Below are positions 1-64,000 of a stretch of DNA of 64,000 bases, one piece after another. Source of the stretch: Myxococcales bacterium 68-20 (lineage in GTDB: Bacteria; Myxococcota_A; Polyangia; Polyangiales; Polyangiaceae); contig MKVQ01000023.1 in NCBI GenBank assembly GCA_001899635.1, positions 285,815 through 349,814 of the forward strand, given 5' to 3'. Below the pieces are notes generated by a model that worked only from the letters and a program-made list of their open reading frames with translations, had not been told where the DNA came from and did no database searches. Each line of letters begins with the position of its first letter. Within the stretch, counting starts at the first letter, position 1. A program made the position numbers and the translations under genes.

Positions 1-1
1 A

Positions 2-409
2 GCGGGCAAGCTCATCGTCACGGCGGGGCAGTCCAGCAGCGGCGCGTCGTGGACCTACTTCCGCTTCGGCGCCACGGCGGGCTCGAACTCGACCACGCAG
101 TTCAATTACGCGACCGACGCCGAAGCGCCGCTCTACACGAGCGGTCCGACCACGGTGTGCTTCGATCTCGGGCAGTCCGGGGCGAATCAGCGCTTCGTGT
201 TCTGGGCGACGGGGGCGAAGGGTGCAGACTGCACCAAGCGAACCACGCTCACCACGACGAGCGCGCTCTACGACAGCACGACGGACGCATCGACCGGCGC
301 GATCTGGAGTGGGCTGCTCGCGACCGGGAAGCAGAACTTCATCAAGACGAACAACGCGACGGTCTCGCTCGTGAAGGCGGTCGTCTCGAGCGAACCCGCC
401 GCGCTGTGA
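2..409 (+). CDS. Hypothetical protein, C-terminal part (runs in from the left edge)
   Basis: The frame is open from base 2 to a TGA at 407-409 and gives 135 residues with no start inside the window. The codons are strongly GC-ending, as in real genes here. The protein is rich in Ser, Thr, Ala and Gly and has two Cys (near residues 50 and 76), which suits an exported protein, but no signal can be seen because the N-terminus is missing. I recognise no family. A perfect 10-bp hairpin lies 38 bases after the stop. Confidence 0.6.
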
Positions 410-446
410 CCTGCGCGACTCGATAGAAGTAGTCCGTACACTCGAT

Positions 447-477
447 GCGCTCGACCGTCATCACGATGGTCGAGCGC
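447..477 (+). terminator. Hairpin after the first gene, possible terminator
   Basis: Bases 447-456 (GCGCTCGACC) pair perfectly with 468-477, with an 11-base loop. It sits 38 bases past the stop of the partial gene and before the AraC gene on the same strand. There is no T-run, so it may act as a transcript end or processing stem rather than a classical intrinsic terminator. Confidence 0.4.
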
Positions 478-608
478 GGCAGCGTCCGGCGGACCGCAAG
501 ATTCTCCAAGTCGGCACCGCGGCGCGCGGGCATCGTCGGACCATGGGCTCACGAGAATCGTCCGTGCCGCCGCTGCAGAAGCGAAGGCGCCGGAGTAGAG
601 TCAGCGGG

Positions 609-1457
609 ATGATGACGACGACGCTGCACGAAGGCTCTCTCCGCGTCGTCGACTATTGCTGCACCGCACGTCCCGGCGACCCATCCGTCGTCGAGGTGCA
701 CCCGGACTTCTCGATCTCCTACGTACGGCGCGGAAGCTTCGGGTACCGGAGTCGTGGACGTTCGTTCGAGCTCGTGGCCGGGTCGCTGCTCGTCGGGCGA
801 CGGGGCGACGAGTACGTCTGCACGCACGAACATCACGCGGGCGGCGACGAGTGCCTCTCGTTCGCGCTCACGCCCGAGATCGTGGACGAGATCGGTGGCC
901 GTCCCGAGGTCTGGCAGGTGGGAAGCGTCCCGCCGCTGCCGGAGCTCATGCTCGTCGGCGAGATGGGGCAAGCCGCGGCGAACGGAGCAAGCGACGTCCG
1001 ACTCGACGAGGTCGGCCTCGAGATGGCGGCACGCTTCGTCGAGGTGGTATCCGGGCAGAAGAGAAGCCCCGTCGAGGCCAGCGCACGCGACCGCCGTCGT
1101 GCCGTCGAGGTGGCGCTCTGGCTCGACGAGCGCTCACACGAGCCGATCGATCTCGAGACGATCGCGAAGGAAGCAGGCTCGAGCCCGTTCCATTTCCTGC
1201 GCCTCTTCTCGAAAGTCCTCGGCGTCAGCCCGCACCAATACGTGGTTCGCTCCCGCCTGCGCCGTGCGGCCCGTCTCCTCCTGGAGGACACGCGGCCGAT
1301 CACCGAGATCGCGTTCGAGGTCGGCTTCGGCGACCTCTCGAACTTCGTGCGCACGTTCCGTCGTGCCGCCGGCGCCTCGCCGAGGAGCTTCCGCCGCGCA
1401 GCTCGAGGCGACCGCAAGTTCCGCCAAGATCGCGCCCTCGCTCGATCGCTAGGGTGA
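609..1457 (+). CDS. AraC family transcriptional regulator
   Basis: 282-residue DNA-binding regulator. The last ~100 residues form the double helix-turn-helix of the AraC/XylS family (first helix pair around [21 protein letters not shown], second around [20 protein letters not shown], then the GASPRSFRR tail). The first ~150 residues resemble a cupin-type sensing domain ([19 protein letters not shown]). I chose the ATG at 609 because the frame upstream to 543 is low-complexity Arg/Ser; 543 remains possible. A VOC-family enzyme gene starts 41 bases downstream with a strong ribosome site, so the two are probably co-transcribed and the regulator may respond to that enzyme's substrate (inference). 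Confidence 0.85.
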
Positions 1458-1498
1458 CCTCCACATCGATTCCTCGTCGGGAATCGCAGGAGGTCATC

Positions 1499-1861
1499 AT
1501 GTACGATCACATCGGGCTCACCGTGAAAGACATCGACGCAAGCGTCCGCTTCTACTCGGCGGTGCTCGCTCCGCTCGGCTACGAGCTCTGCTCGCGCGAT
1601 TCAACGAGCGCGGGCTTGGGACCGAAGGACGCGCCGGCGCTGTGGCTGTACCAGTCGGACAAGGCTCGGCCCGCAGCGACGCACATCGCCTTCAGCGCGG
1701 ACGCACGGAAGGCCGTCGATGGATTCCACGCAGCAGCCATCGAGACCGGCGGTCGCGACAACGGGCCGCCCGGCGTTCGCGCCGATTACGCGCCGACGTA
1801 CTACGCAGCGTTCGTCATCGATCCCGATGGCAACAACGTCGAGGTCGTCTGCAACGAGTAG
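1499..1861 (+). CDS. VOC family protein (glyoxalase/bleomycin-resistance fold)
   Basis: 120-residue single vicinal-oxygen-chelate protein. Family marks are the opening YDHIGLTVKDIDASVRFYSA, the central HIAFSA strand with a putative metal-ligand His, and the closing FVIDPDGNNVEVVC with the acidic ligand. The start ATG at 1499 is set by a textbook AGGAGG seven bases upstream; the open frame further back overlaps the AraC gene and is not coding. Members include glyoxalases, dioxygenases and antibiotic-binding proteins, and the substrate cannot be read here. It follows an AraC regulator, an arrangement repeated at 10.1-10.9 kb. Confidence 0.85.
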   Translation: MYDHIGLTVKDIDASVRFYSAVLAPLGYELCSRDSTSAGLGPKDAPALWLYQSDKARPAATHIAFSADARKAVDGFHAAAIETGGRDNGPPGVRADYAPTYYAAFVIDPDGNNVEVVCNE

Positions 1862-2062
1862 TTGTCGGCGAAGGATGTGGCGGGCTGGGCTCGGGTTGCC
1901 GAGCTCGGCGTCCTTCGCAACGAACGGCGCGGCCCCCGAAGCAGCCGCGCCATCGCCCTTGGCGCTCTCGGATCGCCCTTGGCCGTTCCTTGGGCCACCT
2001 CGGCCTCGACGTTCGCTCGGATCCTTGCGACAACAGCGACTGTGAGGGCTCTACGTCTCGCG

Positions 2063-2968
2063 ATGGCAACGAACCACCTGCTACGCCTGATGGGAGGAGG
2101 GCTCTTGTGCCTCCTCGCGGCCTGCACGCGTCAGAGCTGCACGCCGGCTCCCGACGGGAATGGTGACGCTCCGCCCGCTGCGTCGGGGACATCGAGTCCG
2201 GGACAAGACACCGCGCGAACGCGACGCTGCTTCAGCGTCGTGGCCAAGGACAACTCCCCCTCCACCCGCGCGGTGTTCGAAGCGAAGCATTGCCAGGGAG
2301 GCGGCGTGACTTGGGCAGGCATCCTGCGCGTCCTCGTTCACCGCCGAGGCACGAGCAAGGCCGTCGAAGCGGAGACTCCGGGATGGACGGGGGACGTGCG
2401 CACACTGTCGTGGGAGGGTGGCAGTACACGAGTGGCCATCGACGACGAGGCTGACGCGGCGCTGTTCTGTGCCGACTCGCAGCGTCTCGTCGACGAGATC
2501 CGGAGCGACGTAAAGCGACTGAACGCTCGAGCGGGAGAGCTGGAGCGCGCCATGGGAGAAGCGAATCCATTCGAGCTCGAATGCCTTCCAGACGACGCGT
2601 CCCTCTCGGCCCTGATGAACGGATTGAATCCCTCCCCACCCCCTTCACCTGCGGAGGCTCGCGCACGCGAAGACGGGCTTGCTCGGATGCGCGCGGTGCT
2701 CGCCAAACAGCGCACGTGGTGTTGGGGACCGGGCGGCGCGGCGTTCGGCGGAAAGGGCGGCTTCACGTTGCACGAGAACGGTCAGGCAGCCTCGTTCGGT
2801 GACGGTGCAACTCCTCGCGACGGCCGATGGACTCTCGGACAGGACGGACGGGTCGAGGTCATACTGCCGGGGGGCCTGCATCACTTCGACGCGGGAGAGA
2901 ATGGGCGACTGGGATTCAACCACACGGCCGGACGCGAGGAGCTCCAGCCCTGCGTGCAGCCTCGGTGA
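2063..2968 (+). CDS. Hypothetical lipoprotein
   Basis: 301 residues. The ATG at 2063 gives a clean lipoprotein signal (MATNHLLRLMGGGLLCLLAAC, lipobox LAAC), so it is probably exported and acylated; the longer open frame back to a TTG at 1862 has no such signal. After the lipid Cys comes a Pro/Ala/Gly/Ser linker, then a globular part with a few Cys (CFSVV, ALFCADSQ, LECLPDD, TWCWGPGG). The last ~60 residues contain a GRWTLGQDGRVEV stretch like small beta-rich lipid- or ligand-binding folds. I do not recognise the family. The Hsp70 gene follows 122 bases later and may have its own promoter. Confidence 0.7.
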   Translation: MATNHLLRLMGGGLLCLLAACTRQSCTPAPDGNGDAPPAASGTSSPGQDTARTRRCFSVVAKDNSPSTRAVFEAKHCQGGGVTWAGILRVLVHRRGTSKAVEAETPGWTGDVRTLSWEGGSTRVAIDDEADAALFCADSQRLVDEIRSDVKRLNARAGELERAMGEANPFELECLPDDASLSALMNGLNPSPPPSPAEARAREDGLARMRAVLAKQRTWCWGPGGAAFGGKGGFTLHENGQAASFGDGATPRDGRWTLGQDGRVEVILPGGLHHFDAGENGRLGFNHTAGREELQPCVQPR

Positions 2969-3090
2969 GGCTCACTGGAGAGCCTGGCGGATCGAACGGA
3001 GGTCGAGGTGGGAGCCAACATGCGTCGCGCCCGCAGCAACGAAGACGTCTCCTGCATCCGAGACGGCACCGTGCTAGCAGTTGCTACCGA

Positions 3091-5562
3091 ATGCGTAGCT
3101 TTCTCGGGATCGACCTCGGCACCACCAACTCCGTCGCGGTCCTCGTAGATCTCGACGGACGGACCACCGCGGTCCGCACGGCCGATGGCGGCTCGCTCCT
3201 TCCGAGCGTGGTGAGGCTCGACGCACGCGGGAACGTGATCGTGGGCGCGCGGGCGCGGCGCTTCCTCGACTCCGATCCGGAGAACACACGCGGCGAGTTC
3301 AAGCGGCTCATGGGCTCGGGACGCAAGCTCTCGTTCCGCTCGGCGAAGGTGGAGAAGACACCCGAGGAGCTCTCGGCGCTCGTGCTCGGGGCGCTTCGCA
3401 GTCACGCAGAGCAGGTCCTCGGTCATGCGCCGAAGAGCGTCGTCATCACGGTACCCGCCCTCTTCGAGCTGCCGCAGACGAGAGCGACGAGTGAGGCCGC
3501 TCACCTCGCGGGATTCGAGCACGTCGAGCATCTCCAGGAGCCCGTCGCCTCGGCGCTGACCGCGGGATGGAAGCGCGACGAGGACTCGGCGCCTTGGCTC
3601 GTCTACGACCTCGGCGGCGGCACGTTCGACGTGTCGCTCCTCGAGACCCGTGAGGGCGTGCTCCGCGTGATCGATCACGACGGCGACAACTTCCTCGGCG
3701 GACGCGACATGGACGCCCGGCTCCTCGACCACGTGCTCGCCACCCTGAGCGAGACGTACGGCCGTCCGTTCCGCCGCGAGGATCCTGCGCTCGGTCCGGT
3801 CCTCCGCCGGCTCCGGACGGCGTGTGAAGACGCGAAGATCGAGCTCGGGAGCGGGCGCGACGCCTCGATCACGCTCGTCGAGCCGCTGGTGATCGACGGG
3901 GAAGAGATCCTCGTGGACGTTCCGATCGAGCGACACCAGTTCGACGCGCTCGTCCTACCGATCGTCGATCGCTCGATCGAGGTGTGCCGCCGCCTGGTCG
4001 CTCGACAGGGCCTTGCCCCGACGGGCATCGGCCGGATCGTGCTCGTCGGCGGTCCGACGGTCATGAGCACGCTCCGCCAGCGCCTCGAGGAGCGCCTCGG
4101 GATCGCGTTGGCCACCGACGTCGATCCGATGACAGCGGTGGCCGAGGGTGCCGCGCACTTTGCCGCCGAGCACGAGCTCGCGACGACGGGAGCCGCTAGC
4201 AAGACCGACGCGGCGAAGCGGGCGCGCGAGACGTCTCAGCCCAACGCCGAGAAGGTCTGGCTGCAGTATCCGAGCATCTCGGGCGACCTCTATCCGTACG
4301 TCGTCGGGCGTGTCGCGGCGGGCAAGGTCGCGACGGTGAAGCTCGAGCGCGCCGGCGGCGGCTTCACGAGCGCGGAGGAGCGCGTCGACGAGGACGGCTC
4401 GTTCGTCGTCCAGGTCGAGCTCCGCCCGCGAGTGCAGAGCACGTTCCGCGTGCTCGCCACCGACGCACAGGGCCGCGCGGTCACGCTCGATCGCGACGAG
4501 CTGACGATCCGCCACGGTCTCTCGCTCGCCGACCCACCGCTCTCGCGCACGATCGGCATCGCGCTCGCCGACGGCAACGTCGCCGTCTATTTCGAGCGCG
4601 GCGCTCCCCTGCCCTCGCGCAAGACGTTCCGGCTCCGGACGTCGCTCACGGTGCACCCCGGGCAGAAGGAGAGCGCGGTCAGTGTTCCCATCGTGCAGGG
4701 CGAGGTCGAGCTCGCACACCTCTGCCGCCTCGTCGGCACCATCGAGATCCGGGCGGAGTCCCTCACGAGCGTCTTGCCCGCGGGGTCGTCGGTCGACGTC
4801 GTCCTCGAGCTCGATCGCGGCGGGAGGCTCTCCGCAACCGCACACCTGCCCGAACGCGGGGTCTCGTTCCCGGGAACGCTCGTCCTCGTAGCACCGGACG
4901 CGCCGCTCGCCGACCTGGAGGCGCAGCTCGAACGCCTGCGCGCGAAGACCGAGTCACTCTACGCCGACAGCCTCGTAGACGACACCGGCCGGAAGAAGCT
5001 CGTCGCGATCGACGCGTTGCTCGACGACGCCTCGCGCGAGGTCGAGGCGGGACGCGGGAACGATCCCGACGCGCTCGAGAAGCTCCGACGTCTGCTCATC
5101 GAGGCGGACGGCGCGATCGCCGACGTCGACGCGCTGCGCGCCTGGCCCGAGCTCGAACAGACGGCGCTCGAGAACGTCAGCTTCGCCCTGAGCTGGGTCT
5201 CCCATCTCGGCAGCGACGGCGAGCGCCGAACGCTCGACGAGGCGATCCGGAGCCTCGAACGTGCACGCGCGATGCGCAACGCGTCCGAGTTCGGCAAGCG
5301 GATGCGGACGGTCGAGAACCTCGGCGTGGTCGCCGCGATGCGCGACCCCGCCGTCGTGGCGCGTCAGCTCCGCAGCGCGAGCGCAAGGATCGGTGAGATG
5401 CGCGACCCTCACGCTGCACGGCAGCTCATCGCGAAGGGCGAAGCGGCGCTTGCATGCACGGACATCGACGAGGCGCGGAAGACGACCTACGCGCTCTGGG
5501 ATCTCCTCCCTCCCGAGGAGCGTATCCGGGCGAAGGCTCACGGCTCCGGCGTCGAGCGCTGA
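3091..5562 (+). CDS. Hsp70/DnaK-family protein, divergent type
   Basis: 823-residue ATP-dependent chaperone-like protein. The nucleotide-binding domain covers residues 1 to ~370: phosphate-1 loop GIDLGTTNS (6-14), phosphate-2 loop DLGGGTFD (~173-180) and adenosine motif VLVGGPT (~317). The substrate-binding region is only loosely DnaK-like (GAPLPSRKTFRLRTS), and the ~250-residue helical C-terminus differs from housekeeping DnaK, which is ~640 residues and ends in an EEVD-like or acidic tail. Start ATG 3091 is chosen because the ATPase begins at once; upstream sequence is Arg-rich noise. The next gene starts 5 bases after the stop and encodes a J-like protein, so this is a dedicated chaperone unit rather than the general DnaK. 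Confidence 0.88.
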   Translation: MRSFLGIDLGTTNSVAVLVDLDGRTTAVRTADGGSLLPSVVRLDARGNVIVGARARRFLDSDPENTRGEFKRLMGSGRKLSFRSAKVEKTPEELSALVLGALRSHAEQVLGHAPKSVVITVPALFELPQTRATSEAAHLAGFEHVEHLQEPVASALTAGWKRDEDSAPWLVYDLGGGTFDVSLLETREGVLRVIDHDGDNFLGGRDMDARLLDHVLATLSETYGRPFRREDPALGPVLRRLRTACEDAKIELGSGRDASITLVEPLVIDGEEILVDVPIERHQFDALVLPIVDRSIEVCRRLVARQGLAPTGIGRIVLVGGPTVMSTLRQRLEERLGIALATDVDPMTAVAEGAAHFAAEHELATTGAASKTDAAKRARETSQPNAEKVWLQYPSISGDLYPYVVGRVAAGKVATVKLERAGGGFTSAEERVDEDGSFVVQVELRPRVQSTFRVLATDAQGRAVTLDRDELTIRHGLSLADPPLSRTIGIALADGNVAVYFERGAPLPSRKTFRLRTSLTVHPGQKESAVSVPIVQGEVELAHLCRLVGTIEIRAESLTSVLPAGSSVDVVLELDRGGRLSATAHLPERGVSFPGTLVLVAPDAPLADLEAQLERLRAKTESLYADSLVDDTGRKKLVAIDALLDDASREVEAGRGNDPDALEKLRRLLIEADGAIADVDALRAWPELEQTALENVSFALSWVSHLGSDGERRTLDEAIRSLERARAMRNASEFGKRMRTVENLGVVAAMRDPAVVARQLRSASARIGEMRDPHAARQLIAKGEAALACTDIDEARKTTYALWDLLPPEERIRAKAHGSGVER

Positions 5563-5567
5563 TCCCC

Positions 5568-5891
5568 ATGTACCCTCACAATCCATTTTACGTGCTCGAG
5601 CTCGGTCACGACGCTGCGCCCGGCGAGATTGAACGCCAGGGACGGAAGCTGCTCGGGCTCTTCGAGGTCGGCTCGACCAAAGCCGGCACGTACACCTGCC
5701 CGCTCGGAACGTTCGAGCGCGACGAGACGATGGTGCGCGAGGCGATGGCTGCCCTGCGCGATCCGCGCCGCCGCGCGAAGGAGAGCTGCCTCGTGAGCCT
5801 GCTGGCAGGCGCCGGCGAGGAGACGATCGTTCGCGAGCAGGACTCCCCCCTCGAGGACGCGTTCCTCGCCGGCGGCTATCGAGGACTGTGA
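5568..5891 (+). CDS. J-domain-like protein lacking the HPD motif
   Basis: 107 residues. The start NPFYVLELGHDAAPGEIERQ matches helix I and the turn into helix II of J-domains (compare xxYxVLGVxxxAxxxEI), and MAALRDPRRRAKES matches the helix III/IV end (LxDPxxRxxYD). Between them the loop that should carry His-Pro-Asp is replaced by a different segment (LGLFEVGSTKAGTYTCPLG), so the residues that stimulate Hsp70 ATPase in known J-proteins are absent. It lies 5 bases after the Hsp70 gene and 10 before the membrane-protein gene. I infer it is an adaptor for the adjacent Hsp70. The J assignment is by eye and moderate. Confidence 0.7.
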   Translation: MYPHNPFYVLELGHDAAPGEIERQGRKLLGLFEVGSTKAGTYTCPLGTFERDETMVREAMAALRDPRRRAKESCLVSLLAGAGEETIVREQDSPLEDAFLAGGYRGL

Positions 5892-5901
5892 GGTAGGGAA
5901 G

Positions 5902-7428
5902 ATGTCGGCCATCATCGGCGTCATCGTGATCTTCGCGATCCGCGCACTGCTCGCCTACTCGCAGAGAGGCAAGGTGCAACCTCCGCCGAGCAAGTCGCAT
6001 GGCGGCCGCTCGCTTGTCTGGGGCCTGCTCGTGCTCGTGTGGATCGGTTTCGCGATCTACACGTTGGCGACGATCCTCGCCGTCCTCGTGGACGGGCTCG
6101 AGCCCGTCTCCGCGACGACGCTGCTCTCCGCCGCGTGGAAGATCGTCCTCGCGGGCGCGGTTGCAGCGATGCTCTTCTCCGCCTGGCCGCTGCTCCGCGC
6201 GCTCGCGCGGCGTGGGCACCCGAAGGTCGTCTACTACCTCGCACACATCGCGCTCGTGTGCCCGAGCACCGGGGAGACGTACTCCGGCGCGTGCCTCCTC
6301 GCCCTCCTCGCGCTCGCTCACCGCGGCTCGGTGACGAAGGACGAGCTCGAGTGGATCCGCACGCGACTTCACAAGGAGACGCACCACTTCGGCACCTACG
6401 CGACCGCGCGTGGGCTCCATCTCGCGCTTCAGGCGCGCCTCACGGCGAACGAGAAGCGAACCAGTGACGCCGAGGAGCAATGGCAGCAGGCGCGCTTCCT
6501 CCTCGGCACGGTCACCTATGTCTCCGAGCGCGGTGCTCCCAAACCGGTCCGGCAGCTCGTCTGGGAGCTCCTCGGCCTCGAAGACGCGAGCCTCGGCCGC
6601 TGGGGGTCGCTCGAGGCAGCTCCCGAGAAGCAGCTCACACCGCTCGCGCGCGTCCTCCGGGACTGGGTACGCGATCGCTTCCTGAACAAGCCCGCCTCGC
6701 CCGACGTCGAGCGCAGGAGGCGCCGACTCGCCTCGCCCATCCTCGACGACCTCTTCCAGCGGCCACGCGAGGTCCCTCCTCCCGAGAGTCCCGCGGAGGT
6801 GTGGAGCCGAGCCCGGCGCAACTTCGTCACGCTCGTACGTGGCGGGTCGATCGGACCACGCCACGTGTTGAACCTCCTCGCGACCTTCGACCTACTCCTC
6901 CATCCGAAGTTCGAAGACACGCTCCTTCCGCCCGCGGTCCGCGAAGACGAGGAGCTCACCAACCTCGTCCACGACGACATCGCGAAGGCGCTGACCGGAC
7001 CGATCGCGCGCGAGGGCGCCCCGCTCTTCGCGATGAACGCATACGGCCCGATCTCCGCCCGTGTGTACCAGCAGGTCGAGACCATGCTCCTGGGCGAGAT
7101 GGAGCGTGCGCTCTTGGCCCTCCAGGAGCGCGCGAACACAGGGCTGCGGCAGCATGCGTTCCGCGAGTGGATGGAGGCCTCGTATGTGCGCTCCGTGTTC
7201 CGGCGGGTCGAGATGGCGCTCGGGCCCGACGTCGCGGCTCGGGTCTGGCCGGACTACGTCCTGTGGTACGGGAACTTCGGCGTCCAGCTCTCGGAGACCG
7301 CGCCTCACCGGCGCGTTCTCGCACACACCATCTTCAAGGCGCTGTCCGGAGACGCGGCCCGCTTCGACGACGAGGCGAACGTCAAACAACAGGCACACAA
7401 CGTCATCGTGACGTCTGGGCTCGACTGA
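5902..7428 (+). CDS. Hypothetical membrane protein of the Hsp70/J-like unit
   Basis: 508 residues. Three hydrophobic segments lie at the N-terminus (about residues 2-18, 36-64 and 72-95) and the remaining ~400 residues are soluble and mostly helical, without a motif I recognise. A GAGG-like ribosome site precedes ATG 5902, ten bases after the J-like gene. Tight spacing with the Hsp70 and J-like genes suggests one operon in which this protein anchors or receives the chaperone at the inner membrane (inference). The large C-terminal part has TPR-like Ala/Leu helices (ACLLALLALAHRG, LGEMERALLALQERA). It converges with the UvrA-like gene, 34 bases away. Confidence 0.75.
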   Translation: MSAIIGVIVIFAIRALLAYSQRGKVQPPPSKSHGGRSLVWGLLVLVWIGFAIYTLATILAVLVDGLEPVSATTLLSAAWKIVLAGAVAAMLFSAWPLLRALARRGHPKVVYYLAHIALVCPSTGETYSGACLLALLALAHRGSVTKDELEWIRTRLHKETHHFGTYATARGLHLALQARLTANEKRTSDAEEQWQQARFLLGTVTYVSERGAPKPVRQLVWELLGLEDASLGRWGSLEAAPEKQLTPLARVLRDWVRDRFLNKPASPDVERRRRRLASPILDDLFQRPREVPPPESPAEVWSRARRNFVTLVRGGSIGPRHVLNLLATFDLLLHPKFEDTLLPPAVREDEELTNLVHDDIAKALTGPIAREGAPLFAMNAYGPISARVYQQVETMLLGEMERALLALQERANTGLRQHAFREWMEASYVRSVFRRVEMALGPDVAARVWPDYVLWYGNFGVQLSETAPHRRVLAHTIFKALSGDAARFDDEANVKQQAHNVIVTSGLD

Positions 7429-7462
7429 TCGCGTTCGGAGCGCCGATCGAGGCAGCCACCGA

Positions 7463-9823
<2,361 letters not shown>

Positions 9824-9925
9824 GTGCTCGATGTTGGTTCGGGGCCAAAAGCGGCAGGCGGGTGAATCTTGCAGGAATGCGAACGGGTTTGGCCAGCGTC
9901 GTCGAAAGACGTCCTCGAGCGACGC

Positions 9926-9951
9926 GGCCTCTCTCGTCGTCGAGAGAAGCC
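9926..9951 (-). terminator. Hairpin downstream of the second AraC-VOC pair
   Basis: GGCCTCTCTCG at 9926-9936 pairs with CGAGAGAAGCC at 9941-9951 across a 4-base loop, with one mismatch. It lies ~120 bases past the VOC stop on the minus strand and ~100 bases before the UvrA-like start. It has no T-run; a transcript end or leader stem is possible. Confidence 0.35.
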
Positions 9952-10072
9952 GCCGGGTCAGATGCCCGCAAGCGCGTCGCCCGAGCCGTCGAAATCCGAC
10001 GTCACCGTCGGTGTGGTCGATCGGTAGTGCCTCACGGATCGAGGATCGATTCCGGCACCCGCTGCGACGAGC

Positions 10073-10480
10073 TCAGCCGCGCGCCTCGACCATCTTCCAG
10101 CCGTTGCCCGAAGGATCCCGGAAGCCGGCGTCCACGGTGCCGAAGCGCTCCATGGGCTCCTGCGTGAACTCCACCCCGCGGGCGCGCATTCGGTCGTACG
10201 CCGCGCGGCAGTCGTCGACTTCCAGCACGAGGGGCGGCATCGCGCCCTTCGCCACGACCTCGCACAGCGCCTGCGCGGTCCCCGCGTCGTGCGTCGGCGG
10301 CCCCGGCTTGAACAGCCCGAGCTGGAAGGACGGCTGGTCCGGGTGCTGCACCGTGAGCCAGCGGTAGTCGCCGTTCTTCACGTTGGTGTGGACCTTGAAA
10401 CCGACCTTCTCGACGTAGAACTCGAGCGCTTCGTCCTGATCGCGAACGTACAAACCGACCATCCCGACACCCTGGCTCAT
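10073..10480 (-). CDS. VOC family protein (glyoxalase-like)
   Basis: 135 residues. Family marks are VGLYVRDQDEALEFYVEKVG at the N-terminus, VLEVDDCRAAYDRMRARGVE in the middle and TVDAGFRDPSGNGWKMVE at the end, where the Asp-Pro-Ser-Gly-Asn turn is typical of this superfamily. It follows the common pattern of AraC-associated VOC proteins that act on small electrophiles or drugs; the substrate is not evident. The start is fixed by GGAGG upstream and by the ATGA overlap with the preceding regulator gene, so the two are translationally coupled. Confidence 0.87.
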   Translation of the reverse strand: MSQGVGMVGLYVRDQDEALEFYVEKVGFKVHTNVKNGDYRWLTVQHPDQPSFQLGLFKPGPPTHDAGTAQALCEVVAKGAMPPLVLEVDDCRAAYDRMRARGVEFTQEPMERFGTVDAGFRDPSGNGWKMVEARG

Positions 10481-10953
10481 GTGACCTCCATTTCGTCGGC
10501 CCCATTCGTACCGCCGACCTCCTGCCGTCGCTTCTCCGAAACTGCGATCGTGAGATCGGGCCGGCGAGCGGCAGCGAGATAGCAGGCGGGAACGCGCTCG
10601 AGCTCGTGCGGAGCGACCTTCTCGCGTGCCCGAAACTCCCCCGGGCTCTCGCCGGTGACGTCGCGAAACGTGCGCCCGAACGTGCCCAGGCTGCTCCAGC
10701 CCGTCTGGAAGGCGATGTCCGTGATCGACAGGTCGGTGTCCCGGAGCAGCGCCGTCGCCCGCTCGATTCGCCGCGTGAGCAGGTACCGGTGCGGCGGGAT
10801 CCCAAAGGCCTCCTTGAAGGACCGTGCGAAGTGGGCCTCCGAGACGCCGCTCACGCGTGCCAGCCGCCGGACCGGCCACTCCTCATGCGAGGCAGCGTCC
10901 ATCCGGTCCTTCGCGCGCAGCAGGCGCCGCAACAGCTCGGGGTCCTGACTCAC
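10477..10953 (-). CDS. AraC-type helix-turn-helix regulator (DNA-binding domain only)
   Basis: 158 residues made almost entirely of the AraC double helix-turn-helix (PVRRLARVSGVSEAHFARSF, then ITDIAFQTGWSSLGTFGRTF and the GESPGEFR tail). There is no N-terminal sensing domain, in contrast to the AraC gene at 609. The ~45 C-terminal residues continue past the fold without recognisable structure. Its stop overlaps the start of the VOC gene by four bases (ATGA), which points to a two-gene unit in which the regulator controls its own operon (inference). Short AraC proteins of this kind often act like MarA/SoxS. Confidence 0.85.
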   Translation of the reverse strand: MSQDPELLRRLLRAKDRMDAASHEEWPVRRLARVSGVSEAHFARSFKEAFGIPPHRYLLTRRIERATALLRDTDLSITDIAFQTGWSSLGTFGRTFRDVTGESPGEFRAREKVAPHELERVPACYLAAARRPDLTIAVSEKRRQEVGGTNGADEMEVT

Positions 10954-11440
10954 GCGTCGTCACAGGATATCGCGAATCATTCCGCCGGGGCGACGATCAA
11001 CCACTCCGGAGCCAGGCAACCAGACGAGTCGCAGCTCAGCTGATCAGCACGAGAACCGCCGAGCTCGACGACGGGCGCCGGCGAGACGTTCGGCCGGGTC
11101 CGCCCTCGCGGACCATCGCTTGCTTGCACAGCTCCCGAGCAGATGGGCTGACCGCGAGTCGTCGACCTACTGAGCGCCCCCAGCGCCAGAGATGCGCTTA
11201 ATCGTCGCCGCTGCGCCGACGTTCACTCCGGCCTAGCGAAGGCTCCTGACGCGGTCACCCTCGACCATGAACCGCCCACGGGCGGTCGCCACGATGACGG
11301 GCTGTCGGTAGAGCAGGCTTGCGAAGACGTGCGCCTCGGTCGGCCAGTCGCTGAGCACGTGCGACACGACCAAGCCGACGAATGCAATTCGTGCAAAGGC
11401 GTCGCTGGCCGGCGGCGATCTCAGGAACGAGGGATGCGCG
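10954..11440. other. Intergenic stretch with a probable gene remnant
   Basis: 487 bases between the divergent AraC gene and the end of the IgGFc-binding lipoprotein gene. The part near 11440 holds a coding-like minus-strand stretch (listed separately). The remainder, 10954-11230, should carry the AraC promoter on the minus strand; I could not pick out convincing -35/-10 elements or a stem-loop. Confidence 0.4.
11233..11440 (-). pseudogene. Coding-like remnant, no start codon, unknown family
   Basis: Immediately after the IgGFc-binding gene the minus strand stays open for ~70 codons to a TAG at 11233-11235, with the GC-ending codon pattern of real genes. It reads like the end of a protein (AFVGLVVSHVLSDWPTEA, then VIVATARGRFMVEGDRVRSL) but has no ATG or GTG near its beginning. 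It may be the tail of a decayed gene or a short gene with an unusual start. I do not recognise the family. Confidence 0.35.
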
Positions 11441-13240
11441 TCAGTTCACGGGCGGCCCCTTGATGCTGTTGAGCGGGCGGCTTCCCTGCCCGCCGGCGTA
11501 GCCGTAGCTCGCATGGGTTCCGGTTCCCCAGACGTGGACCGAGAACGGGCCGTCGCTGTGAGCTTCGTGCCGACCGTAGCCGCAGGTGCCGCCGTCGAAT
11601 CGCTTCGGCACGCCGCTCTTGGTCAGATAGACCCATGCGAACTCGTACTCCCCACCGACACCGAGGGGTTTGAAGTCCGTGACTTCACCAGCGCACTCGA
11701 GGAACACGGGGCGAAACCCCGTCCCTGTCTTGCGGCGAACGAGCGTGAGCGTGGTCTCCGGGTACGTGTGGTCGACGAAGAAGATGTAGCGATCGAGGAA
11801 CTGCTCCGACGGAACGACGTTGACGAACTCGGGATCTCCGAGCGTGCGCGGCGGCGTCGGACCGGGCCCCGTCATGAACATGGACGCATGGAAGGCATGT
11901 TCCGCATCCTGGGACCGCACCGCCACGAGCTCGCGGCTCATGAAGGTGACGACCTGCCCTGCTTCGAGCGCCTCGGGTGCACCAAGCGGGCGCGCGGGAT
12001 CGTAGGTCAGCGTCGTACCGTCGGCCGCGCCGACGAATCGCCACGGCACGAGCTCGCGGGCGGACGTCGTCCCCTCGCCGAAGTCGGTGCGCGGACGGTA
12101 CGGAACGAGCGCGTACGCGCTGCCCCATTGGGTAACAGCGGGAATCTGCTGCTGGGTTGTGTCGCAGCAACATTCGTTGAATGGGATGTTCGCGCAATCC
12201 GAGCCACCAAACAGTCCGACGGGCTTGCTCGTCTCGATCTGGCTTCCGCTCGGGTCCTGCGGCTGCTTGATTTGCAGGACTTCACCGCGCCCGAGCACCC
12301 ACGTCTGCGTTTGCCCCTGGATGACGCCGGGCACACCGCTGCCGCCGATGATGTTGACGCTCGGCCGCATGCGCACCTCGGTGTTCTCTTCAGAGGCGAC
12401 GATCTGGATGAAGGGTTGTCCAGCGCCACCGTGGGCCGTGCCCCGCGTCCACGCGCTCACGGTCACGTAGTTGTTGTCCCACGCGGACACCGGCAAGAGA
12501 AGCGTCGCGGTCGGATAGAATGAGCCGGCACCGCCGTAGGGCCAAATAGAATATGCGCTCACAGGCACGTCGCTCGTCAGACGAAATGCGCGCGTTCGAC
12601 TCGTCCCATGCGAGATCGGATCCTCTCGAAGCGCAGGCACCACCGCGTCCGGACATGGAACATCGGCGGGGGGTGAATTCGCCAAGAAGACGACGGCGAC
12701 CTTGCCGGGGGCGATCGCCCCGTCGACGCGCGTGTACGAGACGTTGCTCCCATCGTTATTCACATAGTATGTCGATGATCCAATATCGATCGGATCGGCG
12801 CCGAGCATCGCATCAAGCTTCGCCGGACGGTCCCATACGTTGGCGATCAGCGCGGCGAAGCACGATCCCGAGGCAGGAGCCCTATTCCCGATCGTACCGT
12901 CGGGAGGCAGCGTCGCGAACGAGCAGCCGATCGACCCCTTCGAGAGCTCGGCGCTCTTGCACGCGTCGATGCACGCACCTTCGCCACATCCCCGATCCGG
13001 ACCGCACTCGGCGACGACCTCCTCGGTGCCGTCGCAACCATGGCGAAGGACGCGCTTCAAGTCGCGCGAGCAGCGCACCGTGTCTTCGCACGAGGGTTCG
13101 CTCTGGGCATCCTCCGAGACGAGAGGCGATGGCGGCGGCACGTCGTCGAAAGCGCGGCGATCGCTCGCACACGCCATACCGGCCAACGTGCCTGCCGAGA
13201 CCAGCAACGCGAGACCAAGACGCACGGATACGGAGGTCAT
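11441..13240 (-). CDS. IgGFc-binding domain lipoprotein
   Basis: 599 residues. The ATG at 13240 gives an export signal ending in LAGMAC (a weak but plausible lipobox); the longer frame to 13357 is not signal-like. A short Cys-rich part (residues ~30-95: CEDTVRCSRDL, CGPDRGCGEGACIDAC) is followed by a ~480-residue beta-rich region with the IgGFc_binding family marks: SSTYYVNNDGSNVSYTR, SAYSIWPYGGAG, a VSAWTRG stretch, CANIPFNECCCD and a terminal SVHVWGTGTHASYGYAGG. Such proteins are common in myxobacteria and resemble the mucin-like FCGBP repeat; their ligand is unknown. It is the last of four consecutive lipoprotein genes, 13 bases after the RCC1 gene, so it is very likely co-transcribed. Confidence 0.85.
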   Translation of the reverse strand: MTSVSVRLGLALLVSAGTLAGMACASDRRAFDDVPPPSPLVSEDAQSEPSCEDTVRCSRDLKRVLRHGCDGTEEVVAECGPDRGCGEGACIDACKSAELSKGSIGCSFATLPPDGTIGNRAPASGSCFAALIANVWDRPAKLDAMLGADPIDIGSSTYYVNNDGSNVSYTRVDGAIAPGKVAVVFLANSPPADVPCPDAVVPALREDPISHGTSRTRAFRLTSDVPVSAYSIWPYGGAGSFYPTATLLLPVSAWDNNYVTVSAWTRGTAHGGAGQPFIQIVASEENTEVRMRPSVNIIGGSGVPGVIQGQTQTWVLGRGEVLQIKQPQDPSGSQIETSKPVGLFGGSDCANIPFNECCCDTTQQQIPAVTQWGSAYALVPYRPRTDFGEGTTSARELVPWRFVGAADGTTLTYDPARPLGAPEALEAGQVVTFMSRELVAVRSQDAEHAFHASMFMTGPGPTPPRTLGDPEFVNVVPSEQFLDRYIFFVDHTYPETTLTLVRRKTGTGFRPVFLECAGEVTDFKPLGVGGEYEFAWVYLTKSGVPKRFDGGTCGYGRHEAHSDGPFSVHVWGTGTHASYGYAGGQGSRPLNSIKGPPVN

Positions 13241-13253
13241 GTCGAACGTTCCG

Positions 13254-14633
13254 CTACTCGAGGACCACGGCCACAGGAATCGGATGAGCGTCGTAGTCCA
13301 CCGTGCCTTGCCCGAGCTCACCGTAGGAGTTCGAGCCCCAACACACGACGCTGCCACCTTGGATTAGGGCACAGAACGCCTTTTCGCTCGCAACGATCTG
13401 CACCGCACGTCCCGGGAGGGGCACCGGTTCATAGTCGCCCGAGGCCTGCCCCGCGTCCGGTCGGGCAAGCACCCCGTGCCCGTTTCCACCGGCGCACTGG
13501 ATCGTCCCGTCGGTCAGCCTCACGCACGCAGTCGTACGGCCGAGCGCGAGCTGCTGGGGATAAGCCCCGCCGTTGGCGAGAATCCTCGCGCGGGCCGGAA
13601 GACGTTCATCGTTCGGGAACCCCGTCCCGAGCTGGCCGTTCGCGTTGCGGCCCCAGCAGTAGACCTCCCCTCCCGCGATCGCGCAGCTGAAGCGGTCGCT
13701 CGTCGCCACCGCCGTCGCATCGCGCACGGTCGGGAGCGGCGCGGGACCTGGATTCGGCGCCGAGCTAGGGAGCGAGCTATCGCGACCAGCGACGACTCCC
13801 CAACCGAGGATCTGCGCGTTGCTGGTGAGCCCGAACGCGGACTCGGATCCAATCGCGACCCGCTTGACTTCGTGGCTCTCGAAATCAGCGAGACCAGGTC
13901 CACCGAGGCCCCATTCATATTGGGTAACTGGTTCGTCCGGGCGAGCAAGCAGACCGTATTGGTTGGAGCCCCAGCAGTAGACCTCGCGATTGCCGTCGAA
14001 CGCACAGACCGTGTCGGGCCCGACGTCGACGCGATCGATGTCGGTTGTGAGGGCGACCTCCGTGGGAGTGGGGTGCGGCATCCCATCGGCGCTCGGCGGC
14101 GACACCTGCAATCCGAGTTGTCCCGTCCAATTGACTCCCCAACACTGAACGCGGCGCGCCGCATTGCGAACGCACGTGGTCATTCCGAGCGGGCTGGCGC
14201 TGATCTGGGTGGCGTTCGTGACACCAGCGACCGGCGACGGCGGCACCCCCGTGTAAAGGTCGTTGGGGCCCCGTTGCCCCCTCCCGAGCTCGCCGTAATG
14301 GTCCGTGCCCCAGCAGCGAGCGCTGCCATCGACGAGAAGCGCACAGAAATAGTCCTTGCCTCCCGCGAGCTGTGTGACGCACGGAGTGCTCGCGCACACG
14401 ACGGGTTCGTCCGAAGCATCGTACTGAGGCTTTGGCGGTGTTGCGTCCGCCGAAGCCTCGGTCACGCCACCGTCGCTGCTCGGGGGTGGGAGCGACGCTT
14501 CGGTTACGTCCGTCGCGCCGTCGTTCTCGACGAAGGACGCACGAGCCCCTCCGCCGTCGCTGCACGCGACGAGAAGCACGGTCGCTACCGCGACCGAAAC
14601 GGAGCCCAGAGCGAACGCACGATGGCGAATCAT
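13254..14633 (-). CDS. RCC1-repeat lipoprotein (seven-blade beta-propeller)
   Basis: 459 residues. ATG 14633 follows AAGAGG and opens a lipoprotein signal ending in LLVAC. After a ~60-residue low-complexity linker there are seven RCC1-type repeats, most carrying CWGxNxxGxLG (CWGTDHYGELG, CWGVNWTGQLG, CWGSNQYGLLA, a divergent LGWGVV, CWGRNANGQLG, a divergent CAGGNGHGVLA, CWGSNSYGELG). Each repeat also has a conserved Cys in the CAL/CVR strand. Seven repeats match a closed RCC1 propeller. In bacteria these extracytoplasmic RCC1 proteins are probable binding scaffolds; no nucleotide-exchange role is implied. It lies between the VWGSG propeller and the IgGFc-binding gene. Confidence 0.88.
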   Translation of the reverse strand: MIRHRAFALGSVSVAVATVLLVACSDGGGARASFVENDGATDVTEASLPPPSSDGGVTEASADATPPKPQYDASDEPVVCASTPCVTQLAGGKDYFCALLVDGSARCWGTDHYGELGRGQRGPNDLYTGVPPSPVAGVTNATQISASPLGMTTCVRNAARRVQCWGVNWTGQLGLQVSPPSADGMPHPTPTEVALTTDIDRVDVGPDTVCAFDGNREVYCWGSNQYGLLARPDEPVTQYEWGLGGPGLADFESHEVKRVAIGSESAFGLTSNAQILGWGVVAGRDSSLPSSAPNPGPAPLPTVRDATAVATSDRFSCAIAGGEVYCWGRNANGQLGTGFPNDERLPARARILANGGAYPQQLALGRTTACVRLTDGTIQCAGGNGHGVLARPDAGQASGDYEPVPLPGRAVQIVASEKAFCALIQGGSVVCWGSNSYGELGQGTVDYDAHPIPVAVVLE

Positions 14634-14696
14634 CGACCTCTTCTCACTTCCTACGAGCACGCGTTGAGCATCCTCTTCGACACCGAAGCGAGGTGC

Positions 14697-15875
14697 CTAC
14701 CTCGTCAGGCGCAGCACCGTATCGCCCCCGACGGCCCATACATCCGACGGGCCACTCCCCCACACGCTGTACAGGTGAGGCCTTTTCCCTGGAGGGAATG
14801 CCCCCGAGGACAGCCTCCACGACTTGCCGTCGTAGTGCAGGAGCGTGCCGTGCTCGCCGACGGCCCAGATGTCATTTGCCGCTGCGCCCCAAAGGCCACG
14901 TAGATTCTCCATCGTCGGAGACTCCACGACGGCCCAGCGCGATGCTCCGGCGGTGAAGTGTCGGATGGTGCCGTAGTCGCCGACGGCCCATACGTCGCCG
15001 GGACCACTGCCCCAAACCGCAGAGAGAGGCGCCAGCGACTGGGTGTCGAACTCGGTCCATTTCGGAAGACCGTCCGGTCCCTTCACGCCGTTCGTATGCG
15101 CTGCGAAGGGGCGTTGACCGACGAACCAGACATCGTCGGGGCCGCTCCCCCAGATCGAGCGAACTTGAGCATTCCTGAAGGAGCTGAAGGGCGTCCAAAC
15201 GACGCCCCCATCGGCGGGGAGGCTCCTCCACCCCGACTCCGGAGTGAAGGAGGTCGGCCGGTACATGACCCAGACATCCCCCGCCGTCCAGATGTCGTCC
15301 GGGGATGTTCCCCATAGCGCGCGCAAGAACCCGCCGATGGTGGGGACCGACAGATCTGCAATCGGTGTCATCAGAGACCAGCGCGCTTCGCCGTCCTTGA
15401 ACCCGGTCGTGTGCAACACCACGTCGGCGGTGCTCACGGCCCAGATGTCGTTCGGGCCCGTGCCCCAGATGACGGAGAGCGTTTGGCTCGTCGGAGCCGT
15501 AGCGGACCTCCACTGGGTCCCGTCCCAGTGATTCACGCTGCCCGCCGCGCCCGCGATCCAGACATCGTTCGGTCCGCTTCCCCAGACGCTCGTGAGCCCG
15601 AGCCAGCTCGGCTGGTTCGTCTTCACCGGGCACCACTCGGCGTCGCCGCACGCCGGTTCTTGCGCGTCGGTGCTCGTTTCGGCCCCCGAGTCCTCGAAGC
15701 CGCCGGCGTCTCCAGCGGACGGGTCGCTGGCCGTCGCGCCATCGCCGCCGTCGGCGTGGCCATCGTCCACGGCCTCCGGACCGGCGCAGCTCACGACGAT
15801 CAGCTCGAGCGCCAGAAGGCCGAGACACGACGCGATCAAGGACCCGCGCCACCCATCACGATGAACGAATCTCAT
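14697..15875 (-). CDS. VWGSG-repeat lipoprotein (predicted seven-blade propeller)
   Basis: 392 residues. Its ATG (15875) overlaps the stop of the upstream Cys-rich gene as ATGA, which fixes the start and shows coupling. The signal ends in IVVSC. After a linker there are seven copies of a repeat around VWGSGPNDVWAVG, each followed by a strand and a WDG/HY turn (for example SVWGSGPNDVWIAG, VIWGTGPNDIWAVS, ALWGTSPDDIWTAG, SIWGSGPDDVWFVG, AVWGSGPGDVWAVG, GLWGAAANDIWAVG, SVWGSGPSDVWAVG). This pattern is common in myxobacterial surface proteins and fits a BNR/WD-like propeller. No catalytic residues are evident. Confidence 0.82.
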   Translation of the reverse strand: MRFVHRDGWRGSLIASCLGLLALELIVVSCAGPEAVDDGHADGGDGATASDPSAGDAGGFEDSGAETSTDAQEPACGDAEWCPVKTNQPSWLGLTSVWGSGPNDVWIAGAAGSVNHWDGTQWRSATAPTSQTLSVIWGTGPNDIWAVSTADVVLHTTGFKDGEARWSLMTPIADLSVPTIGGFLRALWGTSPDDIWTAGDVWVMYRPTSFTPESGWRSLPADGGVVWTPFSSFRNAQVRSIWGSGPDDVWFVGQRPFAAHTNGVKGPDGLPKWTEFDTQSLAPLSAVWGSGPGDVWAVGDYGTIRHFTAGASRWAVVESPTMENLRGLWGAAANDIWAVGEHGTLLHYDGKSWRLSSGAFPPGKRPHLYSVWGSGPSDVWAVGGDTVLRLTR

Positions 15876-17110
15876 TTGGCCGGCACCACTCCAGCATCGC
15901 ATTCGACCATCAGACATCTTCCGTCGACGCATGGCTGCCCCGCTTGCGTGTCACATTGCGCCCCGCAAGAACCGCAGTGCCTCCCATCGACGAGCAAGTT
16001 CATCTCACACCCATTGGAGGGGTCTCCGTCGCAATCGCCCCAGCCCGGCATGCATTCGCGCTCACAAATCCCCTTGCTGCAGGCGCTCGTCTGATGCTGA
16101 CCGGGATAACACGGCGCCCGGCACGCGCCGCAGTTGGCAATGTCCGACAGGAGATCGGAACAGTAGTCTCCGCACAGCGTCTCGTTGGTATTGGGCTCGC
16201 AACCACACACCGGGCGATCGCTACCAAGCTCCCAACGATAGATGCATGCTTGACCAGGCGCACAGGCCTTACCGCAAGCGCCGCAGTTCTTCGTGTCGTA
16301 GGGGAAGTAGCCGTGGGTGTTGGTCTCGCATCCGTCCGATTCGTCCTCGTTGCAATCCGACCAGCCTTGCTCGCAAACGAGATGACCACATTCGCCCTGC
16401 ACGCAGGCGTAGCGCATGTGTTCCGGAGGTGCCTCTGCTCCCGACGGCAACCACGGGCACTGGTTCCCGCAGGCGCCGCAATTCTGAGAATCGCTCGAGA
16501 GATCGACACACGACTGCGTCGCGTCACACCAGGTGTTCGGCTGCGCGCAACCGACGCATTTGCCCTCCACGCAGCTCCTCGGGCCGCCCCCTGAAGGCTG
16601 CGGACATGCTTGGCCACACAGTCCGCAATGATCCGGATCGCCGTACGTGTTCACCTCGCAGCCGTCTTCGGCGAGGCCGTTGCAATCCTGATATCCCCCC
16701 GCGCATTGCCGCACGCACGCCCCTTCGACGCATTGCGTGAGGACGTTGAGCCCTGGGAAGGCCCTCCCGTCAGGGCAGACGGTTCCGCATGCGCCGCAAT
16801 TGTTGTTGTCGTTGAACAGATCCGTTTCGCACCTGTACGGAATATTGAATGAGCTGCCAGGTTGCTCGCAGGTCGCGTACGGATGAGGGCACCCGGTCGC
16901 CACGCACATGGCGACGGCGGGTGCCTCTTGGTCGGCCATGCCCGCATCGGCGGTAGGCGGCGGCGCGAAGAGGTCTCCTCCCCCTCCGCCGTCGGCAGCG
17001 GAGGCGCGGCCCGCACTGATGTCGGCGGTGCACGCGGCCGGGGCCGCCGTGAGCAGCACGAGGATCCACGGGACTACGCGCCGGGCTTGGAGCTCGCTGG
17101 GCTTCGGCAT
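15872..17110 (-). CDS. Cys-rich lipoprotein, MXAN_6577-like
   Basis: 412 residues with a lipoprotein signal (PWILVLLTAAPAAC) and an Ala/Gly/Pro linker. About eight modules follow, of the form NCGACGxxCxxGxxC...CVxGxCxxxCxxGxxDCNxxxxDGCE, each with 6-8 Cys (NNNCGACGTVC, PDHCGLCGQAC, SQNCGACGNQC, TKNCGACGKAC, IANCGACRAPC, GRHCGSCGAQC). This matches the Cys-rich MXAN_6577-like surface proteins of myxobacteria, which probably form disulfide-stacked rods; acidic DCN/DGCE turns could hold Ca2+. It is the first gene of the four-lipoprotein run, with an AT-rich upstream region, and its stop overlaps the next start. Confidence 0.85.
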   Translation of the reverse strand: MPKPSELQARRVVPWILVLLTAAPAACTADISAGRASAADGGGGGDLFAPPPTADAGMADQEAPAVAMCVATGCPHPYATCEQPGSSFNIPYRCETDLFNDNNNCGACGTVCPDGRAFPGLNVLTQCVEGACVRQCAGGYQDCNGLAEDGCEVNTYGDPDHCGLCGQACPQPSGGGPRSCVEGKCVGCAQPNTWCDATQSCVDLSSDSQNCGACGNQCPWLPSGAEAPPEHMRYACVQGECGHLVCEQGWSDCNEDESDGCETNTHGYFPYDTKNCGACGKACAPGQACIYRWELGSDRPVCGCEPNTNETLCGDYCSDLLSDIANCGACRAPCYPGQHQTSACSKGICERECMPGWGDCDGDPSNGCEMNLLVDGRHCGSCGAQCDTQAGQPCVDGRCLMVECDAGVVPAK

Positions 17111-17210
17111 TGTTCTAAGTGCGTCGACTTCGTAAAAACTGTGAGCCGATGATGACGATTTCTATATTTCGATATCGCGCACGGCGAGCCGCTCGCATGT
17201 CGAGATCAGG
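17111..17210 (-). promoter_or_regulatory. Probable promoter region of the four-lipoprotein operon
   Basis: The 100 bases before the Cys-rich lipoprotein gene include a strikingly AT-rich patch at about 17157-17178 (minus strand GATATCGAAATATAGAAATC) in an otherwise ~65-70% GC region. This is where a promoter for the operon is expected. I cannot assign a sigma factor; the adjacent ECF factor is an obvious candidate but unproven. Confidence 0.35.
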
Positions 17211-18020
17211 TCAGTCGGCGGCGCACGAGCCGCGGAGGCGCTCGAGGTGCGACGAGTGCGGGTGCTCCCGGGCGAGTGCTTCAGCCTCGCGCCGCGCGTC
17301 GTCGCGGCGGCCTTCGGCGCAGTAGACGAGCGCGCTGAGCGTCAGGCGCTCCTCGCGGAGGATGCCGCGCGGAAACGTGCTGGCATGAGCGTTCAATCGC
17401 GCGCGCGCGACCCCGAGAGCGCCATCCTTCAGCGCGGCATGCGCCTCGCGGAGAATGCGCATCTCGTCGGGCATCGAGTTGGTCGCCGCCGGCGCGCGCT
17501 CGGGGGTCTTGTCGACGGCGTTGATCCGCTGCGGCGCAGCCGCGACCTTTGCCGGCTTGACGTCGGGCAATTGAGCGGGCGAGACCGCCCTCGGCTCCGC
17601 GGGCGCTCTGTTCCCGGAGGGGCCTGCCGTACCGCGCGACTCGGTATCGGATGCGTTCTCCAATGCCATCGCAGCCGTAGCGTGCAAGTCGACATTCGAC
17701 GCTGCCGTCGCTTCCGTATTCGGTGCCGCGATCGATGTCGGGCTCGCGGGCGTCTCGGCCGGCGGCGACGAGGTTCGTGCCGCGACCGGCGCAGGTGCGC
17801 GCTCCGAAGTCGCTACGACCAGCGCAGACAAGACGATCGCGCCACCCGCAAGCAACCAGAGCGAGCGGCTGCGCGAGACGCCGGGCGCGCGCGGCGCTTC
17901 GGTGGCAGCGGCCCGCTCGAGGATCCGCTCGCGAAGGCGACGCCGATGACTGGCGTCGAGCCTGTAATCGCTGCGCGCGACCTCGATGACCGACTGCGCT
18001 TCGGGGGAGATCTTGGCCAT
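17211..18020 (-). CDS. Membrane-anchored anti-sigma-like protein, partner of the ECF factor
   Basis: 269 residues. A ~50-residue Arg-rich cytoplasmic start (SVIEVARSDYRLDASHRRRL) is followed by one transmembrane helix (SLWLLAGGAIVLSALVVA, about 52-70), a ~100-residue Ala/Pro/Thr linker, and a helical C-terminus with TPR-like pairs (MRILREAHAALKDGALGVAR, then ALVYCAEGRRDDARREAEAL). The layout and the 12-base spacing behind the ECF gene fit an anti-sigma or sigma-regulatory membrane protein, although the classical HXXXCXXC zinc motif is absent. Related myxobacterial genes regularly follow an ECF factor and sit beside a beta-barrel gene, as here. Confidence 0.72.
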   Translation of the reverse strand: MAKISPEAQSVIEVARSDYRLDASHRRRLRERILERAAATEAPRAPGVSRSRSLWLLAGGAIVLSALVVATSERAPAPVAARTSSPPAETPASPTSIAAPNTEATAASNVDLHATAAMALENASDTESRGTAGPSGNRAPAEPRAVSPAQLPDVKPAKVAAAPQRINAVDKTPERAPAATNSMPDEMRILREAHAALKDGALGVARARLNAHASTFPRGILREERLTLSALVYCAEGRRDDARREAEALAREHPHSSHLERLRGSCAAD

Positions 18021-18032
18021 GACGATGCTCCG

Positions 18033-18584
18033 CTACCTCGCGCCCCGTGCGTGGAGCGCGATGAGGCGATCGAACTCGATGCGCGCCTGTCGATGGCGCG
18101 AGTAGATGGTGTTGATGTTGGCGTCGAGGAGCGCGGCGACCTCCTCCGCCGTCATCTGCTCGAGCTCCATGAGGACGAAGACGATGCGCTTCTTGTCATC
18201 GAGTAGATCGAGGATGCGCTCGAGAAGCTCGAGTATCTCCGTACGAGCGGCAGCGTCGAACGGAGAGGGGCGATCGTCGAGGAGGTGGTCCTCGACCTCG
18301 GCGAGATCGTCGGTCGGCCGCTGTCGCCTGCGATAGGTGTGCGCGACGCGGAGGGCGATGCTGAAGAGCCAGGACGTGACCTTCGAGCGGCCCTCGAAGG
18401 CGGGCAGACGGCGGTGGACGACGATGAAGACGTCCTGAACAGCGTCGTCGAGGAAGTGAGGCGCGACACCGAGCCCGCGGAGGGCACGCCAGACGAAGTC
18501 GACGTGCTGATCGTAGACAGCGTCGAACGACGGAGGCGTAGTCGCCTCCGGGCGCGCGACGTCCTCGTCCTCGTCGAGGGGCAT
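18033..18584 (-). CDS. ECF-type RNA polymerase sigma factor
   Basis: 183 residues with sigma-70 region 2 (FDAVYDQHVDFVWRALRGLG, then DDAVQDVFIVVHRRLPAFEG and SWLFSIALRVAHTYRRR, the core- and -10-binding helices) and region 4 (RIVFVLMELEQMTAEEVAAL, then NINTIYSRHRQARIEFDR). I prefer ATG 18584 because GGGAG lies just upstream and region 2 then begins at the usual distance. ATG 18668 is a longer alternative that adds an unstructured Ala/Pro start, and the open frame runs to 18851. It is probably held in check by the membrane protein encoded 12 bases downstream, which would sense envelope conditions (inference). Confidence 0.9.
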   Translation of the reverse strand: MPLDEDEDVARPEATTPPSFDAVYDQHVDFVWRALRGLGVAPHFLDDAVQDVFIVVHRRLPAFEGRSKVTSWLFSIALRVAHTYRRRQRPTDDLAEVEDHLLDDRPSPFDAAARTEILELLERILDLLDDKKRIVFVLMELEQMTAEEVAALLDANINTIYSRHRQARIEFDRLIALHARGAR

Positions 18585-18786
18585 CGCGCTCTCCCGAGCG
18601 TTTGCGCCGCTTCCCCATGCGTTCCCGCAGGGCGTCGCGGGCGTGGGAGATACAGCTGCCGCCTTCATCGGGGATAAGTGCAGGCCTCCCCGAAAATCCG
18701 TTAAAGAATCTTTGGGAAGCGTAGGGTCGCCGAAGGGCGACAAGGTCGACCGTACGAGGACCCGGTAGGCTTCGGGCGGGACGCTT

Positions 18787-19674
18787 CTAGAAGAGCACGG
18801 CCTCGAGTCCCATTCCGAGCCGAACGATTGGCGTTCCCGGCCGAAACACACGGCCGAGCTCTTCGATCGTGACCGTCGGATACCGAAGCGGCGCGCCGAG
18901 CTCAGCAGTCATGCGCACGCGCAAGGGTCCCCACGCGATGGGCTGCGCCGTCAGCCCGACCAGCCCCGCGAGCCAGAGGCCATCGGACGTCGCGGGCTGG
19001 GCGATCGCGATCCCGGCTGCGCGAAGAGCGCCGACTTCGGCGCGCGCGCACGCGCCGCCCCACGAGAAGGGCGACCAGCACGCGCGTAGATCGACCGCGC
19101 GCAGCGTGATGGACGCGCCGCCGCCGGGCACCATCGCATGGCGAGGAGGCCAGAGCGCGGCGCCGAGATCCGCGCGCACGGATTGGTACTCGACGAAGCC
19201 GAAGACGCTGCCGCCTCCTCCGAGCGCGGGCAGCGACGCGTGATCGATCCTGAGATCGGCGCCGAGTCCCCCATGGATCTCGGGCTTCGGTGCGCGCGGT
19301 ACGGAGACGCGGCGCGTCCGGCGCGGCTTGGTCGGTGCGACGGGTGGTGGTGGTGGCGCCGGCGGTGGAGGCGGTACGGTCGCTTCCACGTCGGCGTACG
19401 ACTGCAGATCGAGCGCCACGATGAACGCGGCCGCATCGGCGAGGTAGCCACACGTGTCGCTCTCGAGGACGCGCGGCGGCGCGCTCTCGCTCCCGACGCG
19501 AAGCTCGAGACGAAAGTGTGGCGGCTCGCCCTCGCGTCCTTCGTCCAGACGCGCGACGTGTGCGCGGACACGAAGCGGCTGTGCTGCCAACGTCTCGCCC
19601 GCGAGGCTCGTCACGTGCGCGACGACCTCTTGCTCGGTCGGACACTCCGCGGGAACCACCCACTCGAAGAGCAT
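18787..19674 (-). CDS. Outer-membrane beta-barrel-like protein with no visible signal peptide
   Basis: 295 residues. The N-terminal ~85 residues (EWVVPAECPTEQEVVAHV, LRVGSESAPPRVLESDTCGY) resemble the periplasmic domain that precedes barrels in many myxobacterial proteins, with a conserved Cys pair. A Pro-rich hinge (VPPPPPAPPPPPVAP, about 100-114) follows, then a beta-rich region of alternating polar and hydrophobic strands ending in an aromatic residue (LEAVLF), as barrels do. In this family a Sec signal normally precedes the EWxxPxxCP start. Here a TAG lies two codons before the only ATG, so either the signal was lost by mutation or a distal start is missed. It sits just before the ECF pair. 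Confidence 0.68.
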   Translation of the reverse strand: MLFEWVVPAECPTEQEVVAHVTSLAGETLAAQPLRVRAHVARLDEGREGEPPHFRLELRVGSESAPPRVLESDTCGYLADAAAFIVALDLQSYADVEATVPPPPPAPPPPPVAPTKPRRTRRVSVPRAPKPEIHGGLGADLRIDHASLPALGGGGSVFGFVEYQSVRADLGAALWPPRHAMVPGGGASITLRAVDLRACWSPFSWGGACARAEVGALRAAGIAIAQPATSDGLWLAGLVGLTAQPIAWGPLRVRMTAELGAPLRYPTVTIEELGRVFRPGTPIVRLGMGLEAVLF

Positions 19675-19958
19675 CGGCTAGGCAGTTCGCTCCTTGGCGG
19701 AGGCTACCACCACGTGTCGGCGTTCGAGCACGGTCGAAACGTCGCGTCCGTTCTCCGTCCCACTCGTACTCGACGTTCTTCGCTTCTCGGAAACGCTACC
19801 GTTCCCTCGCGCTCGACCTTTATGGTTGAGCTGCAGGCGCGGCGTCCTCCCCTCCCCGAGCTTCGCAGACGCAGCGCTCGTCGATGGATCGGTGGGCCTC
19901 CTCGTGGCCATCCGCGGAAAGGGTCGCGGCGTTGATTCGGCAACGTCGTGCGTCGGTA

Positions 19959-22900
19959 CTACGAGGCGCGGCGGCGTGACGGTCGGCGAAGGCACAACAG
20001 GCCGAGGACGATCAGCCAGGCGGAGCCTTGCGACGCCGAACGCGGCGATGCGCTGCAACCACCGTCACCGCTGATGGCCGCCGGACGCTCCGGTTGCGGT
20101 TCCTCCGGCGAGGAAGGGCTAGGCGTGTCTTGCGTCTCTTCCACGGTCCACCGAGCTTCCGCGGGCGATGCGTCCACGTTGCCCGCACGATCGACCGCGC
20201 GAGCGCGGAGGACATGGTCGCCCAACGCGACCGCGTAGACGTCCGAACATGGAGTGAACGGTGCACCGTCCAAGCTGCACTCGAAGCGCACGCTCGCTTC
20301 CGTCGATGCGTAGGCAAACGACGCGTTCCGCTCGTTCGTACGCGCAGGCGGCTGCTTGGTGAACGACGTGTCCGGCGCGCGCGTGTCGACCGTGAATGTG
20401 AGCAGGCTGGAGGAAGGGCTGGTGTTGCCTGCGCTGTCGACCGCGGTCGCCGTCACCGAGTGAGCCCCCTCGGGCAACGTCGTCGACGGCGCGCAGCTCC
20501 ACTGACCGGCGGCATCCGTGGTCGCCGTACAGAGCTCGGTGGAGCCTTCTCGAACGGTGACCTGACTGTCGGGCTCCGCGGTGCCCGAGATCGCCGCGGG
20601 CGATGCCGAGAGCTGGGCCCCCGAAGCGGGGACGAGGATGACGGGCGCCGCCGGCGCCGTCGGGTCGACGTGGATGGTCACCGAAGCCGCCGTCTCCGTC
20701 GCGCTCAGCACGGTAGACGAGACGACCGCGGCGTGGGCTCCCGGCGCCGCTCCGGCCAGGTTGCATGACCAGTGGCCGGCGTTGTCGGCGGTGCCGGTGC
20801 ATGCCGGGTCCGCGGCGGCATCGAGGTACACACGAACCGTCGCCCCCGGAGTCGCGCTACCGCCGACGTTCCCGCTGGTGAGGCGTGCGGGTGCCGGCGG
20901 GTCGAGCAGCACCGGGACCTCTTGGCAGATCGACAGCGCGTCCACGCGATAGATGACCGGCGTATCCGAGTTGTCGTTCAACGCGCAGTCGGTGTCGACG
21001 AGCGCAAGACGCACGTCCCCCGTAGCCGCGTCGAAGTCGCGTTGCTGGTCGGCGCCAGCCGCCTCAGCGGCAGCCGCGGTCGCCGAGCCAGCCCCGACGA
21101 AGCCGAGCGAGAAGCGCTGCGCTCCCGCGGCCGAGCTGTAGTTCACGCCCACGATGCCCGGATACCAGTTGGAGCCCCCCGAATAGCTCACGGCTCCACC
21201 GACGTAGCGCACACGGTAGCGCCCCGGAACGGCGAGGGCCGCCTGGCTGGCGCCGGCTGGGAGCGTGGGGTCGGTCAGGCTCGCGACCTGCGTGCAGCTC
21301 GTGCGACCTCGACGCGTGTAGACCGCATGCACCCCTGAATTCCTGCAGCCAAACCCACCTTCGACGCGACAGCTCGCATCGCAGCCGTCACCGGCGGTGA
21401 GGTTGCCGTCGTCGCACTCTTCGGAGGCCGTCTGGATGCCGTCGCCACACTTGACCGCGCACACCGACGGGTTGCCGGTACAGCTGTAGCCCGGCTCGAT
21501 GTTGCAGGCGGCATCGCAGCCGTCACCGGCGGTGAAGTTGCCGTCGTCGCAGACCTCGGCGGCGGCACGAACGCCGTCGCCGCAGCGAGCGATGCAGGAG
21601 CTCGGTCTGCCACTGCAGCTGAATCCGGCCTCGACGCGGCAGAAGCCATCGCAGCCATCGCCGCTGGTCGCGTTTCCGTCGTCACATGACTCGCCGGCCT
21701 CGACGATGCCGTTTCCGCACGTGTTGGAGCAGGCATTGCCGGCCGTCGGGCAGCGCCATCCCGCCTCCGTACGGCACGAGGCGCTGCAGCCGTCGCCAGG
21801 AGCGGTATTGCCATCGTCGCACTGCTCGTTGCCCGCACGAATGCCGTCGCCACACACGGTGCTGCAGTTGCTCGGTGAACCGGCGCACGCGTAGCCGACT
21901 TCGACGCGGCAGCCCGGAGAGCAACCGTCGCCGGAGGTGGTGTTGCCGTCGTCGCAGCTCTCGTTGACCTGCAGCGTGCCGTTGCCACACGTGCTCGAGC
22001 AGACCGACGGTCCACTCGCAGGGGTGCTGCAGGCGTAACCTCGCTCGGGCCTGCACTCGCGACTGCAGCCGTCACCCGTCTCGAGGTTTCCGTCGTCACA
22101 TTGCTCGCCCGGATTCACCGTGCCGTTGCCACACGTCAGAGCGCACGCCTGACCCACGTTGGGGCACGCGTAGCCGAGCTCGAGAGTGCACGCGTTCGAG
22201 CATCCGTCTCCGAACGTCGCGTTGCCGTCATCACAGAGCTCGCCGGGATCCAGCCGGCCGTTGCCACACGTCAGAGCGCAGCTCGAAGGGGCGCCGTAGC
22301 ACTCGTAGCCACGCTCGATCCGACACGACGCCGAGCAGCCATCACCGCCGTTCGGGTTCCCGTCATCGCAAAGCTCGCCGGCATCGACGACACCGTTCCC
22401 GCACGTCGCCGTGCAAGCGGCTCCGGGGACCGGACACGCCCGTCCAGCCTCCACACGGCAACTCGCGTTGCAACCGTCCCCATTGGTGCGGTTGCCGTCG
22501 TCGCATTCTTCGCTCGCGTTGAGAACGCCGTTGCCACAGGTTGCAGCGCACGCGCTGGGAGCGCCCATGCAGGCGTAGCCCGGCTCGATCCCGCACGTCG
22601 CGCTGCAGCCGTCGTCGTTGGCAGCGTTGCCGTCGTCGCACTCCTCGCGCGGAGAGAGCACGCCATCGCCGCATCGATCGTCGTAAGCGTCGACGACGAG
22701 ATAGCGAAAGGCGTTCGGGACGCCGACGCTGTTCTCGTTGCAGAGCGTGATGCGGTTCAGCCCGCTACGCCACGGCGCGTTGGCGCCGAACTCTCGGACG
22801 ACGTTCTTCTGCCACGGCTGACCAGCCGGCTCGGAGACGGTGACGGGGGTATAGGCCGTCCCGTTGACCTGGGCACCATCGAGCTCGTTGTCGTTGAAGG

Positions 22901-23690
22901 TCGCCAGCCGCACACGGAACCGCGTGACGTCGAGCGTCGAGGGCAAGAGGAAATCCTGGTAGACGCAGACCGGTGCTCCGATCGGCGCCGCCATGAAGCG
23001 CGCCGTCTGGACCTCCTGCGGCCAGTCGTTCGCGTTGCGACCCCCGGTGGCGGCGCCCGTCGTCGTACCGCTGTAGAACCAGTGGGGGTCCGCGCCGTTC
23101 GCCAACCGACGGTTGTTCGCGTCGACGCCCGTGCTGAACAGGAGCACCCCCGAGCGCACGCAGCGGCTCGGGCTTCCCGTACACGCGAAGCCGGGCTCCA
23201 CCTCGCAGAGGCGGCTGCAGCCGTCGCCTTCGACCAGGTTGCCGTCGTCGCAGATCTCCTGGTCGAAGTTCGGCCACTGGCGGTTGTTCACCACTCCGTT
23301 GCCACACAACGAGAGGCCGCAGTTGGCCGAGCAGCCGTTGGCTCCCGCCACGGTGTCTCCGTCGTCGCAGGCCTCGCCGGAGTTGACGACGTTGTTGCCA
23401 CATAGGGATGCCAACGAGCAGGGGCTGCCGGGCACGTGACAGAGATAGCCAGCCTCGACTACGCCGGTGGCGGAGCATCCGTCGCCGGAGACGTTGTTGC
23501 CATCGTCACACTGTTCGCCAGCCTCGAGCTTGCCGTTCCCCACGAGCGCCGAGGATTGGCTCCTCACGTCCTCTGTTTCGACGGGCGGCGCGCCTTTGCT
23601 GCAGGCAACGACGGTCGAGGAGAGCGCGAGGAGCGCTACGGCGATCGTCTTCCAACGTGCAATCGCGTGCGACGGGTTACGTGTGCTCAT
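19959..23690 (-). CDS. Giant DUF4215 Cys-repeat surface protein with MYXO-CTERM-like tail
   Basis: 1243 residues. The signal ends in LSSTVVAC. There are 13 DUF4215 repeats (core CDDGNxxxGDGCSxxC...EPGYxC): three near residues 50-180 and ten from ~340 to ~790. They are split by a ~160-residue beta-rich insert ([20 protein letters not shown]) that looks like a ligand-binding jelly roll. Another beta domain follows, then two or three Ig-like modules ([53 protein letters not shown]). The end is a MYXO-CTERM-like sorting tail: GGCSASP, hydrophobic [11 protein letters not shown], then Arg-rich. A lipobox and a sorting tail in one protein is unusual. It is probably a long surface or matrix protein. 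Confidence 0.88.
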
Positions 23691-24013
23691 GGCAGGTCTT
23701 GATCGAGGTGGAGAAGCACGACGCGGGGTCGAGAGGACGACCCGCGATCAGAGCAGAGTCGCCGCTGCTTCGTTCCGAGACAAGGTGAAAGACGCTGTCA
23801 CCGGACAGCGTGCGTCGGTGGGTGTGGTGAAAGCCTTGCTCCGCACCTCGAGAGAATCGCTCGAAGGTCATCCCCCCGGGGCGTCGTCACGCCCGAGGGG
23901 GTGGGCGTTCTTCGAGGAGCTCGCAAACGCGGCGACGAGATCCGTGACGGAGAGCGCGTCACTCGGAGTGTCTTTGAAGTGCTACGCGGATCAACTATGG
24001 ACGCACGCGCAAC
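23691..24013. other. Intergenic region with a strong hairpin
   Basis: 323 bases between the divergent DUF4215 gene and the next plus-strand gene. Bases 23872-23884 (CCCCCCGGGGCGT) pair with 23889-23901 across a 4-base loop with a small bulge. No gene-like frame with normal codon use was seen on either strand. The DUF4215 promoter should lie in 23691-23800, but I could not identify its elements. Confidence 0.4.
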
Positions 24014-24325
24014 GTGATTCTCGCGGAGTTCCCCGAGATGACCGCGGCCATCTTCGACATCAACGCCCGCAGGTTCTTCGAGCCGTTTCCTGGCGCGGCC
24101 GCGCCCGTCGCGACAACGATGACCCTCGCCAACGGCGTGAGCGCGCGCGCGATGGAGAGCGCCATGAAGCGGCCGGACAAGGAGGCGGGAAGCGTGGATG
24201 TAGCGCTCATGGCTGTGGGCGTCTCCGAGGCTGACGGCTCCGGTCTGTTCATCGTGTGCGCCGGTCACAGCGCGGCTTCCTGTAAGGCCGACATCGAGGC
24301 GATCTACGCGTCCGCTCGCCACTGA
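24014..24325 (+). CDS. Small hypothetical protein, start uncertain
   Basis: 103 residues from a GTG at 24014. Codons are almost all GC-ending, so the frame is very probably coding. It contains a Phe-rich stretch (FDINARRFFEPFPGAAAP) and a conserved-looking VALMAVGVSEADGSGLFIV followed by two Cys (VCAGHSAASC). The frame is open back only to a TGA near 23975 and has no ribosome site, so this could be the tail of a gene that lost its beginning. No family is recognised. The DUF4169 gene follows 114 bases later. Confidence 0.55.
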   Translation: MILAEFPEMTAAIFDINARRFFEPFPGAAAPVATTMTLANGVSARAMESAMKRPDKEAGSVDVALMAVGVSEADGSGLFIVCAGHSAASCKADIEAIYASARH

Positions 24326-24439
24326 TCCCCTCCCCGCGCGCGCCCCCGGTGTCCGCCGGATGGCTCGCATCGGTGCGGTCCGCGACGGGCTCGCCCGTGC
24401 CTTCTCGCGGCTCGCGCGAACTGTGGCAAGATCCGGGGA

Positions 24440-24673
24440 GTGAGCAGCAACGTCGTCAACCTGAACCGGTTCCGCAAGAAGAAGCAGCGGGAGGAAAAGG
24501 CCAAGCAGGCCGAGATCAACCGCATCCGGCACGGGCGAACGCAGGCCGAGAAGGACCGTGAGCGGGCGGAGCGTGAGCGGGCGGCACGCCTGATCGACGG
24601 CAAGCGCCTCGAGCGTGGTCCCGAGGAGAACCTCGATGGCGACACAGCCACCGAAAGATCGGACGAGGTCTGA
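24440..24673 (+). CDS. DUF4169 family small protein
   Basis: 77 residues, highly charged and helical. NVVNLNRFRKKKQREEKAKQ followed by AEINRIRHGRTQAEKDRERA matches the DUF4169 pattern (VNLNxxRK...NRxxFGRTKAEKxR) of small Lys/Arg/Glu-rich proteins of unknown role in Proteobacteria and myxobacteria. It starts at GTG 24440 with GGGGAG overlapping the start region. The next gene begins two bases after its stop, so the two are one transcript. Confidence 0.8.
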   Translation: MSSNVVNLNRFRKKKQREEKAKQAEINRIRHGRTQAEKDRERAERERAARLIDGKRLERGPEENLDGDTATERSDEV

Positions 24674-24675
24674 AG

Positions 24676-25056
24676 ATGAGCGACGAGCAAGCGATCCGCG
24701 ACGTCATCGAGCGGTGGATGGACGGCACCAAGCGTGGTGACACGTCGTCGATCCTCGACCTGATGACGGACGACGTGGTCTTCCTCGCGCCCGGTCGCGA
24801 GCCGTTCGGCAAGGAGGTCTTCCGCGTGGCCTCCGCCGCCATGACGGGCATGTCCATCGACGGCGAGAATCACGTCGAGGAGCTCCACGTCATCGGAGAC
24901 CACGCCTACGTACGCAGCCGGATCACGGTGACGGTGACGATGCCGGACGGAAAGGTGCTCCGGCATGCCGGGCACGGTCTTTCGATCTTTCGCAAAGACG
25001 ACCGCGGCTGGAAGCTCGCACGGGATGCCAACCTGGTCACCGCGGCGAGCCCTTGA
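24676..25056 (+). CDS. SnoaL-like / SgcJ-EcaC family protein
   Basis: 126-residue single alpha+beta barrel of the NTF2-like superfamily. The N-terminal helix AIRDVIERWMDGTKRGDTSS, the LMTDDVVFLAPGREPFGKE strand-turn, and the final HAGHGLSIFRKDDRGWKLAR match the SgcJ/EcaC family, a group of small putative enzymes or ligand-binding proteins of mostly unknown substrate. It begins two bases after the DUF4169 stop with GAGG upstream. No catalytic residues can be assigned with confidence. Confidence 0.83.
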   Translation: MSDEQAIRDVIERWMDGTKRGDTSSILDLMTDDVVFLAPGREPFGKEVFRVASAAMTGMSIDGENHVEELHVIGDHAYVRSRITVTVTMPDGKVLRHAGHGLSIFRKDDRGWKLARDANLVTAASP

Positions 25057-25106
25057 TGAAGAAGGCGTAGCGCGCGTCCGCCGCAAGGCTGTCGAGAGGA
25101 GATCGC

Positions 25107-26477
25107 GTGAGAGAGTCGAACCCCCTCCTGTCGCGCGCACGGTTGCTCCACGGACGCCTCGTCGCGATGGGGCTTCTCGATCGGCGGCGCCAGGTCCACG
25201 GTGCCACCTCTCACGGCTATCGCCTTCAGCCGCCGCTGACCGCAGCCGAGCTGAAGGCCATCGAGGCCGAGGCGCAGACACGCCTTCCGGACGAATATCG
25301 GCTCTGGGTCACGGAGGTCGCCGACGGCGGGGCAGGACCGAACCATGGGGTCCGTCCGCTACGCGAAGCGCGCGACGGCGCGAGCAACGAGCTCGGTGAG
25401 CTCCGCGCGGCCAAGCCCGTCGTCCTCCCGCTCGGCAAAGGCGAAGACACCGAACACGTCCTCGTCGCCTCCGGCGCGAGCTCGGGTCAGGTCCGCTCGC
25501 TCCATGGCGGCGGCGACGTAGGCACCTTCTTCGATTGGATCGAGTCCTGGCTCGACCGCGAGTGGGACGACGTCACGTCCCGCCACGAGCGGCGGCAGGC
25601 GGAGCTCGCAACGCACCGGCATGCGCTCGAAGCGGGCACCGCCAGTGTCCGTGCGCTCGACGAGCTCGCGGTCGAGGCCGGGCTCGACGGCAATCTCGAG
25701 GAGTCAGCGCGCCTCTACGCGCTCGCCGGAGAGCGCGTAGAGACCGACCGCGACGTGCCCGCGCTCCGCAGGCTCTTCGAGCAGTGGACGCACTGCCTCC
25801 ATTCGCTGACGCGCTTCGACGAAGCGATCCTCGTCGCGCGGCGCGGAGCGCGCTGGGCGCGAGACGTCGGACAACACGGGCTCGCCAAGCGCATGTGGCA
25901 GGTCGAAACACGCTTGCTCGCGGATGTCGGGCGATGCGACGAGGCGCTGGCACGCATGCTCGACGACGGGTGGCCGCTCGCCCATCAAACGGTCGGCTGG
26001 CACTGCGTGATGCGCGGTCGAGGTGCCGAAGCGCTCGTGTATCTCGAGAAGGAGCCCGCACGAACCGCGGCCCTCCTGAACACGATCGGGGTCGCGCGGA
26101 AGTTGATGGGCAACTACGAAGCAGCGAAGGCGGCTTTCGAAGAGGCGCTCGAGCTCGAGCCGAGCGCCGCCGTGCTCGACAACCTGGGGATGCTCCTCGC
26201 CCGTCGCAAGACGACGAGCAAGGCTGTCGTCCTTCTCAAGCGGGCGCGGGCGCTCGCGCCGAGCGCCCCCCACGTGCTCGCTTGTTATGGCGGGCTACTC
26301 TGGTGCAAAGGCGAGCACGAAGCGGCGATCCTCGAGGTCCGTAGAGCACTCGCCTACACTCGCGACGAGTCCGTCGTACGCGAAGCGCTCGACGAGGTCC
26401 CGGCGGATGATCGCTGCGAAGCGCTCTTCCGCGAAGCGCGCGCCGCCTCGGCCGTGGATGGCTCCCCCCGCGCGTAG
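25107..26477 (+). CDS. SMI1/KNR4-like domain fused to tetratricopeptide repeats
   Basis: 456 residues from GTG 25107, preceded by GAGAGGAGA. Residues ~40-150 carry the SMI1/KNR4 pattern (LTAAELKAIEAEAQTRLPDE, then the LWVTEVADGGAGPNHGVRPL turn), a fold common in toxin-immunity and scaffolding proteins. The C-terminal ~250 residues are TPR-like helices (LLNTIGVARKLMGNYEAAKA and FEEALELEPSAAVLDNLGML are clear repeats). In bacteria the SMI1 domain is often an immunity module against secreted nuclease toxins, but no toxin gene is seen next to it. The combination suggests an adaptor; the function is inferred only from folds. Confidence 0.82.
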   Translation: MRESNPLLSRARLLHGRLVAMGLLDRRRQVHGATSHGYRLQPPLTAAELKAIEAEAQTRLPDEYRLWVTEVADGGAGPNHGVRPLREARDGASNELGELRAAKPVVLPLGKGEDTEHVLVASGASSGQVRSLHGGGDVGTFFDWIESWLDREWDDVTSRHERRQAELATHRHALEAGTASVRALDELAVEAGLDGNLEESARLYALAGERVETDRDVPALRRLFEQWTHCLHSLTRFDEAILVARRGARWARDVGQHGLAKRMWQVETRLLADVGRCDEALARMLDDGWPLAHQTVGWHCVMRGRGAEALVYLEKEPARTAALLNTIGVARKLMGNYEAAKAAFEEALELEPSAAVLDNLGMLLARRKTTSKAVVLLKRARALAPSAPHVLACYGGLLWCKGEHEAAILEVRRALAYTRDESVVREALDEVPADDRCEALFREARAASAVDGSPRA

Positions 26478-26662
26478 CTGACCGAGCGGGTCGATCTCGC
26501 GCGCGGGCGGCGGAGCCGAGCGCAGACCTCGAGCTCGGCTTGCCTCCCAGGGCTGCGGACCGGCGATCCGTCGCGTCGCGACGTTCAGTCGGTCGAAGAC
26601 GTTGGTCGTGCTGATCGCGGCTCGACGCCGCGAGGACCTCACGCATCCGCTACACTCACCGC

Positions 26663-27373
26663 GTGAACGCAGATCGACTCGCGGCACTGACCGGTGCTCA
26701 GCTCGTGAAGATCGCGACGGAGGACGCCTCGTCGTTCAAACCGGTTGGTGCGGAGCTGGAACGCCGTGCTCCCGATCCGCGCGCGGCAGATGCGCTCATT
26801 GATGCCTATCGCAAGGGAGCAATCCCGCCGTGGCTCGTCGCCCACTTACTCGGGTGCGTGCGCGCGGCGCAAGGATACGAAGTAGCACGCGAGGTCCTTC
26901 TCGCCGCGCCGGGCCTTCTAGCAGAGTCGTACGCGGGACCCGCTATGGCGCGCATCGCGGGCGCAGCTGCACATGACGACCTGGTGGGTATCATGATGAA
27001 CGCACCTCGGCTGCGAAGCCGCGAAGGTGCAGCGTACGGGTTGAGTGTCCTGAAGCGACCGGGCACGGCCTCGCTCGTGCTCCACGCGGTGCAGGCCGGC
27101 CGCGTGCGGCGTCATCCGGCGGCGTTCATCGTGGGGAGCTTGCCGGATGCGCTTCCCGCCATTCTCGAGTGGTTCAGCAGCGAGGACGAGACCACCGAGG
27201 CGATGGCCCTCGACGCAGCCTTCTCTCTCGTCACGCAGACCGCGGGCGATCCGGACATCGGGCTGGCGTGGGCGATTCGCCGAACGCTCGATGGAGGACG
27301 CGTGAAGCAAGCACCGCGCACGCGTCAGGCGATGTTGATGCGCATCGCGCCAGTGCTCCGACGAGGTACGTAG
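26663..27373 (+). CDS. Hypothetical helical-repeat protein
   Basis: 236 residues from GTG 26663. The whole protein is short Ala/Leu helices (RAADALIDAYRKGAIPPWLV, AMARIAGAAAHDDLVGIMMN, EAMALDAAFSLVTQTAGDPD) with the spacing of HEAT/ARM-type repeats, so it is probably a soluble scaffold. It has no signal, membrane segment or catalytic motif. It follows the SMI1-TPR gene by 185 bases on the same strand. No family was recognised. Confidence 0.68.
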   Translation: MNADRLAALTGAQLVKIATEDASSFKPVGAELERRAPDPRAADALIDAYRKGAIPPWLVAHLLGCVRAAQGYEVAREVLLAAPGLLAESYAGPAMARIAGAAAHDDLVGIMMNAPRLRSREGAAYGLSVLKRPGTASLVLHAVQAGRVRRHPAAFIVGSLPDALPAILEWFSSEDETTEAMALDAAFSLVTQTAGDPDIGLAWAIRRTLDGGRVKQAPRTRQAMLMRIAPVLRRGT

Positions 27374-27734
27374 TCAATGAACCTCGCCTGACCGGGTTCC
27401 GAGATCGGCATCGAGGATGCGGTTCGGTCCGCTCGTTGATGCGCCGGTCGCGCGCCAACGGACAGAAGTCGAGCCAGCGACGGTCAGTCTCGCGCCGGTA
27501 GTGCTCGGTCTGCGGCAGCGAAATGCTGCCATCTGGTCTGCGTGGGCTTTCACGAAGGCCGAATTTGGCGCGCCGCCGTTCGCGCGGCGAGCGCGCGCGG
27601 AGCGCGAAATGGAGCGCGCCCCCTGCCCCTTTCCACTTCCAATCTATGCCAGAGACGGGGGCTTGCGGCAAGCCCCGGGTCGTGCCGCACAGTCACCAGC
27701 CGCACGCGAGAACCGTGCAGAGCGGAGGATCGGA
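27374..27734. other. Intergenic region before the monooxygenase
   Basis: 361 bases. Frames continue open upstream of the monooxygenase start but have Arg/Ala-rich content without normal codon use. Apart from the GGAGG ribosome site at its right end I see no stem-loop, repeat or conserved element. Confidence 0.4.
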
Positions 27735-29240
27735 ATGCGCGACGAAGCAGGACGCAGTGTGACGATCGCAAACCATGCGGTGGTGATCGCCGGAGGAGGT
27801 CCGACCGGCATGATGTTGGCGGCCGAGCTGGCGCTTTCGCGAGTCGACGTCGCCATCGTCGAGCGGCGCGAAAACCAAGACATCGCCGGCTCGCGCGCAG
27901 GAGGTCTGCACGCACGCACGATCGAGGTGCTCGATCAGCGGGGGATCGCCGAGCGCTTCCTTTCACAAGGGCAGGTCGGTCAGGTCGCGGGCTTCTCGTT
28001 CATCCCTCTCGACATCAGCGACTTCCCCACTCGCCACAACTACGGGCTCGGGCTCTGGCAGAGCCGCATCGAGAGCATCATGGCCGACTGGGTCTCTGAG
28101 CTGCCGGTGAAGTTCTATCGCGGGCGTGAGGTAGCGGGGCTTGCGCAGGACGACACCGGCGTCGACGTCGAGCTCTCCGACGGAACGTCGCTGCGAGCGA
28201 AGTACCTCGTCGGGTGCGACGGAGGTCGGAGCCTGATCCGCAAGAAGGCGGGGATCGACTTCCCGGGATGGGACGCGTCGACGAGCTACCTGATCGCCGA
28301 GGTCGAGATGACCGAAGAACCGGCGTCGGGCATCCGCCGCGGTGAAAAGGGCGTCAATGCTCTGGGTAAGCTGGAGGACGGGAAGCGCGTGCGCGTCGTG
28401 TTGGTCGAACCGCACGTCGGCAAAGGCGACGAGCCGACGCTACAAGACCTCCGCGATGCGCTCATCGCCGTCTATGGGACGGACTTCGGTGTTCGTAATC
28501 CGAGTTGGCTATCCAGATTCACCGACATGGCTCGGCAGGCGGCGTCCTACCGAGAGCGACGGGTGCTCTTGGCCGGCGACGCGGCGCACGTGCATTCCCC
28601 TGCGGGCGGCCAGGGCCTCAACATAGGTGTCCAGGATGCCGTAAACTTGGGATGGAAGCTCGCCCAGGTGGTCCACGGGACATCCCCCGACGGCCTCCTC
28701 GATACCTACCATGCCGAGCGGCATCCCATCGGTGCGCGCGTGCTCCGGCTCACCATGGCGCAAACCGCGCTCGGCCGCGGTGACGATCGCACGGAGGCCT
28801 TGCGCGAGAACATGTCCGAGCTCTTGCGGATGGACGAGCCTCGCAAGCGATACGCCGCGATGATGTCGGGCCTCGACGTCCACTACGACCTCGGTGAGGG
28901 ACACCCGCTGCTCGGTCGTCGCATGCCCGATCTCGATTTGGTCACCGAACGCGGCCCGCAGCGCGTGTTCCCCCTGCTGCATGATGCCCGAGCGGTATTC
29001 CTCAACCTCGGTGAGCCTGGAGCCTTCGACATCACTCCGTGGGCGGAACGGGTTCGGCTGATCGACGCTCGCTACGCTGGTAAGTGGGAGCTCCCGGTGT
29101 TCGGAGCGGTCTCTGCTCCGGCCGCCGTGTTGATTCGGCCCGACGGATACGTCGCGTGGGCCTCCGACGGCACGGACCACGGCCTTCGTGACGCCCTCAC
29201 CAAATGGTTCGGACCGCCCACAGCGGAAGCGCTCCCGTAG
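27735..29240 (+). CDS. FAD-dependent aromatic-ring monooxygenase
   Basis: 501-residue flavoprotein hydroxylase of the FAD_binding_3 class, which uses NAD(P)H and O2 to hydroxylate aromatic or polyketide substrates. Visible motifs are the dinucleotide loop VVIAGGGPTG (16-25), the DG motif LVGCDGGRSLIR (about 155-165), and the GD motif LLAGDAAHVHSPAGGQGLNI (Gly281-Asp282) that closes over FAD. A C-terminal thioredoxin-like extension, usual in the family, follows (AVFLNLGEPGAFDITPW, then VLIRPDGYVAWA). ATG 27735 is fixed by GGAGG seven bases upstream. It stands alone, with no biosynthetic cluster around it, so catabolism or detoxification is as likely as antibiotic tailoring. Confidence 0.92.
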   Translation: MRDEAGRSVTIANHAVVIAGGGPTGMMLAAELALSRVDVAIVERRENQDIAGSRAGGLHARTIEVLDQRGIAERFLSQGQVGQVAGFSFIPLDISDFPTRHNYGLGLWQSRIESIMADWVSELPVKFYRGREVAGLAQDDTGVDVELSDGTSLRAKYLVGCDGGRSLIRKKAGIDFPGWDASTSYLIAEVEMTEEPASGIRRGEKGVNALGKLEDGKRVRVVLVEPHVGKGDEPTLQDLRDALIAVYGTDFGVRNPSWLSRFTDMARQAASYRERRVLLAGDAAHVHSPAGGQGLNIGVQDAVNLGWKLAQVVHGTSPDGLLDTYHAERHPIGARVLRLTMAQTALGRGDDRTEALRENMSELLRMDEPRKRYAAMMSGLDVHYDLGEGHPLLGRRMPDLDLVTERGPQRVFPLLHDARAVFLNLGEPGAFDITPWAERVRLIDARYAGKWELPVFGAVSAPAAVLIRPDGYVAWASDGTDHGLRDALTKWFGPPTAEALP

Positions 29241-29352
29241 CCATGGTCGAAAGCGATCGGGCTCGGCGCAGCGCTCGCACGCGTCTTCGATCTGCTGCAC
29301 GCCTCGCCTGCTCGGTCGATCGAGCGAAGCGGCACCCTCGAGGGGGATCGGC

Positions 29353-31068
29353 TCAGAAGCCGATCTGACCGCCAATCTCGGGCGCGACGCTCGAGGCGAA
29401 AGCATGGATGAAGGCGAGGTTGACGCGAGCTCCGGCCATCAGGGCAAACCGTGGGGTGACCGCGTAGCGAGCACCACCGCCGATGGCGACGAAGGCGGGC
29501 CCAGCGATGCGCCATGCGTCGACGTCTCGCTCGGTCCGCCCTGTCCCGGCCCGAGGGTCCTCCACGACTCGTACCGGCATCCGCGTCTCGAACTGAGCAA
29601 GCCCAGCCCCACCGAACACGTAGGGTGCAAAGCCCTTCTTGGCGAGCGCGTCTTTCCCGAACACATACGTCGCTCGGGCCTCGAGGTGGACTGGCATCGC
29701 GAAGCGCTTGCCGTCGACCTCTGCCTCGGACCCGGGATAGTTGTTGAGGACGAGGCCGAGGCGAGCGCCGAGCAGAACGTTGTCATTGATGGCCCAATCG
29801 ACCGTGAGCATCACCCGGATGTTGCCGAGGGTGCCTCCACCGGGGGCGATCCTGTCGCGGCCGCCCTCTCTGGAGAGGCGGATCGAGTCGTTCTCCGCCG
29901 CCATCCCTGGATCTCGTGAGGGATAGTCGCTGCCGTCGCTTCGCGTGCAGTAGTAGTTCGCGTCGTTGACCGGCGTTGCTCCGGGCGTCCTCAGCTTGCA
30001 AACGTCGTCTGCACTCGGCACGAACGAGTAGTCGAGCGCGCCCGCGACGCCGACCCAGATCCGCGGAGCCTTGTTCATGCGTCTCTGGTAGTCGACACAC
30101 CGTGCGTTCACGCATTGGTTGCTCTTGCACTCGCTGGCGTCCTCGCAGAACTCCCCGCCCTCCTTGCCGACCGGCTCGACTTTCGACGCATCGGCGGCAG
30201 CACGTGCCGAAGCCTTCACGCATCCGGGAAAGTTCGGCGGGCAGTCCCCCGTGTCTTCGCACTGCGTGGGAGGCGGTGCGTTCGGCAAGTGTGGCGGCTC
30301 TGCCAGCTTCTCCTTCTTGATCGGCACCCTGTAGGGGTTGACGCGATCGCCGCCGATGGCGACGGGGTCATTGTCTTCGTTGAATCCCAGGAGGTAATAC
30401 TCGGTCGTGCCCTGCAGGACGTCTGCGCACGGAAGCTCGGCCCCCCAGCCGTTCTCGCCAATCTTCTGGAGCTCGGCAGCCTTCCACTCCGTCATCCCGA
30501 ATCCCCTGTAGCGGACCTTCGCTTTGACGATTGGCTCCTCGCCCGCATACTCGGCATAGACCGGAATCGGGGTCCGCTCCTGCTGCGCGGCGACCGGAGC
30601 GTGCGTGAAGTCGCCCTGCGGAGAATGGCCCGGGCTGCGCGTGGCGTTCGTAGCGACCCGCTTTTTTGCTTCTGCAAACGCTTGCTCGAGGTCCTTCGTC
30701 TTGACGTCGGGATCGAGCGCGGCCGAGGAGTCGATCTTGATCGCTTCGATGAAGTTCGCGATGGCCTCCTCCCTATCGGCGCGGGCGCCGATCTGAATGA
30801 CCGCAAGGTCGCGCTTGAGACTCGACCGCAACTGAGGAGGGCACTTGGCCGTTCCGCACATGGTGATGGCCTTCTCGAGCTTCTCCTGTGCGTACGCGAA
30901 GTCCGTCGCCAGGTAGTCCTCGCCCATGGCCTTCTTCTGAAGTGCCCTGGCGTCGGTCTCCACTCTGCCCTGCGCACGCGCGGTCGGCGACGAGAAGAAC
31001 AAAGCAAAGCTAGTCGCAAGCAACAAGGCGACACCGAGGAGGTGCCGCGGCCCTGTCGGAGAGCTCAC
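29353..31068 (-). CDS. Outer-membrane beta-barrel protein with periplasmic helical N-domain
   Basis: 571 residues from GTG 31068, chosen because AGGAAGG lies eight bases upstream and it yields a clean Sec signal (LLGVALLLATSFALFF, then SSPTARAQ). Earlier possible starts at 31116 and 31125 add a non-signal extension. Residues ~35-130 are TPR-like (DFAYAQEKLEKAITMC). A ~100-residue beta domain, a Cys pair segment (CEDTGDCPPNFPGC, CEDASECKSNQC) and a C-terminal barrel-like region ending in GGQIGF follow. Similar proteins are widespread in myxobacteria and annotated only as outer-membrane proteins. The ligand is unknown. Confidence 0.8.
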   Translation of the reverse strand: MSSPTGPRHLLGVALLLATSFALFFSSPTARAQGRVETDARALQKKAMGEDYLATDFAYAQEKLEKAITMCGTAKCPPQLRSSLKRDLAVIQIGARADREEAIANFIEAIKIDSSAALDPDVKTKDLEQAFAEAKKRVATNATRSPGHSPQGDFTHAPVAAQQERTPIPVYAEYAGEEPIVKAKVRYRGFGMTEWKAAELQKIGENGWGAELPCADVLQGTTEYYLLGFNEDNDPVAIGGDRVNPYRVPIKKEKLAEPPHLPNAPPPTQCEDTGDCPPNFPGCVKASARAAADASKVEPVGKEGGEFCEDASECKSNQCVNARCVDYQRRMNKAPRIWVGVAGALDYSFVPSADDVCKLRTPGATPVNDANYYCTRSDGSDYPSRDPGMAAENDSIRLSREGGRDRIAPGGGTLGNIRVMLTVDWAINDNVLLGARLGLVLNNYPGSEAEVDGKRFAMPVHLEARATYVFGKDALAKKGFAPYVFGGAGLAQFETRMPVRVVEDPRAGTGRTERDVDAWRIAGPAFVAIGGGARYAVTPRFALMAGARVNLAFIHAFASSVAPEIGGQIGF

Positions 31069-31337
31069 AAATCGATTCCTTCCTAGATTGCCGACGCTCT
31101 CGGCCAGGCCCGGCATTGCGCCCAAGCAGGCGCCTGGATCTTCCTGCCCAGTGTGCGGAGCCGCGGGCGGCGGTTCACTTTTTCTTCATCGTCGTCGTGC
31201 CGAGCTCTCGGAGGCGGAGGACGACGCGCGTCCGCTCGTTGCCATAGATGAAGCGGGACGCAGCAGATCGGGTCGTTCCGGCACGCCGGTCTGTGATGGA
31301 CTCGTCACCCATGAAGATCGAGCTCGCAAGGAAGTAG

Positions 31338-31648
31338 CCGGGGCTCAACAACTACCGGCTCAACCGCCAGCCCGGCAGCGTCTTCGCCGCCCCCTACGCC
31401 GTCATCGGCGCGGCCCCGCAATGCTGCGGCGCGTACGGGCTCGTGGCGACCGTGCGCAACCTCGGTACCGCGCCGCTGCCGCCCGGCGTCGCCGTCGGGT
31501 TCTACATGGGCACAGCGCCGAACGGCACACTGCTCGGCACGGGCGCAACGACGAAGGCGCTCAATCCGGCCGAGGGCGACAAGTGGTCCTGCCACTGCCC
31601 AACGCGCCGCTCGCGATCACGAGCGGGAACTACCACCTCCGCCGTTAA
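31338..31648 (+). pseudogene. CARDB-type adhesive module remnant, frameshifted
   Basis: The frame from 31338 to about 31580 reads like part of a CARDB/beta module from myxobacterial surface proteins (GSVFAAPYAVIGAAPQCCGA, then LVATVRNLGTAPLPPGVAVG and a FYMGTAPNGTLLGTG turn). The message then continues in another frame (VVLPLPNAPLAITSGNYHL) and stops at 31648. So at least one frameshift and loss of both ends are visible: a TAG directly precedes the first codon and the expected continuation is missing. This is a decayed piece of a larger surface-protein gene. Confidence 0.6.
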
Positions 31649-31732
31649 CCTCGGTTAACGACCTCGGCTGAAGTCCGGGCCAACGCCGCCGCATCGTCCT
31701 CGCGGTCGTTAACTAGATTAAGAACCGCGAGG
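31644..31732. repeat. Cluster of GTTAAC palindromes and a 9-bp inverted repeat
   Basis: Three GTTAAC palindromes lie at 31644, 31654 and 31708, notable in this GC-rich DNA. The third sits in the loop of a perfect inverted repeat: CCTCGCGGT at 31698-31706 against ACCGCGAGG at 31724-31732. The cluster lies between two decayed genes and close to a tRNA gene. It could be an operator, a recombination site or an old mobile-element end; nothing in the window decides. Confidence 0.4.
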
Positions 31733-31776
31733 GAGTCGGGCGAGCGCCGCCGGCGCGTCCTCAGCGCGACGAGGCC

Positions 31777-31965
31777 ATGAACTTAGGCATCGTTCGGCAC
31801 ACGCAGGATTTCGACCGCCTCTTCAAGGTCGATCCCACGCGCCGCGCCAGAAGCTCCTGCGCTTCTTCGCGCACGGCCAGGTGTTGCTCCCCCCTCAGCC
31901 GGAGGGCACATACGTGGCCACGAGCACGCTCCCACCGCTCGTGGCCTTGGCCGAAATGAAAAAAC
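31777..31965 (+). pseudogene. Frameshifted remnant of an unidentified gene next to the tRNA
   Basis: From ATG 31777 the frame reads MNLGIVRHTQDFDRLFKVDP. At about 31847 the sensible reading moves to the neighbouring frame (QKLLRFFAHGQVLLPPQPEG, then TYVATSTLPPLVALAEMK), as if one C were lost. That second frame has no stop of its own and runs on through the terminator into the tRNA gene. The sequence faintly recalls C-termini of site-specific recombinases, which often integrate beside tRNA genes, but this is only an impression and I would not assign it. Confidence 0.45.
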
Positions 31966-31988
31966 CCGCGATCCGGAGAGCGCGGGTT
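31957..31988 (-). terminator. Intrinsic terminator of the tRNA-Met gene
   Basis: On the minus strand AACCCGCG and CGCGGGTT (31981-31988 and 31963-31970) form an 8-bp GC-rich stem with a 10-base loop, followed by a run of six T. It lies 20 bases past the tRNA 3' end. It is the only classical Rho-independent terminator I found in the window. Confidence 0.85.
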
Positions 31989-32008
31989 CCTTCGTCGTCT
32001 AGCGATTG

Positions 32009-32082
<74 letters not shown>

Positions 32083-32304
32083 TCACCTTCCGGGTTCAAC
32101 CGGAACTCGGCGAACCGAGTGACGAGACGTTTACGACGCGATGCCGCTCGATGTCACGATCCAAATCGCGGTCGGAGTGAGATCGTGCCTCCACCCCCTC
32201 TTCAGCGGCCGGTGGCTGAGCTTCCGCGGGGTCATGACCGCTCTGCAGTCGTCGGCCACGCACGAGGCCGTGTTCGAGAAGCGCGTGGCCACGTCGAGCT
32301 CGAC

Positions 32305-32646
32305 TCACGTCGAGGACGAGAGGAGCGCGGTCACCGTCACCACGATGCCGACGACCGAGAGCACCGCCATCATCCCGGCCGGCATGACCTTCTTGCTCTT
32401 GCGATAGGCCATGACGAATCGGCTGGCGAGGGCGGCGGACGCGCCGAGCCCGATGAGGAGCCCGACCCGGGGGTTCGTTCCGATCCGGACGGCGAGGTAG
32501 CCGGCAGCGATGAGGAGCGCGCCCGCGAGGCCCCCCGCGACGAGCGAGGGCACGCTCTTGGCCTTCACGAACCCGATGAAGCCTCCGACGACCGTGAGCA
32601 GCCCGAAGACCCAGAGATAAAACGCGGCAAGCGAGACGATGCTCAT
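32305..32646 (-). CDS. TMEM14 family small membrane protein
   Basis: 113 residues with four hydrophobic helices (about 5-24, 30-52, 58-80, 92-110). The sequence LLTVVGGFIGFVKAKSVPSL followed by VAGGLAGALLI is the signature of the Tmemb_14 family, small transporters or carriers known from mitochondria, chloroplasts (FAX proteins in fatty-acid export) and bacteria. The bacterial substrate is unknown. A second, degraded copy of the PSLVAGGLAGALLI coding segment lies at 36998-37039. Confidence 0.87.
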   Translation of the reverse strand: MSIVSLAAFYLWVFGLLTVVGGFIGFVKAKSVPSLVAGGLAGALLIAAGYLAVRIGTNPRVGLLIGLGASAALASRFVMAYRKSKKVMPAGMMAVLSVVGIVVTVTALLSSST

Positions 32647-32844
32647 CGCGCCTCTCTACGCCATGTGCCGCGGAGGCGAAACCACTCGCCACGCGGCGCA
32701 TGACCATCCGGCCCGAGCTCCCCGTCACGTCGCGCCGTGCAGGTCGCTGCCCATGCGAGGAGCCCGGGGGATCTTGGCGCCGCTCGAATGACCGCGCCGC
32801 TCCACGTGGTCTGCCGTAATCGGCGCGAATCCGACCGAGCGCGC

Positions 32845-34383
32845 TCACTCGTCGTCGTCCAGCAGCTCTACTGCGCGCTGCTCGAGCCGATCGGCCTCCA
32901 CGGGGTCTTTCTTCGTGCCTTTGCCGATACGGGTGAGCCTTGCGAGCTCCCGACACGCGCGCGGGTCCGATTTGGTGCACGCTTTCGTGTACGCGGCGAC
33001 GGCCTTCGTCGCGTCCTGCGGCGCCCCCAGCCCACGCTCGAACGCATCCCCTGCCAAGCGGCACGTCGCGCTTCCCGCATCGCATAGGCGGACCGCAAGC
33101 TCTCCGCCGCGCTTGGCGTCACGCGCGACGTAGGTGCCGGAAATCAACGCTTCCGCGAGCTCGGTGCAGCCCTCATCGGGATCCGACATGTCACAAGAGC
33201 GCTCGAGGAAGCTCAACGCCATGGGCACGACGCCCTTGCCGTTCTTCTTTCGCGTCGGCGCTGTTGCCGCGTAGAAACCGTGAAGACAAGCGTCGAGCAC
33301 CTTCGCCGCGCATGCCTCGTCCAGAAGAGCGAGCGCGGTCTTGCGCTCTTCGGCGACGGTCCAACTCAGCGTCATGCCGATCGCCTGACACGCGACCATC
33401 GCCTTCTCCGAGCAGAGTGCGGACAAGCTCGCGAGACGTCGCGTGCGGTCAGGCTCGATTTCCTCCGCCCTCCCGAGGGTCGTGCACGAATACAGATGTC
33501 CCGCCTTGCAAGCCGAGCGGTACAGCTCTCCAGCGCGGACAGCGTCCTTCGCCAGCCCGGTGCCGCGGAGATAGGCGCCCCCGAGGCGGAAGCAGCCATC
33601 CTGATGCTCGGCGTCACACGCGATCGCATACGCGCGTCCCGCGCCTTTTTGATCGACCATCGTGCCGTTGCCGAACTCCTGCGCGAGGCCCCATTGCAGA
33701 CATCCCTCGGCGTCGCTCCCTTCGCAGGCCACTCGGAAGTGACCGGCTGCGGAGACGTCATCTCGCGGAATTCCGTTTCCGGTGTGCTCCCGAATGCCGA
33801 TGACGCGACACGCCCTTGGGTACTTCCCCACGCAGCCCCGGGTCATGAGTGCCCAATAGGTGCCGAGCATGTCCTCGGTCCATTCCTCTGGTCGCATGGT
33901 CTCGGCGAGCCAGGTGCATCCCTCGGGCGAGCCTGAATCGCAGGCCTTTCGCAGTAGCTCCTGGCCACGCTCGTCTCCGGGGTTCGCGACGTCGAGGGCG
34001 ACGCCCAGATTCGCGCACGCGAGCGACGACCCGAGGGAGCATCCTCGCTCGTAGGCGGCTTTCGCCGCGACTTTGTCCTGGGACCACTCGATATCCCCGA
34101 CGCGGGCGCAGGCCTGCGCAACGCCACGACCGCATAGCGAGCGGAGCTCGCGCGAGCCAGCCTCCTGCGCCTCCGGCCTGATGGACTCCACCTGCGCCCA
34201 TGCGAGGTCCGCACAGACGACGAGATCTCCGCGCCGGCAGCGCTCTGCGGGTGGGAGGTCCGCAAGGTTCGCGGCAGCGGTCGGCTGCATCGATGTCGAG
34301 GCCTGGGGCGGAGTGGAAATCATCTTCGGCGCGCACCCCGCCATCGACGCAAACAACCACAACCACCGCGGATGAATCCTCAT
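32845..34383 (-). CDS. Sel1-repeat lipoprotein
   Basis: 512 residues. The signal RWLWLFASMAGC sets ATG 34383; upstream sequence to 34512 is not signal-like. The mature part is a superhelix of about ten Cys-containing Sel1-type repeats, each near ACxxGxxxGCxxLGxxY (GRGVAQACARVGDIEWSQDK, AYERGCSLGSSLACANLGVA, AYAIACDAEHQDGCFRLGGA). In each repeat two Cys probably bridge the helix pair, as in HcpA-type Sel1 proteins. Such proteins act as periplasmic or surface scaffolds and beta-lactam-binding adaptors in some species. It is divergent from the HExxH lipoprotein gene with 71 bases between starts. Confidence 0.85.
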   Translation of the reverse strand: MRIHPRWLWLFASMAGCAPKMISTPPQASTSMQPTAAANLADLPPAERCRRGDLVVCADLAWAQVESIRPEAQEAGSRELRSLCGRGVAQACARVGDIEWSQDKVAAKAAYERGCSLGSSLACANLGVALDVANPGDERGQELLRKACDSGSPEGCTWLAETMRPEEWTEDMLGTYWALMTRGCVGKYPRACRVIGIREHTGNGIPRDDVSAAGHFRVACEGSDAEGCLQWGLAQEFGNGTMVDQKGAGRAYAIACDAEHQDGCFRLGGAYLRGTGLAKDAVRAGELYRSACKAGHLYSCTTLGRAEEIEPDRTRRLASLSALCSEKAMVACQAIGMTLSWTVAEERKTALALLDEACAAKVLDACLHGFYAATAPTRKKNGKGVVPMALSFLERSCDMSDPDEGCTELAEALISGTYVARDAKRGGELAVRLCDAGSATCRLAGDAFERGLGAPQDATKAVAAYTKACTKSDPRACRELARLTRIGKGTKKDPVEADRLEQRAVELLDDDE

Positions 34384-34454
34384 TCTCGACCGGGCCTCAT
34401 CTTCACCGAAGGCGTCGTGGCAAAGCAACGTCGTCGTCGTGTATGCTACGCGCG

Positions 34455-36248
34455 ATGCGTGTCCGCGCCGTTTGGCCGTTGGCCCTCCTCGCGGCCTCGG
34501 TCGGGTGCTCATCCTCCCCTGCGCCCTCGCGATCGCTCGGGCCCCTCCCGCAGAAGCCCGGGGCGACGGAGGCTGCCGTCGATCCCCTTGCCGCGCTTTC
34601 GCCCGAGCATCGGCAGATCGCGCGCGAGGTCGAGCGAGCTCGCGGTCTGCGGTTTCGACGTCCCTTCACCGTCACCGTCGTTTCCGACAAAAAGCTCGAG
34701 GCACACTTCGACGAGGGCAAGCTCGAGCCGACGGCGGACGCGTGCAATCTCGACGCGCTCTGGGCCTTCGGCATCCTCCGCGAGCGCCCGGTCAAGTGGC
34801 TGGCCTCGCTGTTCTCCAGCCGGCCCCCGCGGACCGAGAACCTACTCGGCTTCTTCGTCCCCAGCTCGCGCCGCATCTACATTCGGAAGCGCGTGTCGAC
34901 CGATCTCAACGTCGTCGCGCACGAGATGGCCCACGCGCTGCTGCACGACCACGTCAACGTCCCCTACGCTCAGGCGCACGACGACGAGCAGCTCGCCATT
35001 CGCTCCGTCTCCGAAGGGGACGCCACCATCACGGCCGCCCTCGTGGTCGCTGCCCGGCAGGGCACCAATCCATCGGTTGCCCTGCGTAAGGCATCGTCGG
35101 CGCTCTCCATGCGCGACTTCGTCGGCAGCACCGACGCTGCCCTCGCCCAGGCGCTTCCCCTCTTTCGCGAACGGGAGGAGGTCCCCTACCAGGCGGGCAC
35201 GGAGTTCGCCGCGCGGGTCGTCCGCGCGCGCGGCATGCAGGGGCTCGACGAGGTCTGGGCGAACCTTCCTCGTGGCACGTTCGAGATCTTTCATCCCGAC
35301 ACCTACGTGAAGGGCATCGCACTCCCCCGCTTCGCCGACTCTCCGCTTCCGGCGGGGTGCCACGCGAGCTTCGAAGGGCGGATGGGCGAGCTTCGAACGA
35401 GGGCCTTCCTGCGCATCCGGCACCCGCGCGCGACCGCCCTCGAGGGGGCGAGCGGCCTGCTCGTCGACCGCTATCGATTGCTCGAGGGCTGCGGCGAGGA
35501 GCCTGCATTCCTTTGGCAAACAGCGTGGGTCGACGAGGAGGCGGCGTCGCGTTTCGAGGCCTTGGCGAAGCAGCGATTCGAATGTAGCGAGCCCGGCTGT
35601 CTTCCCGGACCGCACACGATCATGCGCCGAGGAAGCGCCGTGGTGGTCCTTCGAGCACGAACCGACGCGGCCGTGGCGGAGAGCGCGCTCGGCGCGATCG
35701 TGCCCTCCGCGAAGCAAGCCGCTCCGCGCCTCGGCGGAGTGAAGCTCGATCCGCCTCCCGAGGTACCGCAGCTCGTCGAATCGTCGGCGGGCACGACGTG
35801 CTCGATCGCGGGGACCGGCGTGGAGCTCGTCGTCCCGAAGGGGCTGCTGCTCGCGACCGGAGACGACTCCCGGTGCGCGATGAAGTCGGACACGCGAGAA
35901 GACGCGATCACGACCTACGTTTCAGGCGTCGACTACGATGCGAGCTTCTTGAAGAGCCTGCGCGAGACGATCCCGTCCTCGCTGGCAGGCCTCCATGCGC
36001 AGCTCCACTCACGCGAGCGTCCTCGGGTGACGCCGCTCGGGACCGGAATCGGGATGCTCTACGAGTTGACGCCCCCCTTGCAGCTCGAGGTCGTGTCGCT
36101 GCCGGTCTGCGGAGGCAAACGCGTACTCACGCTTTATCTCCGCTCGACGAGCAACGAGGGACGCTCGATGTTGGAAGATGCCCTCTCGTCGCTCAGGCCC
36201 ACCTCCGTCGGCCTGTCGCCGGCCTGCGCCGATCCCGTCGCTCGGTGA
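34455..36248 (+). CDS. HExxH-containing lipoprotein, putative zinc metallopeptidase-like
   Basis: 597 residues; ATG 34455 opens a lipoprotein signal ending in ASVGC (34443 is four codons earlier and possible). Residues ~55-165 form a helical part. LNVVAHEMAHALLHDH, near residue 160, contains HEMAH, the HExxH zinc-binding motif of gluzincin-type peptidases. A downstream Glu third ligand is plausible in RSVSEGDATITAALV. The C-terminal ~180 residues (ELVVPKGLLLATGDDSRCAM and on) are beta-rich and unassigned. I infer a surface or periplasmic peptidase or a degenerate relative; catalysis is not proven. Confidence 0.75.
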   Translation: MRVRAVWPLALLAASVGCSSSPAPSRSLGPLPQKPGATEAAVDPLAALSPEHRQIAREVERARGLRFRRPFTVTVVSDKKLEAHFDEGKLEPTADACNLDALWAFGILRERPVKWLASLFSSRPPRTENLLGFFVPSSRRIYIRKRVSTDLNVVAHEMAHALLHDHVNVPYAQAHDDEQLAIRSVSEGDATITAALVVAARQGTNPSVALRKASSALSMRDFVGSTDAALAQALPLFREREEVPYQAGTEFAARVVRARGMQGLDEVWANLPRGTFEIFHPDTYVKGIALPRFADSPLPAGCHASFEGRMGELRTRAFLRIRHPRATALEGASGLLVDRYRLLEGCGEEPAFLWQTAWVDEEAASRFEALAKQRFECSEPGCLPGPHTIMRRGSAVVVLRARTDAAVAESALGAIVPSAKQAAPRLGGVKLDPPPEVPQLVESSAGTTCSIAGTGVELVVPKGLLLATGDDSRCAMKSDTREDAITTYVSGVDYDASFLKSLRETIPSSLAGLHAQLHSRERPRVTPLGTGIGMLYELTPPLQLEVVSLPVCGGKRVLTLYLRSTSNEGRSMLEDALSSLRPTSVGLSPACADPVAR

Positions 36249-36344
36249 ATGCCATCGACGGATCCGTTGGTTCATTTCGGGCGGATACCGCGCGCGATCG
36301 GAACCTTCGCGGTGCGGCTACTGCGCCCGCGCCCTCGGTGTGCG

Positions 36345-36977
36345 CTAATCCCCCGGATTGAAGACGATCGGGTAGACGACCTTCACGCTTCCACCTTCGG
36401 GCTTCGAGAATCGCAAGAGCGTAAAACCCCGCACGACACAGTCGACGACCTCTCGGTCCGGCATGTCGGTGGTGTCGTCCGGCCGGGCTTCGGCCACGTA
36501 CCCGGTTGGATCGATCGTGAACCTCACGGCGACTCTGCCCCGGAGACGGGCGTCGCGACGGAGCCCGTCCTCGTAGCAGCGACGAAAGCGGTCGAACTGG
36601 GCGCGAACCGAAGCCTGGACAAGGGACGGCTCCAGCAGCCCGAACGCCGTCACCCCACCATCACGGCCTTGTGCCACCTTCGCTCGCCATGCGCGTCCGA
36701 CATGCTTCTCCTCGCAGTAGGAAAGCGCGGCGTCGACGTCCGCCACGCGGTAGGCGGCACGCATGCAATCCGCGATCGCCACACCGGCGCTCGTTCCCTT
36801 TGGACGGGTCTGATGCGCTTTCGGTGCCCGCTCTCCGCCGTTCGCCTGAGCGGAGTCCGTCTCGTTCGCACCGCGTCGCGGAGAAGCCGCGCAGCCAACG
36901 AGGAGGGCGAGCGCGCCGCCGAGGATTCCCCTACGCCACACGGACTCCTTCGTGCCCCACGTCCATGCCATCGCCAT
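36345..36977 (-). CDS. AgmX/PglI-type C-terminal domain lipoprotein
   Basis: 210 residues. ATG 36977 has GGAAGG six bases upstream and gives a signal ending in LALLVGC. The last ~90 residues match the AgmX/PglI C-terminal module of myxobacterial proteins (FDRFRRCYEDGLRRDARLRG, then VAVRFTIDPTGYVAEARPDD, then VVDCVVRGFTLLRFSKPEGG). This module resembles the TonB-like TPR-less tail tied to gliding-motor and envelope proteins, and has the usual two conserved Cys (CYEDG and CVVRG). The middle ~60 residues contain another Cys pair (ADCMRAAYRV, ALSYCEEKH). The leader just upstream contains a fragment of a second TMEM14 gene. Confidence 0.8.
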   Translation of the reverse strand: MAMAWTWGTKESVWRRGILGGALALLVGCAASPRRGANETDSAQANGGERAPKAHQTRPKGTSAGVAIADCMRAAYRVADVDAALSYCEEKHVGRAWRAKVAQGRDGGVTAFGLLEPSLVQASVRAQFDRFRRCYEDGLRRDARLRGRVAVRFTIDPTGYVAEARPDDTTDMPDREVVDCVVRGFTLLRFSKPEGGSVKVVYPIVFNPGD

Positions 36978-37423
36978 CTTCGTCCTTCCCGCACAATGAT
37001 GAGGAGCGCGCCCGCGAGGCCACCCGCGACGAGCGAAGGCCCGCGACGTGGGCGCGAACTCTCCAACACGCCGGTGCACCGAGCGAGAATACGGACGGGC
37101 TGCCGAAGCGCCAAGCGCTCCGCGCCCCTTTGAGTCGAGTTGCTCCATCGCCGGTCCGGAGCTGCACATCCCGAAGGGCGCGCGTCGAGCGATGGAGGTG
37201 GCGGCGGGGAACGCGCACCATGCACGTCTCCGGCAGCAAGCGGCGCGAGGCGCGAGGCGCGAGAACGAGGACTGATCCGTGTGGGTGCGCGATCCTCGAG
37301 TATTGCGCGCAACGAGGTGAGGTCGGCCTATTGCGGCAGCCTTTGCGCCGAGCCATGCCGGTGTGCAGGCGCGGGCATACGAGATGCAACTACCGCGCGA
37401 GAGCCTCACGTGAGGAGAACTAC
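36978..37423. other. Intergenic region holding a TMEM14 fragment and two 5' leaders
   Basis: 446 bases between divergent genes. The left end has the ribosome site and leader of the AgmX-type gene and the 42-base TMEM14 copy. The right end carries GAGGAG for the membrane-protein gene at 37424. The middle (37050-37400) shows no gene-like frame or convincing hairpin. Confidence 0.4.
36998..37039 (-). pseudogene. Fragment of a second TMEM14 gene
   Basis: 42 bases match the coding part of the intact TMEM14 gene (32509-32550) with two differences. Read in frame on the minus strand both encode PSLVAGGLAGALLI, and both differences are synonymous (CCC/CCT and GGG/GGT). The rest of the gene is gone. 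Sharing only synonymous changes means the lost copy was once a working paralogue. Confidence 0.6.
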
Positions 37424-37891
37424 GTGCGTACGGCGGAGAGTCTTGGGCTACGCGCCTCGTTGACAGGCGTCGTGATTGTTCACCTCGCCGTCGTGCTCTG
37501 GCACTGGAGCGCCCATGCGCATGTTCCGGTCCCGCTCAGCGCGTTGAAGAGCGTCTTCGTGACCGTCGTGATCCTCGTGCTGCCCGTGCTCGGCGCAGGC
37601 CTCTTGTGGACGGATCGCAAGCGCACTGGGGCTTGGCTCATAGTGCTATCGATGTTCGCTTCGCTCGTGTTCGGCTTCGTGAATCACTTCATGCTCCCGT
37701 CTCCGGACTACGTCTTGGCGGTCCCGCCGCATGCCTGGCGTTACGCCTTCGTCCTTTCTGCCGGCCTGCTCGTGGTCACCGAGACGATCGGCACGGTGTT
37801 GGGGGCCGTCGCGGTGCCGAGGTGGCGACGAAGCATGGAGGTCGGCACTCGAGCTCTCGTCGAGGCGACCGAGCCTGCATCCGCTCATTAG
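37424..37891 (+). CDS. Hypothetical four-helix membrane protein
   Basis: 155 residues from GTG 37424 with GAGGAG seven bases upstream. Four hydrophobic helices are visible (about 9-28, 36-60, 67-90, 102-130), with FGFVNHFMLPSPDYV in the third loop. It lacks a signal peptide and any motif known to me; small inner-membrane proteins of this shape are often DoxX- or DUF-type. The epimerase-like gene begins 43 bases after its stop and may be in the same transcript. Confidence 0.75.
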   Translation: MRTAESLGLRASLTGVVIVHLAVVLWHWSAHAHVPVPLSALKSVFVTVVILVLPVLGAGLLWTDRKRTGAWLIVLSMFASLVFGFVNHFMLPSPDYVLAVPPHAWRYAFVLSAGLLVVTETIGTVLGAVAVPRWRRSMEVGTRALVEATEPASAH

Positions 37892-37934
37892 CGACCTCGC
37901 GCTGCACGGGCAGCATGGGTCAGGGGTGAGTCAC

Positions 37935-38843
37935 ATGAGAGTCTTCGTTGCAGGAGCAAGCGGCGCCATCGGCGTGCCTTTGATCGTCGAGCTGACTCGT
38001 CTTGGGCATGAGGTGACAGGAATGACTCGCTCCGAAGCCGGCGCGCGCAAGATCATCGAGCGCGGCGCTGCCGCCGAGCTCGTGAATGCGTTCGATGCCG
38101 CGGCCGTCGAGGCGGCGGTGCGGCGGTCGAAGGCCGAGGTGGTGATCGATCAGCTCACGGCGCTGCCGAAACATCCGTCCGAGTTGCCCGCGGCGTCGCC
38201 CGGTGACCGACAGCTCCGGCTCGAAGGTGGAGGGAACCTTCACCGCGCTGCATTGGCCAGCGGTGCGCGCAGGTACATCCAACAATCGAGCGGCTTCTAT
38301 CTCGGGCCAGGAAGCGGGCTTGCGGACGAGTCCGAGCCGCTCGCCATCGACGCAAGTCCCGCCGTGGCTGCCAGCGCACGAACGTACACCGAGCTCGAGG
38401 CACGCACGTTGAGCCAAGGGCCGATGGAAGGTGTCGCTCTTCGTTACGGGTTCTTCTATGGGCCGGGCACTTGGTATCACCCGGAAGACGGCGCCGCGGA
38501 AGAGGTGAGGCGGCGGCAGTCACCCATCATCGGTGAAGGACGAGGCGTCTGGTCGTTCGTTCACATCGAGGACGCCGCACGAGCGACGGTGGCGGCCCTG
38601 ACGTCCGAGCCCGGCACGTACAACGTCGTGGATGACGATCCGTCACCGGTGAGCCGCTGGCTGCCGGCGTTCGCGCAGTGGTTGGGCGCGCCGCCCCCTC
38701 CCCGCATGTCGGAACGAGAGGCGCGCGTCGTTCTCGGTGAAGACGCGGTCTATTACGGTACGAAGCTTCGAGGCGCGTCGAACGCAAAGGCACGTAGCGC
38801 CCTCGCCTTCCGCCCGCGCCCGCTACCGTGGCTTCACGACTGA
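37935..38843 (+). CDS. NAD(P)-dependent epimerase/dehydratase-like protein (extended SDR)
   Basis: 302 residues with a Rossmann start MRVFVAGASGAIGVPLIVEL, the GxxGxxG dinucleotide loop (residues 7-13). A sugar-epimerase-like core follows, with the YIQQSSGFYLGPGS strand and ALRYGFFYGPGTWY, then FVHIEDAARATVAAL of the atypical SDR group. The usual catalytic YxxxK is not obvious: the closest Tyr (TYTELEARTL) is followed by Glu/Ala instead of Lys, so epimerase activity is uncertain. It may act as an NmrA-like sensor or isoflavone-reductase-like enzyme. ATG 37935 follows AGGGG. Confidence 0.82.
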   Translation: MRVFVAGASGAIGVPLIVELTRLGHEVTGMTRSEAGARKIIERGAAAELVNAFDAAAVEAAVRRSKAEVVIDQLTALPKHPSELPAASPGDRQLRLEGGGNLHRAALASGARRYIQQSSGFYLGPGSGLADESEPLAIDASPAVAASARTYTELEARTLSQGPMEGVALRYGFFYGPGTWYHPEDGAAEEVRRRQSPIIGEGRGVWSFVHIEDAARATVAALTSEPGTYNVVDDDPSPVSRWLPAFAQWLGAPPPPRMSEREARVVLGEDAVYYGTKLRGASNAKARSALAFRPRPLPWLHD

Positions 38844-38956
38844 GCGTGCTCGATGCGAGCGCTACGCAACGAGCTCGAGTCGACGGGCGAGCCATCGCTC
38901 CGAGGTCGTCGCGCAGCGCTCCCATGCGGAGGAACGGAGGTTCGCGGGCCGAACCG

Positions 38957-39505
38957 TCACCAGCCGCCCCAGCCACCTCCCCAGCCGCCCCAGCCCGGGC
39001 TCCAGCCGCCGCTCCAGCCACCCCAGCCGCCGCCCCAGCCGCCCCAACCCGGGCTCCAGCCGCCGCCCCAGCCGCCCCAGCCCGGGCGCCAGCCGCCGCC
39101 CCAGCCGCCCCAGCCCGGGCGCCAGCCGCCGCCCCAGCCGCCGCGCCAGCCGCCGCCCCGCCAGCCGCCGCCCCGCCAGCCGCCGCCTCCCCACCCGCCG
39201 CGCCACTGGGCGTCGGGCGGCTCGGCTTCCGTGGAGGCCTGATCACTCGGGTCTTGTGGGCCTTCGGAGCTCTCCTGCCCAGGCTCTCCTGGCTGCTCAT
39301 CCTGTGCAGGCTGCTGCTCTTCGGGCCCCTGCATGTCTTCCATCGGCTGCTCGTAGGCGCTGTACGGCTGCTCCTGCTGCGGGTCCTGTTGTTCTTCACC
39401 GATCCCTGCCGCGGTCGTATCGACCTCGTCGGCCGGGACAGTGCATCCAAACGCGACGAGTCCGACTCCGAGCGCGACACTCGGCAATGTCATTGGCTTG
39501 AGCAT
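38957..39505 (-). CDS. Gly/Trp-repeat lipoprotein
   Basis: 182 residues. GGAGG precedes ATG 39505, and the signal ends in GLVAFGC. Residues ~25-100 are acidic, rich in Gln, Glu, Pro and Asp (EEQQDPQQEQPYSAYEQPME). From about 103 to the end the protein is only Gly, Trp, Arg, Ser and Pro in an 11-residue repeat, WGGGWRPGWGG. Gly/Trp repeats of this kind suggest a flexible, stacking surface layer, for example binding polysaccharide or forming a gel (inference). No enzyme signature is present. A perfect 11-bp dyad lies 55 bases upstream in its leader. Confidence 0.75.
   Translation of the reverse strand: MLKPMTLPSVALGVGLVAFGCTVPADEVDTTAAGIGEEQQDPQQEQPYSAYEQPMEDMQGPEEQQPAQDEQPGEPGQESSEGPQDPSDQASTEAEPPDAQWRGGWGGGGWRGGGWRGGGWRGGWGGGWRPGWGGWGGGWRPGWGGWGGGWSPGWGGWGGGWGGWSGGWSPGWGGWGGGWGGW
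38960..39195 (-). repeat. GC-rich 33-bp tandem repeat coding the WGGGWRPGWGG units
   Basis: In DNA the tract is a run of CAGCCGCCCC-like blocks with a clear 33-bp period (11 codons), for example the two CCCGGGCGCC motifs exactly 33 bases apart. Repeat number may vary between strains by slippage or recombination. Confidence 0.75.
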
Positions 39506-40078
39506 GTTCCTGCCTCCATCGCGACGACCGCTTTGCATCGCAGAAGCCACCGATGCGGAGCTCTTCATCAGCATGATGAAGAGCCGCCTCGCCCGAGACC
39601 GACATGGCCGACCACGTCGGTGTCGCGTCGGGCGCGACCTGCCCTCGCGATCGTGCGCTCGCGCACTCACCGTGATTCCGCAAGACGTCTGAGCGACCGC
39701 CTGGCGTAGAAGCGCTCACCGAGCCCCTTACTCCTCGAGCATGCAGATCGAGCTCATGGCCACCGCTGTCCCGGTGCAGACTGCCCGTATTGGGCATTGG
39801 GTCGCGCACCGATCGACACGCGGTTTGGGAATAGTCCTCTACGACTCGAACGGGAGAGGACTGGACCAACGAGCAGCTCAGCCCGTGGTCGGCCCGCGAG
39901 GAGCGATTCGAACCGATCCAACTCGGCCATGAAACGGCCGCACGTGTTGCACATCTCCGGAGGCGAGCCCCGCCGCGCGTGAGGCTGATCGACCTCCAGC
40001 CGAGCACGCGTTGGCCACGACCGCACTTTCGCACGGCTCACGGGAGCTGTGGGCGCCGACCCGCGCTAGCTATTTGTC
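39506..40078. other. Intergenic region with a dyad and no confident gene
   Basis: 573 bases. The palindrome at 39560-39584 is listed separately. A minus-strand frame at 39754-39954 begins MCNTCGRFMAELDRF with a CXXC pair and GGAG upstream, but its codon use drifts and its end is not protein-like, so I do not call it. The GDSL gene at 40079 has no obvious ribosome site. Confidence 0.35.
39560..39584 (-). promoter_or_regulatory. Perfect 11-bp dyad in the Gly/Trp lipoprotein leader
   Basis: GCTCTTCATCA (39560-39570) is exactly reverse-complemented at 39574-39584 with a 3-base centre. It is 55 bases upstream of the Gly/Trp lipoprotein start on the minus strand. Such symmetry suits a dimeric regulator's operator or a leader hairpin; the 3-base loop is short but allowed in RNA. 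Confidence 0.5.
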
Positions 40079-40774
40079 ATGCGCTCGATGCGCGCGCTTC
40101 TCGTGCTCGTCTTGGCCCCGCTCGGTGGCTATTCGTGGAGCGCCGGTGTCAGCGAGGATGCCGCACCCGTGCGCGGGCTCGGGCGCGATGAGATCCGCTA
40201 TCTGGCACTCGGCGACTCGTTCACGGCCGGGACCGGGAACCGACCGGCGGACGCGTTCCCCTCGCGTCTCGCTTCACTTTGGCGCGCGCACGACCGCCAG
40301 GTCACGCTCGAGAACGTGGCGGTCAACGGCTACACCACCGAAGACGTGCAAGAGCACGAGCTCCCGAAGGTAGCGCCATTTCGCCCTACGTTCGTGACGC
40401 TCGCGGTGGGCGCCAACGACTACCTGCGTGGCTGGAGCGCGGACGACTACCGTTCGCACGTGCGGGTGCTCTTCCGAGGGATCATCGATGCTGGCGTCGC
40501 GCCGAATCGGATCGTGGCGCTACCGCAGCCCGAATGGTCGCTCTCTCCGGCCGCGGCTTCGCTCGGGGATCCGCGGCAGCTCGGCGCGGACATCGTCGTC
40601 TTCAACACCATTCTGCGCGACGAGGCACGAGCCGCCGGCGCGCGTTACGTGGACCTATATCCGCTCATGCACAAGCAGGCGGAGGCGAAGATGTTCGCCA
40701 GCGACGGCCTGCACCCCTCGGCGCGCGCGCACGCCGAGTGGGCGGCGGCACTCTACGAACATGTAGACCCCTGA
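40079..40774 (+). CDS. SGNH/GDSL-type hydrolase, exported
   Basis: 231 residues. A signal-like start (MRSMRALLVLVLAPLGGYSW) precedes the hydrolase fold. Block I LALGDSFTAG carries the nucleophile Ser47. Block III VGANDY (~110-115) carries the oxyanion Gly/Asn. Block V SDGLHPS carries the Asp209-His212 pair. This is a complete GDSL esterase/lipase set for esters, acyl-lipids or acetylated sugars; the substrate is unknown. It ends 13 bases before the convergent alpha/beta-hydrolase-like gene. Confidence 0.9.
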   Translation: MRSMRALLVLVLAPLGGYSWSAGVSEDAAPVRGLGRDEIRYLALGDSFTAGTGNRPADAFPSRLASLWRAHDRQVTLENVAVNGYTTEDVQEHELPKVAPFRPTFVTLAVGANDYLRGWSADDYRSHVRVLFRGIIDAGVAPNRIVALPQPEWSLSPAAASLGDPRQLGADIVVFNTILRDEARAAGARYVDLYPLMHKQAEAKMFASDGLHPSARAHAEWAAALYEHVDP

Positions 40775-40787
40775 GACTGCGCAGCCT

Positions 40788-42518
40788 CTACTTCTGATTC
40801 TTGTCCCGCTGGTTCTTCTCGCGGCTGACCAGATCGAAGAGCTGCCCGGCAACGGTCTTCTCCATCCGGAGGGGCGCGACGCCGAAGCTCGCGGCCACCG
40901 CGTCCTGCTCGAACAAGAAGCGCCGCAACACGTCGCTCGGATAGTCCTCGAGCGGCAGCCCGAACGCTCCGTACGGCTTGCCGTCGACTGCCAGCGCGTG
41001 GTGCGCCCGCGCACCGACGCCGCGGAATTGGTGGCACGTAAGGCAGCCTTGCTCGCCGATCAGCGCGTCTCGCAGTCCGCCGGTGAGCGAGCGCAACGGC
41101 GCGAGCGGATCGTTCTGTACCCAGTGAAAGCTCGTCGCATCGAGCCCGACGATTGCGGTCGTCTTGTTCAGCAAGTCCGCGGGCAGCGGCGTCCGAAAGT
41201 GCAGGAACGCGCCGAGCGGCCGGACCATCATTGGCATTCGCTCGTCGCTCTCGATCCACGAGTAGGCGCGCTTGACCCGGTAGAAGCGGGACAGGCGGAA
41301 GAGATTGTCCTCGTCGTCGAGCCCGACCACGATGACCGGCTGGGTCGTCTTCAGAACTTCGCGCGGGAAGTACTGCTTTTCGCCCTGGAGGTTCGAGACC
41401 ACCAGCCAGTCCCCATTGCCGACTTCGGACTCCGGCCGCCCGGCCAGGTAGCCGAGCAGATCGACGGCCTGATATGTCTTGCCGGGCCAGGGGGAGAGCT
41501 CGAACGCGTTCCCGCCGACGTGGAACAGCAGCGTCTCGCGCACCCGGGGGTCGACCGGATAGGTGGTGATGGCCTGCTTGCGAAGCGCCGACAGGTCGAG
41601 CGGCGGCCGCGCCCCCCAGCGACGGCGCGCGCCGAAGGGGTTGTCGATCGGAAGCTCCTTCGGGCCGGAGCCGACGAAGGTGAACACCAGATCACCGAGC
41701 TCGTTTCCGTTTCCGCCCCAGTGCAAGATGCTGTGCGCATCGCGCTCAGGGACGACGAAGTGGTCGATGTCGCGCGCGCCCGCGTTCTGGAGGGCGCGCG
41801 CGAAGGGTCGAGCGATACGCGCCCAGTTCGCATTGTCCTGCCCGCCGGACAACATCAAGAACGGTGGCGAATCGGACCGCGCGTACATAATCGGCGAGGA
41901 CTCCCTGCGGTCTTCGACCGAGTCCGCGAAGAACGCCGCGTCGGGGTGCCCCTCGAGCGCCGCCTCGCCGAGATCGTAGGTGCCACGCAAGACGATGATG
42001 CCATCGACGCGCTTGGGATCCATGCCGGCCCCCGCGAGGAGCCGCGAATCGAGCGCGAGGATTGATGCCATCCATGCGCCGAGGCCGCGACCGACGAGGA
42101 CGAGGCGTGTCGGGTTGCGCGCGCCAGTCGCCTCGTGCACGACCCGGGCGACGTCCGCCGCGCACGCGCGCAGCGTGTATCCTTTCTGGACGTTGAACGA
42201 GACGGCGGCGACGGCGACCCCATTTCGCTGCATCGAGTCGCCGACGTTCGCAGCGAAGGCGAGCCGCTCGTCGGGCTGCGAGGGCTCGTTGCCCTGCAGA
42301 AGAACCACGAGCGGCACGCGCTTGCCCGACTGCGGGGGCGCGTAGAGGTCGACGGTGACGTTCGGCCCCTGAGGCCCCATCCGCTGCACCACGGCATACG
42401 TCACCGTGGCGACGGCGCCGGCTCCGGCCCCTACGCGCTGCCAGACGAGGTGCGCGCCGAGCGCGAGGAGCACCGCGAGCAGCCCGAGGCCCACCCATCG
42501 TCGTGCTCGCGCCGCCAT
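40788..42518 (-). CDS. Alpha/beta-hydrolase-like protein fused to a C-terminal cytochrome-c-type CXXCH motif
   Basis: 576 residues with an N-terminal membrane anchor or signal (GLGLLAVLLALGAHLVW). Residues ~45-270 resemble an alpha/beta hydrolase (VPLVVLLQGNEPSQPDERLA; SPPFLMLSGGQDNANW; VVPERDAHSILHWGG with a possible catalytic His). The elbow reads LVGRGLGAW instead of GxSxG, so the nucleophile Ser is Gly and esterase activity is doubtful. Residues ~300-470 are a second unassigned domain. GCLTCHQFRGVGARAHH (CXXCH, Cys492 to His496) is a c-type haem-binding motif, which implies covalent haem added in the periplasm. I know no named family with this fusion. Confidence 0.8.
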   Translation of the reverse strand: MAARARRWVGLGLLAVLLALGAHLVWQRVGAGAGAVATVTYAVVQRMGPQGPNVTVDLYAPPQSGKRVPLVVLLQGNEPSQPDERLAFAANVGDSMQRNGVAVAAVSFNVQKGYTLRACAADVARVVHEATGARNPTRLVLVGRGLGAWMASILALDSRLLAGAGMDPKRVDGIIVLRGTYDLGEAALEGHPDAAFFADSVEDRRESSPIMYARSDSPPFLMLSGGQDNANWARIARPFARALQNAGARDIDHFVVPERDAHSILHWGGNGNELGDLVFTFVGSGPKELPIDNPFGARRRWGARPPLDLSALRKQAITTYPVDPRVRETLLFHVGGNAFELSPWPGKTYQAVDLLGYLAGRPESEVGNGDWLVVSNLQGEKQYFPREVLKTTQPVIVVGLDDEDNLFRLSRFYRVKRAYSWIESDERMPMMVRPLGAFLHFRTPLPADLLNKTTAIVGLDATSFHWVQNDPLAPLRSLTGGLRDALIGEQGCLTCHQFRGVGARAHHALAVDGKPYGAFGLPLEDYPSDVLRRFLFEQDAVAASFGVAPLRMEKTVAGQLFDLVSREKNQRDKNQK

Positions 42519-42870
42519 CGTGGATCCAGCCTGTATCCGCGATTGAGCGCGGCAAGCTGAGGCGCCGTCGATCGCTCAGGGGCGGACGGCCCACCGCATT
42601 GGTCGCGCGGGTGCTCTTCGCATCGGCTACCTGACGCGGATGCGCGCGGACAACTCGCCGCGAGATGAGGACGAACTTCACACCGCCCGACCTCGGCAGA
42701 GTCGATGCAGCTGGGTTCAGCCCCGGTCACCCACGGACTCGGAGCTCTTCAGGCGCGCGCGCGTGCCGAGTCGCCTGAGGCAGGGGGAAGCTGCCGCCTA
42801 CACGCTCGGTGTTCGCCCCGTCTCGAAAGCAGTCCGAGACGTCGAGGAGCAAGGACTCGCCTCTCGCGCT
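42519..42870. other. Intergenic region without recognisable content
   Basis: 352 bases between two minus-strand genes. No gene-like frame, strong hairpin or repeat was seen. It should contain the promoter of the hydrolase-like gene (minus strand), whose elements I could not identify. Confidence 0.35.
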
Positions 42871-43554
42871 CTACGGCACACAGGCCGCGACGATGGTGCC
42901 GTTCAGCGCGGCGCCGGCGCCGATGATCTTGACCGGGGTGCACCGTTGGCCCTGAGGACAATCGGAGTTCGCCTGACAAAGTTGCGTGTCGCCCGCCGCG
43001 CATGCTGTGCCCGACGAACAGGTTGCTCCCGATGAAGCCCCCGCCGAGATCAGCAGCGTGCCTTCCGCGCAGGCTGCACCTGCGGCGAGGGTAGCGACGT
43101 CGGCCGATACGCAACAGGCGGTGCCACACTGCCTGGCCGAGTTGCACGCCCACGCAATGTCGCCAACGTTGCAGCCCGTCAACGTACACGACTGCGTCCC
43201 GCCGTAACACGCGGTGGGCGGCTTCTCGTTGCCGCACGGGAATGGCGTCGTTTGGAACTTGCACACGGGCGGCCCCGAGCGGCCAGCGTCCGTGTTGCCA
43301 TTGGAGGGCGGGTCGACCGACGATGCGTCGCCCGCGGGCGCGCCGCTCGAGGTCGTGCACTTCGCCTCGCCCTCGACCAGCTCGCAAGACAGCCCCTCGT
43401 TGCACGTGCCGTTCGCGAAGCACGGGCCCCCGAGCACGCCCTGCGCAAGCGTTCCCGCTGTGGCCGACGAAGGCTCGTCCCCCACGCACCCAGCAACCGC
43501 GAACGAACCAACGACGGCCGTGCCGATGAAACTGAAGACGAGGAGCTTCCCCAT
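42871..43554 (-). CDS. Cys-rich lipoprotein
   Basis: 227 residues with a lipoprotein signal ending in FAVAGC. A short Cys segment at residues ~43-66 (GPCFANGTCNEGLSCELVEG) resembles Dickkopf/DUF-type Cys modules. Next comes a Ser/Asp linker, then a ~130-residue Cys-rich domain (FPCGNEKPPTACYGGTQSCT; LTGCNVGDIAWACNSARQCG; TACCVSADV) with about twelve Cys, closing with CQANSDCPQGQRCTP. Probably a disulfide-stabilised surface protein. It is divergent from the larger Cys-repeat lipoprotein at 43963, and the two share residues such as NSDCPxGQRC. Confidence 0.75.
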   Translation of the reverse strand: MGKLLVFSFIGTAVVGSFAVAGCVGDEPSSATAGTLAQGVLGGPCFANGTCNEGLSCELVEGEAKCTTSSGAPAGDASSVDPPSNGNTDAGRSGPPVCKFQTTPFPCGNEKPPTACYGGTQSCTLTGCNVGDIAWACNSARQCGTACCVSADVATLAAGAACAEGTLLISAGASSGATCSSGTACAAGDTQLCQANSDCPQGQRCTPVKIIGAGAALNGTIVAACVP

Positions 43555-43962
43555 GCGGCAGAGGCTACCACGCGCTCAAGGCTTTCAGCGCGTGGCCGGC
43601 GGGGAATATGTCGTCGCGCACCACGGCCTTTCGACGGTCCCACGCGTGAAGCGGTAGACAGAAAGAGCTTGCCCCTACGGAGGCGCGGCTGCCAACCGGC
43701 CCTATCACCCTCGGCGGGGAGACCGGCGCGATGTCCGCATGGGCGCGGCAGCCCTGAGGTCCTGCTCTGGCTGTACGGAAACCAGTGAACGCAACGATCT
43801 CGCGACGCGCGGGTAACTCGAGCACGGCGCACGTCCGGCTCGGCGTCCGCTTGGTGACGTTGTGGTGTGACGCAGCGTGGGCGCTGGACGGTGGTTGGGG
43901 AGATCGGGCAACTGTCCACAGCACCATCGCCCTCGCTCCAATCTGAATCCCAGAGGCCGCTC
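43555..43962. other. Divergent intergenic region between two Cys-rich lipoprotein genes
   Basis: 408 bases. It must hold two promoters back to back. I found no paired stem-loop or long repeat and could not point to reliable promoter hexamers. Confidence 0.35.
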
Positions 43963-46032
43963 ATGATGAACCATCGCTTTGCAAGCATCAGCATCCTCGC
44001 CGGCCTCGCCATGCACCTCATCGCTTGCGCCGAAAGCACGGTCGATCCGGAGCCCTCTCCCAGCAGCGACGCCGGCAGCTTGGACAGCGGGCGCAATCGC
44101 GGTCCTGACAGCGGCTCGGACGCGCCCACCGATAGCGGCTCCGACGCGGATGCCGACTGCACGTCTGCCGCCGACTGCCCGGCTCCGACGAGCGCGTGCG
44201 TGGAGCGCGCCTGCAAGTCGGGCGTCTGCGGCCAGCAGCCGAAGGCCGCGGGGACGGCGGTCGAGTCGCAGACCGCCGGCGACTGCAAGCGCTGCCAGTG
44301 CGACGGAGCAGGCTCCGTCGTGGACGTGAACGACGATACGGACCTCCCCGTCGACGCCAACGACTGCACGAACGACGTCTGCACGAGCGGCGTCGCGTCC
44401 AATCCGAAGAAGGCAACGGGCACGGCGTGCGGCGCTGGCGGCGCCCTCAAGTGCGATACGACCGGCACCTGCGTCGGCTGCCTGCTTCCGAGCGACTGCG
44501 CTGGCCAGGACACCGAGTGCTCGACGCGTACGTGCGTGGCCGGTGTGTGTGGCCGACAGAATGCTCCGCTCGGCGCCGTGCTCGAAAAACAGACGGCCGG
44601 CGACTGCAAGAAGGCCGTTTGCGACGGCAACGGCAACATCAACTCGCAGAACGACGACAGCGACTCGGCGAGCGACAACAACGCCTGCACCAACGACGTC
44701 TGCGTCGACGGAGCTCTGACGCACCCGAACCTCGCCAACGGCACGTCGTGCGGGGCGAACAAGACCTGCGTCGACGGCGCATGCAATGGCTGCTCTGTGG
44801 ACAGCGACTGTCCCGCGGGCAACGAATGCAAGTCGCCGAAGTGTACGGCCGGTCTGTGCGGCTTCACGTTCACCCCCGCCGGCGACCTGGCCACGCAACA
44901 GCCGGGGGACTGCCGTAGGGCCCGGTGCGACGGCGCTGGCAACCTCGAGAGCTTGATCGACAACACCGATGTGCCCGCCGACGACGGTACGCAGTGCACG
45001 GTCGAGGGCTGCACTGCCGGCGCGCCGACGCGCTCGAACGCCACGGCGGGAACGCCGTGCAACGACAACGGCGGCACGCTCTGCAACGGCCGCGGCCTTT
45101 GCGTCGAGGCCTCATGCATCGACGGCGTGCAGAACGGCGCGGAGACCGGCATCGACTGCGGCGGAAGCTGCGCCCCGTGCGCTCCGGACGTCACCATCGT
45201 CCCGGCGGATGGCGCCGTGGCAATCGACGTGACCGAACGCATCGTCCTCACGTTCGTCAGCGAGATGGCCCCGGCGACGCTGACCGCTCAGACGACGGCG
45301 GGCGCGTGCACGGGAAGCCTCCAGGCGTCGAGCGACGACTTCGCGACCTGCATCGGCTTCACCACGCCGGTCATCGCTGCCGGCAACATGATGGTCACGC
45401 TGCGTCCGGCGTCGAACCTTGCGAACAACAGGACCTACAAGGTCAGGGTCACGACCGACGCGAAGAAGGCCGGCGGCACGGCCGTCGTGCCCTACTCGAT
45501 GCCCGCGGGCTTCACCACGAAGGCGGCGCCGACCTGCGCCTCACACGGCTACTCCGGGGCCCTCGTCACGTTCGACCTGACGTCGCTCTCCGGCGTCTCG
45601 ACGAACGCTCCCGCGACGACGAACGTTGCCGGCGTGAGCAGCACGGTGCTCTCGCGCTCGGCCGCGCTCAAGGCGGAGAGCGCGAGCAGGGCGCTCAACA
45701 GCAGCAGCTGGGCGACCGGCGCCGCGGCGGATGCGACGCGCTACTACACGTTCACGGTCACGCCGGCGGTCGGCTGCACGCTGGCGCTCTCCTCGCTCGC
45801 GCTGGACGTCGACCGGTCCAATAGCGGTCCGGCCAGGGCCGATGTCGCCACCAACGTCGACGGGGTTGCGACGCACAGCGCGTCCTTCGCGGTGGCGGGC
45901 AAGCCCACGGTGTCGCTCTCGGCGAGCAGCGCTGGTGCCATCGAGATCCGCATCTACGGCTACTCCGCGAGCGCGGGCGGTGGCACGTTCCGCATCCAGA
46001 ACAAGATGACGCTCTCCGGCTCCATCCAATAG
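43963..46032 (+). CDS. Cys-repeat lipoprotein with SbsA-like Ig domain
   Basis: 689 residues. The in-frame extension back to a GTG at 43867 is not signal-like, whereas ATG 43963 gives HRFASISILAGLAMHLIAC. Residues ~25-95 are a low-complexity Ser/Asp linker (DSGSDAPTDSGSDADAD). Four or five repeats of a CxxxxCxxGVCGQxPxxxGTxxxxQTxGDCxxxxCDGxGxxxxxxDDxD type follow; their Asp-rich turns may hold Ca2+. Then comes an Ig-like SbsA module (VAIDVTERIVLTFVSEMAPA, then LRPASNLANNRTYKVRVTTD) and a ~150-residue beta domain. Such SbsA modules are frequent in myxobacterial and S-layer proteins. Function: surface adhesion or display (inference). Confidence 0.8.
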   Translation: MMNHRFASISILAGLAMHLIACAESTVDPEPSPSSDAGSLDSGRNRGPDSGSDAPTDSGSDADADCTSAADCPAPTSACVERACKSGVCGQQPKAAGTAVESQTAGDCKRCQCDGAGSVVDVNDDTDLPVDANDCTNDVCTSGVASNPKKATGTACGAGGALKCDTTGTCVGCLLPSDCAGQDTECSTRTCVAGVCGRQNAPLGAVLEKQTAGDCKKAVCDGNGNINSQNDDSDSASDNNACTNDVCVDGALTHPNLANGTSCGANKTCVDGACNGCSVDSDCPAGNECKSPKCTAGLCGFTFTPAGDLATQQPGDCRRARCDGAGNLESLIDNTDVPADDGTQCTVEGCTAGAPTRSNATAGTPCNDNGGTLCNGRGLCVEASCIDGVQNGAETGIDCGGSCAPCAPDVTIVPADGAVAIDVTERIVLTFVSEMAPATLTAQTTAGACTGSLQASSDDFATCIGFTTPVIAAGNMMVTLRPASNLANNRTYKVRVTTDAKKAGGTAVVPYSMPAGFTTKAAPTCASHGYSGALVTFDLTSLSGVSTNAPATTNVAGVSSTVLSRSAALKAESASRALNSSSWATGAAADATRYYTFTVTPAVGCTLALSSLALDVDRSNSGPARADVATNVDGVATHSASFAVAGKPTVSLSASSAGAIEIRIYGYSASAGGGTFRIQNKMTLSGSIQ

Positions 46033-46062
46033 CGATCGCGCCCGCCACACCGACCTCCCCCC

Positions 46063-46089
46063 GGCCCTTCGACTCGCTACCGAAGGGCC
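46063..46089. terminator. Possible bidirectional terminator hairpin
   Basis: GGCCCTTCG (46063-46071) pairs perfectly with CGAAGGGCC (46081-46089) with a 9-base loop. It lies 31 bases past the stop of the plus-strand lipoprotein gene and ~150 before the end of the convergent metzincin gene. It could serve both; T-runs are absent. Confidence 0.45.
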
Positions 46090-46240
46090 CGTCGTCGCTC
46101 TACGCGCGCCAAGTCGTCCACCGCTACGCGCGCCTCCAAGAGCCGATCGTCCACGACGACCTCGGAACAAAGTCCGAGCGCGGACGTGACGAGGAGCCTG
46201 GGTCGACGCCTCGAACACGTCCGCGCTCGCGTGCCTTCGA

Positions 46241-49200
46241 TCAGTGCACGCCCTTCATCCCGCTGATTGGCATGAAGCCGAAGCGCCCGAGAGCCTCGCG
46301 CATGACCGCCGGCAAGCTCTCATAGGACTCGAGGCGCGTGCACTCGATGCTCTCGGCGCAGGACGATCCCGTCTTGAGGATCGGCATGTTGTGCTCGTCG
46401 ACCTTCGCCGTCCAGCCGACGGTCGAGCCGTTCACGGAGACCGGATCGACCTCGTAGGCGGCTCGAAGGAGCTCGTTCGCGTACTCGAGCACGCGTGCCG
46501 CGATGCCACGCTGCACCGTCTTTCCGAAGAGGGTCTCGGTGCCGAAGGTCTTGGCGACGTAGGTCTTGCCGTTCGGAGAGTGGAACTCGATGCGGTTCGT
46601 GAAGTCCGGCGCACCGTCGATCCCCCGCTCCCACACCTGCATCTGGCTCAGCCAGTTGGTCCTCTGGTTCTCCTTCACGTAGAGCAGGCTGAAGATGTAC
46701 GCGAATCGCTGCTGCTCCCAGCCGACCTGCGGGTCGACGACCATGAGGCCGCTCGGTTCGTTCGGAACCGCAGCACCAGGCCTGAAGCAGAAGTTCGACG
46801 GACCGTTCGGGAAACAGCTGCGCGGTCCCTCCGTGGGCCACCACGACGTCCAGCCGAGCTGCGCGGTCTTGTCGGCACCGACCCTGGCGCGGACTCCCTT
46901 GATGTACTCGTCGCCGGTCAGGTTGTTCGCGAGCCAGCGGCGGAAGCCGTCAGGGAAGACATCGGCCATCGAGACGGAGCGGTAGCGTGGGTCGACGAAG
47001 TCGCCTCGCGACGAGCTGATGAAGTTGTCCGCCGACTCCGTGAAGAGCATCGCGACGTACGCCTTCTCGTAGTACGAACCGGCCTGGGTGAAGTACTCGC
47101 TGTTGTAGTCGCGCCCTTGCGTCGTCGAGAGATCGTTGTTGACGGGGTGCCCGCCGAGCTCGAACGAGCCGTAGCCCAGCGTGTTCCCGGTCACGCCGTT
47201 CGGGACCAGCAGCGACGTCGTCTGGCATCGGGCGAACCCGGTGTCGTCGCAGGAGCGCTGGACCGCGAAGGGGCTACCCGCCTCGGGACCGTACTCGGCA
47301 TGGCTACCCGGCTGAGGCCGCGCGAAGACGTGGGTGAAGTGATCGAACGCGATGGCGCTTGCCATGGCGTTTGCCGGGAACGCATCGAAGATCGCTGCGA
47401 GGGCCGCTTGCGGATTCGATCCGAGACCCGTGGCGCCGAAGCTCACCGTCGTGTCACGCGCGAGCGTCGCGTAGAGGCCGAGCGCCTTCGCGGAGTCGCG
47501 CATTTTCTCGTGGTAGCGCGCCATGAGGCGATTCACGACACGCAGAATGCTGAAGTCGCGAGCGCCACGCCGGTAGCTGCTGAAGATGTGTCCGAGCTCC
47601 TGCTGCGCGATCCAAAAATTGAGCTGCTCGTAGAGATCGGCGCCGCTGTCGTGGCGGTAGACCGAGACGTTTCCGAGGTCTGCCCAGTTGTCGCTCGCGA
47701 AGCCGTGGGTCCAGCGAACGCGGTCCTTGTCGAACAGCGCCGCCGCGCTCCGGGGCGCTGTCTTGTCCGCGGTCATCGACCTGAACGGTACGTACTCGAG
47801 CGACGGCTCTTCGCAACGCATCGTCTTGCCTTGGACCGTCACCAGGTGTCCGTCCAATAGGGGATGCCACTCGCCGTCTCTCGCGTCGTCCCAGGAGCCC
47901 GGCTTGAACGCCTGCGGGTCCACCTCCTTGCAGTTGCGAATCAGGTTGAGGCGGTTCTGGATCTGCGAATAGTGAAACTCCCCTGCTCCGTCGCGCGGCG
48001 TAATACCGAGCAGTCCTCCGAATTCGTTGCGATGCTCGCGGAAGACGCGACCTTTGTTCGTGTTGCGCCCGAACTCGGCGACGTTGCTCAGCACCCCGAC
48101 GGTGTCCCCGTAGAACATGCGTGCAGCGCCGAAGTCGTACCGGCCGAGGTTCAGGAAGTCCTGCGTAATCTCGCCGGCGTACTCCATGATCGACGACTGC
48201 GCCCACATCGTCAGGAGCCCGTTCGTCTCGTCCTCGGTGAGCGGATCGAACCATCGCGGACCGACACACGAGGAGCCGTCGTCGGTCTTCTCGGTGCACT
48301 CCTTAGAGACCTTTCCGTTGCTCGTACGGAGCTGCCAGTACTGAGGGCGGAAGTTGAGCGCGTCGGTGGAGCTCACGAAGTTGTGACGGAGTCCGAACGA
48401 GTGCCCCAGCTCGTGAGCCATGACGTTGGTATGCGCCTTCCTTCGCACGTAGTCCTTCATGCGCCTCGCCCGCTCGGCCTGCTGCGCGGGCGACTCGTTC
48501 GGATTGAACGCGCCGAACTTCTGCTCGAGCACGCTTCGGAGGCCCACGTAGTTGAGCGGGGCGGCGGTCTCCGCGTACATCTCGCAGGTGCCTCGCCCTG
48601 CGAGGATCATCTCCTTCTGTTGACGAAGCTCGCGCACGAACTCCGGGTTCAGCGAACGGAACACGCTCGCGCGTTCGAGGTCCTCCGGCACCGAGCCATG
48701 AACGCCCGCGAGCTGCATCATCGCCGGCGTCACGACGGCTGCCTCGAGGGGGGTGTTCTTCGCCATGTCCCGACGCGCCTGGAAGAGCGCAGCGTTGACC
48801 GAAGGAACACCGACCGACGCCTTCATGTCCTCGGCTCGCTCGTTGATCGCTTTGCTCAGATTCCTGAGCAGCTCGGGCTGTCTCTCCTTCAGCGCTCGAG
48901 CGTCGCGCATGAGGCCGTCGGCTTGCGTCGTATCGGCGCCGACCACCGCTGCGATACGTTGGTTGACCTCGCTCTTGGTGTAGAGCGGCATCATCGAGCC
49001 CTTGGAGGCCGCCGCGGCCGCGTCGCGGTACCGCGTGATGTAGGTTCCGTCCGTGATCTCCTCGGTCTTCACCTCGCCGGCGATGTACTGGAGCTGGTCG
49101 ACGATGCCCGCGGCGAACGAATCGTTGATGGCGACGTACGACGTGACGTTGGCGGCGATCTTCTCGCCCGTCTCGGGATCGTTCGCGTCGGTCATGATGC

Positions 49201-50812
49201 CCCACGGGCCGTTGACCTCGGGCCGCGCGATGGCGTTGATGAGGTTGAATCGAAGATCGCCCGGCCGAGCGATCGTCTTCTCGGGCCCGCAGAGCGGATC
49301 GTCCCCCTTCTGGACCGGGCTGTGGCAGAGGAGGACCATCGGCTTCTCCTTCGCCAGCTCGATGACGTCGTCGGCATAGCCTCGTGCCTGCCCGACCCCC
49401 TCGGCGTAGCTCTCGCAGTCACGGCCGTCGTTCACGAGCCCCGTACGGCACGCGGTGATCTCGCCGACGAGAACGGCCAGATCCTCCTCCGCGGCGTAGT
49501 TGCCGTGGACGGGGGCGTTCCCGCACCCCTCGGTGAAGCCGTAGGTCTTGCACTCCGCAGTGCGCGCCGCCGCGACCGCGAGGCGGAGCGCGGCGTCCCA
49601 CTGGGAGACGGCATCGCGCGTCGCTTCGAAATAGGTCGGGTCGCCGCCTTGCACGTAGTGGAAGACGACCGGCTTGGTCTCACGCTGCGTGTACGGCAGC
49701 GTGCAGATGTTCTTCTCCCGGTAGGTGTTGCAGCGAGACGCCGGCGATACGCCTGCGCAATCGGCGTCGGCGAGGCAGCGGGTCGGCCCCTCGAGCTTCT
49801 CGGGATCCTGGTACGCGTGGCTTCGCTTCCAGATGTTGTAACGCTGGATACCTCGGTACCGTCCGCTGTCGCGAAGGCCATGTTCGCGATCGTAGGAGCC
49901 GAGCTCGGTGTCCATGAGGCCGACGGTGAATGCGCCGTACATCTCGAAGCGATCGCCGTCCCAGTGCGCCGCCTCGTAGTCATTGTCGACCACGCGTTTG
50001 AAGGAATGGCGGACCGTCAGCTGATGCTCGTTGCAGCTCTCGATCGGCTCCGTACCGCCGTTGATGAGGTTCGGCACCCAACACGCAGGGATGCCGTATC
50101 GCTCGAGCATCCGCGGCTTGGCGTACACCTTGGCCGTCGCGTCCAGGTACCCGTTGGCGATGTCGTAGACGGGCGCCTCGTCGAAGTTCGGATTGTTGGC
50201 CGTAAAATCGGCCGGTGAGTATTCGACACCGAACAAGTTCAGCATCGAAAGCAGATCGAATTTGTACGCCGAGGTGTTTTCGTTCTTCGTCCAGTCGACG
50301 CGCATGTAATCGCGCTCGTACCACGGGCGGTCCTGCGTGTTCTCTTCGACGACGTTCAGCTCCTCGCCGGTCGACGTGTTGTAGGCGCGCCGCACGTCGA
50401 AGTGGGAGAGGATCGGAAACTTGTAGACGACCTCGCCGTCGTTGTTCTTGCGGTGCGCCGGATCGGCGACCTCGGGCTTCGGGGTCCCAGCGCCGTCCGT
50501 CCCCTTGATGCGTTCGTAGGCGAGGCGACCAAGCAGGTACTTCTCCTCAATCGTCCACCGAATGCGGTTGACCGTGTTGTAGCCGGCGCTGAAGAGGCCC
50601 GTGCCCGCCGACCCGTAGTCGACCTGAACGAGGATGCTGCGCCCGTAGAACTCGGGATCGTCGCTCGGATCGTTCAACTTGCTGCCGACGAAGAATGACT
50701 TCGGGAGCGCATCGGGTTGAACGCGATTGATCGGGTCTCGCTCCCCTGCGCAGCCGCCACCCATGGCCAGGGCGGCTGCGATAGCAACCAGTGACAGGCG
50801 ATTGACTCTCAT
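46241..50812 (-). CDS. Very large metzincin-type zinc metalloprotease lipoprotein (DUF4953/EcxA-like)
   Basis: 1523 residues from ATG 50812 with GAGAGG upstream and a signal ending in AMGGGC. At residues 800-811 lies HELGHSFGLRHN, the HExxHxxGxxH zinc site of metzincins. SSIMEYAG at ~876 is the Met-turn below it. This combination matches the EcxA/DUF4953-type peptidases. The ~790 residues before the catalytic domain contain beta-rich parts, a Cys pair (CLADADCAGVSPASRC, then NICTL) and a long helix region (~600-760). Some 640 residues follow. It is probably a cell-surface protease. Stop 46241 faces the Cys-repeat gene. Confidence 0.87.
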   Translation of the reverse strand: MRVNRLSLVAIAAALAMGGGCAGERDPINRVQPDALPKSFFVGSKLNDPSDDPEFYGRSILVQVDYGSAGTGLFSAGYNTVNRIRWTIEEKYLLGRLAYERIKGTDGAGTPKPEVADPAHRKNNDGEVVYKFPILSHFDVRRAYNTSTGEELNVVEENTQDRPWYERDYMRVDWTKNENTSAYKFDLLSMLNLFGVEYSPADFTANNPNFDEAPVYDIANGYLDATAKVYAKPRMLERYGIPACWVPNLINGGTEPIESCNEHQLTVRHSFKRVVDNDYEAAHWDGDRFEMYGAFTVGLMDTELGSYDREHGLRDSGRYRGIQRYNIWKRSHAYQDPEKLEGPTRCLADADCAGVSPASRCNTYREKNICTLPYTQRETKPVVFHYVQGGDPTYFEATRDAVSQWDAALRLAVAAARTAECKTYGFTEGCGNAPVHGNYAAEEDLAVLVGEITACRTGLVNDGRDCESYAEGVGQARGYADDVIELAKEKPMVLLCHSPVQKGDDPLCGPEKTIARPGDLRFNLINAIARPEVNGPWGIMTDANDPETGEKIAANVTSYVAINDSFAAGIVDQLQYIAGEVKTEEITDGTYITRYRDAAAAASKGSMMPLYTKSEVNQRIAAVVGADTTQADGLMRDARALKERQPELLRNLSKAINERAEDMKASVGVPSVNAALFQARRDMAKNTPLEAAVVTPAMMQLAGVHGSVPEDLERASVFRSLNPEFVRELRQQKEMILAGRGTCEMYAETAAPLNYVGLRSVLEQKFGAFNPNESPAQQAERARRMKDYVRRKAHTNVMAHELGHSFGLRHNFVSSTDALNFRPQYWQLRTSNGKVSKECTEKTDDGSSCVGPRWFDPLTEDETNGLLTMWAQSSIMEYAGEITQDFLNLGRYDFGAARMFYGDTVGVLSNVAEFGRNTNKGRVFREHRNEFGGLLGITPRDGAGEFHYSQIQNRLNLIRNCKEVDPQAFKPGSWDDARDGEWHPLLDGHLVTVQGKTMRCEEPSLEYVPFRSMTADKTAPRSAAALFDKDRVRWTHGFASDNWADLGNVSVYRHDSGADLYEQLNFWIAQQELGHIFSSYRRGARDFSILRVVNRLMARYHEKMRDSAKALGLYATLARDTTVSFGATGLGSNPQAALAAIFDAFPANAMASAIAFDHFTHVFARPQPGSHAEYGPEAGSPFAVQRSCDDTGFARCQTTSLLVPNGVTGNTLGYGSFELGGHPVNNDLSTTQGRDYNSEYFTQAGSYYEKAYVAMLFTESADNFISSSRGDFVDPRYRSVSMADVFPDGFRRWLANNLTGDEYIKGVRARVGADKTAQLGWTSWWPTEGPRSCFPNGPSNFCFRPGAAVPNEPSGLMVVDPQVGWEQQRFAYIFSLLYVKENQRTNWLSQMQVWERGIDGAPDFTNRIEFHSPNGKTYVAKTFGTETLFGKTVQRGIAARVLEYANELLRAAYEVDPVSVNGSTVGWTAKVDEHNMPILKTGSSCAESIECTRLESYESLPAVMREALGRFGFMPISGMKGVH

Positions 50813-51129
50813 CTTCTTCGCACCTCTCGAATCGAACACTCAGACGTCGTGCGCGAGCCATGGGCAACCGCCGTGCCTCATGACGAGCTCGGACAAACGA
50901 GCCTCCGCGAAGAGCCGACGGCGTCTCGGTATCGACGATTCGTGCATAAATTGTCTGGCGACCGTCTCTCCGTGAACGACGGTCATGCGAGCGCCGAACG
51001 GACATCGCGAATGGCGACGCGACCGGGTACGGCGCCGTTCATTCCGTTACGGCATGTCGGTGCTTCCACGGGGTCGACACCTGCCAATCTGCGGTTTTTC
51101 CCGCCCGATCCGACCGTGCGCAGGATGGC
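50813..51129. other. Divergent intergenic region: metzincin gene and sigma-54 activator gene
   Basis: 317 bases. It contains the GAGAGG ribosome site of the metzincin gene at the left. An AT-rich TGCATAAATTG at about 50942-50952 is a possible -10 area for one of the two genes. A 6-bp ACCGTC/GACGGT stem is visible near 50960-50983. I saw no TGGCAC-N5-TTGC sigma-54 site. Confidence 0.4.
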
Positions 51130-54100
51130 ATGCGACCTGCATTCGCATCGCACTCGACGAGCGACGCGTTCGTTTTCCGTCTCCCTCCCCCAGTTCGTGA
51201 GAACGCCTCGTCCACCTGCGAGGCCATGGAGAGCGCCTTGCGTAGTTGGCTGTCATCGACTCCCCCGAATGAGCCGTCCGATACCTCGTCGATCGCCTCG
51301 GCAGCGGTCAGCGTCGCCTCGTCGGGGGAACCGGAGCAGGTCTCGATTCGACACGGATTTGCGGCTCTCGACGACGCCGCAGTCACCGTCGACCCCAGGG
51401 TTCTCGTCGTGGTCGCGCGCAACGAAACTCACGGACCGCTCCTGGCACACGTCGCCCGCCGACTCGGCGCTGCCGGGTGCCGTGCCATCGAGGCGGCCGT
51501 ACGCGCACCGACCTCGCTCTTTCGGGAGGTGGCCACCCAGCTGGGCCTGGGGCCTTTGCCGTGCAACGTGACCGACTACGCGGCGGCGCTCGCGACCGCC
51601 AGTCGTCCGCGCTTGGCGGTCGTCGCTTCGCTCCCGCGCGAAGGCAGCTTCGACGAGGCCGTCGCCTGCAAGCTGGCTGAGCATCGAGCTGCGGTCATGG
51701 TCTTCGTCTCGGCGTCGACTCCCCCTGACTGGGCGACCGAAGTGTTCGAGGTCGGCCCGGAGCTCGCCCCGTCCGACAAGCTTCGGTGGCTCATGGCGAT
51801 CGCGCAGGAGAGCGAGTCGCTCCTGCGCGGACACAATCTGCGCGCGCTTCACGGCCAGTGGCGGGGTGCTCGGAGCCGACTTCGTGATGCACGTCTCGGT
51901 GGGCAAGCCGGAGCGCCCGACGCGACCTCCGGACTCTCCGCAGCGGCACTCGAGGTCGTGACGTGCGTAGCGCTCGCTCGGCGCTCCCTACCGCACAACA
52001 CCGGACGCGGTGCTCCGCCCGCCGGCGTTCTCGAGGAGCTGGTTCGTGCGAATGTCATCATCCCGAATCCGCACGCGATCGTGCTCGATCCTTCGGTCGA
52101 CTCCGCGTATCTCGAGGCGGCAGCGTCCCCAGAGGCGCGCGCGTCGACCATACGCATGCTTCGCGGAGAAACCGGGGCGTTCGAGCTCGATCCTTGGGCA
52201 CTCGCACGCGCCGCGGAGCTGCTCTTGCCCACGTGCCCGGAGGACGCCGACGACGCCCTGGCTCGAGCCGGTCGTCTGGCGCGCGATTCGCGCATCGTCG
52301 CGGACATCACGGACAGCTGGTTTGCCGCGGTCGAGGCCGCAGAGGATCCGCTTCGCCTCTCCCTCCGTCTCCGCGCCGCCGAACGCGCACTCGAGGCAGG
52401 CAAGCCGCGGGACGCGTTGCGTTGGTGCGAGAGCATCGGCGACGTCGAGTCACCGCGGGCGCGCTTTTTGATGGCGCAGACCCTGGCCAGGCTCGGAGAT
52501 CTCGTCGGTGCGCGGCTCCTCTTGGATCGAATTCCGATGGCGGACGTGGACGACGAGCTCGGCGCCGCCATCACGATTGAACGAGGCGAGCTGAGCTATC
52601 TCAGCGGCGACTTCGCCGCCGCGATCGCGCAAGTCGAGAGCGCGCTCGAGCGGGCGACGTCGCCGAGGACGCGATTCGCCGCCCGCGGCGTGCTGGGTAA
52701 AGTCCTCCTCGCTCGCGGCGACTGGGCCGACGCCGACGCCCATTTCGCCGCCGAGACCCTCGACGCGCAGAGCGCTGGCGAGACCACGGCAGAGCTCCGG
52801 GCGCGGCTCAATCGAGGCATCGTCCAGTGCGGGACGGGGCTCCTCGACGAAGCCCGGCATACGTTCCTCGACGTCCTCGAGGACGCGGAGCGATTCGGCG
52901 AGCTTCGCGCGACCGCGTTCGCGCTGTCGAACCTCGGCGTCGTGGCCTACCGGAAGCGCGACTACGTCGGCGCGCTGAGGTACTGGGAAGAGACGATCCG
53001 GCAGTGGGACGCGCTCGGTGCTCGAATCGAGGGCGTCCACCCTCTCACCAATCTCGCCGAGTTACGCCTGAGGCTCGGCCTCGTCGACAACGCCGAACAC
53101 GCGATCCTCTTCGCGCAGAAGATCCTCGCCGGAGACAGGGGGCCGGCGCCAGCCGCGCACCTGCGGCTCATCGCGGCGCAGGTCGCGCTCGCGCGTGGTT
53201 CGACGGAGCTCGCTCGCGACGAGCTCCAATGCGCGATGGTCCATGCGCGAGCTACGGGCAACGTCGAGTACATCGGCGCGACGGGTCTCGTCGGTGCACG
53301 CATCGCGCTCGCGGACGGAGACGTCCGTCAGGCCGAAGCGTTCATCGCGATCGCAACGGAGAACGCCAAGTCCGCCCGAGCCGTCGCCGAGCTCGCGATC
53401 CTTCGAGTGGCTCATTCGCGCGCGCTCGGACGTCCCGCGCTCTCCATCGCGAGGCAGGCGCTCGCGCTCGCCCGCGCCGCGGCCGAAGACGACCTCCTCG
53501 TCGACGTCCACGCGCTGGTCGCCACGTGCTCCCGTGATGAAGGCGATCTCGAGGCCGCGCGCTCCCACTGCGCCCGGGCAGTCTCCATCCGTGACCGGAT
53601 CACCGGAGCGCTCCCCGCGGACGTGCGTGATGCTTTCCATTCGAAGCCCGAGATCCGGGAGCTCACGCTCCTGCAGCAATCGCTCATGGAGACCGACGCG
53701 GTCCCGGACGTCGGGCGGGAGCCCGTGCCTTCCTCGAGTGCGCCGCCTTCCGCGCCGCCTCCCGCGTCGACGAGGTCGCGGGCAGACGAGCTCGTCGGAG
53801 CCGATGAACGTATGCGCAACCTCGCTGTCGCGATTCGAAAGGCGGCGACGTCGGACACCACTGTCCTCATCCTCGGCGAGAGCGGCACCGGCAAGGAGCT
53901 CGTGGCGCGAGCGCTGCACGCCGCCAGCCAGCGTGCGTCGCGTCGGCTCGTCGTCGTGAACTGCGCGGCGCTGCTCGACACGCTCCTCCTCTCGGAGCTG
54001 TTCGGCCACGAGAAGGGGGCATTCACCGGGGCGACGGCGCGACGGCGCGGTCGATTCGAGCTCGCCCAGGGCGGCACCCTCTTCCTCGACGAAATCGGAG

Positions 54101-54840
54101 ATATCTCGCCCAAGGCGCAGGTCGCGCTCCTCCGCGTTCTGCAGGAGGGAACCTTCGAGCGCATCGGAGGCACCACGACGCTTCGAACGGACACACGCGT
54201 CATCTGCGCCACGCACCGCGATCTGCGTACGCTGGTGAAGCGCGGCGTGTTTCGCGAGGATCTCTACTATCGCATTCGCAAGCTCACCCTCGAAGTCCCG
54301 CCGCTTCGTGCACGCGTGGGCGACATCCCCCTGCTCGCGCATCATCTCCTCGTGCGCGTCGCTGCGGAGCAAGGAGAGAAGCCGAAGCTCCTCTCCAGGG
54401 ATGCGCTGGAGGTCCTCCAACGGCACACGTGGCCTGGAAACGTTCGTGAGCTCGAGAACGTCCTTCGCGCCGCGGCGGTATTTGCCGAGGGAGACATGAT
54501 CACGTGCACCGATCTCGATTCCGCCGCAGGAGATCTCCGTGTCGCCCCCGATGCTCCGTCGTGCGCGACGATCGCGGGCGCGACGACCGCGAACGCGCCC
54601 GCACGTCCTGCATCGGACGTCTCGTTGACCGCGGTAGCCTACGCGCACGTCCGCGAGCGCGGGGTCTCCCTGCATGACGTGAAGCGCCAGCTCGAGCGTG
54701 AGTGCGTTACCCGTGCACTCGAGGAGGCGGGCGGAAACATCACGCGCGCCGCCGGGCTGCTGGGGATGAAACGACCGCGCGTCTCACAGCTGGCCAAACA
54801 GTATCGACTCACCGCATCTGTGTCGGAGGATGACGAATGA
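51130..54840 (+). CDS. Sigma-54-dependent transcriptional activator with long TPR N-terminus
   Basis: 1236 residues. The C-terminal AAA+ domain is complete: Walker A GESGTGKE (~916-923), sigma-54 contact loop GAFTGA (963-968), Walker B GGTLFLDEIGD, sensor RTDTRVICATHRDLR and arginine-finger region VFREDLYYRIRKL. An HTH ends the protein (NITRAAGLLGMKRPRVSQLA). The N-terminal ~850 residues contain no receiver, PAS or GAF domain but ~10 TPR-like helix pairs (TAFALSNLGVVAYRKRDYVG, LVGARIALADGDVRQAEAFI). So this is an activator that senses by protein contact, a type expanded in myxobacteria. The start (51130 or 51226) is unsure. Confidence 0.9.
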   Translation: MRPAFASHSTSDAFVFRLPPPVRENASSTCEAMESALRSWLSSTPPNEPSDTSSIASAAVSVASSGEPEQVSIRHGFAALDDAAVTVDPRVLVVVARNETHGPLLAHVARRLGAAGCRAIEAAVRAPTSLFREVATQLGLGPLPCNVTDYAAALATASRPRLAVVASLPREGSFDEAVACKLAEHRAAVMVFVSASTPPDWATEVFEVGPELAPSDKLRWLMAIAQESESLLRGHNLRALHGQWRGARSRLRDARLGGQAGAPDATSGLSAAALEVVTCVALARRSLPHNTGRGAPPAGVLEELVRANVIIPNPHAIVLDPSVDSAYLEAAASPEARASTIRMLRGETGAFELDPWALARAAELLLPTCPEDADDALARAGRLARDSRIVADITDSWFAAVEAAEDPLRLSLRLRAAERALEAGKPRDALRWCESIGDVESPRARFLMAQTLARLGDLVGARLLLDRIPMADVDDELGAAITIERGELSYLSGDFAAAIAQVESALERATSPRTRFAARGVLGKVLLARGDWADADAHFAAETLDAQSAGETTAELRARLNRGIVQCGTGLLDEARHTFLDVLEDAERFGELRATAFALSNLGVVAYRKRDYVGALRYWEETIRQWDALGARIEGVHPLTNLAELRLRLGLVDNAEHAILFAQKILAGDRGPAPAAHLRLIAAQVALARGSTELARDELQCAMVHARATGNVEYIGATGLVGARIALADGDVRQAEAFIAIATENAKSARAVAELAILRVAHSRALGRPALSIARQALALARAAAEDDLLVDVHALVATCSRDEGDLEAARSHCARAVSIRDRITGALPADVRDAFHSKPEIRELTLLQQSLMETDAVPDVGREPVPSSSAPPSAPPPASTRSRADELVGADERMRNLAVAIRKAATSDTTVLILGESGTGKELVARALHAASQRASRRLVVVNCAALLDTLLLSELFGHEKGAFTGATARRRGRFELAQGGTLFLDEIGDISPKAQVALLRVLQEGTFERIGGTTTLRTDTRVICATHRDLRTLVKRGVFREDLYYRIRKLTLEVPPLRARVGDIPLLAHHLLVRVAAEQGEKPKLLSRDALEVLQRHTWPGNVRELENVLRAAAVFAEGDMITCTDLDSAAGDLRVAPDAPSCATIAGATTANAPARPASDVSLTAVAYAHVRERGVSLHDVKRQLERECVTRALEEAGGNITRAAGLLGMKRPRVSQLAKQYRLTASVSEDDE

Positions 54841-55109
54841 TCCGCGCCCATCTGGTCTCGACCCTCACCGTTCTGACGGCCCTCGCAGTGTCCGGCTGTG
54901 CAGCAGAAGTGACGGAGGCACAGGACGAGCCTGCATCTTCAGAGCCGACGCCCGCGCCAGACACCCCATACGAAATACCTCGCCTCGAACTTCGGACGCC
55001 GCCCGCAGCAGCGAATCCGTCCGTCGCGCCATCCCTGCATCTCGAGAAAATCTACGAGTTCGGTCCTTTCCCACAGCCGTGGACGTTGCAGGCGGAGGAG
55101 CAGGAGTAG
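54837..55109 (+). CDS. Small lipoprotein coupled to the sigma-54 activator
   Basis: 90 residues. It starts inside the stop of the activator gene (ATGA overlap), which argues for coupled translation and a functional link. The signal LVSTLTVLTALAVSGC ends in a clear lipobox. The mature part is short and disordered: an acidic and Pro-rich beginning (DEPASSEPTPAPDTPYEIPR), then a tail with Phe/Pro/Trp (YEFGPFPQPWTLQAEEQE). Too small for a fold I know. It may act as an envelope sensor, ligand or stabiliser relevant to the activator (inference). Confidence 0.75.
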   Translation: MIRAHLVSTLTVLTALAVSGCAAEVTEAQDEPASSEPTPAPDTPYEIPRLELRTPPAAANPSVAPSLHLEKIYEFGPFPQPWTLQAEEQE

Positions 55110-55230
55110 GGCTCGGTTCGAGCTCGATTCGTGCGCCCAAGACCGGTCGGACGCGATAGCCGCGCCCGCTGTTCGCATCTTCGTGGGCGAACAGCGGATG
55201 CTCTTCCCTCGTCCGGCATCGTCGGTGGCC

Positions 55231-56499
55231 TCATCGACAGAGCGATGCCTCGTAGCCAACACACCTCCCGTCGATGCACGCGAGGTGTTCGAGGCAGTCG
55301 GTCGAGTTGGCCCGGCAGGGCTCCCCACGGTCGCTCACCTTCTTGCACGTTCCCCCGTCACAATAGGCGCCTGGCGAGCACGTCTGGGAGCAGCTGTCGC
55401 CGGGCTGCCTCGAGACGCAGATGCGGTCGTAGCAGCTGGAAGCGCCGCCCGAGCAAGGCACGTACGCGCACGCCAACCCAGCCGCGCAGTACATCTCGTA
55501 GCATCCCTCGCCTTCTCCTAGACCGGTGCCCGCCGGCTTTCGACAAACGTTGTCGATGCAGCGCATGCCTTGGATGCAAGGCGCTTCCGAGCAATCGCCG
55601 CCCTCGTGGACCGAGATCCATTCGCAGACCTCGGCACTGCAATGCAGCACGCCGCTCCACCCGCAGGGCGCTTCGTCGAGCCAAGTGCAGCTCGTGCCGA
55701 CCCGCGGATGGCCCGCGCACTTCCCCTGCGTCTTGTCGCAGTAGCGATAGATGCACTCGTCCGCTTTCGAGCACGGCTCGCCGTTCTCGCGTCGTTGCGC
55801 GCAGACGGCTGCGCCGCCGGGGCCGGCGTCGCAATAGAGATCCCACGCACACGCGGCCGACGCGTTGCAAGCCTCTCCGAGATTCTTGCCTCCGTCCTCG
55901 CAAATGCCATTGACGCACTTCAATCCACCGAGACACGGCTCGTCGGGCGGATTGCACGACTGGCGAATGAACCTCGTCTTCAGGCATGTACCGCAGGTCT
56001 GGCCATATTCGACACGGCACTCACCACTGGCGCACTGGTGATCGACGAGGCACGAAGAACCGCTCGGGAGGTCTCCGGCACTCTTCTCGATCGGAGAGAC
56101 CGCACGGCTGCCGTAGCCCGAGCAACGTGGGAGGGCACACGTCGGCATGCCGTTCTCGACGGCTACCGTGCAGTCGACGACGTCGGTCAGCGTCAGGCTC
56201 GTTCCGGGAAGCGCGAGGAGATCGCGGCACGATTTGGCAAGCGAGGGCTCGGGCTCGTCGTATCCGCGGCACGTCTTCGTGAAGACGGCGTGAGCGCGGG
56301 CGAACGCGCCGCATTCATCGAGCGGCCCGCTCGGCTCTTGGGCGCGGGGGCCGCCGGCGTCGTCGGCGACCGAAGCGCCATCTGCTTCGACTGCCAGCTT
56401 CCCACATGCGCTCGTGACGACGGCGGTCAGGAGCAGAAGGCCTGCCGCTTCCGCTCTGCCGAAGGCGAGGCGCGAGCCTCTCGAGCGCCCTGACGCCAT
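55231..56499 (-). CDS. Cys-rich lipoprotein with Dickkopf-like modules
   Basis: 422 residues; ATG 56499 gives an Arg-rich n-region and a lipobox VTSAC (ATG 56556 is an upstream alternative). After ~100 residues with an unusual CGAFARAHAVFTKTCRGY start there are about six Cys modules of the form CxxxxDCxxxLxCxxGxC (SCLVDHQCASGECRVEYGQT, CNASAACAWDLYCDAGPGGA, CSKADECIYRYCDKTQGKCA). This spacing resembles the Dickkopf N-terminal Cys-rich fold and related myxobacterial surface proteins. About 38 Cys in all, likely all in disulfides. No enzyme motif. It faces the small lipoprotein gene. Confidence 0.78.
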   Translation of the reverse strand: MASGRSRGSRLAFGRAEAAGLLLLTAVVTSACGKLAVEADGASVADDAGGPRAQEPSGPLDECGAFARAHAVFTKTCRGYDEPEPSLAKSCRDLLALPGTSLTLTDVVDCTVAVENGMPTCALPRCSGYGSRAVSPIEKSAGDLPSGSSCLVDHQCASGECRVEYGQTCGTCLKTRFIRQSCNPPDEPCLGGLKCVNGICEDGGKNLGEACNASAACAWDLYCDAGPGGAAVCAQRRENGEPCSKADECIYRYCDKTQGKCAGHPRVGTSCTWLDEAPCGWSGVLHCSAEVCEWISVHEGGDCSEAPCIQGMRCIDNVCRKPAGTGLGEGEGCYEMYCAAGLACAYVPCSGGASSCYDRICVSRQPGDSCSQTCSPGAYCDGGTCKKVSDRGEPCRANSTDCLEHLACIDGRCVGYEASLCR

Positions 56500-56719
56500 G
56501 GTAGAGCTCGCGGTGGAGAGGGCGGGCACGGGTGCGTTCGCTCGCGCGGTGCTCATCGAGTGCGCTCAGTGAGCCACGCGATCACCTCGAGCACAAGCAC
56601 GTGTCGTGGAGCACGCGACTCAGCGGCACGGCAATGACCTCACCGAGCCTGCCGGATTCCCGGACGGAGCCATGGTCGGCGGCTAAAGTGGCTTCGATGC
56701 TGCAGAGCGAGGACGAAAC

Positions 56720-58288
56720 ATGACGCGCCTGGCAGACGTGGCGGAAGCTTCGTCGGAGATCGCAATGGCGGGCGCGCGCTCGGCGAAGACGAAGCGACTC
56801 GCGGCGGCTCTGCGCGCCGCGGACACCGAGGACGTGCCCATCATCGTGGCGTGGCTCTCGGGGGAGCTCCTGCAGCGCCGCATCGGCGTCGGCTGGGCCG
56901 CGCTCTCCACGATGCCGCCGCCGGCGACCGCGCCTTCGCTCACGGTGGCAGAGGTGAACCGCGCGTTCTCCGAAATGGCGGAGGCATCGGGCGCGGGCTC
57001 GCAGACCCGACGCTCGGCGCTTCTTCTGGACATGATGTCGAACTCGACCGAGCTCGAGCAGGTCTTCTTGCGCGGCTTGCTCGCGGGCAATCTGCGCCAG
57101 GGGGCGCTCGCCGGCGTGATGGTCGACGCGATCGCGACGGCGGCTGGCGTCAAGGCAAGCGAGGTCCGTCGTGCGACGATGCTTCGTGGTGATTTGCCCG
57201 CGGTCGCTGCAGCGGCGATGCGCGGAGGCTCCGGCGCGCTCGACGCGTTCCGGCTCGAGGTCGGCTGCGCGCTCGCGCCGATGCTCGCGCAGTCGGCGAG
57301 CTCGGTCGAGGAGGCGCTCGACGATCTCGGTGCTCCGGCCGCCTTCGAGGCGAAGCTGGACGGCGCGCGCATCCAGATCCACAAGCACGGTGACGAGGTG
57401 CGCCTCTTCACGCGCTCGCTCGACGAGGTCAGCGCGCGTCTCCGGCACGTGGCGGCCGATGTCGCGCGTTGGCCCGCGACTTCTCTCGTCGCCGACGGAG
57501 AGATCCTCTGGTTTGCCTTTGCCGGCGGCGACAACGGCCCGCGACCGCTCCCGTTCCAGGAGACCGCGTCGCGTTTCGCGCGCAGCGCGAGTGACGAGCT
57601 CCCGCTGTCGAACGAGCGGCCGTCCATCTTCCTCTTCGATCTGCTGCACCTCGACGGCGTCGATCTGCTCGACCGCCCGAACGCGGAGCGTCGCGCGGCG
57701 CTCGAGGGACTCGCGAGCTCCGCAAAGGTCGTCGACCGGGTCGTCACCGCCGACGCGCGCGAAGCACAGACGTTCCTCGAGCGGATGATCCAACTCGGCT
57801 ACGAAGGCGTCGTCGCGAAATCGCTCTCCGCGCCCTACGAAGCCGGCCGCCGAGGCGCGAGCTGGCGCAAGATCAAGCCCGTCCTGACGCTCGATCTCGT
57901 CGTGCTCGCGGTCGAATGGGGCTCGGGCAGACGTACGGGAAAGCTATCCAACATCCACCTCGGCGCGCGCGATCCCGCGAGCGGCGGATTCGTCATGCTC
58001 GGGAAGACGTTCAAGGGCATGACCGACGCGATGCTCGACTGGCAGACGCAGCGATTCCTGGAGCTCGCCGAGGGACCGACCGACGGCTACGTGGTCAAAG
58101 TGCGGCCGGAGCAAGTCGTCGAGATCGCGCTCGACGGCGTGCAGACGTCATCGCGCTATCCCGGCGGCATGGCGCTCCGCTTTGCACGCGTGGTTCGCTA
58201 CCGCGACGACAAGAGCAGTAGTGAGGCAGATACGGTGGACACCGTGCGTGCGATCCACGCACGGTCGCGCGGCGAGCACGACGCGTAA
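56720..58288 (+). CDS. ATP-dependent DNA ligase
   Basis: 522 residues. The adenylation centre is [13 protein letters not shown] with Lys212 as the AMP-accepting residue. Other nucleotidyltransferase motifs follow: [16 protein letters not shown] (motif III-like, DGE), [12 protein letters not shown] (motif IIIa), [15 protein letters not shown] (motif IV), and [20 protein letters not shown] (motif V/Va). An N-terminal helical DNA-binding domain (~1-200) and a C-terminal OB fold (GLKxx...[14 protein letters not shown]) complete the LigB/Lig1-like layout. Such ligases act as accessory nick-sealing enzymes beside the NAD+ ligase. No Ku or polymerase gene is next to it. Confidence 0.93.
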
Positions 58289-58372
58289 ACCGGCGTGCTC
58301 GAGGCGCGGACCACGTTGCGCGCGGTACTCGAGGATCTCGCCGCGGCGGACGAGCGCGAGCGCGAGCGCGAG

Positions 58373-59245
58373 TCAGTACCGGACAAGAATGCCGGAGCGG
58401 TACTCGTCGTACACGGCGGTGCCGACCTTCACGGGCTCGCTCGTGAGGCGCAGGCACGTCGGACGGATGTCGCCCTCGAGCTGGCCGAGACCGCTGCCGC
58501 TGAACTTGTCGCCAGGCTTTCCGCCCACCTTCATCGGCCACGCTCCTTCGGTTATGTTGGTCGCGTAGTACGTGCTCCCCGGGCACGTGACGTCGGGTGT
58601 GGTGACGGAGCACGTGTGCCCGAGTTTCTCTTTCGGCGTGCCGTAGGCGCTCGAGCAATCGTTGTCGACGAGGACCAGATCGATGACTCCCGATGACTGG
58701 ACGACGAGCTCGGCTTTCCCGCTTCCGGAAGGTCCCGCGCTCTTCGCGCTCGCGGTCCACGCACCGCAGCCAGTGGCCGTAGTGCAGCTCCGCTTCTCGA
58801 TGATGAGCGTGTAGCCACCGAGCACCGCGACGCTCGCGCCCGGAGCGAACTTGGAGGCGAGGACGAGGCCCTCGGTGCCGGGGCAGCTTGCTGAATCGAA
58901 CGGATCATTCGTCGTCGGAACGGTGCCTGCGTCCCCCGTGGAGCCGGAGCTGCCCGCGTCCCCCGACGAGCCGGAGCTGCCCGCGTCCCCGGAGGAGCCG
59001 GAGCTGCCCGCGTCCTCCGACGAGCCGGAGCTGCCCGTGTCTTCCGAGGAGCCGGAGCTGCCGGAGGATCCCGAGCCCCCCGAGCTGCCTCCGCTGCCGG
59101 AGCTCCCTGGAGCGCCGTCATCGCCCGGCCCGGGCCTTTCCGTAGCCTGGGGGTCCACGGGCGTGCCGCCGCCACCGCTGCACGCCGTAACACCGAGGGT
59201 TGCGAGCATAGAGGCGACGAGCGCCGCGCGGATCGAGGTCATCAT
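58373..59245 (-). CDS. Ser/Gly-repeat lipoprotein
   Basis: 290 residues; two adjacent ATGs at 59245 and 59242 open a lipoprotein signal (AALVASMLATLGVTAC). A long linker follows: Gly/Pro/Asp, then repeats of SSGSSGDAG type (~60-125) that come from a 27-bp tandem repeat. The C-terminal ~150 residues are a globular domain with about eight Cys (SASCPGTEGLVLASKFAPGA, IEKRSCTTATGCGAWTASAK, TCSVTTPDVTCPGSTYY). No family is recognised, but this shape (repeat stalk plus disulfide domain) suits a surface display protein. It converges with the DNA ligase gene, 84 bases away. Confidence 0.75.
   Translation of the reverse strand: MMTSIRAALVASMLATLGVTACSGGGGTPVDPQATERPGPGDDGAPGSSGSGGSSGGSGSSGSSGSSEDTGSSGSSEDAGSSGSSGDAGSSGSSGDAGSSGSTGDAGTVPTTNDPFDSASCPGTEGLVLASKFAPGASVAVLGGYTLIIEKRSCTTATGCGAWTASAKSAGPSGSGKAELVVQSSGVIDLVLVDNDCSSAYGTPKEKLGHTCSVTTPDVTCPGSTYYATNITEGAWPMKVGGKPGDKFSGSGLGQLEGDIRPTCLRLTSEPVKVGTAVYDEYRSGILVRY
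58941..59075 (-). repeat. 27-bp tandem repeat, five units, in the Ser/Gly lipoprotein
   Basis: Five tandem 27-base units start at 58941, 58968, 58995, 59022 and 59049, each opening GAGCCGGAGCTGCC; the first three are nearly identical. They encode nine-residue SSGSSGDAG-like units on the minus strand. Changes between units keep the reading frame, so the stalk length could vary among strains. Confidence 0.85.
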
Positions 59246-59322
59246 GGCGGTGTACGTCGACGCCTCGCAGAGTCTTCCCTCGCGTCCGACCGAAGGATGA
59301 CGTCCGGCTCGCCGCTCACGAC

Positions 59323-59371
59323 GATCCACGCAAGGCCCACAGTGGTACGCGCCGCCCGAGGCCCCGCAGCC
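59323..59371 (+). pseudogene. 5' fragment of a second RDD-family gene
   Basis: 49 bases match the beginning of the RDD gene (60410-60458) with four differences. One turns the start ATG into ACG. The other three are third-position and synonymous (CCT/CCA, CAA/CAG, GAA/GAG), so the copy still reads QGPQWYAPPEAPQP. The frame is not continued by RDD sequence after it. This is a remnant of a former paralogue. Confidence 0.6.
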
Positions 59372-59500
59372 CTCCGCAGACGTCGTTGCGCGCGCTTTGA
59401 GCCAGCAAGCCTTCTGGTCGCGCTAGCGATCGATAAGTGACTCGTGGCGCGGCGTCGAGCTTCACGAGCGCGCCTTCGGTCTTGCGAAGGCGCCTCGGCG

Positions 59501-60013
59501 TCAGCCCCGGAGCATCGCGAGGAGATCGGTCACGCCCGGATCGTGTCCCGCCTGCATGAGGAGCGTCGTCACCTGGCCGCGATGGTGCGTCTGGTGGTTG
59601 AAGAGATGGGCGACCGCGTGCCAGAGCGGGAACTCGTTCACGACGCCGCGTCGAAGGTAACGCAGGCTCCCGGCGAGCTTCTCCGCTGTCAGCGTCGCGA
59701 CGAACGCGTCGAGCTCGTCGTCCGTCCTTGCGCGCTCGCGGCGGAGCTCGTCGAAGTCGGCGTAGAGCTCCTGATCGAGCGACCTGATCCCGCCCGGCCC
59801 CATCTCGCCTTCCGCTAGCGCCGCGCCAGTGAAGCGCCCCAGCCAGATGCGGTCGGCGACGAGGAGATGGTTGAGCGTGCGGTGGATCGATCCGAAGAAG
59901 GCGCCGCGATCCTTCTTGCGCTCCTCGTCGGTAAGCTTCTCCGCCACGGCGTAGAGCTTGTCGTTCATCCACCGGTTGTAGCGAGCCATCGCGCGAGTGT
60001 GTTCGGGCGTCAT
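59501..60013 (-). CDS. DinB-like (DinB/YfiT fold) protein
   Basis: 170 residues. A four-helix bundle is predicted, with the His metal triad expected in the family: NHLLVADRIWLGRF (first His) and HAVAHLFNHQTHHRGQVTTL (HxxxHxxxHHRGQ, with two further His). The start MTPEHTRAMARYNRWMNDKL fits helix I of this family. Members are metal-binding proteins, some of them thiol transferases such as mycothiol- or bacillithiol-dependent enzymes; the reaction here is unknown. ATG 60013 is chosen over the longer frame to 60178 because the fold starts there. Confidence 0.88.
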   Translation of the reverse strand: MTPEHTRAMARYNRWMNDKLYAVAEKLTDEERKKDRGAFFGSIHRTLNHLLVADRIWLGRFTGAALAEGEMGPGGIRSLDQELYADFDELRRERARTDDELDAFVATLTAEKLAGSLRYLRRGVVNEFPLWHAVAHLFNHQTHHRGQVTTLLMQAGHDPGVTDLLAMLRG

Positions 60014-60193
60014 GAAGATGGCTTCGAAGATACTACGCCGCAGACGACGCGCCGAGCCCTCGCGGCGAAGCCCGTACTTCGCCGCGCGCTCGTTCGGGGA
60101 GGGCTGCCGCTGACGATCAAAGATGGCCAGCTCGGTGAAGCCCGGACCGATCGCGAAGCCGTGCGCATTGGCGTGCACCTTCCTTTCGCCAGA

Positions 60194-60301
60194 TCACTCG
60201 GGGCGTTCGGGGTATCCGCCACGGAAAGCGCTCCAGATGTGTGCGAGGAACTCGAGGTCGACTTCTTCGGGAATGCCGATCGCGTCACGGCGCTGATTCA
60301 A
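60194..60301 (-). CDS. Possible small ORF, unknown
   Basis: 35 codons from a TTG at 60301 (GAGGAG about 6 bases upstream) to TGA 60194. The codons are GC-ending and the peptide (RRDAIGIPEEVDLEFLAHIW, then SAFRGGYPERPE) looks like real protein, perhaps the end of a lost gene. It lies in the gap between the DinB-like and RDD genes. No family is recognised. Confidence 0.3.
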   Translation of the reverse strand: MNQRRDAIGIPEEVDLEFLAHIWSAFRGGYPERPE

Positions 60302-60414
60302 ATAGACGCTCCTCGATCGTACGGGCCCATCGACGGGCGGCGTACGTATGCCTAACCGCCCCACGCCTTTGGCTCCGACGCCGCCTGGAACCGCCTCCGT
60401 GATACGACGGATCC

Positions 60415-61044
60415 ATGCAAGGCCCTCAATGGTACGCGCCGCCCGAAGCCCCGCAGCCCGGGCCATACCAGCACGGCGACGATCCGAACGCGCTGCTCGA
60501 GCCCGGCGGGTTCTGGATCCGCGGCGGTGCTCACCTGATCGACATCATCACGGTGGGCATCGTCGGGGCCGTCTCCGGCGCCTTCGGCGCAATCGTCGTC
60601 GGGATGTTGGACGCCGCCGGCGTCATCGAGCCTGGATGGGAGGACCGGATCGGCAAGCCGACCGTCGGCTCGTTCTTGTTCGGGACGCTTGCCTCGCTCG
60701 TGTACCACACTGCTGCTGAGGCTTTTGGTGGCGCGACCGTCGGCAAGGCGATCTGCGGACTGCGCGTTCTTACCGAGGACCGGCGCCCCTGCACCTTGCT
60801 CAAAGCGCTCGGCCGCAACCTCGCCTATTACATCGACGCGCTCTTCTTTGGTGCCATCGCATGGTCGTCGATGTCGGACTCGCCGACGAAGCAGCGCCTC
60901 GGCGACAGATGGGCAGGCACGATCGTGGTCATGGCGCGCGCCGTCCCCGCGTCAGCGCGACGTAGCCCCGCTGTCGGCATCCTCGTCGCGCTCTTCCTCT
61001 ATGCAACGATCGAGGTCCTCGCGGTGGTTCTCGCGATGCTCTGA
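60415..61044 (+). CDS. RDD family membrane protein
   Basis: 209 residues. A Pro-rich cytoplasmic N-terminus (MQGPQWYAPPEAPQPGPYQH) precedes the RDD core: GGFWIRGGAHLIDIITVGIV (helix 1 with the Arg-x-x-x-x-x-Asp pair, here R36 and D43), FGTLASLVYHTAAEAFGGAT, VGKAICGLRVLTEDRRPCTL, then LGRNLAYYIDALFFGAIAWS and the final TKQRLGDRWAGTIVV. RDD proteins are small transporters or membrane regulators; some act in Na+ resistance. A fragment of a second copy lies at 59323. ATG 60415 is the first in frame. Confidence 0.85.
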   Translation: MQGPQWYAPPEAPQPGPYQHGDDPNALLEPGGFWIRGGAHLIDIITVGIVGAVSGAFGAIVVGMLDAAGVIEPGWEDRIGKPTVGSFLFGTLASLVYHTAAEAFGGATVGKAICGLRVLTEDRRPCTLLKALGRNLAYYIDALFFGAIAWSSMSDSPTKQRLGDRWAGTIVVMARAVPASARRSPAVGILVALFLYATIEVLAVVLAML

Positions 61045-61223
61045 ACGGGCCCCGGGCGATCGCAGACGCTCGTAACGGGCTCGTCGACTACGAACGAGCG
61101 ACGGCCGTGTCGGGGAAAAAGCGCGAGCTCATCGGTCGGGCCGATCCGGGTTCGGATTTGCGATCTCGTCGCGTGGAGGTCGAACACGTTGTTGTCGCGC
61201 GCTCGGATTGTTAGACCACTCTC

Positions 61224-62528
61224 ATGCCGCGTTCCGTCTACGCCGACCGCTTTCGTGCCCTCTTTCTCGGACTTGCGGGGACCACGTCGGCGATGACGGT
61301 GACGGGGTGCGACGCGATCCAGGCGGATGACTTCGAGACGGATGCCTGCAAGGGCGGATGGCTCGAAGGCGTCACGCCCGCGGTGGCGGTCGATCACCTC
61401 GAGCTGCGCTCGGACAACGGCGAGCCCCGCGTCCCCGAGCTCTGGCCGCCGTACAACATCAGCGAGCAACGCGGTGTTCCCTGCGCAACTGCGACGGACA
61501 AGGACAAGTGCACCAGAGCACTCGCGAGCCTACGAGGGACTTCATCAGACAGCATGTTCGGCCGACAGGAATACGTCGCATTCAGCCGTGGCGACGAGGT
61601 CGGCGCAATCACCTCGCTCAAAGGACTGAGAACGTTCCTCGCGCCTTTCGACAATCCGAAAGACGGTATGCTCCTCATTCATGTATTCACGAGACATCGT
61701 CCACATTGTGGCGGCGCGAACGTACGAGCGAGCGGAGACGCCTTCGAATTCTACACGGCGTCGGGTGGCACTTGCGGAAAAGGGACCCACCTCGACGACA
61801 ATGTCGTTCGCATCGCGCGTGACGGCACGCTCACCATCGTCGACACGGAGGTCGAGAAACGCGGTAACCCCAACTGCCAGGTCGGACGGAGGCCCGAAGG
61901 TTACGTGGCCGCGCCGTCGTCGTGCTCGGAGGCCGACCATCTCGCGACGTCAGCAGAGCTCGAGGCCGTCTCGGTGCTCGCGTTCCGTCGTCTCGCGCGC
62001 GAGCTACGGGCCCACGGAGCGCCCGCCGATCTCATCGCACGAGCAAGGAGCGCCGCGAAGGACGAGGTCCGCCACGCGCGCTCGACGCGCCGTCTGGCGC
62101 GGCGCTACGGAGGAGCAGTGAAGTCGTCGAAGGTCGGCGATCTCGGCGTCCGGTCGCTCGACGCGATCGCCGAAGAGAACGCCCGCGAAGGGTGCGTCCG
62201 CGAAACGTTCGGCGCGCTCGTCGCGACGGTACAGGCAGCACGCGCACTCGATCCGGTCGTCCGCGAGGAGATGGAGATCATCGCGCGTGACGAGACCGAG
62301 CACGCCGCGCTCGCGTGGGACGTCGCCGACTGGCTCGATGACGCGCTGGACGACGACGCTCGGGCGAGGGTGCGTCGCGCGCGGACGGAAGCGACGCTCG
62401 ACCTTGCGGCGTCGCTCGATCAGGCGTTCGCATCGCCGCTGCTCGGACTGCCCGCGCCCGCCGAGGCGACGGCGCTGCTCTTCAGGATGCAGGCCGCGCT
62501 GAGCCACGAGCTCGCTGCTCCCTGCTGA
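61224..62528 (+). CDS. Lipoprotein with C-terminal ferritin-like domain
   Basis: 434 residues. The signal ends in TVTGC. Residues ~30-220 are a mixed domain with several Cys (ETDACKGGWLEGVTP; GVPCATATDKDKCTRALASL; NPNCQVGRRPEGYVAAPSSC). The C-terminal ~190 residues form a ferritin-like four-helix bundle with paired EXXH metal motifs: ELEAVSVLAFRRLARELRAH, AAKDEVRHARSTRRLARRYG, then EENAREGCVRETFGALVATV and IARDETEHAALAWDVADWLD. A similar diiron fold is found in myxobacterial proteins of unknown function. An exported version could handle iron or oxidants at the envelope (inference). Confidence 0.84.
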   Translation: MPRSVYADRFRALFLGLAGTTSAMTVTGCDAIQADDFETDACKGGWLEGVTPAVAVDHLELRSDNGEPRVPELWPPYNISEQRGVPCATATDKDKCTRALASLRGTSSDSMFGRQEYVAFSRGDEVGAITSLKGLRTFLAPFDNPKDGMLLIHVFTRHRPHCGGANVRASGDAFEFYTASGGTCGKGTHLDDNVVRIARDGTLTIVDTEVEKRGNPNCQVGRRPEGYVAAPSSCSEADHLATSAELEAVSVLAFRRLARELRAHGAPADLIARARSAAKDEVRHARSTRRLARRYGGAVKSSKVGDLGVRSLDAIAEENAREGCVRETFGALVATVQAARALDPVVREEMEIIARDETEHAALAWDVADWLDDALDDDARARVRRARTEATLDLAASLDQAFASPLLGLPAPAEATALLFRMQAALSHELAAPC

Positions 62529-62701
62529 TGCCACGCCAGCGCTCGCGCCTGCAAGGACTGTGAGCGGGGGCCGGCGCAAGCGACGACGCGGAAGCCCACG
62601 TCGATGACGTTCCTTCTGCGTTCGGCTCAGCGCCGGCAGCGGCTTCACGAGGGAGCGCGGTGAGGACTTACAACAACGTCTTCGCCTCGATCTTCACGCA
62701 A

Positions 62702-63694
62702 TCATCGGCGATGCTGCTCGCCTCCGTGCTCGCCGCGTTCACGGTGAGCAGCCACGGTCTGGTCGCGCGCGTCGTCGTGCCGTCCGCGCTGCTGCCGGGC
62801 CCACGTCTCGAAGCTCATGGGAGAGAGCCCGTAGGACCGGGCGACCTCCGGCCGCGCCAGCACCGGGGCGACGTTCATGTACGTCAGGCCCTGAGCGACG
62901 CCGGGATGCAGGCCGGCGGCGACCGCCTCCTCGACCGTGCCTGACCGTACGACGTATTCCTTCCCGTCGAGGCGCGAGAGAATCTCGACCATCTGAGGAA
63001 GCGTGAGAAGGTCGCCCGCGAGCTGCAACGTCACGCGGTTGAACCTCGCAGGGTCGTTGATCGCCGCCGCGACCGCCTTGCCGATGTCCTCCGGAGCGAT
63101 GAGCGCCATGGGGCGATCGGTCCTGATCACCGTGATCATCCGGCGTCCGTCGGCGAATCCGGCCGGGTCGAACATGGGATGGTCCATGAAGGCAGCGGGC
63201 AGGATGATGGTCCAGTGCTCGAACCCCGCATTGCGCACGAGCTCGCACGTCGCGAGCTTGTTCTCCCAGTAGGCCTCGTGCGCCTTCCAGCGTCCCTCGG
63301 CCCAGCCCTCGACGTTGCGGTGCTCACCGACGCCGGACGTCGCGGTGTGCACGAACGTATCGACACCTTCGGCGAGCGCCGCCTCGACGAGGTTCTTCCC
63401 CTGCTCGCACTCCTTGCTGTGATCAACGCCAGTCGCGGTGACGATGGGTGACTGCATCGAGAACACCGCCCGTGCGCCCACGCAGGCGGCACGCAACGAG
63501 GCTGGATCGTCGAGATCTCCGATGACCACCTCGGCGCCAGCCGCGGCGAGCGCCTTGGCGTTCGGCGCATCGGGGTTGCGCACCATCACACGCACGGATG
63601 TGCTCCCTTCAGCGAGCAGCGCCCGCGCGGTGGCGCCTCCCTGACGCCCAGTGGCTGCGGTGACGAGAACGGTGTCAGGACGATCGGTCTTCAT
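62702..63694 (-). CDS. NmrA-like NAD(P)-binding protein
   Basis: 330 residues. The Rossmann start DTVLVTAATGRQGGATARAL carries the GxxGxxG-type loop. NPDAPNAKALAAAGAEVVIG followed by DLDD is the NADP-discriminating region of NmrA/HSCARG proteins. Middle motifs VDTFVHTATSGVGEHRNVEG and CELVRNAGFEHWTIILPAAF also fit; no YxxxK is seen, so a redox-sensor role rather than dehydrogenase is likely. The last ~30 residues (QQRGRHDDARDQTVAAHRER) look like an extended tail past the usual fold end, perhaps a stop lost by mutation. ATG 63694 is chosen; it lacks a clear ribosome site. Confidence 0.85.
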   Translation of the reverse strand: MKTDRPDTVLVTAATGRQGGATARALLAEGSTSVRVMVRNPDAPNAKALAAAGAEVVIGDLDDPASLRAACVGARAVFSMQSPIVTATGVDHSKECEQGKNLVEAALAEGVDTFVHTATSGVGEHRNVEGWAEGRWKAHEAYWENKLATCELVRNAGFEHWTIILPAAFMDHPMFDPAGFADGRRMITVIRTDRPMALIAPEDIGKAVAAAINDPARFNRVTLQLAGDLLTLPQMVEILSRLDGKEYVVRSGTVEEAVAAGLHPGVAQGLTYMNVAPVLARPEVARSYGLSPMSFETWARQQRGRHDDARDQTVAAHRERGEHGGEQHRR

Positions 63695-63782
63695 GGGAAG
63701 CGATCTGTAACCTCCGCGGCTCGGACGCCCAATGAACTGGAGTCTTGATTCGCTGACCGATCGTCCAATACTGGTGCCCGTG

Positions 63783-64000
63783 ATGCCCGGTCCCTTCGAC
63801 GAGGTCATCGGCGGGATGCACGCTGGAGGCTCGCTCTACGCGAAGTTCCAGCTCCGCGCGCCCTGGGGCGTTCGCTTCTCGACGGGGTCGCAGGCACGGC
63901 TCGTCGTCGTGGCGCGCGGGCGCTGCTGGCTCCGCTGGGGCGGGAGCAACACGCCGCTCGCGGTGGAGACCGGTAGCTGCCTCATCATCAAGCCGAGCGT
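63783..64000 (+). CDS. AraC-type regulator, N-terminal cupin part (runs off the right edge)
   Basis: At least 72 residues, open to the window end. The sequence (DEVIGGMHAGGSLYAKFQLR, then APWGVRF, then LVVVARGRCWLRWGG and ETGSCLIIKPS) matches the cupin_6/AraC-binding N-domain that precedes the helix-turn-helix in AraC regulators. The GSCLIIKPS end corresponds to the cupin turn. Start ATG 63783 or the in-frame ATG 63732 are both possible. It is divergent from the NmrA-like gene with <90 bases between starts, an arrangement typical of a regulator and the gene it controls. Confidence 0.72.
   Translation, partial: MPGPFDEVIGGMHAGGSLYAKFQLRAPWGVRFSTGSQARLVVVARGRCWLRWGGSNTPLAVETGSCLIIKPS

Follow-up and report, generated by a model that had tools for sequence, protein, structure and literature searches.

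Arg167 of E. coli DnaK is the receptor of the aspartate in the HPD motif of J proteins. J proteins are held to require this motif for acting on Hsp70. A 2026 review, in the portion available, calls it enigmatic whether accident or selection lies behind deviations from it (PMC13254874). Several described systems depart from the DnaK-DnaJ-GrpE arrangement in ways that recall the locus studied here. E. coli has a specialised Hsp70, HscC, whose J partners DjlB and DjlC are anchored in the membrane and encoded nearby (PMC8215388, available extract), and these partners are reported to use HPE (PMC13254874, available portion). Our own scan for HPD found none in DjlB; DjlC has one, at 196, which was not shown to fall within the J domain. 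According to the accessible parts of two papers, the Pam16/Tim16-Pam18-mitochondrial Hsp70 system ties an HPD-less J-like domain to a membrane complex and an Hsp70 (PMC12953747, PMC13254874). In Myxococcus xanthus, the gene for the atypical Hsp70 StkA is followed by small genes; the available text likens the 89-aa StkC to PhaE and finds StkB similar to non-specific lipid transfer proteins, and calls neither J-like (PMC4319316). Yeast RAC (Ssz1-Zuotin) likewise contains a non-canonical Hsp70 complexed with a J protein (PMC10191838, extract). RAC, however, is ribosome-bound. Zuotin keeps its HPD motif and acts on another Hsp70, Ssb. No three-part system like the one described below was among the papers that literature searches listed.

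The window, by which we mean the whole 64,000-nucleotide stretch of Myxococcales bacterium 68-20 DNA that was analysed, carries the following features:

3091-5562, forward strand: Hsp70-like ATPase, 823 aa (ATG at 3091, TGA ending at 5562; Pfam HSP70)
3526-3528, forward strand: Glu146 of the Hsp70, at the position of E. coli DnaK Arg167 (alignments)
4180-4530, forward strand: insert of about 115 residues (aa 364-480) replacing the VLLLD interdomain linker (no linker motif in 81 rows)
4531-4860, forward strand: diverged SBD-beta, aa 481-590 (hhalign to the E. coli DnaK SBD)
5545-5559, forward strand: C-terminal tail SGVER of the Hsp70; family consensus SG[VIL]R (GTDB tails)
5568-5891, forward strand: J-like protein without HPD, 107 aa (AF2 model, fold searches, hhalign)
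5664-5672, forward strand: Glu33-Val34-Gly35, at the expected HPD site (helix II register against DnaJ)
5688-5720, forward strand: beta-hairpin replacing the HPD loop, with Y42, P45, G47 and R51 conserved (AF2 secondary structure)
5902-7428, forward strand: membrane protein (P0003), 508 aa (hydropathy, AF2, fold search)
6178-7425, forward strand: soluble tail of the membrane protein, aa 93-508, predicted cytoplasmic (AF2 all-helical; charge)

Direct reading of the sequence bears out the spacing given by an earlier, sequence-only reading, with 5 bases between the Hsp70 and J-like genes and 10 between the J-like and membrane genes. The same reading had described an 823-residue Hsp70 with complete ATPase motifs, a 107-residue J-like protein lacking HPD and a three-helix membrane protein with a soluble tail of about 400 residues, and had set the trio apart from dnaK-dnaJ-grpE; each of these points agrees with our results. 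Its description of the Hsp70 C-half as atypical needs qualifying: this half is diverged and carries an insert, but is still recognisable, residues 481-590 or so being a diverged SBD-beta. A search of positions 2800-7700 for sigma-70-type promoters found 0, against 0.1 expected.

The Pfam HSP70 match is confined to the NBD (residues 5-359, E 1.7e-71). All of D8, K70, E171, D194 and T199 are kept in the window protein, and the subfamily retains them throughout (D8 and K70 in 77/77 rows with a letter, the other three in 78/78). A tree places the window Hsp70 in one clade with the other 80 subfamily Hsp70s, apart from five Hsp70s of its own genome, DnaK and HscC. No hydrophobic linker of the VLLLD type occurs in any of 81 subfamily rows under a strict or a loose pattern, while eight controls gave five and seven matches, respectively. 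The insert that takes its place is possibly Ig-like, matching Pfam Big_6 only weakly (E 0.0071, below the cut-off). Beyond it, the SBD-beta aligns with that of E. coli DnaK at a modest score (hhalign E 1.2e-4, probability 55.6, 94 columns), and P419, D479 and I or V at 438 are each found in 81/81 rows. A PDB profile search with the C-half returned nothing at 0.01. The long region after the SBD-beta is taken for a helical lid (SBD-alpha), without a structure model. At the carboxyl end, SG[VIL]R terminates 64 of 79 GTDB tails and SG[VIL] lies within the last six residues in 72; none of the seven other Hsp70s of this genome with a visible C-terminus has an SG[VIL] tail.

Loss of the HPD receptor extends across the subfamily. 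Among 78 rows with a letter at the DnaK R167 position, E occurs in 74, T in two, D and L in one each, and R in none. D148 is kept in 0/78 rows and D481 in 0/81, the window Hsp70 having Gly at the latter. In the smaller alignment the Q378 position is Y, F or H in 27/27 rows. This alignment and the missing linker motif were used because the large alignment is untrustworthy at columns 378 and 390-393, which lie in or near the insert. The eight controls (six Hsp70s from this genome, plus DnaK and HscC of E. coli) all have R167, D148, Q378 and either D or N at 481; since N occurs in four of them, D481 is the weaker marker. R167 is also absent from five other divergent Hsp70-like proteins of this genome (L083, L087-L090), so its loss is not unique and may follow from general divergence.

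AF2 models the J-like protein as a J domain (pLDDT 86.6), and J domains made up most of the fold-search matches listed. VIA-align superposed it on 3ucs_C (Z 8.8, rmsd 2.8, 70 residues) and 5nro_B (Z 7.1, rmsd 2.5, 55 residues), the best Foldseek E value was just 0.029, and hhalign against J-domain profiles gave E 8.5e-7 (probability 91.5). Absence of a J fold would have refuted the sequence-only reading; the model and the profile match both indicate that the fold is present. HPD itself is absent from all 83 J-like relatives, window protein included, a count made after a 45-bit cut that removed five weak J-like hits (L071-L075), that of L069 and a fragment in L166. At the expected HPD site the commonest triplet in the family is ELG. 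In the hairpin that stands in place of the HPD loop, R51 is conserved in 81 of the 83 proteins, G47 in 78, P45 in 76 and Y42 in 74.

Hydropathy places three hydrophobic stretches in the membrane protein, within about residues 1-22, 34-69 and 73-101, and AF2 (pLDDT 84.0) follows these with a helical region of about 400 residues. In 51 of 69 relatives the charge following the last stretch is more positive than that preceding it, and in 12 the two are equal. The window protein is diverged, with 16-23% identity to 31 aligned relatives; a single-sequence contig scan with it confirmed no relative, and hhalign linked it to the third genes elsewhere (E 5e-10, 381 columns). A PDB profile search gave nothing better than E 0.066. 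VIA-align matched the tail to TPR chains (e.g. 8d9f_A, Z 10.3, rmsd 3.5, 151 residues), a range that a common helical-repeat arrangement can reach, and no Pfam TPR match was found in the five family members scanned. The modelled tail is helical and perhaps TPR-like.

A GTDB scan with the C-half of the window Hsp70 found 88 loci, of which 80 were kept, and the Hsp70, J-like and membrane genes stand in order at 69 of these. Four of the 11 remaining loci have a contig end within 300 bases; the other seven (L126, L156, L159, L160, L164, L166 and L177) have no nearby contig end behind the Hsp70, L166 carrying a J-like fragment only, at its contig end. Record titles are mainly from Myxococcota, with Acidobacteriota, Desulfobulbaceae and Microbulbifer also represented. 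Among 377 sampled genomes of the phylum, 25 have all three genes, 2 have two and 350 have none, with presence limits chosen afterwards. Given the recurring order and this genome-wide co-occurrence, the association is above chance, and the three genes form an old cassette; with this recurrence in other genomes, the reading as a strain-specific oddity was rejected, and a trio confined to this strain, the other outcome that would have refuted the sequence-only reading, does not apply. In two lineages (L125 and L060/L115) the J-like and membrane parts share a single reading frame. The window J-like protein matched none of 11 same-genus genomes, and a long branch separates the window Hsp70 from the Polyangiaceae copies, a placement left unsure by the tree output's own warning; a recent gain of the trio in this genus is possible. 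No wider operon emerged, as no frame of at least 150 aa within 3.5 kb recurs phylum-wide (the widest cluster covers 15 loci). A defence system was rejected, since none of the three proteins matched a PADLOC model at E 0.01, as was plasmid cargo, with one weak match (21.8% identity) in 72,556 plasmid records. Single-member NCBIfam matches of A6 (adhesins and others) were taken for chance or low complexity, unverified.

Set against the systems above, the trio shares with DnaK-DnaJ-GrpE the Hsp70 NBD, ATPase residues, SBD-beta and J fold, but lacks HPD, R167, the linker, D481 and a GrpE gene, and adds a membrane protein. HscC has R167, Q378, D148 and a linker (VILTDI), all missing from the trio subfamily, and DjlB and DjlC unite anchor and J domain in one protein. 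The Hsp70 partnered by Pam16/Tim16 also works with the HPD protein Pam18, whereas there is no HPD partner among the three genes here and the trio Hsp70 has lost the HPD receptor.

We propose, with a probability of roughly 0.55, that the three genes encode a dedicated Hsp70 machine, tethered to the membrane, whose J contact has been rewired and does not depend on HPD; its binding, its ATPase control and its clients are inferences. The three-part machine would sit on the cytoplasmic side of the inner membrane, with the Hsp70 keeping its ATPase and a peptide-binding SBD-beta. Because the HPD-R167-linker-D481 network is gone on both partners, the Hsp70 would not be triggered through it. Instead, the J-fold protein may bind by a rewired contact, with hairpin Arg51 at the HPD-loop site and the Hsp70 Glu at the Arg167 site, and, jointly with the membrane protein, would keep the Hsp70 at the membrane. 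By analogy with the docking of eukaryotic EEVD tails on TPR proteins, the conserved SG[VIL]R tail would probably dock on the membrane protein's soluble domain, which is perhaps TPR-like. The earlier suggestion that no canonical J contact is used is strengthened by the observed loss of receptor residues in the Hsp70 as well, and that of membrane tethering is supported by gene order, the two shared-frame cases and predicted topology. The physical complex, Arg-Glu swap, tail docking and membrane-linked clients all remain inferences, no interaction having been computed or measured. Arg51 J-like proteins also accompany three Hsp70s that have T or L at 167, so the charge swap is not strict, and the residues concerned vary too little to allow covariation to be measured. 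A fully inverted trigger, in which Arg51-Glu146 replaces Asp(HPD)-Arg167 and an Hsp70 anchored by SG[VIL]R on a membrane TPR-like scaffold cycles without HPD or VLLLD linker, is offered only tentatively.

The J-like protein might instead be a Pam16-like pseudo-J whose only role is to dock the Hsp70 at the membrane or restrain it there, without ever triggering hydrolysis, leaving the Hsp70 to cycle slowly alone or on client binding. Complete absence of HPD from the family fits this, as do the frames shared with the membrane protein, which suit a tether, and the accessible parts of the literature describe Pam16 as HPD-less, non-stimulating and regulatory (PMC12953747, PMC13254874). The same sources have Pam16 acting beside a second, HPD-bearing J protein, of which the three genes include none, and the strong conservation of the hairpin at the HPD-loop site suggests more than a passive tether; we consider this alternative possible but doubtful. 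Pam16 was absent among the fold-search matches listed for the J-like protein, which excludes nothing.

Chains from Tetrahymena respiratory complexes and from trypanosome mitoribosomes are among those matches. This would suit a J-like protein that serves the membrane protein solely as a structural subunit, as J-like subunits do in respiratory complexes or mitoribosome intermediates; the Hsp70 would then treat the pair as a client or work separately. Seven loci with the J-like and membrane genes but no adjoining Hsp70 also point this way. However, in five of these seven genomes (G326, G404, G416, G179 and G365) a strong Hsp70 match lies elsewhere, and G379 has a partial match, G411 alone having no Hsp70 profile match anywhere in its genome; the Hsp70 and J-like genes are, moreover, generally close (median 20 bases from Hsp70 stop to J-like match start in 98 pairs, some from contigs fetched twice), and we regard a purely structural role as unlikely. 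Less likely again is an Hsp70-like protein that is no chaperone at all but an ATP-driven actin-fold scaffold or switch, polymerising or signalling at the membrane. It is compatible with loss of the DnaK allosteric residues and with a match to MreB (E 1.3e-12) that fold relatedness alone could explain, but the NBD is far closer to HSP70 and the SBD-beta is retained, with its invariant P419 and I or V at 438.

For the dedicated, HPD-independent machine that we favour, the wider interest lies in an entire family of J-fold proteins without HPD that has been retained next to a single dedicated Hsp70, itself without the HPD receptor; this joint loss points to selection for a different contact. With both halves of the contact missing together, and a membrane protein that may be the anchor, the trio, present in certain myxobacteria and in bacteria scattered elsewhere, could provide a natural example of an Hsp70 that works without the standard J-protein trigger. 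It offers a compact, expressible system for asking how an Hsp70 is controlled at a membrane without HPD and without the hydrophobic linker.

The Hsp70 gene, the J-like gene and the membrane protein gene of the window (together, the trio) follow one another with gaps of 5 and 10 bases, in a genome of 11.9 Mb and 52 contigs. Their coordinates, read from the sequence, and those of a frame converging on them are:

3091-5562, + strand: Hsp70, 823 residues
5568-5891, + strand: small J-like protein, 107 residues
5902-7428, + strand: membrane protein, 508 residues
7463-9823, - strand: 786-residue reading frame, converging on the trio

Pfam matches HSP70 to residues 5-359 of the first product (E 1.7e-71) and assigns no family above cut-off to the small protein or the membrane protein; NCBIfam names none of the three above a cut-off. 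The product of the converging frame resembles a UvrA-type ABC protein.

The trio, first proposed as a dedicated module by the sequence-only reading, recurs well beyond this strain. Used alone as a query, the window's small protein finds a match in 6 of 96 related genomes, its own included, and in none of 11 other genomes of the same genus. The gene order is identical in all five other matching genomes. The third gene has diverged so far that BLAST gives it no clear match (best E only 0.015); hhalign joined the window's copy to four others (probability 96.6, E 5e-10, 381 columns). At locus L007 the third gene is broken across two frames near its end. Thirty of 377 genomes of the phylum match A1, a profile built from the six J-like sequences, 26 with E <= 1e-7. 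Scanning GTDB with an alignment of the Hsp70 C-half (A7) gave 88 relatives, and in 69 of the best 80 loci of these 88 the Hsp70, J-like and membrane genes lie in order on one strand. Among the incomplete loci, the sequence stops less than 300 bases past the Hsp70 in L127, L131, L158 and L165; the J-like/membrane pair of L126 lies on the opposite strand, about 4.5 kb off the Hsp70; L160 lacks the third gene although 3.4 kb of sequence remains; and a J-like gene is missing, within 600 bases, from L156, L159, L164, L166 and L177, which have 2.3-8 kb remaining.

Taxon labels of the GTDB loci are record titles, and those of metagenome-assembled genomes (MAGs) may be wrong. Most trio records are titled Myxococcota or 'Deltaproteobacteria' (Sorangium, Minicystis, Nannocystis, Enhygromyxa, Plesiocystis, Archangium, Kofleriaceae). 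Further MAG titles are Thermoanaerobaculia, Thermoanaerobaculum, Vicinamibacteria, Holophagales, Desulfobulbaceae, Gammaproteobacteria and Burkholderiales, and Microbulbifer litoralis is a strain record. Two further trio records bear the titles Klebsiella pneumoniae and Bifidobacterium breve (L115, L153), which look wrong. Fifteen loci hold relatives of an opposite-strand frame upstream of one trio (L112, 2533-4266, - strand), and several of these loci carry the title Kofleriaceae.

With E limits of 1e-7 for the J-like protein, 1e-40 for the Hsp70 C-half and 1e-45 for the membrane protein, 26, 26 and 27 of the 377 genomes, respectively, have a strong match. All three families are present in 25 genomes and none in 350; G411 has only the J-like and membrane proteins, and G415 only the Hsp70 and membrane protein. 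These limits were chosen after the tables were seen and exclude 4, 7 and 3 weaker rows, respectively. Because the alignments A7 and A6 contain loci of the sample, their members match by construction, and A1 contains two of its genomes (G000, G014). Kinship also inflates the counts, the 30 genomes matching A1 falling in 19 genera. Seven loci (L044, L045, L055, L056, L068, L069, L070) carry a J-like/membrane pair with no adjoining Hsp70; in L069 and L070 an opposite-strand frame just upstream of the pair encodes what we take to be a FabH-like protein.

The AlphaFold2 model of the J-like protein (31 sequences) has a mean pLDDT of 86.6, with block means of at least 90 up to residue 80, and predicts helices at 18-33, 53-64 and 66-83 and strands at 41-44 and 47-50. 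Nearly all of the 50 Foldseek matches listed for it are J domains (best E 0.029). VIA-align superposes it on the CbpA J domain (Z 8.8, rmsd 2.8 over 70 residues) and the DnaK-bound J domain of 5nro (Z 7.1, rmsd 2.5 over 55), scores not decisive by themselves. Searched against 177,635 PDB entries, the family profile places Thermus DnaJ in the top four positions (best E 0.0043), and hhalign matches the family to 12 J domains, one itself without HPD, at E 8.5e-7 and probability 91.5. Single members scarcely match Pfam DnaJ (1 of 6, E 0.12). HPD is absent from the first 70 matched residues of all 83 distinct relatives (74 GTDB rows, eight from genome regions and the window), ELG being the commonest triplet at its positions. 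In its place the family has a conserved hairpin (Y42 in 74, P45 in 76, G47 in 78 and R51 in 81 of 83). Elsewhere in the window's genome, a J domain at the Pfam cut-off (L105 1501-1704; C17:110743-110946) has ATGG at the usual HPD place. Three more genomes from the phylum sample carry a separate HPD-less J-like family (L072 3503-3760, L073 2978-3193, L074 4328-4546).

In the published contacts, H33 of HPD meets linker residue L391 of DnaK, P34 meets P419, and D35 meets R167 and Q378 (PMC8215388); in simulations R167 forms two pairs inside Hsp70, one to D393 of the linker and one to D481, and the HPD Asp disturbs both (PMC7289447). In E. coli DnaK numbering, none of the 78 subfamily rows with a letter, from a set of 81 distinct Hsp70s, keeps R167 (E 74, T 2, D 1, L 1) or D148, and none of the 81 keeps D481 (G 72, A 5, S 4) or has the linker motif by a strict or loose pattern (controls 5/8 and 7/8). 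P419 is kept in 81/81, and so are the ATPase residues D8 and K70 (77/77) and E171, D194 and T199 (78/78). All eight control Hsp70s (six from the window's genome, plus HscC and E. coli DnaK) keep R167, D148 and Q378, and position 481 is D in four of them and N in four. A seventh Hsp70 of the genome, L081, keeps R167 and has E at 148. Five further divergent Hsp70-like proteins there (L083, L087-L090) lack R167, so its loss extends beyond the trio and should not be over-read. The charges nearby differ as well: the D208 position is R in 62/78 rows, with a gap beside it, the E217 position is R in 76/78, and in the J-like protein residue 22, an Arg in DnaJ, is E in 80/83. An insert of about 115 residues separates the NBD from SBD-beta, with a weak, sub-threshold Pfam Big_6 match in 2 of 27 members. 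The 81 proteins form one clade against seven control Hsp70s (quick tree, SH-aLRT 100, branch 1.19).

Of 79 GTDB loci, 64 have an Hsp70 that ends in SG[VIL]R, and 72 have one with SG[VIL] within the last six residues; the end is SGVER in the window and SGIF in Microbulbifer. Among other Hsp70s of the window's genome, seven have a visible C-terminus (an eighth, L081, is cut off), and none of these has an SG[VIL] tail. The C-terminal end of the membrane protein is less conserved than this tail.

At least one N-terminal hydrophobic stretch is present in 68 of 69 membrane protein relatives with both ends (two in 34, three in 27). Positive charge is greater in the 15 residues past the last stretch than in the 12 preceding it in 51/69 (equal in 12/69), from which a cytoplasmic tail is predicted. 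These counts are rough, as the sequences had no fixed start codon and included as many as 80 upstream residues. The AlphaFold2 model is all-helical (pLDDT 84.0, pTM 0.79), and its best structural matches are TPR and other helical-repeat proteins, at Z values reachable by common arrangement. In L125 a single 580-residue frame directly behind the Hsp70 stop comprises the J-like part, a proline-rich link, a hydrophobic stretch and the tail; L115, on the same contig as L060, likewise has J-like and membrane parts in one frame. The two fall in different starred groups of the Hsp70 tree, and MAG assembly error is not excluded.

These comparisons establish the cassette, and they show that HPD and its receptor have been lost together while the ATPase residues remain intact, that the Hsp70 tail is conserved and that some J-like and membrane parts share a frame; the J fold is demonstrated at the level of a predicted model. 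We infer that Arg51 of the J-like hairpin and Glu146 of the window's Hsp70, at the R167 position, would stand in for Asp35 and Arg167. The swap is not strict, since the Hsp70s of L174, L178 and L182 have T or L at 167 yet an Arg51 partner. The sole kept locus with Leu at J-like position 51 (L063/L157, one contig) has an Hsp70 without the middle of its NBD (L063 5169-6910), a hint of linkage.

J proteins that lack HPD already have names, type IV or pseudo-JDPs; HscC is served by DjlB and DjlC, which carry HPE, and Hsc70 can be stimulated by a designed J analogue that has no HPD (all PMC13254874), so the kinds themselves are already known. A Myxococcus survey describes 15 Hsp70s, and the term 'J-domain' does not appear in its main text (PMC8265645); searches of openly licensed PMC papers listed no trio resembling this one. 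What appears to be new is that an HPD-less J family is paired with an Hsp70 lacking the HPD receptor and that both belong to one conserved cassette that includes a membrane protein. By inference, the three proteins would assemble into a membrane-bound complex in which the SG[VIL]R tail docks on the membrane protein, and the clients would be membrane-linked.
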